This document shows, piece by piece, positions 1-34,090 of a DNA stretch of 34,090 bases. The notes below the pieces were generated by a model that was not told the origin of the DNA, did not search any database, and worked only from the letters and a program-made list of their open reading frames with translations. Positions within the stretch are counted from its first letter, which is position 1. The number at the start of each line of letters is the position of its first letter. The position numbers and the translations under genes are program-made. Origin of the DNA: Candidatus Zixiibacteriota bacterium (GTDB taxonomy: Bacteria > Zixibacteria > MSB-5A5 > GN15 > JAAZOE01); contig JAZGGI010000017.1 of NCBI GenBank assembly GCA_036480375.1, positions 1 through 34,090 on the forward strand, written 5' to 3'.

Positions 1-93
1 TCTGGCAATCCTGTGAACGGATCGGGAGAACTTATCTACAAAACAGGTTTTAAAACCTCAGGGAAGGATCAGTTTCATCCCGATCCGCTCTAA
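1..93 (+). CDS. 3' end of an unknown upstream gene (partial)
   Basis: An open frame of 30 codons runs from the first base of the window to a TAA at 91-93 with no internal stop. It ends in the residues DQFHPDPL. I do not recognise the family. Two terminator-like hairpins follow within 35-75 bases, which fits the end of a transcription unit. The frame is short enough to be chance, so support is moderate. The sequence to the left of the window would settle it. Confidence 0.45.
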   Translation, partial: SGNPVNGSGELIYKTGFKTSGKDQFHPDPL

Positions 94-126
94 TATAATA
101 ACTATCCGGATTTAAGATACAAGGGA

Positions 127-169
127 AGGAGCCCTTAGGCTCCTGCCATCCCCGCCTTAGCGGGGATTT
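127..169 (+). terminator. Two adjacent hairpins with identical CTTA loops, probable terminator
   Basis: Hairpin 1 pairs AGGAGCC (127-133) with GGCTCCT (138-144). Hairpin 2 pairs ATCCCCGC (148-155) with GCGGGGAT (160-167). Both enclose the same four-base loop CTTA. Only a short T-run (TTT, 167-169) follows, so this is a weak intrinsic terminator or a repeat element serving as one, lying between the partial gene ending at 93 and the next gene at 202. Confidence 0.5.
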
Positions 170-201
170 GATGTTGCTATTATTAAATAAACGGAGTATT
201 A

Positions 202-912
202 TTGGATGAGATGGCGGGAACCCATTATCCTGCTAGCGCGGGACAATGGGCCACAAGTCCATATTGGATGGGCAAAAAAACAATGAAAAAATGTAAGAAA
301 AAAACCAAAAAAAGCCGGCCATGCAAGAAACCGGCCATGATTGATTCCGAGTACTGCTATATCCATAGCATAGGAACGTTTAAAGGAGTGCCTTGGTATA
401 AAAATGGTACCTGGCATTTCGTTATAGGTATATTAATAACGTTAGTGATTTTTGCATACAATTACTACACTGGTCCGACAAAGGAGAAACAAGACAAAGC
501 TTTATCGTTATTAAGAAAAATGGAGCGTATTGATAGGATATCATATAGCAGTCTTATTGCAAAATATCCGGAAGGGTATATTCTATTTGCATCGGATCAC
601 GTCCGGTTGGTTATTCCAAAAGAAAGCCATTTGAGCTCTGAATTTGAATTCCATTGGGATAAGGCTAAGATACTCGAAATTTCTGCATCAGGAATTAAAA
701 TACGATTACCGGATATTAATTATAGGCCATACAATATTAGGGCGTCTAACGTTGTAGTTACTCTAAAGAGATATGCATCTCCAGCGCGTTATTTATATCC
801 TATCGGTATATCTTCATATGGTAAGGTTTATATTGAAATCCTTAGCGACGATGCTGACGGAATAATATATGCGATTGGTTTTATAAAAAAAGTGGGTGGC
901 CCGCCATTTTAG
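202..912 (+). CDS. Hypothetical membrane protein with N-terminal Cys/His motif
   Basis: A 236-residue protein read from a TTG at 202, five bases after a GGAG at 193-196. ATG codons at 211 and 268 (residue 23) are alternative starts. Residues 24-56 are very Lys-rich and carry Cys31, Cys41, Cys52 and His55 (C-x9-C-x10-C-x2-H), like the short zinc-binding 'CKxxTKKGxPCKxxA...YCxxH' motif of DUF5763-type proteins. A transmembrane segment spans about residues 71-90 (WHFVIGILITLVIFAYNYY). The roughly 145-residue remainder is beta-rich and unrecognised. The last codons (KKVGGPPF) overlap DNA resembling the GGTGGCCC motif of the repeat region that follows, so the original 3' end may have been altered. 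The function is unknown; a membrane-anchored protein with a small metal-binding head is inference. Confidence 0.65.
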   Translation: MDEMAGTHYPASAGQWATSPYWMGKKTMKKCKKKTKKSRPCKKPAMIDSEYCYIHSIGTFKGVPWYKNGTWHFVIGILITLVIFAYNYYTGPTKEKQDKALSLLRKMERIDRISYSSLIAKYPEGYILFASDHVRLVIPKESHLSSEFEFHWDKAKILEISASGIKIRLPDINYRPYNIRASNVVVTLKRYASPARYLYPIGISSYGKVYIEILSDDADGIIYAIGFIKKVGGPPF

Positions 913-935
913 GGTTTGTTGAAAAAGGTATTGGA

Positions 936-1145
936 CCGGTGGCCCATCCCAGCTTTGCTGCGGTGGATTCCCGCAAAGAGCATCCACAATTATCCAACCA
1001 ATCCACCGCAATTTCCGAAATCATCCACCTCTATAGAATGCCCGGTGGCCCACTGCAACTTGTTGCGGTGGGTTCCCGCATGGAGCCTCCACAATTATCC
1101 AACCAATCCAACGCTATTTCCGAAATCATCCGCATCATTAGAATG
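936..1145. repeat. 105-bp imperfect tandem repeat, two copies
   Basis: Unit 1 (about 936-1040) and unit 2 (about 1041-1145) align with a 105-bp period over most of their length; the first few bases show a 106 offset. Shared blocks include CCGGTGGCCC, TTCCCGCA, the 22-base block at 984-1005 and 1089-1110, ATTTCCGAAATCATCC and TAGAATG. A 114-codon open frame crosses both copies (916-1260). Its peptide simply repeats and it has no ribosome-binding site, so I treat the region as non-coding repeat DNA. Confidence 0.75.
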
Positions 1146-1708
1146 GGAGCGACGAATATTTAAAGCCGGGAGAAGGCTTTTACGAAGTACGAAAAAGGAC
1201 AAAACGAACCCAATTCGCTGCAAACTTAACTGTTGTTTACCATTACAAGGAATTTTGTAAAATGCAAATGTGGATAACTCTTATAAATTCCAACGTTCGC
1301 TGGATTGACAAATTAAACAGGCCCCTGCCTGTCGGAATCACCACCGACTTGATATGACCCAAAACGTTAATCTGAGGAAACAAACCCATTTTTATATCAG
1401 AACATAATGTCGAAACCCCCGCGGTTTCGACATTACGACAACTCGATAGTTGTCGCTACGAATTTGAAAGCCGGTGCGGTGCTGAATTGTGACCTGAAAA
1501 TGTGCATAGTCAAGACAAAGGCGAATGATTTGTGTGCACTTTTGGCCGGAAAATTTCGTCCAATAATTGATAACGGCATATAATAACATAAGATAGCACT
1601 ATCGGCATACGGCTTGCAAACCGATAATGGTGAAATGTTTTTAATTGATTTGAAAGAGGCAGGCAGCTATCATTTATGTTGGAATACAATAAATATCAGG
1701 GAGGTAAC
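1146..1708. other. Gene-free palindrome-rich intergenic stretch
   Basis: No convincing coding sequence is seen here. It holds several small hairpins. AAAGCC/GGCTTT is at 1162-1167/1175-1180. ACAGGC/GCCTGT is at 1317-1322/1327-1332, partly shared with GTCGG/CCGAC at 1331-1335/1344-1348. The paired-palindrome element is listed separately at 1405-1460. TATCGG/CCGATA lies at 1600-1605/1621-1626 in what would be the 5' leader of the next operon. A TATAAT at 1579-1584 is a possible -10 box for that operon, but no good -35 sits 16-18 bases upstream. Open frames here on either strand lack ribosome-binding sites. Confidence 0.6.
1405..1460 (-). repeat. Paired-palindrome element, copy A
   Basis: Two perfect hairpins lie side by side. 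The first pairs 1405-1417 with 1423-1435 (13 bp; arms TAATGTCGAAACC and its complement). The second pairs CGACAACT (1436-1443) with AGTTGTCG (1448-1455) around a CGAT loop. The reverse complement of 1407-1460 aligns without gaps to 4491-4544, with 45 of 54 positions identical by my count. I call this copy inverted relative to copy B. Confidence 0.8.
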
Positions 1709-2515
1709 GTGATTACAAGGCTGTTTGTTTCAACCTTTCTTGCCCTTCTCGTATCTTCGCTTCTGACTTTGCCGGTGGCGGCGCAGTATAACGATAGCGA
1801 TGAGTTACCGGCGGTCAGCATTTATACCTGGCAGCCGACAATGCTGGTTGACTGCCCCACGGCCGGAACGCTCCGGCGGGCTTCATTTAACGTAATCATG
1901 CGGGCTTACCCCAATGGCGGAATACTGACCGGGACTAATATCGGCCTGTCAAACCGCCTGACGCTGGGAATCAGCTACGGCGCCGAAGGCATCCTGGCCG
2001 AATCGCAACCGAATTGGAATCCACGGATTGAATTCAATGTTAAACTGTCGCTGGTTGACGAAGGTTTGGTTTATCCGGCAATCGCGGCCGGGTTCACTTC
2101 GCAGGGATTCGGCTCGTTCGATGATGGTTTGCAGAGGTACGCTTTCAAATCAAAAGGATTCTACCTCGTGGGGAGCAAAAATTACCCGGTGCAAACCTGG
2201 CAAATGGGCATTCACGGCGGAGTTAATTATTCGATGGAGCAGGATGACAATGACGAGAATATGGATTTCTTTGTCGGGCTCGACACGCGGTTGAACAAGG
2301 ATGTCGGGATTGTGCTCGAGTATGATTTCGGATTTAACGATGATAAGGATCTGGTTAGTTTCGGAAAAGGCAAAGGATATCTCAATTTTGCACTTCAATG
2401 GCTGTACGCCGATAATTTGGTCATGGAGTTTTTGCTGAAGAATTTGAACAACAACCGCAAAGACGCGTCTGATATTTGGCGAGGATTGCGCGTAACGTAT
2501 GTAGAACATTTTTAG
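1709..2515 (+). CDS. Outer-membrane beta-barrel-like protein
   Basis: I choose the GTG at 1709 because AGGGAGGT (1698-1705) lies just upstream. An ATG at 1676 would add 11 residues and put the Shine-Dalgarno inside the gene. The 268-residue product starts with a signal peptide (about residues 1-24, ending VAAQ). The rest is dominated by alternating, Gly/aromatic-rich strands such as GIHGGVNYSMEQ and GIVLEYDFGFND, as in a transmembrane barrel, with amphipathic strands near the C-terminus. It resembles the barrel-like domain of YjbH-type exopolysaccharide proteins only loosely, so no specific function is assigned. It is the first gene of a three-gene envelope operon, with 27 bases to the next gene. 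Confidence 0.75.
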   Translation: MITRLFVSTFLALLVSSLLTLPVAAQYNDSDELPAVSIYTWQPTMLVDCPTAGTLRRASFNVIMRAYPNGGILTGTNIGLSNRLTLGISYGAEGILAESQPNWNPRIEFNVKLSLVDEGLVYPAIAAGFTSQGFGSFDDGLQRYAFKSKGFYLVGSKNYPVQTWQMGIHGGVNYSMEQDDNDENMDFFVGLDTRLNKDVGIVLEYDFGFNDDKDLVSFGKGKGYLNFALQWLYADNLVMEFLLKNLNNNRKDASDIWRGLRVTYVEHF

Positions 2516-2542
2516 AGGGGAGATAGTTTTTCAGGAGGGTTT

Positions 2543-3190
2543 ATGAGACAGCTTTTGCGCCTCCTTGTGTTCCTCACGGTCGCGGCCGCGATAATCGTCC
2601 CGGGATGTTATACGGTTCTCAAACATCCTGAGGATGAAAGCGGTTACACCGCCACACAGGTTTCCGACTGCACCCGCTGCCATGCCGATTATCAGGAATA
2701 TCCGTACGGATATTATTTTTCTCCCTATCCTGATTTCTGGTGGGAATATGAAAAATACGGATATTACTACGCATATCCATGGTGGTGGGATTTTTACGAT
2801 TATCCATATATAAATGGCGAGTACGCTGAAACGTCGCGCGGCTCGAAATTCGATAAGCGGGAAGCGCATCCGACTCCGGCGGCTCCTCCCCACGCTTTCG
2901 GCGGCGGATATATCTCGACCGACGGATCGGGGATATATTACCCAGGCGGAACGATGGGCGGTCAGCAGATAATTGACGGCACCGGCACCGCGACTTCGCG
3001 GCCCACAACAGGATCGGAGACGCGCTCAAAAGACGGTAGCGGCTCGACTGAGAGTAAATCTACTCGCCAATCAAATGAGAGAACGGCTCCTCAGAGCGAT
3101 CCCAATAAAAAATCAGGCGATGACACCAAGAAATCGGATGACAAGAAAAAAGATACGACTAAGAAAAAATCCCGGAAAGGCAAGCCATGA
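2543..3190 (+). CDS. Tyr/Trp-rich lipoprotein with a CxxCH motif
   Basis: A 215-residue protein with a strong ribosome site (AGGAGG, about 2532-2537). Residues 1-22 form a lipoprotein signal with lipobox IVPGC, giving an acylated Cys22. Residues 43-47 read CTRCH, the c-type haem attachment pattern CxxCH (it could instead be a metal or structural motif). Residues about 48-95 are extraordinarily rich in Tyr, Trp, Phe and Pro (YPYGYYFSPYPDFWWEYEKY). A Gly-rich segment follows, and the last 60 residues are a Lys/Ser/Asp low-complexity tail. The stop overlaps the ATG of the next gene (ATGA at 3187-3190), implying translational coupling with the FadL/PorV-like barrel. I do not recognise the family. 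A haem-bearing or surface-exposed lipoprotein is inference. Confidence 0.85.
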   Translation: MRQLLRLLVFLTVAAAIIVPGCYTVLKHPEDESGYTATQVSDCTRCHADYQEYPYGYYFSPYPDFWWEYEKYGYYYAYPWWWDFYDYPYINGEYAETSRGSKFDKREAHPTPAAPPHAFGGGYISTDGSGIYYPGGTMGGQQIIDGTGTATSRPTTGSETRSKDGSGSTESKSTRQSNERTAPQSDPNKKSGDDTKKSDDKKKDTTKKKSRKGKP

Positions 3191-4476
3191 AAAAGATAAT
3201 AAGTTTATGCGTTCTGATAATTTTTGCCTCTCCCCTGACAGCACAGGATTTAAGCATATTCGAAGAAGTCACGGCCGGGAATTTCTTTGGATACGGTGCC
3301 AAACAGATGGCGATGGGAGGAGCCGGGATTGCCAATACTATCGACGGCTCGGCTTTATATTATAACCCGGCGGCGCTGGCGAGGATACCTCGGATTGAGT
3401 TTCAACTGGGTATGTCGCATGAAAACTTTTCCAATGAGACATCGATGAAATCGGGACGGTACGACCCGACCGCGTTTCGTTCTATATTAAATAAGGCGTC
3501 AGCGGATATGACCAAAACCCGATTCGGTTCGGTGAATCTGACAATTCCGGTGCCGACTTATCGCGGTTCGATGGTGGTGGCATTTGGCGTTAACCGGGTG
3601 ATGTCGTTTGACAGAACGGCTCTGTTTCACGTTCGGGACGTCCGCATTGCCGATAATGCTCTCGTGGAAGACAAAGCCGAAGAATTTGAAGACGGCTGTA
3701 TCTATTTATATTCGGCGGGAGCCGGTATTGATTTGACGCCGCGCCTTTCGGTGGGCGCTTCGCTTAATGTCTATTCCGGTGAGGATAAGTTTACTTATGA
3801 TTATACCTGGGTCGATGAAACTCTCGGTGAATCAGGCGGATATGTCAATCGATTTGAAGATAGCTATATCGGCGTAACGCTGAAAGGCGGACTGCTGGCG
3901 CGTCCAAACAAAAATTTTACATTTGGGCTGGTAGTGGAATCTCCCCTGGAATGGCAGGTCGAGCAAACATATATCGACGAGGACGGTATTCGTGATGTTA
4001 TCGAATATGATTTATTGCGACCGTTCATAATCGGGTCGGGAATTTCGTATCGAATGAACCAACTGAGATTCACGGGAGAGATAGAATATATAGATTGGTC
4101 ACAGCTTTCGTATGATGATAATCCAGGCATGGAAATCGAAAACGATAGCCTGAATTTTTATTACCGCGATGTTTTAAATCTGCGGGGCGGTGTTGAATAT
4201 GAATTACCCAAGCGGGGTTTGGCATTTCGCGCGGGACTGTTTTCACAGCCTCTGGCATACGAAGATGACTTTATCGAAAGCGACCGCAAGGGATTTACAC
4301 TGGGATTCGGATGGCTAATTGATAAGGTGTTGCTTTTGGAAGCGGCGTATGTGAAGGGTAGTTTTGAGAGAAATTATACTGCTCCGAATGCCTTCTATAC
4401 GGTGATTGACAACAATACCGCGATTGCTAAAGATGATTTTCAGAGGATTTATTTCACGCTGTCATATAGAAATTAG
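3187..4476 (+). CDS. FadL/OmpP1 or PorV-like outer-membrane protein
   Basis: A 429-residue protein with a signal peptide (residues 1-19, ending LTAQ). It has the typical N-terminal signature of the OmpP1/FadL and PorV/PorQ group: FFGYGAKQMAMGGAGIANT followed by DGSALYYNPAALAR. The remainder is a succession of amphipathic strands and ends in YFTLSYRN. In this group such proteins are outer-membrane channels for hydrophobic compounds or, for PorV, accessory proteins of type IX secretion; by eye I cannot decide which. The start overlaps the upstream lipoprotein gene by four bases. Copy B of the palindrome element follows the stop within 15 bases. Confidence 0.85.
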   Translation: MKKIISLCVLIIFASPLTAQDLSIFEEVTAGNFFGYGAKQMAMGGAGIANTIDGSALYYNPAALARIPRIEFQLGMSHENFSNETSMKSGRYDPTAFRSILNKASADMTKTRFGSVNLTIPVPTYRGSMVVAFGVNRVMSFDRTALFHVRDVRIADNALVEDKAEEFEDGCIYLYSAGAGIDLTPRLSVGASLNVYSGEDKFTYDYTWVDETLGESGGYVNRFEDSYIGVTLKGGLLARPNKNFTFGLVVESPLEWQVEQTYIDEDGIRDVIEYDLLRPFIIGSGISYRMNQLRFTGEIEYIDWSQLSYDDNPGMEIENDSLNFYYRDVLNLRGGVEYELPKRGLAFRAGLFSQPLAYEDDFIESDRKGFTLGFGWLIDKVLLLEAAYVKGSFERNYTAPNAFYTVIDNNTAIAKDDFQRIYFTLSYRN

Positions 4477-4490
4477 AGATTGTCTCACCG

Positions 4491-4545
4491 TGTAGCGACA
4501 ACCCTCGGGTTGTCGCAATGTCGGAACCGCAGGGATTCCGACATA
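4491..4545 (+). repeat. Paired-palindrome element, copy B (likely also a terminator)
   Basis: Hairpin 1 is GCGACAACCC/GGGTTGTCGC (4495-4504/4507-4516, two-base loop). Hairpin 2 is ATGTCGGAA/TTCCGACAT (4518-4526/4536-4544), with an inner CC/GG pairing. It lies between the convergent ends of the barrel gene (4476) and the creatininase-family gene (4560), and a T-rich run (ATTTTTTTAT, 4551-4560) follows. It therefore probably ends transcription from the left. It matches the reverse complement of copy A at 1407-1460. Confidence 0.8.
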
Positions 4546-4559
4546 CAAGTATTTTTTTA

Positions 4560-5297
4560 TTAGAACAGTTTCATATTATTCCAGCGATTTATAATATCCA
4601 CAATAAAATCGCCGACGATTTCTGACATTTTATCGAGGTATTCTTTGGATTGCGCGGCGTCAAAAGTCGGATATCCTTGATTCTCTTCGTATAAAAGAAT
4701 TGATCCGGGCACAGGATAGATATCGGCTCCGCGTTTCATATGGAAGCCCATATCTTTTGTAAATTCGTCTTTGTTGACCAGAGCTTCATCTATTGCCTGC
4801 ACACAGGCGGTTTCGTTGTTGCCGGCGTGGCCTCCGGCGTCGCCGAAAATTTCCTGATTCAAATCGCCGGTCAGTTCCCACCAATGAATAGCCGCGATAC
4901 CGACTTTTCTATCGATATGCTTTTCATAGGCGGCTTCTTTGAGCATGGAATTATTACCGCCGTGTCCGTTGATGAAAATTATATATTTAAAATCATGGTC
5001 GGCCAAAGAATCGATAATCTCACCGATAAAATTCTTATATGTTTCCGGTCTGATGGTAAAAGAACCCGGATAGCGGTACAGTGATTTGGTGATGCCGTAA
5101 TTGAGAGTCGGCGCGATCAGGGCGTTCAATTTTTTGGCCTGGGACATGGCAATCGCTTTGGGAATAAAATTATCGGTACCCAGGGCGGCGGCGCCGTGAG
5201 CTTCGACGGTTCCGACCGGAATTAAAACGGTGTTTATTTTTTCAGGGACAAGCGCCTTGACTTGCGACCATGTTAACTTTTGCAATTCGCGTTCCAT
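4560..5297 (-). CDS. Creatininase-family metal-dependent amidohydrolase
   Basis: A 245-residue protein with the family's metal-site motifs in order: GTVEAHG (Glu32, His34), GTD (Asp42), NGHGGNN (His112) and GHAGNNETA (Glu162). Creatininase-family enzymes are di-metal hydrolases of cyclic or linear amides; members include creatinine amidohydrolase, FAPy deformylase ArfB and peptidase MftE. Nothing in the sequence picks the substrate, and no mycofactocin or riboflavin genes are nearby. The ATG at 5297 has GAGGT about five bases upstream. The gene lies downstream of a DUF2064 gene but is separated from it by an intrinsic terminator, so it probably has its own promoter or depends on readthrough. 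Confidence 0.9.
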   Translation of the reverse strand: MERELQKLTWSQVKALVPEKINTVLIPVGTVEAHGAAALGTDNFIPKAIAMSQAKKLNALIAPTLNYGITKSLYRYPGSFTIRPETYKNFIGEIIDSLADHDFKYIIFINGHGGNNSMLKEAAYEKHIDRKVGIAAIHWWELTGDLNQEIFGDAGGHAGNNETACVQAIDEALVNKDEFTKDMGFHMKRGADIYPVPGSILLYEENQGYPTFDAAQSKEYLDKMSEIVGDFIVDIINRWNNMKLF

Positions 5298-5308
5298 GTC
5301 TACCTCAT

Positions 5309-5338
5309 AAAAAAAGAAGCGGCCTATTAATGACCGCT
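5309..5338 (-). terminator. Intrinsic terminator after the DUF2064 gene
   Basis: Read on the minus strand, AGCGGTC (5338-5332), loop ATTAATA, then GGCCGCT (5324-5318; one G-T pair) is followed by a T-rich tract (5317-5309). It sits 19 bases after the stop of the gene at 5357-6109. Confidence 0.75.
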
Positions 5339-5356
5339 ACCATTAATAATATTTTC

Positions 5357-6109
5357 CTAAGATAATCGTTCGAGAATACGCTCCAAAACTCTTTCGGTTT
5401 CCCGGGCTGTTTCCTCATCGCCGACGAGACGAAATTGGTTGATGTCGCGAGCCAGGTACTCGATATCTTCGGGATGTTCGACGGCGTACCAAATTTCGGT
5501 TTCCTGCCATGAGATACCGAGTTCATCCAGCCTCGTTGAAACTTGCGAAAATATATCTGGAGCTTTCCAGTCAAACGAATGCAATTGTATCGGATAACTC
5601 CCCTTAAAACCAACCATGTAGTAGCGACCCTCTACTGTCGGCCCGAAGACAACATCGTGATTTTCGAGAATCTGCAGGGCGTTTTCAATCATGTTATGCG
5701 TCAGAGTGGGAGTGCGGCTTCCGATGAAAAGAACTTTCCTATAACCTTGTTGGAAGCATCGCTCGAACGATTCATCCATCTTAACGCCCCATCGTCCGGG
5801 GTCCAGCGCGGATATTTCTATGCGGCCGTCGACGAGGATGGATTTTTTATCGCCGGTTAATCTGCCTTTAAGATATTGTATAATGGTTTGCACCGATTTT
5901 TCGGTTTTGGCTTTAGGCGAATAAAACAACTTTATATCGACTTCAGGAATCGTCAGGGCATTATTGATGCTGTCAGCGACAAAGGCTTGATGCAAAAATG
6001 ATATTTCATCGCGGGTCAACTGATTTCCCAGATTCATCGATGAACCGTCTTCCTTGACTTCCTGAATGCAAATCACAAGGGCCGTATCATTATTCGTTTT
6101 TGACGTCAT
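5357..6109 (-). CDS. DUF2064-type glycosyltransferase-like protein
   Basis: A 250-residue protein with the layout of DUF2064 / TIGR04282-type nucleotidyl- or glycosyltransferase-like proteins (GT-A fold). It opens with a short beta strand (ALVICIQEV), has the central KVLFIGSRTPTLTHNMIENAL, then VVFGPTVEGRYYMVGF, which corresponds to the usual 'GPxxDGGYYLIGL'. The typical acidic 'GSDxP' reads GSRTP here and the 'DGGYY' reads EGRYY, so the active-site pattern is altered and activity may differ. The C-terminal 50 residues are helical and charged. The ATG at 6109 has GGAG ten bases upstream. A terminator follows. The specific reaction is unknown. Confidence 0.75.
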   Translation of the reverse strand: MTSKTNNDTALVICIQEVKEDGSSMNLGNQLTRDEISFLHQAFVADSINNALTIPEVDIKLFYSPKAKTEKSVQTIIQYLKGRLTGDKKSILVDGRIEISALDPGRWGVKMDESFERCFQQGYRKVLFIGSRTPTLTHNMIENALQILENHDVVFGPTVEGRYYMVGFKGSYPIQLHSFDWKAPDIFSQVSTRLDELGISWQETEIWYAVEHPEDIEYLARDINQFRLVGDEETARETERVLERILERLS

Positions 6110-6241
6110 AAATCATTAGCTCCATATAGCAGTGAGGTAGCATCAATATAATTGTGTCTTAGATGCATGTCAATAGACATAAGAGGTTATGTCCGGATGA
6201 TAGATAATTTTATCGAGAATTTTCGTTTTTATCACGATCAT

Positions 6242-8149
6242 TTATCGAATTTTTTGCATTTCGGCTATCATGTCATCGGGCTCGACTACCCCGTACATGA
6301 CTCGTTTAACATTACCGTGAGAATCAAGAAGCAATGTTGTCGGAAGTGAGTAATGCTTGAGGCCAAAGCGAGCCATGAAATCTTTAGTAATAGGGGTATC
6401 AGCTTTTTCCAGTTGAATCTTTAGAGGCACGAATCTCTCGGCTTCAGCGGCTACTTGGGGATTGTTGAATGTTTTCTTTTCCAGCACGCGGCAGTTGATG
6501 CACCATGTCGCCCAAGTATCAATCAAAACCGGTTTGCCTTCGGTTTTGGCGCGGTCGAGTCCCTGCTGCAAATCGGTTTCCCAGGGAATGAGATGCTTTT
6601 CGGCCGATGAACTCAAATTCATGGAGGGCATCCATTCCGATACGGCCGGGAATATAAAACCCTGAGAGAGCATCGAACCGATTATAAAATATAGCCCGGC
6701 AATAAAGGCGAGAATGCCGACAAATTTTTTGAGTCTGAGGAAAAATCCGCTTTCAGGCGATAGACGGTCAAGCCCGCCTCCGAAAACGGCCAAAGCAAGG
6801 AATAACAGCCCGGCCAGAATTGCCGAAACTTCCGGTGAGATGACAGTTTTGAGAAAATAGAGAGCCATTAGAAGCAAAATAAAACCGAAGAATCTTTTTA
6901 TTTGATCCATCCATTCCCCGGCTCCGGGTAATTTGCTTATCGATGATGAAAATGTCCCTATAATGATATAAAGCGTGCCGAGTCCGATGGCAAAGACGAA
7001 TAAAGTAAGAAATCCAAAGAGGGGCGAACCGTAGGTGGCGATGTATAATAATATCCCGGCTACAAAGGGGCCGACGCAGGGCGATACGACCAGAGCAGCT
7101 ACGATACCAAGAATAATCGGCCCGGCGATTCCGCCTTTATTTTGTGCCGTACCCAGCTTTTGGCGAATTGATGAGGGTATATTCAGTTCGTACAGGCCGA
7201 ACATGGAAAGCGAAAAGATTACGAAAATAATCGCAATCGCGACTACGACTATTGGATTAGCCAACCAGGCTCCGAACACTCCCCCGACCAGAGAAACAAT
7301 CAATCCCATTATGCCGTACATGATGGCCATCGATCCGACGTAAAACAAAGACATGATAAATCCGCGAAAAACACCTCGATCCTGACCGGCGAAAATCGAA
7401 ACAGTAATGGGAATCATCGGATAAGTACAGGGAGAAAATGAAAGTAGCAATCCGGCAATGAACGCCAATCCCAAGGCCATGAAATATCCCCAGAAACCAT
7501 ACTTTTCAATGACTCTGGCCAACTCGGAATCATCCTGCGGGATTTGATCGGATTGCTCATTCGATTGAATTTCCGCTATGTCGATTCCCGCAAATATCTC
7601 GGACGCAATCGGCTGCCCTTCGTCCCCAACGGTAATAATAAAATCGATCTCTTTGGTTTCGGGAGCCAGGCATACTTTATTGTCGCACGGTTGATATCTG
7701 AATTTCAAGGGCAATGAGATATTACCCGATTGGGCGTCATCAGCAACCCGAATATTAAAATAAATGGCGGTTTTGCCGTCATAGACGGACATCTCTTCAT
7801 CGAGAAGTAGAAACGTGTGCGCCTCGGGATATTTAATATCGCTCGGTATCAATCCGGAAACGGTATCAAATTTTAATTCGGCGCCGATATAATAGACCTG
7901 CTTAGGATATGCGGAATTTATATGCCAGCCTTGTTCGATATCTAGTATCAGCGCGGCTGGATATACTTTTCCGGGTTGAACCGAGGTATAAGATAGCATC
8001 GGGGAAATTTGTATGACATTTCCTTCATCTTCCCAGGGTTTGTCAAGATCGGTGAGAGCCCCAAAGGCCGAAACGCTTCCGAGCATCAACAGTAAAATGA
8101 AAAATCCTCGAAAATTATTTTTTTTATCTTTGGGCGAATTATCTTTCAT
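6242..8149 (-). CDS. dsbD: Thiol:disulfide interchange protein DsbD
   Basis: A 635-residue protein with the full three-part DsbD architecture. There is a signal/anchor (about 14-30), then a periplasmic N-terminal domain with the redox pair Cys155/Cys160 (QPCDNKVCLAP). A membrane domain (about 220-495) of roughly eight helices carries Cys241 (FSPCTYP) and Cys358 (SPCVGP). The C-terminal thioredoxin-like domain has WCINC (Cys550/Cys553) and the cis-Pro segment SLPTTLL. DsbD carries electrons from cytoplasmic thioredoxin across the inner membrane to keep periplasmic thiols reduced. A thioredoxin gene lies 3.1 kb upstream on the same strand. A good sigma-70-like promoter precedes it (8184-8212). 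Confidence 0.95.
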   Translation of the reverse strand: MKDNSPKDKKNNFRGFFILLLMLGSVSAFGALTDLDKPWEDEGNVIQISPMLSYTSVQPGKVYPAALILDIEQGWHINSAYPKQVYYIGAELKFDTVSGLIPSDIKYPEAHTFLLLDEEMSVYDGKTAIYFNIRVADDAQSGNISLPLKFRYQPCDNKVCLAPETKEIDFIITVGDEGQPIASEIFAGIDIAEIQSNEQSDQIPQDDSELARVIEKYGFWGYFMALGLAFIAGLLLSFSPCTYPMIPITVSIFAGQDRGVFRGFIMSLFYVGSMAIMYGIMGLIVSLVGGVFGAWLANPIVVVAIAIIFVIFSLSMFGLYELNIPSSIRQKLGTAQNKGGIAGPIILGIVAALVVSPCVGPFVAGILLYIATYGSPLFGFLTLFVFAIGLGTLYIIIGTFSSSISKLPGAGEWMDQIKRFFGFILLLMALYFLKTVISPEVSAILAGLLFLALAVFGGGLDRLSPESGFFLRLKKFVGILAFIAGLYFIIGSMLSQGFIFPAVSEWMPSMNLSSSAEKHLIPWETDLQQGLDRAKTEGKPVLIDTWATWCINCRVLEKKTFNNPQVAAEAERFVPLKIQLEKADTPITKDFMARFGLKHYSLPTTLLLDSHGNVKRVMYGVVEPDDMIAEMQKIR

Positions 8150-8183
8150 ATTATTCTTTCCGCTTTATTTTTCGGTTCCGAAG

Positions 8184-8212
8184 ATTATACACAGATAATC
8201 GGTTAATATCAA
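8184..8212 (-). promoter_or_regulatory. Sigma-70-like promoter for dsbD
   Basis: On the minus strand TTGATA (8212-8207), a 17-base spacer and a perfect TATAAT (8189-8184) stand about 35 bases upstream of the dsbD ATG at 8149. Confidence 0.7.
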
Positions 8213-8260
8213 ATACGAATTTATGAATTATTAGGATTGATAAAGAGTTTAGAAAAAGCG

Positions 8261-8282
8261 ATAATTTTTCAATAAAAATTAT
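8261..8282 (-). terminator. AT-rich hairpin, possible terminator of the pseudo-receiver gene
   Basis: On the minus strand ATAATTTTT (8282-8274), loop ATTG, AAAAATTAT (8269-8261) is followed by CGCTTTTTCT. The stem is nine perfect A-T pairs starting two bases after the stop of the gene at 8284. It is weak because it has no G-C pairs. Confidence 0.5.
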
Positions 8283-8283
8283 T

Positions 8284-9681
8284 CTATTTGCCCCGCTGCC
8301 TCATAAAATCGGTAATAGCTTCCCGTAGCAAAAGATAAACTTTTTCTTCATCCAAAAGAGCTACCATTTTGTTGGCAACCTGCTGTGAAATCGCTTTTAT
8401 AAGTTCGCGGGAAAGATTTTTTAATTCTGGTTCGGCGATATCTTCCAAATTTTCATCCCATTGGATTTTGTCTTTGGATTTGGAAGAAGTAGTATCCCGG
8501 GGAGGAATATTGGTCACCGGTATTCGCGGTTCATCGTCGGTCGAAATCTTTTCCATTTCTTTTTTGAATTCGGAAATGAATTTTTCAACCGCTTCACTTT
8601 GCGATTTAATGGGGGTTTCTTTTTTCAATTCCGGCTGTGCTGCTGCGGGAGTGGCTTGAGGCTGTTCAACCGGGATTGAATGAGTCCGGGGCGCCTGTGC
8701 CTGGGGCGGTTGAGAAGCCGGCGCAGGAGCGGACGGGCTTAAAGATTCTTCCGGTTTCGCGATATTAAGTGATCCGCTATCATCGGTAGATGCCTTCGGT
8801 CCTTCTTTGCCCTCATTTTTCAGTTCATTTATAAACCAGTTATAGTCGTGATCATCGCTGTCGGTTTCCATAGGTTTTTCAGGGGATGTGATCCCGAATT
8901 GATCGGTAACAATTTCAATTTTACTTGATTCGGAAAGTTGGTTGGCTGCTTGCGATCTTAATTTGGCGCTGTCGGTCCCGAGGAATTCAGGCCGCTCTTC
9001 AGTTTGTTCTGAAGGGGTATCCTCCTGTTGTTTTTTCTGTGAAGGAGATTGGCCGGTTGCCTGCGGTTGCTGTACGTTCTTCACCGGAATATTTACGCTA
9101 TCGTTCTTTTTTGTGGTAATAGTACTATCATCTACCTGTTCTTTATATTCAAAGCCAACCATTGATCCTTCGGTAACTTTTTTGTTATGGAGTCGAAAAA
9201 CTCCGGTATCATTCCCGATTACTTCGGATCCATCCACCTCGATTTTTTCAATTCCCAAAGCCGCGTCAATCACATTGTCCTCGATATCATTGCCATCAAA
9301 CGGAGCCTGTCCCGGAATCTGCGTTTCCTGACCGGTAAAGGCAACGACGGAAGACATAAAATCGCGGGGAGTAAACGGCTTGTTAATAATGACTTCCTGG
9401 GGAAAATTAAGAGTCTGTCCGCTCGAGGCATCATGCAACACTAATAGCGGCACGGAGTTTCCTCCGGGTATCGAACCGATCGCTTCATAAAAGGGTTGTC
9501 CCTGGCTGTCACAAACGTCGGAAGAAATCAAAATCAAATCTATCTTACTATCCTGTAAAACCTGCCTGGCGTTTTCGGCCGTTTCCACGGAGATGACATT
9601 CAGCCCGCCCTGACGGAGCAACGACTCAGCTATGCCCCGAACAGCTATCGACGGTTCAATTATAAGGACAATCTTTGACAT
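8284..9681 (-). CDS. Response-regulator receiver-like protein with long disordered linker
   Basis: A 465-residue protein. Residues 1-117 look like a CheY-type receiver: strand KIVLIIEPS, a candidate phospho-acceptor Asp55 (LILISSD), and Lys101 in the conserved INKPF. The acidic pair is reduced to Glu9, and the usual Thr/Ser after the fourth strand is replaced (VLHDAS), so it may not be phosphorylated normally. Residues about 120-400 are low-complexity, rich in Gln, Pro, Ser, Glu and Ala (for example APAPASQPPQAQAPR). The last 45 residues are predicted helix (LSRELIKAISQQVANKMVALLDEE), similar to C-terminal helices of some gliding or polarity response regulators. No output domain is recognisable. 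The stop is eight bases upstream-side of the next gene's territory; the rhomboid gene precedes it by eight bases, so the two are probably co-transcribed. Confidence 0.75.
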   Translation of the reverse strand: MSKIVLIIEPSIAVRGIAESLLRQGGLNVISVETAENARQVLQDSKIDLILISSDVCDSQGQPFYEAIGSIPGGNSVPLLVLHDASSGQTLNFPQEVIINKPFTPRDFMSSVVAFTGQETQIPGQAPFDGNDIEDNVIDAALGIEKIEVDGSEVIGNDTGVFRLHNKKVTEGSMVGFEYKEQVDDSTITTKKNDSVNIPVKNVQQPQATGQSPSQKKQQEDTPSEQTEERPEFLGTDSAKLRSQAANQLSESSKIEIVTDQFGITSPEKPMETDSDDHDYNWFINELKNEGKEGPKASTDDSGSLNIAKPEESLSPSAPAPASQPPQAQAPRTHSIPVEQPQATPAAAQPELKKETPIKSQSEAVEKFISEFKKEMEKISTDDEPRIPVTNIPPRDTTSSKSKDKIQWDENLEDIAEPELKNLSRELIKAISQQVANKMVALLDEEKVYLLLREAITDFMRQRGK

Positions 9682-9689
9682 TGACGGCG

Positions 9690-10550
9690 TTATTCCTTTT
9701 TGGATAAGAGATCACTGGCATTATCAAGGAACTGGCGTTCTTCTTCCGAAATATTTTCTATTCCGACCTCATTAATCTTATCGAGAATATGGTCAACTTT
9801 CTTCATTATTTCTTCGGCCTTTTCCCGATTTTTGTCCAACTTACGACTATTCCGCTTAAATTTCAAATTCGCGAAAAATCGCCACGGTGACAACTTATAA
9901 AACAAATTCCTGACTCGCCAGTCAAGTTTAAGATAAATAAATCCGATCACGGCCCCGCCCAGATGTGCCAGATGTCCAACCCCGCTGGAAGTAGCGTCGA
10001 AAGACGCCAAAAATTCCAGACCGACAAAAGCAATAACGGCCCATTTAACTTTAACCGGAATTAGAAAATACAAATAAATTTTACGATTGGGAAACATGAC
10101 CGCGTAGGCGACCAAAAGGCCGTAAATCGCTCCGGAAGCGCCGATAGTCGGTATCAGAGAGGTAGGCATAAACATTACCGTGAAAATTCCCCCGGCGATG
10201 CCGCAGAGGAAATAATACTTATAAAATCTTTTTGTGCCCCAGGTTAATTCAATTTCGGTCCCGAACATCCAGAGAATAAACATATTCATCAGAATATGAA
10301 AAAAACCGCCATGCAGGAACATATAAGTTATGAGTTGATAAAAAGATAAATCCTGAAGTACTCGGATCGGGGTCAATCCCAGGAGAGCAATCAACTCTCG
10401 GCCAACCAGCATCTGAAGAATGTAGATAGCAACATTCGCAATGAGTAGAATTTTGACCCCGCGCGATAATCCACGCTGTGGACCAAAACGAATATTTCCA
10501 AATCCGGGATTGTTTCCGTAAGCTCTCATAATCTGTCTAATTATCGGCAA
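9690..10550 (-). CDS. Rhomboid-family intramembrane serine protease
   Basis: A 286-residue membrane protein with rhomboid hallmarks: HGGFFHILMNM (His85, Asn89; oxyanion side), the catalytic GASGAIYG (Ser139) and GHLAHLGG (His196 as the base). There are about six membrane helices between 30 and 210. The C-terminal 75 residues are cytosolic, basic then acidic and helical. Rhomboids cleave single-TM proteins within or near the membrane. The start is uncertain: the listed TTG at 10550 and an ATG at 10529 (residue 8) both lack a strong ribosome site. It lies 59 bases after the tiny single-TM ORF at 10610-10780, in the same direction. A rhomboid-substrate link with that ORF is possible but only inferred from position. 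Confidence 0.9.
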   Translation of the reverse strand: MPIIRQIMRAYGNNPGFGNIRFGPQRGLSRGVKILLIANVAIYILQMLVGRELIALLGLTPIRVLQDLSFYQLITYMFLHGGFFHILMNMFILWMFGTEIELTWGTKRFYKYYFLCGIAGGIFTVMFMPTSLIPTIGASGAIYGLLVAYAVMFPNRKIYLYFLIPVKVKWAVIAFVGLEFLASFDATSSGVGHLAHLGGAVIGFIYLKLDWRVRNLFYKLSPWRFFANLKFKRNSRKLDKNREKAEEIMKKVDHILDKINEVGIENISEEERQFLDNASDLLSKKE

Positions 10551-10609
10551 TTAACTCAATGATGCTTAATTATGCCGTAGAATAAAGAAATTATCCAAAA
10601 ATCAATTTC

Positions 10610-10780
10610 TTATTCAGCTTGCGATTTGTTTGTTTCCGGTTCCTCCGGAACCGAGGCTGCCTTATCATTGCAGGCCGGAGTATGTCAGGTCGGTATCCCT
10701 AATTTGGGAAAAACATACCTGACTAAGACCAGCCAGACCACGACGAAAAGCGCGACAAGAAGTATCTGTGTGATATCCAT
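10610..10780 (-). CDS. Candidate small membrane selenoprotein (in-frame TGA)
   Basis: The ATG at 10780-10778 lies one base after the stop of the CoA-binding gene and has AGGA seven bases upstream. Thirty-one codons encode a single TM segment (about residues 5-20, ILLVALFVVVWLVLV) followed by RYVFPKLGIPT. A TGA comes next (10687-10685). The frame then stays open for 24 codons to a TAA at 10612-10610: HTPAC, then a hydrophilic Glu/Lys/Ala/Pro-rich tail. Read as selenocysteine, the product has 56 residues with Sec32 and Cys37 (U-x4-C). Two hairpins follow the TGA directly. trxA is two genes upstream in the same run, which fits a redox role. The alternative is a 31-residue membrane protein that truly stops at the TGA; the open extension alone would occur by chance about one time in three. 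The motif P-K-x-G-[IV]-P-T-U-x4-C matches my unverified memory of small bacterial membrane selenoproteins. Confidence 0.6.
10637..10676 (-). promoter_or_regulatory. SECIS-like hairpins downstream of the in-frame TGA
   Basis: Beginning eight bases after the TGA, GGC-[C]-TGC (10676-10670) pairs with GCA-GCC (10660-10655) around a nine-base loop. This has the same plan of three pairs, one bulged pyrimidine and three pairs as the E. coli fdhF mini-helix, although the loop lacks its leading G-U. Immediately after it, CGGTTCC (10653-10647) pairs perfectly with GGAACCG (10643-10637) around a GGA loop. The second helix is the more stable, but its loop is 38 bases from the TGA, at the far edge of bacterial SECIS spacing. 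Confidence 0.4.
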
Positions 10781-10781
10781 C

Positions 10782-11225
10782 TCAGATTCCTATTTGTTGA
10801 TGCTCTTTCAAAATACACTTATCCATAACAATGGTAACACCCGCTTCTTTTGCCAGCCTATAAGATTCTTCCGAAACGACCCCCTCCTGCAGCCATATAT
10901 ATTTGGCTCCGATTTTTATGGCTTCTTCCACTATCGGAGGAGTCGCCTCTGCCCGCCGAAAAACATCGACAATATCTACTTTTTTCCCAATCGCCGTCAG
11001 ATCAGGATACGATTTGCACCCGAGTATTTCGGTCTTGCGGGGATTAACCGGTATTACGCTGTATCCGTTGCTCATCAGGTAATTGGCAACTCCATAGGAC
11101 GGTCTTTCCGGTTTGGGTGACAACCCGACAACTGCGATTGTTCTCGATGACGTTAGAATATTCCTAATTTCCTCCGCACTCGGATTTTCCCAATTAGTGC
11201 TTTGAGATGATTCATTCATACTCAA
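10782..11225 (-). CDS. CoA-binding-domain protein (YccU-like)
   Basis: A 147-residue protein formed by one Rossmann-like CoA-binding domain. The nucleotide loop is VVGLSPKPERPSYGVANYL, then IPVNPRKTEILGCKSYPDL, VDIVDVFR and AKYIWLQEGVVSEES, all typical of the CoA_binding_2 family whose role is undefined. The listed start is a TTG at 11225, five bases after AAGG; an ATG two codons later (11219) is an alternative. Its TGA at 10784-10782 is one base from the ATG of the small selenoprotein candidate, and trxA ends 12 bases upstream. The three genes are thus very likely one transcript. Confidence 0.85.
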   Translation of the reverse strand: MSMNESSQSTNWENPSAEEIRNILTSSRTIAVVGLSPKPERPSYGVANYLMSNGYSVIPVNPRKTEILGCKSYPDLTAIGKKVDIVDVFRRAEATPPIVEEAIKIGAKYIWLQEGVVSEESYRLAKEAGVTIVMDKCILKEHQQIGI

Positions 11226-11237
11226 ATTATCCTTCGT

Positions 11238-11561
11238 TTAAAGAACATTATCGACTTTCGACATTAATTGCGCTTTTGGTACGGCTCCGATAACCTGATC
11301 GACGACTTCTCCATTTTTGAAAAATAGCAGAGCAGGAATCGACATAATCGAAAATGAAGCCGGAGTTTTTGGGTTGGAGTCAACATCAATTTTCGCGATT
11401 TTTATTTTGCCGTCGTACTTGCCGGCTATTTCATCCAAAATCGGCGCAATCATTTTGCAGGGTCCGCACCAGGCCGCCCAGAAATCGACCAGAACCGGAA
11501 TATCAGATTTTTTAACTTCAGCTTCAAATGAATCATCGGTTACGTGAACAGGTTGAGACAT
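11238..11561 (-). CDS. trxA: Thioredoxin
   Basis: A 107-residue protein with the canonical active site WCGPCK (Cys32, Cys35), the preceding VLVDFWAA strand, buried Asp25-type position, and cis-Pro in MSIPALLFF. The length is that of E. coli thioredoxin 1. It reduces cytoplasmic disulfides and would be the electron donor to the DsbD encoded nearby. AGGAGG stands a few bases before the ATG at 11561. It is the first gene of the run trxA, CoA-binding protein, small selenoprotein candidate, rhomboid. I found no clear promoter in the 250-base divergent space between it and dtd. Confidence 0.97.
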
Positions 11562-11774
11562 ATATCCTCCTTACTATTTTTTATCTCCATCATTTCAAAC
11601 CATTTAACAAAAGATTTGCCAGTCTGTTCCCAAGTCATACAATATCTTTCGATTCTCGTGGCAGTTAAAATAAATAACATTATCAACGCCGCGCAATCAT
11701 AAAACGTTTTTGGAAGAATAAAAAATTAATAATCATCAAATCCGATAATTATTCTGTGCCTGTAAAATCGCGGG

Positions 11775-11803
11775 TTGACAGATTATTTCCAATATCATAC
11801 CTT
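11775..11803 (+). promoter_or_regulatory. Possible promoter of the dtd-ftsY run
   Basis: A perfect -35 box TTGACA (11775-11780), a 17-base spacer and TACCTT (11798-11803; T, A and the last T match the -10 consensus). The expected start of transcription is at about 11810, only a few bases before the dtd ATG at 11813, so the message could be essentially leaderless. Confidence 0.4.
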
Positions 11804-11812
11804 CGAGCTATT

Positions 11813-12277
11813 ATGAGATTAGTGATACAGCGAGTAAGTCGGGCCTTGGTAACGGTATTCGATGAGGAACATCCGCAGGGATTTGAAAAGGGGCGGATTA
11901 ATCGCGGTTTGGTTATTTTATTGGGATTGAAAATTGGAGACCAGACCGAATCGGCCGCGCGGTTGGCAAAAAAAGTAAGCGAGCTGCGCATATTCGAAGA
12001 CGATTTGGGCAAAATGAATAAATCGATTTTGGATATCGAGGGAGAATTTCTTGTAATTTCGCAATTTACCTTATACGGCGATACTCGCAAAGGGCGCCGG
12101 CCCAGCTTTACCGGAGCAATGCCTCCCGATGAGGCACGGAAAATGTATGAGAGATTTGTTGAATTGCTGACGAACTCCGGGTTAAAAGTCGAGACAGGAA
12201 GTTTTAGATCTAAAATGGAAGTGGAGATTATTAATGACGGTCCGGTTACCTTCGTTCTCGAAGACGATATGCCCTGA
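11813..12277 (+). CDS. dtd: D-aminoacyl-tRNA deacylase
   Basis: Starting at ATG 11813 gives the standard N-terminus MRLVIQRVSRALV and 154 residues, the usual DTD length. An upstream in-frame GTG at 11756 would add 19 unrelated residues and would lie in the promoter. Family motifs are ISQFTLYGDTRKGRRPSF in the middle and NDGPVTFVLE near the C-terminus, the latter holding the cross-subunit Gly-cis-Pro. The segment before it reads TGSFRSKMEV where most relatives have GxFGAxM, a mild variant. The enzyme removes D-amino acids (and glycine from tRNA-Ala) from mischarged tRNAs. The gene overlaps maf if maf starts at 12234. Confidence 0.93.
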   Translation: MRLVIQRVSRALVTVFDEEHPQGFEKGRINRGLVILLGLKIGDQTESAARLAKKVSELRIFEDDLGKMNKSILDIEGEFLVISQFTLYGDTRKGRRPSFTGAMPPDEARKMYERFVELLTNSGLKVETGSFRSKMEVEIINDGPVTFVLEDDMP

Positions 12278-12869
12278 ACTGCGACAATTGAGTAAAACCG
12301 TTGATTTAGTTCTGGCTTCCGGTTCTCCCCGGCGAAAACAAATCCTGACCGAATTAGGGCTAATATTCTCTATTCTTCCTCCTGAGATTAAAGAAAAAAT
12401 AGATTCCGCAATGATCCCGGAAGAACTTGCCGTTGATCTGGCCTGCCAAAAAGTCTTATCCCTCGATCATAAATCTAATCGTGCCTATCTAAGTTGTGAT
12501 ACTATTGTGGTTTACCAGAATCAAATTCTCACCAAACCGAAAGATAAAAACGATGCCCTCAGGATATTAAAAATACTATCCGGCCAGACGCACTCCGTTT
12601 TTACCGGTCTGGCATTATTGGATGGGCGTACCGAAAATTGCTATAACGGTGTCGAAGAAAGCCTCGTGACCTTTAATAACTGGGACGATGAAAAATTGCT
12701 CGAATATATCGCTACCGGAGAACCGATGGACAAGGCCGGAGCCTACGGAATACAAGGGATGGGGCGTTTTTTGGTTGACACGGTTAAGGGAAATATTGAT
12801 AATGTTATCGGTCTGCCCTTGGTCACACTTGAGAAAATGGCCAAAAGGTTTATGGAGCCGTATGTCTGA
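12234..12869 (+). CDS. maf: Maf-family nucleoside triphosphate pyrophosphatase
   Basis: The Maf fold is shown by LVLASGSPRRKQILTELGL (substrate loop), SCDTIVVY with the catalytic Asp, KPKDKNDALRILKILSGQTHSVFTG (written in the protein as a continuous block) and DKAGAYGIQGMG. It hydrolyses non-canonical or pyrimidine NTPs to the monophosphates. The ATG at 12234 has GGAG seven bases upstream but lies inside dtd (44-base overlap) and adds about 23 residues before the conserved start. A TTG at 12288, after the dtd stop, would give the usual length but has no ribosome site. The 3' end overlaps the RodZ-like gene by eight bases. Confidence 0.92.
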   Translation: MTVRLPSFSKTICPELRQLSKTVDLVLASGSPRRKQILTELGLIFSILPPEIKEKIDSAMIPEELAVDLACQKVLSLDHKSNRAYLSCDTIVVYQNQILTKPKDKNDALRILKILSGQTHSVFTGLALLDGRTENCYNGVEESLVTFNNWDDEKLLEYIATGEPMDKAGAYGIQGMGRFLVDTVKGNIDNVIGLPLVTLEKMAKRFMEPYV

Positions 12870-13782
12870 GTCTTATAAAAAAATAGGTGAAGTTCTCAAA
12901 GCGGCCCGCAAAGAACAAAATAAGGCGCTTGAAGATATCGCCGAAGCGACCAAAATTATGGAAAAGCATTTGCGGGCTATCGAAGAAGGGAATTTTGAAT
13001 TGCTTCCCTCCCCCGCCTATTTTACTCTGTTCGCCCGTAGTTATGCTCAAAACCTGGGTCTTGATCCGGATGTTATAGATGAAATTCAAGACGTCGATTT
13101 GACAAGATCAAATACAATGGGTCAAAAAAACAATACTATCAGGCAAAACGGTACCCTATTACAAGATACTACCACCAATGATATGAAAAAGTTCGGGCGT
13201 ACTTTGATTTGGCTCGTTGTAATAATCATCTCTGTATTCGCGGTCTTTTTAATTTATAATTTCGTTTATGTAAAATCATCCGAGCCGGAGCAAGAAGTAA
13301 ATCATTCGGAATTACCGGCCGTCGCCGATCCGGAAGTTGAATCGGAGAAATCGCCAATTGCCCAAAACATAAACGCTACTCCTTATGCTCAACCTCCGCC
13401 TCTTAATTTGCGAATGCGGGCGATTCAGGATGTCTGGACGCTGGTAATTATGGATGGCGATACCGTATTGAATAGGGAATTGAAAGCTGGCGAGGTTCGG
13501 AACTGGGAAGCCAAATATCGATATCGGATGACTCTGGGAATTTCGACCGCCGTTGAATTGTCAATTAATGGAAAACGTCTGGCGCCTTTGTCTCCGGAAC
13601 CGCGTACGATACCCAATCTGGAAATAAATCAAACGAATTTTGAGGAATTTTATCCCGACGAGTCAGAGACTGAATCTATTCTAAACGCGGTTCGACCCGA
13701 TACGAATATTTCCCCAATCAATCCTACTTCAACTATTAACTCCGCTGATAGCGGGGCGCCGGGGGAATTGGATGGGAATTAA
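12862..13782 (+). CDS. RodZ-like membrane protein with N-terminal HTH
   Basis: ATG at 12862 (GGAG four bases upstream, inside maf) gives 306 residues. The N-terminal helix-turn-helix of the Xre/RodZ type spans about 3-75: IGEVLKAARKEQNKALEDIA and LPSPAYFTLFARSYAQNLGL. One TM helix lies at about 114-137. After a linker, a DUF4115-like periplasmic beta domain occupies about 185-260 (VWTLVIMDGDTVLNRELKAGE). The C-terminal 45 residues are Asn/Pro/Ser-rich. In rod-shaped bacteria RodZ links MreB to the elongation machinery. No mreB is in the window, so the cell-shape role is by family. Confidence 0.85.
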   Translation: MSESYKKIGEVLKAARKEQNKALEDIAEATKIMEKHLRAIEEGNFELLPSPAYFTLFARSYAQNLGLDPDVIDEIQDVDLTRSNTMGQKNNTIRQNGTLLQDTTTNDMKKFGRTLIWLVVIIISVFAVFLIYNFVYVKSSEPEQEVNHSELPAVADPEVESEKSPIAQNINATPYAQPPPLNLRMRAIQDVWTLVIMDGDTVLNRELKAGEVRNWEAKYRYRMTLGISTAVELSINGKRLAPLSPEPRTIPNLEINQTNFEEFYPDESETESILNAVRPDTNISPINPTSTINSADSGAPGELDGN

Positions 13783-14344
13783 ATCTTTAGCTTCGAAATT
13801 AAGTCTGGCTCGCGCCTCATCCCAAACAATATTACGTCCGTTATCGTTGCCGCTTGACATTCGGGACAAATCGCTATTGGTTTTACTGCCTGCAATTCAA
13901 CGCGATTTGATGATTGTAAAACAAGTATTGCCCGAGATTCAGGCTTATTTTGGAGATAAAAACGTTCATCTTCTGGCCAGTCCTGATACCCAGGTCCAAT
14001 CTATTTTTCCTTCCAAAGGATTTAATATTCTCTCCCCCGGAAAATCGGATACCAACTGGTGTAATCTGCCCTCCGCTTCGTTTATCGAAAAGTTAGGAAG
14101 TTATAATTTTGATTACATTTTCGAAACCAATCTTGAGGAAAATCGTTTTGCGGCTAAGATACTTCTCGGATTTCCGCGGGCGATCCGATTTGGGGCCAAT
14201 GGGCGGCTGGGATTGCCTTATTTGAATCTGGAAGTAAAAACCAAGTATTTGAGAGATCGCCGTTTAATATATCATTCGATACTTGAAGTCGTCGCCAATC
14301 TAACCAAAACCCCTCAACCGATTAGTAAAGTCAGTAAGGAGTAA
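13772..14344 (+). CDS. Short glycosyltransferase-9-like (heptosyltransferase N-domain-like) protein
   Basis: A 190-residue protein starting 11 bases inside the RodZ-like gene. The segments SLLVLLPAIQRDLMIVKQVLPEIQ, NVHLLASPDTQVQSIF, FDYIFETN and FAAKILLGFPRAIRFGA follow the N-terminal Rossmann half of ADP-heptose:LPS heptosyltransferases (GT9). The C-terminal nucleotide-sugar domain is missing; GT9 enzymes are about 330-350 residues. It could be a half-length remnant, a stand-alone domain with a new role, or unrelated. Tight packing between rodZ-like and smc (two bases to the latter) suggests it is maintained. No frameshift is evident, because the following DNA is smc. Confidence 0.6.
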   Translation: MGIKSLASKLSLARASSQTILRPLSLPLDIRDKSLLVLLPAIQRDLMIVKQVLPEIQAYFGDKNVHLLASPDTQVQSIFPSKGFNILSPGKSDTNWCNLPSASFIEKLGSYNFDYIFETNLEENRFAAKILLGFPRAIRFGANGRLGLPYLNLEVKTKYLRDRRLIYHSILEVVANLTKTPQPISKVSKE

Positions 14345-14346
14345 TT

Positions 14347-17300
14347 GTGCATTTAAAGAAATTGGAATTAGTCGGTTTTAAGTCATTTCCCGAAAAAACG
14401 CAGTTTTTATTCAACCGGGGAATGACCTCAATCGTTGGCCCCAATGGATGCGGTAAATCGAATTTATTAGATGCCTTGAGGTGGGTTTTGGGCGAGCAAA
14501 AGACATCCCTTCTGCGCGGAACGAAAATGGAGGAAGTCATTTTTGCCGGCACGCGCGCTTTGAAACCGCTTGGGATGGCTGAAGTATCGCTGCAAATCGA
14601 AAATAAAGACGGCATGCTGCCGACTGAATACAGCGAGATATTGGTAACACGCCGTTTATTCAGATCGGGTGAATCCGAATATTTAATCAACAAGACTCCC
14701 TGCCGCTTAAAAGATATCACCGATCTCTTCGCTGATACCGGTATCGGGGCTCACGCCTATGCTATCATTCAGCAGGAAATGGTTGACGCCATCCTCTCGG
14801 ATAAAACCGAGGAACGTCGATTTTTATTCGAGGAGGCGGCAGGTATTACACGCTACAAGCATCGCAAAAGAGCGGCTGAACGCAAACTGGCCGCGACGGA
14901 GCAGGATCTTGTTCGCCTGCAGGATATTTTATCCGAAGTTACTACTCGAGTACGATCGCTAAAACGTCAGGTTAATAAAGCCCGGCGATATAAAGAAGTC
15001 TCTGAAGAATTGAAGGGATGGGATCTCTATAATGCCAAATCACGCTTTGATCAATTAACGGATAAGAGCAAAGAATTGGCGGTTCGTATCAAAACCCTCA
15101 GCGATAAAAAAATGGGGATTGAAGCGAAGCTTGACGGCCAGTTCGCGGATATTGAAAACCGGCATACGATGCTGACCGAACTCGAGTCGGAGTTGTCCGA
15201 AATCGGCGGAGAGGTATTTAATTTGTCGGAAAAGGCGCATCAACTGGAAACTGAAATTTCGGTCAAGCGCGAGAAGAAAGAAAATCTGGAAAAATCAGTT
15301 CTGCAAAACCGAAGTGATATCGAAGGACTGCAAAAGAGAAGCGATGTCATTCGCAAAGAAAAAGCGAAAGCCCTGACCGACCTTCAAAATCATGAAAGCG
15401 AATTAAATAACCTCTCTTCCGAATTGGAAAAGGCGACGGCAATCCAGAAACAGGCGGATGAGGAATACCTGAGATACAGATCGTTCGCCGAAGACGATAA
15501 TACCATGCTGGTTAATATTGAGGGACGTTTGTCCTCGGGAAAAGCGGATTCGGCCAATATCGAACAGCAAATCGATGAGTTAAACAAAGAACTCGAAAGA
15601 AACAGCGAAAAGAAAAACAATCTTATCGGAGAGAAAAAACATCGCCGGGAAGAAATCGCCTCTACTCAGAGTAGAATTGAGGCGGTGCGAACTGAAATTG
15701 AATCTGATGAACAAAATATCGAAAGAGAAGAAAAATCGCTGGAGCAAACGATAGATTCCGCCGACCGTCTGCGAGATCATCTGGCCGAGGCATCCTCGAA
15801 CTTTGAAGCCACTCAGGCCCGCAAAAAACTAATGACTGAAATGATCGAGCATTATGAGGGTTTCGCCGGAGGTGTCGTGGCGATCTTTGAGGTTGCCGGA
15901 CGCTGGCTCGATATTACCGGTACGGTCGCTGATTATATTCACCCTCAACCGCGATATAGGGCCGCTATCGACGCCGCGCTGGGAGAAATGGCTCAGTATA
16001 TTTTATGCTCTGATTATGAAACCGCTCAGGAAGCGATTTCATATTTGCGCGAAAAGAAGGCGGGCAAAGCGACCTTCCTGATGACGCAGAGATTGAAGGA
16101 CTCGGGGACGCGTCCCGAATTAACTGCCGATGATAAAATCATTGACTGGGCCGACAATCTCGTGAAATGCGATGAGCGATATGGCGGCGTACCCGGTGCT
16201 CTTCTGGGAAGAACGGTAATTTGCGAGGATGGGATTGCCGCCCAGGAAATGCTCGATAAAATGCCCGATGGATACCGAATCGTTACGGTTAGCGGCCAGG
16301 TGTTTACCAATGATGGATATATTTCCGGAGGCGTATCGGAAGAGATGTCTCTTATCGGAAGAAAAGATGAGATTGAGGCGCTGGATAAAAAGCTGAAAGA
16401 GCTGGAAAATCGTACGCGCCAGATACGCAACAAACAGGCGGAAGTAACGTTGTCCGTCGGTGAAAGCCGCCAGACTATTTCGCGATTGAATAACAATCTT
16501 GCGGAAGATAAAGATAATCTTTCTGAATTAATTTCGAGGCTGAAAGAGGAACAATTCAAAATCAATGCCGCCGAGGAAATCATTACCAGCATTGACCAGC
16601 AAGTGAATCTAATATCTGAAAAGCTTGAGCAATTGAAACGTCGCCAGTATACATTGGCGCTCGATTTTAACCAGCTTGATAAAGAAAAAGAGAATATTAC
16701 TTCGCTGGTACAGGATAAAAAGCAAAAGTCGTCCGAACTTGAGGCCGCCGCTTCCGCCGCTGAAGCCGAAGTCAATCGCGTACATATGGCAAAAATCGAA
16801 CTGGAGAGTAAACGAACCCACATACAATCTCAGATCGAATATTATGAGGAAATGCTCAAGGACATCTCCGGCAACATTACTCAAAAAGAAGATTTAATCG
16901 AGCAATCTGAAAAAGAAATTGAAGATTTGACGGCGGATTTCGCTCACGGAGAAACGAATCTCAAGAAAGCGTTTGATAGACGGCAGGAACAAACCCAGAG
17001 ACAAAATGCCAGGCGTCTGGAACGAGATGAACTCAGTGATCAGTTGGATAATATCGAACAAGCGGTAAAAGCCCATCGTTCCGAAAGAGATTCTATATCA
17101 GATGAAATACATACGGCGCAAATTAGTGAGACCGAACTTACGTCTCGGCTGGAGCAGATTGAAGATCGAATGCGTGACGAATATTCAATTGATATCAGTC
17201 AACTGGAAATCGAATCGCCAAACGCTGAAATGAACGAAGAAGAAGCGGCTGCGCATGTTGAAGAATTAAGAGGAAATTTACGAAAGATGGGCATCGTTAA

Positions 17301-17949
17301 TATGCTGGCCCTGGAGGAATTTGAAGATCAGAAACAGCGTCAGGAATTTCTTGCCAGGCAGCTCGATGATTTGATTTCAGCCAAGTCAACTCTCAATTCG
17401 ACAATCCAGAAGATCAATCAAACCGCCAAGGCGATGTTTCTGGAAACGATTAATAAGGCTCGCGATAATTTCAAACAAATGTATCAGGAACTATTCACCG
17501 GCGGTGAAGCTGATGTTATTCTGGAAGATGAATCGGATCCCCTCGAATCCCGGATAGAGATTATGTCGCGTCCGAGAGGGAAAAAGCCTCTGACAATTTC
17601 CCAGTTATCGGGCGGTGAAAGAGCTTTAACGGCCATATCGCTTCTTTTCGCCCTGTATATGGTCAAACCGTCCCCATTCTGTTTCCTTGATGAAATTGAC
17701 GCCCCGCTGGACGATGTTAACATCGGACGGTTTTTAAAAATCGTCAAAAAATTCTCTCAGCAAACGCAATTTATAATTATCACTCATAATAAAATATCGA
17801 TGGAAGCGGCGGATACGCTTTACGGCGTGACGATGGAAGAACCGGGTGTGAGTAAAGTGGTCGCGGTACGATTCAAAAAAGATTCCGAGGATGATGAGAC
17901 CTTCTTTGAACTTCACTACGCCGATGAAGACGCAGCTCAGGCAGGTTAA
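14347..17949 (+). CDS. smc: Chromosome segregation ATPase SMC
   Basis: A 1200-residue protein starting at GTG 14347, six bases after AAGGAG. The N-terminal head carries Walker A GPNGCGKS (residues 31-38). Long coiled coils (about 170-500 and 670-1010) flank the hinge (about 504-655; GGVVAIFEVAGRWLDITGTVADYI). The C-terminal head has the ABC signature LSGGERAL (about 1085) and Walker B FCFLDEIDAPLDD (about 1111). The length matches bacterial SMC. It compacts and helps separate replicated chromosomes together with ScpA/ScpB, which are not in this window. It is followed directly by ftsY with a one-base overlap (TAATG), a common smc-ftsY arrangement. Confidence 0.98.
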   Translation: MHLKKLELVGFKSFPEKTQFLFNRGMTSIVGPNGCGKSNLLDALRWVLGEQKTSLLRGTKMEEVIFAGTRALKPLGMAEVSLQIENKDGMLPTEYSEILVTRRLFRSGESEYLINKTPCRLKDITDLFADTGIGAHAYAIIQQEMVDAILSDKTEERRFLFEEAAGITRYKHRKRAAERKLAATEQDLVRLQDILSEVTTRVRSLKRQVNKARRYKEVSEELKGWDLYNAKSRFDQLTDKSKELAVRIKTLSDKKMGIEAKLDGQFADIENRHTMLTELESELSEIGGEVFNLSEKAHQLETEISVKREKKENLEKSVLQNRSDIEGLQKRSDVIRKEKAKALTDLQNHESELNNLSSELEKATAIQKQADEEYLRYRSFAEDDNTMLVNIEGRLSSGKADSANIEQQIDELNKELERNSEKKNNLIGEKKHRREEIASTQSRIEAVRTEIESDEQNIEREEKSLEQTIDSADRLRDHLAEASSNFEATQARKKLMTEMIEHYEGFAGGVVAIFEVAGRWLDITGTVADYIHPQPRYRAAIDAALGEMAQYILCSDYETAQEAISYLREKKAGKATFLMTQRLKDSGTRPELTADDKIIDWADNLVKCDERYGGVPGALLGRTVICEDGIAAQEMLDKMPDGYRIVTVSGQVFTNDGYISGGVSEEMSLIGRKDEIEALDKKLKELENRTRQIRNKQAEVTLSVGESRQTISRLNNNLAEDKDNLSELISRLKEEQFKINAAEEIITSIDQQVNLISEKLEQLKRRQYTLALDFNQLDKEKENITSLVQDKKQKSSELEAAASAAEAEVNRVHMAKIELESKRTHIQSQIEYYEEMLKDISGNITQKEDLIEQSEKEIEDLTADFAHGETNLKKAFDRRQEQTQRQNARRLERDELSDQLDNIEQAVKAHRSERDSISDEIHTAQISETELTSRLEQIEDRMRDEYSIDISQLEIESPNAEMNEEEAAAHVEELRGNLRKMGIVNMLALEEFEDQKQRQEFLARQLDDLISAKSTLNSTIQKINQTAKAMFLETINKARDNFKQMYQELFTGGEADVILEDESDPLESRIEIMSRPRGKKPLTISQLSGGERALTAISLLFALYMVKPSPFCFLDEIDAPLDDVNIGRFLKIVKKFSQQTQFIIITHNKISMEAADTLYGVTMEEPGVSKVVAVRFKKDSEDDETFFELHYADEDAAQAG

Positions 17950-18866
17950 TGCGCAATTTCCTGAAGAATTTTAAACAAGGACTGGCCAAAACCAAAGAAA
18001 ACATTGTCGGAAAAGTCCGGCAAGCGGTTGGTGTGGCCGCCAAAGTTGACGATGATCTCCTCGATGAAATAGAGGAAATTCTCATCCAGGGTGATGTCGG
18101 CGTTTCGGCCAGTATGAAAATAATCGAGAATCTGAAAGAACAGGTTGCCCGGCAAAATATTAAAGAGACAGATGAAATTCTTGGAGCTTTGAAATCCGAA
18201 ATTGCCGCAATCTTAAAAACGGATCGCGATCCACTGGCTCTATGTGATACTAAACCGACTGTATGGCTGATAATGGGTGTCAATGGCACGGGTAAAACGA
18301 CATCGGTCGGAAAACTTGCCCGGTTTTTCTCGCAAAACGGCAAGAGCGTTATGATCGCGGCCTGCGATACTTTTCGCGCCGCGGCTATTGATCAATTGGC
18401 GATATGGGCCGATAGGTCGGGAGTCGATTTTGTTCCGGCCAAGGATGGCAGCGACCCGGCTGCCGTTGCTTTTGACGCGGCCTCATCGGCCAGGGCCAAA
18501 AACACTGATATTCTTTTGATTGATACGGCGGGCAGATTGCATACTAAAGCCCATCTAATGGAAGAATTGACAAAAATCAGACGGGTATTATTGAAAGTCG
18601 TCCCGGAAGAAAACATTAAGCCCAAGCTGGTTCTTGACGGTACAACCGGACAAAACGCATTGTCTCAGGTAAAAGTCTTTACCGATTCGGTAGGATCATG
18701 CGATGGACTGCTCGTTACGAAACTTGACGGTACGGCCAAAGGCGGAGTTGTCATCGCGATTGCCGAAGAGATGTCGGTCCCGATTGATTTTATCGGCCTC
18801 GGCGAACAGATAGATGATTTGAAACCGTTCGATCCCGAATCCTACGTCGAAGCGTTATTCGAATAA
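17949..18866 (+). CDS. ftsY: Signal recognition particle receptor FtsY
   Basis: A 305-residue SRP GTPase. The NG domain follows a short basic N-terminus with no long acidic A domain. GTPase motifs in order: G1 GVNGTGKTT (110-118), DTFRAAAIDQL (insertion box), G3 DTAGRLHTK, and G4 TKLDGTAKGG. The C-terminus is GLGEQIDDLKPFDPESYVEALF, the standard FtsY ending. It docks SRP-ribosome complexes at the inner membrane. It is the last gene of the dtd-ftsY run and converges with a lipoprotein gene 15 bases away, leaving no room for a separate terminator. Confidence 0.97.
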   Translation: MRNFLKNFKQGLAKTKENIVGKVRQAVGVAAKVDDDLLDEIEEILIQGDVGVSASMKIIENLKEQVARQNIKETDEILGALKSEIAAILKTDRDPLALCDTKPTVWLIMGVNGTGKTTSVGKLARFFSQNGKSVMIAACDTFRAAAIDQLAIWADRSGVDFVPAKDGSDPAAVAFDAASSARAKNTDILLIDTAGRLHTKAHLMEELTKIRRVLLKVVPEENIKPKLVLDGTTGQNALSQVKVFTDSVGSCDGLLVTKLDGTAKGGVVIAIAEEMSVPIDFIGLGEQIDDLKPFDPESYVEALFE

Positions 18867-18881
18867 ATTCGCATTATCAAA

Positions 18882-19676
18882 CTAAAGTCCGAAATCAATA
18901 TCCAAATCCATATCCCCGGTTATGCCATCCCTTGTCGCCGCCGCCATCAGTATTATAAAAGTGACGTCTACCGCCAATCCCAAACCCAACCCCCACCATT
19001 TGGCATTGCGGCCATTGTTGATTTCGAGACTGGTTATTTCATCAATGCCAGCGTTCATAATTCGGATAGAATCTTTAACGCATATTTCTGAACGCAGTGG
19101 CAAACTTCCGGCAACTGCCATATTCCAGATACAGGAACGATTGATGTCGGTGCTTTTTTCTCCGTCATAGTTTTTTATGTCATATAAAAAGTATTTTTGC
19201 GAATTTTCTTTCTGACTCGTGCCAATCGCATAGCAATATAAATCGGGATTGTGGAAAATAATCCGAGATGTATCACGAGGATCAAGAGCTGTCACAAACA
19301 GATCAAAGCCCATGAATTTATCCTTAATAGTGGCTCCCGATTTAAGCGTAATGGAAACTTCTTCATTAAAAACCGGCATTCGGCAGGAATCTTCGAGTTG
19401 ACTAATCCAATCAACATACTTTTCCTGATATTCATTTTCATCGGATACCATAACACCCCGGTATGAACCGCTTAGTGACATGCCATTATCAAGGTGAGCG
19501 ATTACCTGGTCGCCCGGCTTAATGGTATTGGCCGCCCAGATTGGGATCTTCTTTGTTTTTGGTTTATGAGAATCGATTGCTGCGCCGACGCCCAATCCTA
19601 TCAAACTGCATCCGCTCATTAATGGAATTAACGCAAGCAATAATCCAAGGCAAAATAATCTTGTATGTTCTTTCAT
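18882..19676 (-). CDS. Lipoprotein, small paralog of the 649-residue neighbour
   Basis: The start is taken at ATG 19676 (GAGGG about eight bases upstream). The frame is open to 19727, but that extension lies inside the previous gene. The 264-residue product has a lipobox (LMSGC). It matches the first 235 residues of the gene at 19681-21630 segment by segment: GLGVGAAIDSHKP, IKPGDQVIAHLDNGMSLSG, LKSGATIKDKFMGFDL, NPDLYCYAI, IDEITSLEINNGRNAKW and a hydrophobic GLGLGLAVDVTFIILMAA near the end. The 'DxxSLSGxxxG ... DEIxSxEI' layout resembles a small Sm/SH3-like barrel followed by a Gly-rich membrane-associated segment. It is the last gene of a five-gene run, four bases after its paralog. Function is unknown. 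Confidence 0.8.
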   Translation of the reverse strand: MKEHTRLFCLGLLLALIPLMSGCSLIGLGVGAAIDSHKPKTKKIPIWAANTIKPGDQVIAHLDNGMSLSGSYRGVMVSDENEYQEKYVDWISQLEDSCRMPVFNEEVSITLKSGATIKDKFMGFDLFVTALDPRDTSRIIFHNPDLYCYAIGTSQKENSQKYFLYDIKNYDGEKSTDINRSCIWNMAVAGSLPLRSEICVKDSIRIMNAGIDEITSLEINNGRNAKWWGLGLGLAVDVTFIILMAAATRDGITGDMDLDIDFGL

Positions 19677-19680
19677 TTTT

Positions 19681-21630
19681 CTAACCCTCATCTTTCTCTT
19701 CAATGGTGTTTTTATGCAAAAGGGCATTTTGGAGATACTTATTCAACAGCCGCAGTGAATACTTTCCAAAAGCGCCTTTTTCATTTAGCATATTGGAAAT
19801 AAGTTCTCTACTGGGTTCACCCTGACCACTCACCTTAATATTGTAGTATCCGTTTGTTTTTAATAAAATGGATCGTGATTTTCCCTCGGGAAGCGGCCAA
19901 GCATCAAAAACAATCTCGGCCCTGTCGTCGTTGGTCGGCATATGATAATACTTCTTATCCTTATGAAGAAGAAGCTCGGTAATATCGTTACCGTCTTGGT
20001 CAACGGCACTTCGAGGACGAAACTCAATCGGTGTATAAGGTTCATAATCGGAAAAATCGACTCCGACTGAGTTTACCGCCCAAATACCAACCGTGGATTC
20101 CAGCTTAATTTTGAGATTATCTCCTGAAATGTTTTCAAGATTAATTGGGATGGCTACTTCTTTGTTAACCGCTATACCGACGTCAGGAATGAAATCATGC
20201 GTACGCCATGTTGTTCCGTCCCAGATATCGAATTGGAGCATCGTTTCGCGGCGCACGGCCCCATAGAATTGATTTCGGGCATCCTGCGAAGTATTTATAG
20301 TCTCATACCACTCATCAATTTGATGACCGTGAAGGCTCAAAAACTTTCCCAGAAGATGACCGCTCCAATAAGTATTTCTCAGGCTGAAAACCATGGTGGC
20401 TTCGGTTATGTTATCCGGCTTGTTGAATTCACAAATAATTCCATTACGAATCTGACTATCATCATCCGGATCGAAATTAAAGGGACTGCTAATCCACATT
20501 TTTTCATCATCGGTTTCAATCATGGATAACACTTCGTTTCCACCGAAATCAACCGCGCTTATCGGAGGCTGTGGATTATTAATTATGGATATATAACCGT
20601 CGTACGATGGTATCGCTTGTTGTCCCTCATCACAATCAATAATATACAGCATCATCTGGTCAATATGCTGGGTTTCGTCTAATTCGTTGGTTACGCGTAT
20701 TCGATATTGCCCTTCAACCTCACGCAAAAACCGTAAATTATCCCAATCGTCTCTTTGAGCAGTTTCAAATATTGCTGTCGCCAGGGGTTCAGAATCAATC
20801 CTGTAATCAACGCCGTCATAGCTATAGACAAAAGGACAGGACATTACTCCATCCCCGGAAGTTTCAATAGTAGCTCCCGAACCCATACCGTCCCAGGTCG
20901 CAGCGATAAGAATCACTGCCGTAACATCGACCAGAAAGCCGATTCCCATTCCATACCATTTGGCGTTTTTACTTCTGGGAATATCAATACTTTGGATTTC
21001 ATCGAGAGGTGTTGAATAGACATTATTACCGTCACGAATGGTAATGCTCGATAAGAGCGGCAAGCGATTGCTAAAAGCCGCCGAGGTAAAGTTAGCGCCG
21101 GGAATAGATTTACCATTTGGATCGACAAGACTGTCAATTTCTCTAATGAATAACTTGGTTGTAGCAGAGTCTGAAATATTTTGTACGACCAGACAATACA
21201 AATCCGGATATCTTGATTGGGGATTCTCCCCTTTCGGAATTTTCATAGATGTATAGAGAATGTCAAAGCCAAGAAATCTTTTCTTTAGATTATGACCTGA
21301 TTTTAAATATATATCGAAAACTTCATTCAGTTCTGGAAGAAGGAGAGTATCTTCGTGGTCGGCTTTGAGCCGCTCAATTTTCTTTCCATAATCACTCGTC
21401 CGTTCAGATGACAATCCCATGAATTCGCCACTCAATGAATCTCCCCGCATGAGATACAATTTCATATAACTGCCCGGTTTCACTGCATGCAAATCCCAAC
21501 CCGGAATTGAGCGGTAATCGGGCTTACCAGCATCAACGACCGCGCCAATACCCAGCCCCAATATGGTGCATCCATAGAGAGTAACGGCTATAATTGCTAT
21601 CGCTGATATAATTTTTATAAAGGTCAACAT
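19681..21630 (-). CDS. Large lipoprotein with duplicated N-domain and CPFVYSYDG domain
   Basis: A 649-residue protein with ribosome site AGGAG and lipobox LYGC (Cys21). Residues about 21-245 are paralogous to the neighbour at 18882-19676, ending in a hydrophobic stretch (GMGIGFLVDVTAVILIAA). From about 262 a second part begins with CPFVYSYDGVDYRIDSEPLATAIFE and continues RVTNELDETQHIDQMMLYIID. I have seen this wording in other uncharacterised envelope proteins of FCB and planctomycete-like bacteria but cannot name it. The remaining 330 residues are beta-rich. The C-terminus is charged and helical. It is likely anchored in the membrane facing the periplasm or surface. It is the fourth gene of the run downstream of the sigma-54-type promoter. 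Confidence 0.85.
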   Translation of the reverse strand: MLTFIKIISAIAIIAVTLYGCTILGLGIGAVVDAGKPDYRSIPGWDLHAVKPGSYMKLYLMRGDSLSGEFMGLSSERTSDYGKKIERLKADHEDTLLLPELNEVFDIYLKSGHNLKKRFLGFDILYTSMKIPKGENPQSRYPDLYCLVVQNISDSATTKLFIREIDSLVDPNGKSIPGANFTSAAFSNRLPLLSSITIRDGNNVYSTPLDEIQSIDIPRSKNAKWYGMGIGFLVDVTAVILIAATWDGMGSGATIETSGDGVMSCPFVYSYDGVDYRIDSEPLATAIFETAQRDDWDNLRFLREVEGQYRIRVTNELDETQHIDQMMLYIIDCDEGQQAIPSYDGYISIINNPQPPISAVDFGGNEVLSMIETDDEKMWISSPFNFDPDDDSQIRNGIICEFNKPDNITEATMVFSLRNTYWSGHLLGKFLSLHGHQIDEWYETINTSQDARNQFYGAVRRETMLQFDIWDGTTWRTHDFIPDVGIAVNKEVAIPINLENISGDNLKIKLESTVGIWAVNSVGVDFSDYEPYTPIEFRPRSAVDQDGNDITELLLHKDKKYYHMPTNDDRAEIVFDAWPLPEGKSRSILLKTNGYYNIKVSGQGEPSRELISNMLNEKGAFGKYSLRLLNKYLQNALLHKNTIEEKDEG

Positions 21631-21649
21631 GACTATTACTCCTTTATTA

Positions 21650-22204
21650 TCACTTCTTATTATCGCATTCCAATGTCCGTGAGGTGTGAAACAACATAGG
21701 TAAAAAGATTCCGGCCAGGGTTCCTGCCGCGGCGCCTATCCATTGACCGTGAGTATATGCCTTCGGTCTTTTGAAGGGAAACAAGGCGTAATCATATCCG
21801 GGATCGATAGCCATTTCAATCAATTGTCCGGCGGCTCCTCCAAGAAAAAATCCGACCACTACATGGGCCGGATGCGTTCTTCCCTTACGGTAATATTCAA
21901 TTTTGATAATCCGATCTCCTTCAATTGTCTGGCTGGAGATAGTTGTTTGAGAATATGAATCAATAAATGGAGTCGTATTTTCGATTACATCGGTACGAAA
22001 AATCATCAATAGAGAATTTTCCGAACTGACCGACATAAGCCGGCCGGAATGCTCAAGACTATCGCGCGTGTATATCTTCACCCTTTTGTCAAGACCGATA
22101 ATCTTTTGTACGCTGTCGAGACAATTCGATGTGAATTGAGCCTTTACCGCTCCGGGTAATGATAAAATGATTGCTACTCCAGGTATTATAATAATCCTTA
22201 ACAT
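21650..22204 (-). CDS. Envelope protein with small beta-barrel-like and Gly-rich membrane segments
   Basis: A 184-residue protein with AGGAGG upstream of ATG 22204 and a signal peptide (about 1-22, ending VKAQ). The segment RVKIYTRDSLEHSGRLMSVSSENSLLMIF followed by GDRIIKIEYYRKG has the layout of the Sm/SH3-like part of the two downstream lipoproteins ('DSLSG...', 'DEIxSI...'), and two Gly-rich hydrophobic stretches follow (VVVGFFLGGAAGQLIEM and WIGAAAGTLAGIFLPML). It is therefore probably a shorter member of the same architecture, though similarity at the residue level is weak. The gap to the next gene is 19 bases. Confidence 0.8.
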   Translation of the reverse strand: MLRIIIIPGVAIILSLPGAVKAQFTSNCLDSVQKIIGLDKRVKIYTRDSLEHSGRLMSVSSENSLLMIFRTDVIENTTPFIDSYSQTTISSQTIEGDRIIKIEYYRKGRTHPAHVVVGFFLGGAAGQLIEMAIDPGYDYALFPFKRPKAYTHGQWIGAAAGTLAGIFLPMLFHTSRTLECDNKK

Positions 22205-22245
22205 AAGCCTATCCTCCTCTACTCAGTCAAAAAATAATTATATTA

Positions 22246-22833
22246 TTAAAAAGTCAACGTCACATTCAAACCCGGCGTATTGGCATTGGCGAAATAGGTC
22301 GGATGGATTGACAAATTATGCGACGCATGAGATTTATTGTATGAATCAACTGATTTGCCTGCTTTGGCGATATCGGCAACGGTGCTGCCGAGGCAGGCAA
22401 TTCCTCCCAATAAAAATAGTCCTCCCCCACCGCTGTTATCATCGCCAAAAATATCAATCGTACTCAATCCATATACTGCTAATCCGGCTGAAAATACTCT
22501 GATTCCGATTCCACCTATTGCCCGCGAATTGTTTTCAGCGTAGAAATGGCCTAATGAAGGACCTATGAACAGCCCCAGTCCCATAATGGATAACCCGGCG
22601 ACATTATTTGCCGCTCCAACTTCTTTACCGTGACCAAGAAATGGAATTCCGGCAGCAATAGGTAAAACCGTTCCCAAAAAAGAAAGCTGAATAGCTTTGC
22701 TACGTGATTTCTCTTCTATGATTTCATAGGGATCATTCTGAGCATTGCAATAGGCGCCCATTAGAATCACAAGCGCCAAAAAGAGTGAGGCTGTCTTTGA
22801 TTGAGCTTTTATATTAAGAATCGATTTCATCAT
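22246..22833 (-). CDS. Small Gly-rich membrane-associated protein
   Basis: The frame is open further upstream, but the credible start is ATG 22833 or 22830 just after AGGTGG, giving 194-195 residues with a signal peptide (about 12-32, ending CNAQ). The mature part is hydrophobic and Gly-rich: FLGTVLPIAAGIPFLG, GLSIMGLGLFIGPSLGHFYA, and GGGGLFLLGGIACLGSTVADIAKA. It ends LNVTLTF. The pattern is that of small uncharacterised FCB envelope proteins with two or three hydrophobic hairpins (DUF5683-like). No function is assigned. The ribosome site is inside a hairpin (22837-22853), so translation may be controlled. Confidence 0.75.
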   Translation of the reverse strand: MMKSILNIKAQSKTASLFLALVILMGAYCNAQNDPYEIIEEKSRSKAIQLSFLGTVLPIAAGIPFLGHGKEVGAANNVAGLSIMGLGLFIGPSLGHFYAENNSRAIGGIGIRVFSAGLAVYGLSTIDIFGDDNSGGGGLFLLGGIACLGSTVADIAKAGKSVDSYNKSHASHNLSIHPTYFANANTPGLNVTLTF

Positions 22834-22836
22834 CCA

Positions 22837-22877
22837 CCTGCCTTTCGGGCAGGCCGTCGATATTTCAATCGACGGCC
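22837..22877 (-). promoter_or_regulatory. Two overlapping hairpins covering a ribosome-binding site
   Basis: On the minus strand GGCCGTCGAT (22877-22868) pairs with ATCGACGGCC (22861-22852), ten perfect pairs. CCTGCC (22853-22848) pairs with GGCAGG (22842-22837). The two stems share two bases. The second stem contains the AGG of the AGGTGG ribosome site for the gene starting at 22833/22830. It may act as a partial terminator after the lipoprotein gene or as a translational switch; no T-run follows. Confidence 0.5.
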
Positions 22878-22906
22878 ATTTGTCAGGATTCCCCCGAGCC
22901 ATCCCC

Positions 22907-24142
22907 CTACTCCGATTCACATTCTTCAAAAGCGTAAAAGTAATTGTTCCCCCGCGAATCAACGCGCAACATCTTGAACAATCTGCCTTCTTCTTCGCTG
23001 GCCGGTAAAATTTTCTGATAGAGCAAACTAGTAACGGTTGAGAAATATCCGGTTTCCGTTCCGTTATGACGTTCGAATACTTTGGCCGGCAGCGGTTCGC
23101 CAACTACCTCGCCAATTATAACGTCATATGGCGCGACCGTCAATTCACCGCTGGCGCGGAATGACATTCTGTATGTCCCTTGCTTGGAAATATCAACGGT
23201 TTGTGTTAAATGTACCGGTCCCTGAACTAATAGATAATCATAAGGACCGGATAAACAAAACGGTTTGGGAATAACCTGTCCAAAATTAATCACAAAATCC
23301 TGATTACGGGAATCGGCCTGCCAATCAACTTTATTGGCTAAATTAAAGATCATCGCCTCACCGTCAGTTGCTATCGGAACATCTTCAGTGACATCACCAG
23401 CTTGACCGGTAACGAGCATTTGCAGTTCTATAGGCAATTCATTATAGATCACAGCCGGAATTGTGCGATATGAAGGCGTTGGATTAATGGGTCCGGAAGG
23501 CATCATCGGCAGAGTCTCATCCAGAAGCTGACTGCGCATAAAATCGCCAGTCACGAATTGCTCGGCCAGTTCCCAGCTTAACACCTGATGATCGGTCGTA
23601 CCGGGGATAAGAACTTCAAAATGACAATTAGCGACCGTCCAGTTACCCATCTTAAAAAGGCGCAAATGAAACCGGGCGGTTTGAAAATCACCGCATTCTA
23701 ATTGAATTACTCCCGGAGTCCATCCGTCCGCTTCGCAATAGCTCGCCTGAACGTCTCCGATAGCATCAGTCCATCGGCAATTAAACGGGGGCTGATCGGG
23801 CATGCCGAGAGCCGTACGGTCACCGTCGAGAGACATCAAGGCCGCCATGATATTCCGCGGATCGGCTTCGCCGACAAAAATCAGGTTGATAGGATCGTGG
23901 CCCTGACTGGTGAATTCACTTCCGGTGAATGGCCAGAGAGTCAATGACTCTGAACCGAGTCCAACTGTAACGAGCGGGTCGGGCGCGGGATATGATTCAT
24001 AATTATAGGCGGCGGCTTTGAGACGGGCCGCTTCCTGCTCAATCGAATCTTCGGTTGCGGGTACCGGCTCTACTCCGATTTCACATCCGACGATAAGCAA
24101 AAACATGGAAAGTGTGATTAGAATTGTGATTGCTCGATACAT
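22907..24142 (-). CDS. Lipoprotein, LssY-C-like region, first gene of the sigma-54-type cluster
   Basis: A 411-residue protein with GGAGG seven bases before ATG 24142 and lipobox LIVGC (Cys20). An acidic, Ala-rich stretch follows. Residues about 83-215 contain DPINLIFVGEADPRNIMAAL, then FHLRLFKMGNWTVANCHFEVLIPG and HQVLSWELAEQFV. The order resembles the LssY_C domain ('DPxNxxxxG...', 'HHxRxF...', 'WxxAE') but the match is loose. The last 150 residues are beta-rich (for example TYRMSFRASGELTVAPYDVIIGEVVGEP). No enzymatic motif is evident. It is the gene nearest the -24/-12 promoter at 24222-24238, so its expression should depend on sigma-54 and the divergent activator. Confidence 0.8.
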   Translation of the reverse strand: MYRAITILITLSMFLLIVGCEIGVEPVPATEDSIEQEAARLKAAAYNYESYPAPDPLVTVGLGSESLTLWPFTGSEFTSQGHDPINLIFVGEADPRNIMAALMSLDGDRTALGMPDQPPFNCRWTDAIGDVQASYCEADGWTPGVIQLECGDFQTARFHLRLFKMGNWTVANCHFEVLIPGTTDHQVLSWELAEQFVTGDFMRSQLLDETLPMMPSGPINPTPSYRTIPAVIYNELPIELQMLVTGQAGDVTEDVPIATDGEAMIFNLANKVDWQADSRNQDFVINFGQVIPKPFCLSGPYDYLLVQGPVHLTQTVDISKQGTYRMSFRASGELTVAPYDVIIGEVVGEPLPAKVFERHNGTETGYFSTVTSLLYQKILPASEEEGRLFKMLRVDSRGNNYFYAFEECESE

Positions 24143-24154
24143 AATTTTCCTCCC

Positions 24155-24261
24155 TGCATCAAACTTTTTGATTTGTTACCTGTTTTGTTTTCCAAAGAAC
24201 GTGCGAACTACTCGTTGCTTTTGCAAGACCGATGCCAAAACTCAAATGGGACTTTGATGCA
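24155..24261. promoter_or_regulatory. TTTGAT inverted repeats around the sigma-54-type promoter
   Basis: TGCATCAAA (24155-24163) is the exact inverse of TTTGATGCA (24253-24261); the pair brackets the -24/-12 element. ATCAAA-CTT-TTTGAT (24158-24172) adds a small palindrome sharing the left arm. Candidate operator or activator sites for the neighbouring regulator; activator sites usually lie 80-200 bases upstream, so the fit is imperfect. Confidence 0.4.
24222..24238 (-). promoter_or_regulatory. Sigma-54-type -24/-12 promoter
   Basis: On the minus strand TTGGCATCGGTCTTGCA (24238-24222) matches the consensus TTGGCACG-N4-TTGCA at all but two positions, with the invariant GG and GC exactly 12 bases apart. 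Transcription would begin near 24211, about 70 bases before the lipoprotein ATG at 24142. A sigma-54 activator gene is divergent and adjacent. Confidence 0.8.
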
Positions 24262-24454
24262 CGGCAAGTTGTTATGATTTAATTGGTTGTGGATGTGAAT
24301 CAAAAAACGGGTTCGGTTGTCTTAATGAGTATAAAGTAATCACTCACTTTTCAAATGTAAAGAACTTTTGGCTTGAAAAAGACTAATCAATTATCAATCA
24401 ACGAATTGAAATCAAGAACGCAAATGGTAGAAAGTAACCATCGGGGAATATGGT

Positions 24455-24483
24455 TTGACCTGTCGATATTGAAAGTCTATATT
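24455..24483 (+). promoter_or_regulatory. Sigma-70-like promoter of the activator gene
   Basis: TTGACC (24455-24460), a 17-base spacer and TATATT (24478-24483). The predicted start is near 24490, followed by GGAGG and the ATG at 24512. The rest of the 24143-24511 intergenic space holds the divergent sigma-54-type element and inverted repeats, and no small gene that I can support. Confidence 0.7.
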
Positions 24484-24511
24484 AGTCTGTGCTCTCTTAG
24501 TGGAGGCTATC

Positions 24512-26101
24512 ATGCCCGATAATGAAGAATCAAAAAGCTTGCAATCCGCGTTCGATGAACTGAAATGTATTAATCGAACAATGGATAAAATTTGCCGGGT
24601 TTCTGAGATCAATCATATCATGTCGATTATTATCGATGAGCTCATAAATTTGACCGACGCTGATGAAGGTGTGGTCAATCTATTGGCGGAAGAAAAACTC
24701 AGCGCCGATCCCGATACGGTAGTGCGAGCGGGAGACTCCGAAAATCCGGACGATTCTTTTAAGGTACCGGATTTAATCGCCGGATGGGTCATAAGAAATA
24801 AGCGAATATTTTTATCGGAAAATATCGAGACCGATGCAAGGGTTACCGGCTTATCTTCTTCTGGCGGTCGGCATATTTCCGTTCTTTGCTGTCCAATGGT
24901 TACACGGGGGAAAATCATCGGATTGACGACCCTGGTTAAGGGTAAAGATAAATCTCCTTTTTCGGATGACAACAGCCGCGTCACCGGAATCATCACATCT
25001 CAAACAGCTCAGATTCTCAGTAACGCCATCCTTTTAAAAGAATTGGCGGCCAAAACCAAACTTTTAGAAATATCCCGGAAAAAGTTACATGATGAAAACA
25101 TTCGTTTGAGCGCGGAATTGAAATCGAATTTTGGTTTTGAAAACATCATCAGTAAATCATCCGGAATGAAAAAGGTATTGACGATGGCGTCAAAAGTTGC
25201 TACCAATGATTCTCCGGTGTTAGTTACCGGACCAACCGGAACGGGAAAAGAGCTCATCGCCCAGGCTATACATTATAACAGCAATCGTAGGGACAAAGCA
25301 TTTGTCGTCAAAAACTGCGGCGTTAAAACAGAATCGCTTCTTGAGGCTGAATTATTCGGATATGTTAAGGGAGCTTTTACGGGAGCTGACCGAGATAAAC
25401 CCGGCCTGTTTCGCGAAGCGGATGGCGGCACAATATTATTAGACGAAGTCGGTGAAGCCCCTTTAACGACTCAGGTCGCCATTTTACGGGTTCTGGAGAA
25501 CGGTGAAATCAGGCCGGTCGGGGCTTCAAAAACCGAAACAGTAAACGTCAGGGTGATATCAGCCACTAATCGGGATTTGAGTGAAGAAATCGAAAAAGGT
25601 GATTTCCGCCGCGATTTATTTTACAGGTTAAATACCTTCACGATTGAACTTCCTCCCCTGTCGCATCGCCGTGACGATATTCCCCTTCTGGTTCATTATT
25701 TCATGAGGAAATTAAAGGAAAAATTATCTCTGAATGAACCGTCGATTACTCAGGAAACTCTCGACGCCCTTATAAAGTACAGTTGGCCGGGTAATGTCAG
25801 ACAACTCGAAAACGAAATTGAACGGGCGTTGGTATTAGGTGATAGCGACGGGAAAATTGATATTAAACATCTTTCTCCCGAAATTTTAAAACGAGATGCC
25901 ACCAACACATCTTATAATGATTATCGAGGACCGCTTAAAAATCTAATTGAGGATATCGAGCGCAGCGTAATCACAGCGACATTGGTCGAAAACGATGGAA
26001 ATATTTTAAGGACATCCAAAATACTTGACCTGACCCGCAAAGGATTAAAAGATAAAATGGCACGATACGGAATATCTACTCGGGATGATCACAAATCCTG
26101 A
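24512..26101 (+). CDS. GAF-domain sigma-54-dependent transcriptional activator
   Basis: The ATG at 24512 lies five bases after TGGAGG; an upstream GTG at 24500 would contain that site. The 529-residue protein has a GAF sensor domain (about 16-175), a coiled linker, and a sigma-54 AAA+ domain with Walker A GPTGTGKE (about 240-247), the sigma-54 contact loop GAFTGA (287-292), Walker B ILLDEVGEA and SWPGNVRQLEN. A C-terminal Fis-type HTH is present (NILRTSKILDLTRKGLKDKM). There is no receiver domain, so it probably responds to a small ligand or protein through GAF rather than to a histidine kinase. It stands divergent to a gene run with a -24/-12 promoter, the obvious target. It converges with the kinase gene, with an 11-base gap. 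Confidence 0.95.
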   Translation: MPDNEESKSLQSAFDELKCINRTMDKICRVSEINHIMSIIIDELINLTDADEGVVNLLAEEKLSADPDTVVRAGDSENPDDSFKVPDLIAGWVIRNKRIFLSENIETDARVTGLSSSGGRHISVLCCPMVTRGKIIGLTTLVKGKDKSPFSDDNSRVTGIITSQTAQILSNAILLKELAAKTKLLEISRKKLHDENIRLSAELKSNFGFENIISKSSGMKKVLTMASKVATNDSPVLVTGPTGTGKELIAQAIHYNSNRRDKAFVVKNCGVKTESLLEAELFGYVKGAFTGADRDKPGLFREADGGTILLDEVGEAPLTTQVAILRVLENGEIRPVGASKTETVNVRVISATNRDLSEEIEKGDFRRDLFYRLNTFTIELPPLSHRRDDIPLLVHYFMRKLKEKLSLNEPSITQETLDALIKYSWPGNVRQLENEIERALVLGDSDGKIDIKHLSPEILKRDATNTSYNDYRGPLKNLIEDIERSVITATLVENDGNILRTSKILDLTRKGLKDKMARYGISTRDDHKS

Positions 26102-26112
26102 TAAATTTCATT

Positions 26113-28725
26113 CTATTCTGATTCAGAAATAATTATCTTAAAACGGGGATGATTTTCGAGGGGTTTCCATAAGGGATCAATTTTCAAATATGGCCTGGAG
26201 ACAAATCCGGGAATTGTCAAAAGATGTTCGAGTCGCTCGACAGCGACGTCATACTCTTCAAAAATCACCAGAATTTCCGCCATATTCACAACCAGGAATA
26301 GCGCGTCAAATGCGTCCTTTGATGTCGGTAAAAGTTCAAGCGCCATCTGACCGTGGTACAAGGCGCTGTCTTTTTGTCTCAACGCGCCGTAGGCCATGCT
26401 TAGTTGGCTATGATAGCGGGCATCGAATCCGGCGCCGTTTTCTTTCTGTGCCAATAGAATCAGAGCCGAATCAGCAAATTGCTTTTCCGTTTCATATTGT
26501 TCAAGAAGCCTGTATATCCGGGCTTGGTGCAGATAGAATGCAACCGCATCGGTTCCGGGCTGAGTCTTTTCCAATATTTTGCCCAAATTCGGTTCAACCA
26601 ATCTCAGCAACCACCAGTAATACTGCGAGCGAGACATATCCACACGATGAGCCGATTTGCTAAGTTCAATTTTCGCTTTTTCCGCATCTCCATTAGAAAA
26701 AATATCCAACCAGGCTTTGTAAATGCACGGCAGGGGCCAATCGGGAGCCAGGGCACCCGCTTTTTCCAAATATACCCGGGCTTCGTCATAATTACGGATA
26801 AGCCCGAGTGTTAAACCAATATCGAAGGCTTTGAGATTTGAAAGCGGATCGAGCTCAAATGATTTTTTGAAATTATTAATCGCTTCTTCGAATTGGCCTT
26901 GACGTCTTTGAACCGCTCCAAGCGAACTATAGGCGTCGGCCTGATTGGGCAACTTTTGAATGACCATGGCGAACGCCTGTATGGCTCGGCCGTAAACCAT
27001 ATCGCAATGATAATAAATATACCCCATAGCCAGATGCGCTTCGGGAAGAGCCGGTTGTAATTCCAAAGCACGGGATGCCGCCTCGCGGGCTTTGCCGCAG
27101 CGCTCTTCGGTGCGGTCATACCCTTCCCAAAAAAGACTTTCGTGTCCCCGAGAAAGCATGGCATGGGCCAGCGAAAATTCCGGGTCAAGTTCAACCGCTT
27201 TTTGATACATTTGCGTCGCGATTAATATATCGTCGTGGTCCCAACTACGATGGAAGTAATCATTACCCCTCAGATAGTAATCATAAGCTTCTATATTATG
27301 TGTGGGAATTTCCTTGAGAGCATCCTGTCCGGATTCATGCATCACAATATTTAAAGTTTTCGCGACGTTTTCCGCTATATCAATCTGAACCGAAAATATA
27401 TCTGTCAGAGTGTGAAAATACCGTCCGGCCCAGATATGAGTATCATCTTCAACCTTAATCAGTTGAGGAATTATCCGTACCCGCAGGCTTTCCTCATATT
27501 GTTCCCAGCGAATAGTCCCAATCAGTAAATAATCTACTTTTAATTCTTTGCCAATGCTGCTAATTGATTGATCCGAATCCTTAAACCGCATGGCGCTTGT
27601 ACGGGAAACGACCTTAAGTCCCTGAATCGTTGCCAGTCTGGCGGTAATCTCATCGGTTATGCCGTCGGCAAAATATTGATGGGAGGGATCGCCCAGGTTC
27701 TCAAACGGCAAGACCGCGATTTTTTTGGAACCCATTGCCATATCTGTCGCCTTCTGATCGCCAATAATATAAATAATTGCCGAAATGGCTATAACAACGG
27801 CGAGTAAAAGGTAGCCAATCCTGATATTTTTATTACTGATTTTTATATCCAACTCGCGAGTTGAATCCAATTCAAAATGACCTTCCTCTTTCAGCGCGGA
27901 GACGACATCGCTTGCGTTCTCGAATCGTTCCTCCGGGTTCTTTTTCAGCAATTTATCGATTGTATCTATCAGATGCGGCGGAACATCGTCTCGGAGTTCA
28001 GTGATTGCTTTCGGGGTTTCATTGACTATGGAATAAATAACAGAGGCTTCGTAATCACCCTGAAACGGCCGTACTCCCGTGACCATCTCATATAAAACCA
28101 CGCCCAGAGAAAATAAATCGGATGAGCCCGATATATCCCCGCCCGTTACCTGTTCCGGAGACATATAGCTGATGGTGCCCATCGTCGAGCCGGCTCCGGA
28201 GAGCGTCGTTTCCCCGACGGCATGTACCAGCCCGAAATCAACGATTTTAATCCTCCCCTGCGCATCAATTAGAATATTTGAAGGTTTAATATCGCGATGA
28301 ACCAGACCCTTCTCATGCGCTTCAGAAAGTGCGCGGCATACCTGGCTGGCAATGTCGAATATTTTATCAAAGGCAAGAGATTTATCCTTAATATATTCTT
28401 TGAGCGACTCACTCTCAACATATTCCATGGCAATAAAAGGCCGTCCTTTGAATTCATTGACTTCATGCACGGTTATAATGTTGGGATGACTCAGAGAGGC
28501 GGCGGCTCGGGCCTCTCGTAAAAATCTTTCTTTGAATGTTGAATCCGTTACAAATTGGCGAGAGAGAAATTTAAGAGCCACCCGGCGATTCAGCTTTTCA
28601 TCTTCGGCCAGATAAACGTCGCCCATCCCTCCGGATCCGATTTTGGAGACAATACGATAATTCCCTAATTCGGTTCCCGGGCGAAAATCTTCGCCGTCAT
28701 TCTGGCTCATGTGCAAATCCGACAT
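26113..28725 (-). CDS. Ser/Thr protein kinase with TolB-like and TPR domains
   Basis: ATG 28725 is preferred (GAGGG eight bases upstream); ATG 28731 would leave only two bases. The 870-residue protein has an active-looking Hanks kinase domain (about 20-285): GSGGMG loop, Lys52 in VALKFL, HRDIKPSN (His143-Asp145), DFG, and MSPEQ. A TM helix lies at about 303-323. Then comes a TolB/FlgO-like domain (KKIAVLPFENLGDPSHQYFADGITDEI) and a series of TPR repeats to the end (AIQAFAMVIQKLPNQADAYSSLGAVQRRQGQFEEAINNF). The second half would face the periplasm if the kinase is cytoplasmic. Targets are unknown. A promoter-like element is at 28789-28816. Confidence 0.92.
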   Translation of the reverse strand: MSDLHMSQNDGEDFRPGTELGNYRIVSKIGSGGMGDVYLAEDEKLNRRVALKFLSRQFVTDSTFKERFLREARAAASLSHPNIITVHEVNEFKGRPFIAMEYVESESLKEYIKDKSLAFDKIFDIASQVCRALSEAHEKGLVHRDIKPSNILIDAQGRIKIVDFGLVHAVGETTLSGAGSTMGTISYMSPEQVTGGDISGSSDLFSLGVVLYEMVTGVRPFQGDYEASVIYSIVNETPKAITELRDDVPPHLIDTIDKLLKKNPEERFENASDVVSALKEEGHFELDSTRELDIKISNKNIRIGYLLLAVVIAISAIIYIIGDQKATDMAMGSKKIAVLPFENLGDPSHQYFADGITDEITARLATIQGLKVVSRTSAMRFKDSDQSISSIGKELKVDYLLIGTIRWEQYEESLRVRIIPQLIKVEDDTHIWAGRYFHTLTDIFSVQIDIAENVAKTLNIVMHESGQDALKEIPTHNIEAYDYYLRGNDYFHRSWDHDDILIATQMYQKAVELDPEFSLAHAMLSRGHESLFWEGYDRTEERCGKAREAASRALELQPALPEAHLAMGYIYYHCDMVYGRAIQAFAMVIQKLPNQADAYSSLGAVQRRQGQFEEAINNFKKSFELDPLSNLKAFDIGLTLGLIRNYDEARVYLEKAGALAPDWPLPCIYKAWLDIFSNGDAEKAKIELSKSAHRVDMSRSQYYWWLLRLVEPNLGKILEKTQPGTDAVAFYLHQARIYRLLEQYETEKQFADSALILLAQKENGAGFDARYHSQLSMAYGALRQKDSALYHGQMALELLPTSKDAFDALFLVVNMAEILVIFEEYDVAVERLEHLLTIPGFVSRPYLKIDPLWKPLENHPRFKIIISESE

Positions 28726-28788
28726 ATGCATTCCCTCGGTTAAACAGACAATTAAAGATAATGAAGTTATCTTCAGGATGTAAAGTCT

Positions 28789-28816
28789 AATATATGATTT
28801 GAAAGTGGATTTGCAA
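28789..28816 (-). promoter_or_regulatory. Possible sigma-70-like promoter of the kinase gene
   Basis: On the minus strand TTGCAA (28816-28811), a 16-base spacer and TATATT (28794-28789), about 60 bases upstream of the kinase start at 28725. Confidence 0.4.
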
Positions 28817-28902
28817 ATATCATATTTGACATGATTTATCTTGTTCCAAAATCTTTTGCCCCTTATCTTTTTGCCATATTGATAATTGGAGAAAACGATA
28901 TA

Positions 28903-29298
28903 TTGAAATCAATTTCGGTTCCCACATCATCGACTTGTGAATTTATTGATATCACATCCCAGGTTCAAAACATCGTCACCGAGTCAAATATAAAAAATGG
29001 TGTTGTCACCATGTATGTAGCTCATACCACCGCCGGGATCACCATAAATGAAAATGCCGACCCGGATGTCAAACGCGACATCCTGACGCATCTTGATAAA
29101 TTAATTCCTCAGGCAGGAAATTATCGGCATGGCGAGGGAAATTCACCGGCACATATTAAGGCGAGCCTGATGGGCTCATCGGCGTCGGTAATTATAAACA
29201 ATGGTAAATTGATGCTGGGCACGTGGCAGGATATATACTTTTGCGAATTTGACGGCCCCCGGACACGAAAAGTCTGGGTTAAGATAATTGAGGGATAG
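28903..29298 (+). CDS. YjbQ/UPF0047-family protein
   Basis: The TTG at 28903 has GGAGA ten bases upstream and yields MKSISVPTSSTCEFIDITSQV, the usual start of this family; an ATG at 28831 would add 24 atypical residues beginning just at a TTGACA box (28826-28831). The 131-residue product has VVTMYVAHTTAGITINENADPDV, GNSPAHIKASLMG and GTWQDIYFCEFDGPR, all characteristic. E. coli YjbQ has thiamine-phosphate synthase activity in vitro when overproduced; the physiological role is unsettled. rlmH follows without a gap. Confidence 0.93.
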   Translation: MKSISVPTSSTCEFIDITSQVQNIVTESNIKNGVVTMYVAHTTAGITINENADPDVKRDILTHLDKLIPQAGNYRHGEGNSPAHIKASLMGSSASVIINNGKLMLGTWQDIYFCEFDGPRTRKVWVKIIEG

Positions 29299-29769
29299 AT
29301 GCTGAAAATTCACATTATAACAGTTGGGCGGGATAAGGATAGCTGGGTCAATGATGCCATCGATCATTATTCGAAGTTGATTAAAAAATACGCCCGCCTG
29401 GAATTTTCGATTATAGCCGAAGATAAGTATAATTCGTCAACAGATATACTTAAGGCCAAAATCAGAGAGGGTGAACGAATTATATCGCGCTTGAAGAACG
29501 GTTTTATAATCGTTCTCGATCTCAAAGGTCAGGTTTTGAATACAATGGAATTGGCTGAAAAGATATCTCAATGGCAAAATCAATCAATTTCAACATTAGA
29601 ATTTATTATCGGAGGACCATTTGGACTTTCGGATGATATTTTACGCAAGGCTGATTATATCCTGAACATGTCGTCACTAACGATGTCTCATCAAATCATT
29701 AGATTGGTGTTGCTTGAGCAATTATACCGGGTCTTAAATATCAACGCCGGCGGCAGTTATCATAAATAG
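29299..29769 (+). CDS. rlmH: 23S rRNA pseudouridine-1915 N3-methyltransferase RlmH
   Basis: A 156-residue protein of the SPOUT family. Signatures: LKIHIITVGRDKDSWVNDAI at the start, IIVLDLKGQ, the SAM-binding knot FIIGGPFGLSDDI, and the C-terminal LTMSHQIIRLVLLEQLYRVLNIN ending in GGSYHK. The length matches E. coli RlmH. It methylates pseudouridine 1915 in helix 69 of 23S rRNA on the 70S ribosome. The ATG immediately follows the TAG of the YjbQ gene, so the two are translated from one message. Confidence 0.96.
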   Translation: MLKIHIITVGRDKDSWVNDAIDHYSKLIKKYARLEFSIIAEDKYNSSTDILKAKIREGERIISRLKNGFIIVLDLKGQVLNTMELAEKISQWQNQSISTLEFIIGGPFGLSDDILRKADYILNMSSLTMSHQIIRLVLLEQLYRVLNINAGGSYHK

Positions 29770-29784
29770 ACTAAGATATTATAT

Positions 29785-29817
29785 TAAAAAAGCAAAGCCC
29801 GCCTTAACAGACGGGCT
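29785..29817 (-). terminator. Intrinsic terminator of the large secreted-protein gene
   Basis: On the minus strand AGCCCG (29817-29812), a ten-base loop and CGGGCT (29801-29796) are followed by TTGCTTTTTT (to about 29785). It is 31 bases after the stop at 29848. It may also end rlmH transcription from the other side. Confidence 0.8.
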
Positions 29818-29847
29818 CCGCATTGAGATGGGGTGTTTTTCGCTTCT

Positions 29848-32800
29848 TTATTTCAAAAGCACCATTTTTCGAATTTCCTGACTGCCCGCAGCGGAAGCTT
29901 TGTATAAGTATATGCCTGATGAAACTGAGGCTCCATGCGAATCGGTGCCGTCCCACTCGAAATGATGCTGTCCGGCCTGACCGTACCCGGTCCAGGTTTT
30001 TATCGCCTGTCCGGTAACGTTATAAATTATTACCTCATAATCGGACGCTTCCGGCATGGTTAGCGTAAACGAGGTGCGCGGATTAAACGGATTGGGATAA
30101 TTTTGCGACAGGGCCAACTTGTTCGGTAGAGCCTGATTATCTATTAACGCCATCATCGCATTGGCGTAATAATCAGCTATTTCAACATCGATGAGCTTGA
30201 GCTCGACACCTTCTGGCACGGTTATACTCACCAGTTCAGATTCTCCGGCTTCAATCATATGTCCCGCCTGCAGGCTATAGAGCAGAACTCTGAATTCACC
30301 ATAATCATTAAACCCGGTCAGCATACTCATGCTTTCGGCCTTATTGATGACTTCCGGCTCGGCAAAAGAATCTCCCTGATAGGAAAAGACCAGTAAGGCA
30401 GCGCCAATTGATTCGGGCGAATCGATGGAAACGGTGGAAATATTATCTTTTCGATTGAAAGTAACAGGCACCTCTATTTCAACCGCCGAAAATTTCGGCA
30501 TAGGCGAAATATCCCCAATGATAATTCTCACCAGGTGCACCAGGTCGGCAATTGTCAATGGAAGACCGTCGCCGTTGATATCGGACGCGGCGATTTGGGC
30601 CGGAGGAGAAATTCGGAAGGCTTTCAGCCCGCTGATAAAGAAGTTGGTGTATAAAACAGCGTCAGCGATTTCGTAGGCGATACCATTGAGATTGATATCT
30701 CCCCGGGCGTCAATCGAATCAGGATGGATAATGCAAAATTCGCCATTTTTGAAATCAATGCATCGAATCGGCGGATCTTTCAATCCTTTTACGCATTCAT
30801 CAGATGCGCCGATTCCGAAGGGACGTTCAAATTCGGGATAAACATCGTCGTTGGTTTCATCCCAGATAATATTTCCTTCACGGCTTATCACCAATTTATC
30901 CAGATAGAGATATTGCCCGGAAATATCCGAGAACGTATTATCTCCGCAATCAAACCAGAAGAAGCTGACAGGGACATTCTGGCCTCCGATATTTACATCG
31001 GAAGATACTTTGAACGTGACCGACGCCAACACACCGGCGGGGTAATATTGATCCTGCGGCGGATGCAACGGGCCGTTATTGACATCAGCGATAGCCACCA
31101 GCCTCAATAATCCTGAAGGACAGGTTCCTCCTATGCAGTTACCGTCTTTGCCATATCGATAGGTGAAAAATTCCCAGCCGTTGATAGCCGTGCCAAGATC
31201 GGCGGTTAAAAAGTATATCACGGTGGCATCGTAAGATAGCAAGATATCGAAGGCTGCCACATTTTCAATGGCATCGACGGTAACGTTAACCGTCGAGATC
31301 GCTCCATTGTTAACGCATTTGGGCGGACCTTCGATAGAGACATGGATACAGGTTTCGCAAATCGTCGCGGGATAGACCTTGATACAATATGTTTTATAGG
31401 ATTCGGAGCAGTCATCGGTGGCCTTGAATTTGAAACAGTATTCAACCGAATCATTCGCCGGAGGTACAAATGTCAGGGTTCCGCATCCCGAAATCGGATT
31501 AAAGGCAAACTCACCCAATCCCGAATCAAGCGCCAGGGTTACATCGCCGAAATCCGGATCGGTTACGCAGATATCCGATATTACAATTGGTTCCTCATCG
31601 GTAGGACAGCGAACGATTCCTTCGATATCGGGGAAGTCGATAACAGGCGGTTTGTCCGGAACGGCGTCGATCGGGATACTTATTCTAGCCGAGGCGTTGC
31701 AGGAGTCAACCGCGATTAAGTCGATCTGACAATGAATTTCTTTGCGAATCATCAGGCATAGTTGTTTGGTTTCTTCATTATAAGTAACACCCGGACATCC
31801 ACCTTCGGTATAAATGTCTTTCATATTGTCATCCGGATCGTCAACGCCAATGTCCAGACATAGATAGAGGCTGTCGCAGAATGTTTCCTGAGACGGCTTT
31901 ATATTGCCCGAGAAAATCGGCGGAGAGTTCAATTTTGTTTCAATGACAAAACTGCAGGTATCGGCACCGCATTCATTGGCGTCAATAATCATCAGCGTGT
32001 CGGTTCGATTTCCGTCGGCGAAATAGCAAATGGTATTACTTTCGGAAGAATAAACAAAGGTCTCGGGAACAATATTAATGTTGACACCGGGAATATTTTC
32101 AAGTTCCATACATTTCTGGCCCGGCTCGCAAATAAATAATATTGTATCATTGGGACATATCGCACGCGGCTGAGGTTTCTGTTCGATCACTATATCGAGG
32201 ATGACAACATCGGTCTCGCCACATTCATCCGTAACCGTAAAAGTTAAATTACACCCGCTAAAGGCGGACGGAGTCCAGTAGAAACTGCTGTCAATTTCAT
32301 TAAATGTAATTTCCTCGCCACAACTACTCACAGCGGTCAAAGAGACGACATTGTCGTCAATATCGGTGAGCATTACCGGAACATAGATTTCCTCGAGTTC
32401 ACAGGCGGTATTAGGATATGAACCCACGGCAAGCTTGGGAGGCGAGTTGAACGAGGCGGTTATCAAAGCAACATCGGCAGCCATGGCGCCGCAGTCATCA
32501 TACACCGCGATATTGATTTCATAATTTCCAGGAGCGTCCACATATAAGCAGACTTGCTGATTATCGGCATCATAGTGGGCAGGGGCTTCTACTTCAATTG
32601 AGTCAATCTCGCCGTCAACGTCACCAAATGTCACGGGAAGACAAATATCAGAGGCGTAGCAATTAAATACTGCTGTATCCTCAATTAAAACGGTCGGAAG
32701 TTCATTCATTGTTACGATAACAGTGGCCGTATCGAACGCTTCATTACCGCATTCATCTTTCGCCGAGACTATAATCTCATACACTCCCGGTTCAGCGGGA

Positions 32801-34090
32801 GTGAAACATACGGCATCATTCACGATTGTATAGGGATCGAGCGCGCGTACTTCGGAAATATTTCCATCGGGATCGTTATACGTAACCGGCAAACAAATCT
32901 CCTCCGGTTGACATAGGGACACGACCGTATCGGGGATAGATATTACAGGAAGCGAATCGAATTCGACGGTAACACAGAAAGTGCAAACATCAAATCCACA
33001 CTCATTTTCACCCCGAACTTCAAAGCAATATTCGCCCGGCGATTCGGCAAAGAATATAACGGAATCATTAACTCTCTCAACTGTCGGAGTAATCGAAATC
33101 TGTATATCCGGAGCGAACTGACCAATATAGGCTTTCATGTAACCCGGCCCACAAAGTTTGACTATTTGCGGTTGCGGACATTCTATCGACGGCGGCGTAC
33201 CGACCGTGACATCAAAGACAACCTGGCAGGTGGACTCGCCGCAGTCATTCAAGGCGGTAACATTAAATGTATAGAATCCGGTCTGACTGGCATAAAAACA
33301 AAGCTCGCCGTTCTCATATGTCGCACCCTCTTCGGCGATGGTAACAATAGCGTCAACCGGTAAAATACTCAATGTCTGACAAACCGAATCAGGAGCGCAG
33401 AGATTAACAATTACTTCTTCGGTTGGGCAGTCTATAGTCGGTGGAGTACCAATAGTTACATCAACCACTATATGGCAGGAGGTATCACCACATTCATTGG
33501 AAGCCATGACATCAAAAGTATATACTCGAGATAGATCGGCATAGAAACAAAGCTCGCCGTTTTCAAATATAGCATCATCTCCGGTTAAAGTAACTATGGC
33601 ATCGCTCGGGATAATATTCAACGGTATACATACTGAATCAGGTTGACATTGATTTACGAGTATATTTTCGGTCGGGCAATCAATAATTGGCGGCGTACCA
33701 ATGGTCACATCAAAAACGACCTGACAGGTGGACTCGCCGCAGTCATTCAAGGCGGTAACATTAAAGGTATAAACGCCGCTCTGGTCGGCGTAGAAACAAA
33801 GCTGACCGTTCTCATATGTCGCGCCTTCTTCGGCGATTGTGATATTAGCATCTATCGGTAATATATTCAAAGGCAGACAGACCGATTCAGGAGCACACAG
33901 ATTTATATTCGTCAACGGCGGACATTCTATCGACGGCGGAGTACCGATTATCACGGTTATGATTACAGAATCAGTCGGGCATTTGGCAGGCGGTTCGCCT
34001 CTAAGACAATTATCGAAAATCATGTATTCAAATACATAGCGGGCTGAATCCACATCGGCGGGCAGGAAACATTGCGAACCGATACCATCA
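29848..34090 (-). CDS. Giant Cys-rich secreted protein with Ig-like repeats, dockerin-like region and T9SS-type C-terminal domain (5' truncated)
   Basis: The frame is open to the window edge, so the N-terminus lies beyond 34090; about 1,413 residues are visible. From the left end of the protein: three tandem 82-83-residue units (33205-33948) starting IGTPP; a divergent fourth; then several HYR/Ig-like units with phrases such as VSAKDECGNEAFDTATVIV. A cohesin-like beta domain follows (about 30850-31350; VNVTVDAIENVAAFDILLSYD), then a dockerin-like pair of EF-hand-type motifs (about 30500-30712; GDINLNGIAYEIADAV and SDINGDGLPLTIADLV). The last 90 residues (about 29848-30120) carry LSQNYPNPFNPRTSF and end in a FlgD-like/T9SS type A sorting domain. 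Many conserved Cys suggest disulfides. A surface or released adhesin-like or structural protein is inferred. Confidence 0.9.
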   Translation of the reverse strand, partial: DGIGSQCFLPADVDSARYVFEYMIFDNCLRGEPPAKCPTDSVIITVIIGTPPSIECPPLTNINLCAPESVCLPLNILPIDANITIAEEGATYENGQLCFYADQSGVYTFNVTALNDCGESTCQVVFDVTIGTPPIIDCPTENILVNQCQPDSVCIPLNIIPSDAIVTLTGDDAIFENGELCFYADLSRVYTFDVMASNECGDTSCHIVVDVTIGTPPTIDCPTEEVIVNLCAPDSVCQTLSILPVDAIVTIAEEGATYENGELCFYASQTGFYTFNVTALNDCGESTCQVVFDVTVGTPPSIECPQPQIVKLCGPGYMKAYIGQFAPDIQISITPTVERVNDSVIFFAESPGEYCFEVRGENECGFDVCTFCVTVEFDSLPVISIPDTVVSLCQPEEICLPVTYNDPDGNISEVRALDPYTIVNDAVCFTPAEPGVYEIIVSAKDECGNEAFDTATVIVTMNELPTVLIEDTAVFNCYASDICLPVTFGDVDGEIDSIEVEAPAHYDADNQQVCLYVDAPGNYEINIAVYDDCGAMAADVALITASFNSPPKLAVGSYPNTACELEEIYVPVMLTDIDDNVVSLTAVSSCGEEITFNEIDSSFYWTPSAFSGCNLTFTVTDECGETDVVILDIVIEQKPQPRAICPNDTILFICEPGQKCMELENIPGVNINIVPETFVYSSESNTICYFADGNRTDTLMIIDANECGADTCSFVIETKLNSPPIFSGNIKPSQETFCDSLYLCLDIGVDDPDDNMKDIYTEGGCPGVTYNEETKQLCLMIRKEIHCQIDLIAVDSCNASARISIPIDAVPDKPPVIDFPDIEGIVRCPTDEEPIVISDICVTDPDFGDVTLALDSGLGEFAFNPISGCGTLTFVPPANDSVEYCFKFKATDDCSESYKTYCIKVYPATICETCIHVSIEGPPKCVNNGAISTVNVTVDAIENVAAFDILLSYDATVIYFLTADLGTAINGWEFFTYRYGKDGNCIGGTCPSGLLRLVAIADVNNGPLHPPQDQYYPAGVLASVTFKVSSDVNIGGQNVPVSFFWFDCGDNTFSDISGQYLYLDKLVISREGNIIWDETNDDVYPEFERPFGIGASDECVKGLKDPPIRCIDFKNGEFCIIHPDSIDARGDINLNGIAYEIADAVLYTNFFISGLKAFRISPPAQIAASDINGDGLPLTIADLVHLVRIIIGDISPMPKFSAVEIEVPVTFNRKDNISTVSIDSPESIGAALLVFSYQGDSFAEPEVINKAESMSMLTGFNDYGEFRVLLYSLQAGHMIEAGESELVSITVPEGVELKLIDVEIADYYANAMMALIDNQALPNKLALSQNYPNPFNPRTSFTLTMPEASDYEVIIYNVTGQAIKTWTGYGQAGQHHFEWDGTDSHGASVSSGIYLYKASAAGSQEIRKMVLLK
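33205..33948 (-). repeat. Three tandem 246-249-bp coding repeats
   Basis: Copies at 33703-33948, 33454-33702 and 33205-33453 each encode 82-83 residues of the pattern [IV]GTPPxI-[DE]CP...SVC...ENGxLCFYA...YTFxVxAxNxCG...CxVVxDVT. Outer copies 1 and 3 share long near-identical DNA stretches (for example around 33725-33760 and 33228-33263), more than either shares with copy 2. Confidence 0.85.

Follow-up and report, generated by a model that had tools for sequence, protein, structure and literature searches.

The window analysed here is a 34,090-nucleotide stretch of a Candidatus Zixiibacteriota contig (JAZGGI010000017.1), and it contains a minus-strand run of genes into which a very small reading frame is inserted, between those encoding a CoA-binding protein and a rhomboid protease (Table 1). 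The reading frame begins with an ATG at position 10780, one base past the stop codon of the CoA-binding gene and preceded by an AGGA site, extends for 31 codons to a TGA, and then continues for a further 24 codons to a TAA at 10612-10610, which is exactly the arrangement described in the original prediction. With the TGA translated as selenocysteine (U), the product is MDITQILLVALFVVVWLVLVRYVFPKLGIPTUHTPACNDKAASVPEEPETNKSQAE, in which U32 and C37 are spaced five apart and the tail peptide is AASVPEEPETNK. AlphaFold2 (mean pLDDT 69) models the tail as disordered with low confidence and ends the helix (residues 3-27) just before U32, which lies about 9 residues past the predicted membrane segment and at position 32 of 56. 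In a comparison of 16 close pairs, pN/pS was 0.19 upstream of the UGA and 0.59 downstream of it, indicating that the tail is more weakly constrained than the front; the hairpin discussed below probably restrains synonymous changes in the tail as well. A search of the window against Rfam at the gathering threshold yielded no match. Standard gene calling erases the gene, because the reading frame is cut at the UGA.

Table 1. Genes and RNA features of the selenoprotein locus in the window
Feature	Position	Strand	Basis
trxA (thioredoxin), upstream	11238..11561	-	Pfam PF00085; synteny
CoA_binding_2 protein, immediately upstream of the putative selenoprotein gene	10782..11225	-	Pfam PF13380; synteny
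Putative selenoprotein gene, 56 codons plus TAA; helix 3-27, Sec32, Cys37, hydrophilic tail	10610..10780	-	TGA=U translation, homologs, AlphaFold2 helix
UGA codon 32, predicted to be read as selenocysteine	10685..10687	-	Aligned TGA in all 107 of the copies counted
First hairpin, candidate of the original prediction; weak, unconserved	10655..10676 (about)	-	Fold; family comparison
Second, SECIS-like hairpin; 8-bp stem, GGA loop, loop starting 38 nt after the UGA	10636..10654	-	Fold in the window, conservation in its own family, covariation in relatives, enrichment over control TGA stops
Rhomboid protease, downstream	9690..10550	-	Pfam PF01694; synteny
Response-regulator-like protein, after the rhomboid gene	8284..9681	-	Weak PF00072; synteny
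DsbD-type thiol:disulfide interchange protein	6242..8149	-	Pfam PF02683; synteny

Genomic neighbourhood and thioredoxin fusions

The gene order originally read from the window (trxA, CoA-binding protein, the small reading frame, rhomboid, with dsbD nearby) was confirmed by Pfam, and the redox setting inferred from it is not only real, but stronger than first proposed. Of 64 Zixiibacteriota loci, 59 have trxA as the neighbour on the upstream side. On the downstream side, the neighbour is a rhomboid gene in 57 of these loci, with the response-regulator-like gene conserved as the next gene in 52 and a match to the dsbD query located on the rhomboid side in 41, some of them weak and ccdA-like. The CoA_binding_2 gene intervenes between trxA and the selenoprotein gene in 19 of 64. 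Locus L096 (genome G104) encodes a small Cys-rich rubredoxin-like reading frame (CPFC...CPIC...CKPC) between the CoA-binding and selenoprotein genes.

Outside the phylum, we found no rhomboid neighbour. Among 121 reading frames near the outside loci, thioredoxin is still the commonest family (9), ahead of ArsR regulators (4), YgaP-like membrane proteins (3) and FmdB-type Zn ribbons (3), and AhpC/Redoxin and rubrerythrin domains also occur among the neighbours. A TrxA-like tblastn match on the same strand and within about 2.4 kb exists in 9 of 42 outside genomes, two being fusions, and most outside loci have no thioredoxin gene close by. At locus L193 (G235), the selenoprotein gene is preceded by an operon-like run encoding a thioredoxin, a CcmH-like protein, a DUF1858-like protein, a thioredoxin-like lipoprotein and OsmC, all named by eye except for the thioredoxin and OsmC.

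In each of the two fusions (G349, L205:3989-4516; G207, L243:2512-3147), a single open frame encodes the helix, crosses the UGA and continues as a thioredoxin domain (PF00085; 6e-29 and 8e-29, respectively). They are 47% identical and belong to different taxonomic families. A separate internal start for the thioredoxin portion is not excluded, because in G349 an ATG immediately follows the UGA. Thioredoxin is the only recurrent partner both inside and outside the phylum as well as the only fusion partner found, but the 56-residue protein does not itself have a thioredoxin fold: it lacks both PF00085 and a CxxC, and PF00085 appears in the family solely as the fused domain of G349 and G207.

Distribution of the family and conservation of the UGA codon

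Using protein and profile searches of 132, 386 and 385 genomes, we identified 109 copies of the family in 108 genomes. Of these copies, 66 are from Zixiibacteriota, and the remaining 43 come from 42 genomes spread over 33 taxonomic families outside the phylum. One of these searches found the family in 42 of 385 broadly sampled genomes. Our detailed count comprises 107 copies, 64 from six families of the phylum and 43 from outside of it; the phylum contributes two more (G026 and G039), which likewise carry the TGA at this site. Matches in G127, G123, G005, G007 and G278 were left out as chance or partial, and searches of viral contigs, and of plasmids with one query, gave no family match. A single genome, G485, encodes two diverged copies (G485:C8 and G485:C24; L241 and L242).

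A TGA occupies the aligned site in all 107 counted copies, whereas TAA, TAG and Cys codons are absent from it. The final terminators are mixed, both in the phylum (TAA 28, TGA 21, TAG 15) and outside (TGA 22, TAG 12, TAA 9), with TAA and TAG together accounting for 64 of 107. As the copies are related, these counts are not independent trials. Relatives having TAA or TAG at the site, or a broken frame after it, would have refuted the original prediction; instead, the TGA is kept and the frame after it remains open. The residues before the TGA follow the motif [FL]-P-[KR]-x-G-[VI]-x-[TSG], and P at U-7, G at U-4 and T, S or G at U-1 are found in 97, 96 and 106 of the 107 copies, respectively. 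Cys is located at exactly U+5 in 65 copies and another residue is found there in the other 42, and consequently not every member can work through a Sec-Cys pair with that spacing.

A check for homologs with either U or Cys aligned at position 32 had been proposed. The former were found, but our searches of 132, 386 and 385 genomes gave no Cys form at the Sec position; a Cys-like homolog in G272 was rejected as a chance out-of-frame match inside another gene. In the absence of a Cys form, the usual Sec/Cys pair test cannot be applied. The only aligned copy without the TGA is that of G376 (L201), whose genome contains selA and selB; the codon at its Sec position is CGA, for Arg (ILPAIGISTRMSDGCK*). 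This copy could be decayed, re-purposed or the product of a sequencing error.

Selenocysteine machinery and the hairpin after the UGA

The genome of the window encodes the complete set of components on which the original prediction depended, as selA (494 bits), selB (319 bits), selD (383 bits) and a tRNA-Sec (74 bits) with a TCA anticodon were all found. Its SelD (L010, G000:C26) is a selenoprotein itself, encoded with an in-frame TGA and a hairpin having a GGC loop 20 nt downstream. Since selA is nearly universal within the order, its co-occurrence with the family is uninformative there and was tested outside the phylum instead. Among those genomes, 115 of 254 carry selA, and all 28 members from the first search reside in selA-positive genomes (p = 3e-11). 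For the outside members found later, selA was detected in all except G469, which has selB. Within the phylum, the TGA carriers G001, G029, G031 and G050 gave no usable selA match and G104 gave a fragment only; completeness of these genomes is 83-93%, and a full selB is present in G029 despite its missing selA match. In another genome carrying the family, selA itself contains one in-frame TGA (G046:C64:9741-11075), possibly due to an assembly error.

Two hairpins follow the UGA in the window, and the first had been proposed to be the SECIS on account of its resemblance to that of fdhF. This assignment fails, as the first hairpin is not conserved even within the taxonomic family to which the window belongs, with its six members. 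It is the second one, UCGGUUCC-GGA-GGAACCGG (10654-10636), that is kept among them and that covaries in relatives. In taxonomic family f4, the hairpin lies at a fixed distance from the UGA and can therefore be tested without fitting. Its covariation there is 0.452, compared with 0.206 +/- 0.022 after shuffling (0 of 500 reach the observed value) and 0.05-0.17 when the arms are slid. Some compensations combine a silent Leu change (CTT to CTC) in one arm with a replacement of Glu by Gly in the opposite one, which suggests selection upon the RNA rather than the protein. Loops are GGN, GUN, AGUU or CGGGU (3-5 nt) and mostly start 16-26 nt after the UGA; this distance is 22-23 nt for most of the phylum and 35-38 nt for the family to which the window belongs. 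Family f3 pairs in a register that differs by one base. Applying the same criteria at -5 kcal/mol to family members and to TGA stops of other reading frames in the same loci, we found a SECIS-like hairpin in 53 of 64 phylum copies and 34 of 43 outside copies, whereas the control stops gave 19 of 230 and 76 of 308. Most members fit the published bacterial SECIS model, in which the loop lies 16-37 nt from the UGA (PMC13188914), and the 38 nt spacing of the window is one beyond that range.

Interpretation and relation to known selenoproteins

Together, the TGA conservation, hairpin covariation and selA co-occurrence are far beyond chance, and we consider it nearly certain, judging from the sequence evidence, that the window gene encodes a selenoprotein. 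Sec insertion itself is inferred, no experiment having been performed; presumably, the hairpin 3' of the UGA would direct SelB and tRNA-Sec to read codon 32 as selenocysteine. Small membrane peptides are common and the tail is less constrained than the front, so one might still regard the TGA as an ordinary stop terminating a 31-residue membrane peptide, with the hairpin serving as a terminator or regulatory RNA. This is very improbable when TAA and TAG never occur at the site despite their frequency among the final stops, and it would leave unexplained the Cys at U+5, the open in-frame tails, the two thioredoxin fusions through the UGA and the restriction of the family to selA-positive genomes outside the phylum. 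Hairpins after stop codons can promote readthrough in other systems, and it is conceivable that the UGA is read through, with the aid of the hairpin, by near-cognate insertion of an ordinary amino acid rather than Sec. Nothing in our analysis favours such readthrough, and it becomes scarcely credible when the 28 of 28 selA-positive outside genomes are set against the base rate of 115 in 254, the loop type and spacing fit the published SECIS model (PMC13188914), and the SelD of the host has its own GGC loop. The tight spacing to the rhomboid gene in Zixiibacteriota would also be compatible with a selenium-sensing leader, in which passage through the UGA in the presence of selenium controls translation of the downstream gene. 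The lack of any rhomboid found at outside loci and the conservation of P at U-7, G at U-4, T at U-1 and C at U+5, which argues for a working protein, render a leader function quite improbable.

As to what the selenoprotein does, it is probable, with ample room for doubt, that it is a selenol redox protein anchored in the membrane, facing the cytoplasm and receiving its electrons from thioredoxin. Lys and Arg residues number 195 after the helix and 12 before it, which by the positive-inside rule predicts an N-out, C-in topology and would expose the Sec to cytoplasmic thioredoxin. The N-terminal helix would then serve as the anchor, the C-terminus would be cytoplasmic, and Sec32, usually accompanied by the Cys at U+5, would be positioned at the cytoplasmic surface of the membrane. 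From there, Sec may attack an oxidised substrate at the membrane, be it a hydroperoxide, a disulfide or some other oxidised group, after which a Sec32-Cys37 selenenylsulfide would form and be reduced by the thioredoxin that the neighbouring or fused gene supplies. The topology, the U-C bond and the role of thioredoxin as reductant are all inferences built upon features evident from sequence analysis (the family, the conserved TGA, the covarying hairpin, the Sec machinery, and the thioredoxin synteny and fusions), and the substrate is not known. One more specific form of this scheme, a membrane-tethered selenol peroxidase for lipid hydroperoxides, remains a possibility, though a doubtful one: the Sec lies near the predicted span and thioredoxin, AhpC/Redoxin and rubrerythrin domains are found among the neighbours, but the protein has no peroxidase fold or active-site tetrad, and a short flexible loop would make for an unusual peroxidase. 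Several outside loci encode ArsR regulators, YgaP-like membrane proteins or FmdB-type Zn ribbons, and the selenoproteins SaoB and SaoC as well as MerT-like ones have been catalogued (PMC13188914), which might point instead to the handling of metals or metalloids (As, Hg, Se or similar) at the membrane. We consider this unlikely, since no metal-transport gene is consistently present and thioredoxin alone recurs as a partner.

Returning to the thioredoxin-coupled selenol, we offer only tentatively, and at slightly less than even confidence, the broader proposal that this is a widespread family of membrane microproteins existing in nature solely in the Sec form, which would act on the inner membrane surface as a selenol driven by thioredoxin, in a chemistry where Cys apparently cannot take the place of Sec. 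A family of this Sec-only kind bears directly on what selenium can do and sulfur cannot; the small size of its members places it among the simplest systems for addressing this question, and the thioredoxin fusions point to the partner. If the window gene does encode a selenoprotein, it would also add an apparently undescribed family, one that ordinary gene calling misses.

The family is apparently undescribed so far. A search of NCBIfam release 20.0 with the window protein gave no match at E<=10, other members gave only chance matches to ATP synthase, apart from the thioredoxin match of the fusion, and no Pfam model matches the selenoprotein family in the eleven members scanned. We found no paper describing it, although subscription papers and supplements were outside our scope and a description could have been missed. 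A 2026 catalogue lists 119 bacterial selenoprotein families (PMC13188914, Table 1), which share with the new family a UGA-encoded Sec with an adjacent hairpin, a redox association and, often, a Sec near a Cys; by reading of their motifs, none corresponds to P-x-x-G-x-x-T-U-x4-C in a one-helix protein. The hypothetical selenoprotein families from GOS have many Cys homologs (PMC2398784), unlike the present one, for which none were found. Families without Cys homologs may be missed by deep-Sep, according to its authors (PMC12013277), and the present family could be overlooked for that very reason.

Several known systems nevertheless offer parallels, all of them partial. The SECIS of E. coli fdhF is a hairpin just after the UGA with a G/U opening its apical loop. 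The new family has both traits and differs in its loop sequences, their 3-5 nt length and their spacing. The same two traits characterize the published bacterial model (PMC13188914).

FeoB-associated Cys-rich membrane proteins resemble the new family in having one helix with thiol residues after the span, and none of the eleven new-family members scanned had a Pfam match to them. SELENOK and SELENOS are small eukaryotic one-pass membrane selenoproteins with a cytosolic Sec-bearing part and the Sec near the C-terminus. We claim no sequence relation to these, and in the new family the Sec is located right after the span rather than C-terminally; the small size, the single span and, as predicted for the new family, a cytosolic Sec-bearing part are common to both, and some members of the new family read G-G-U.
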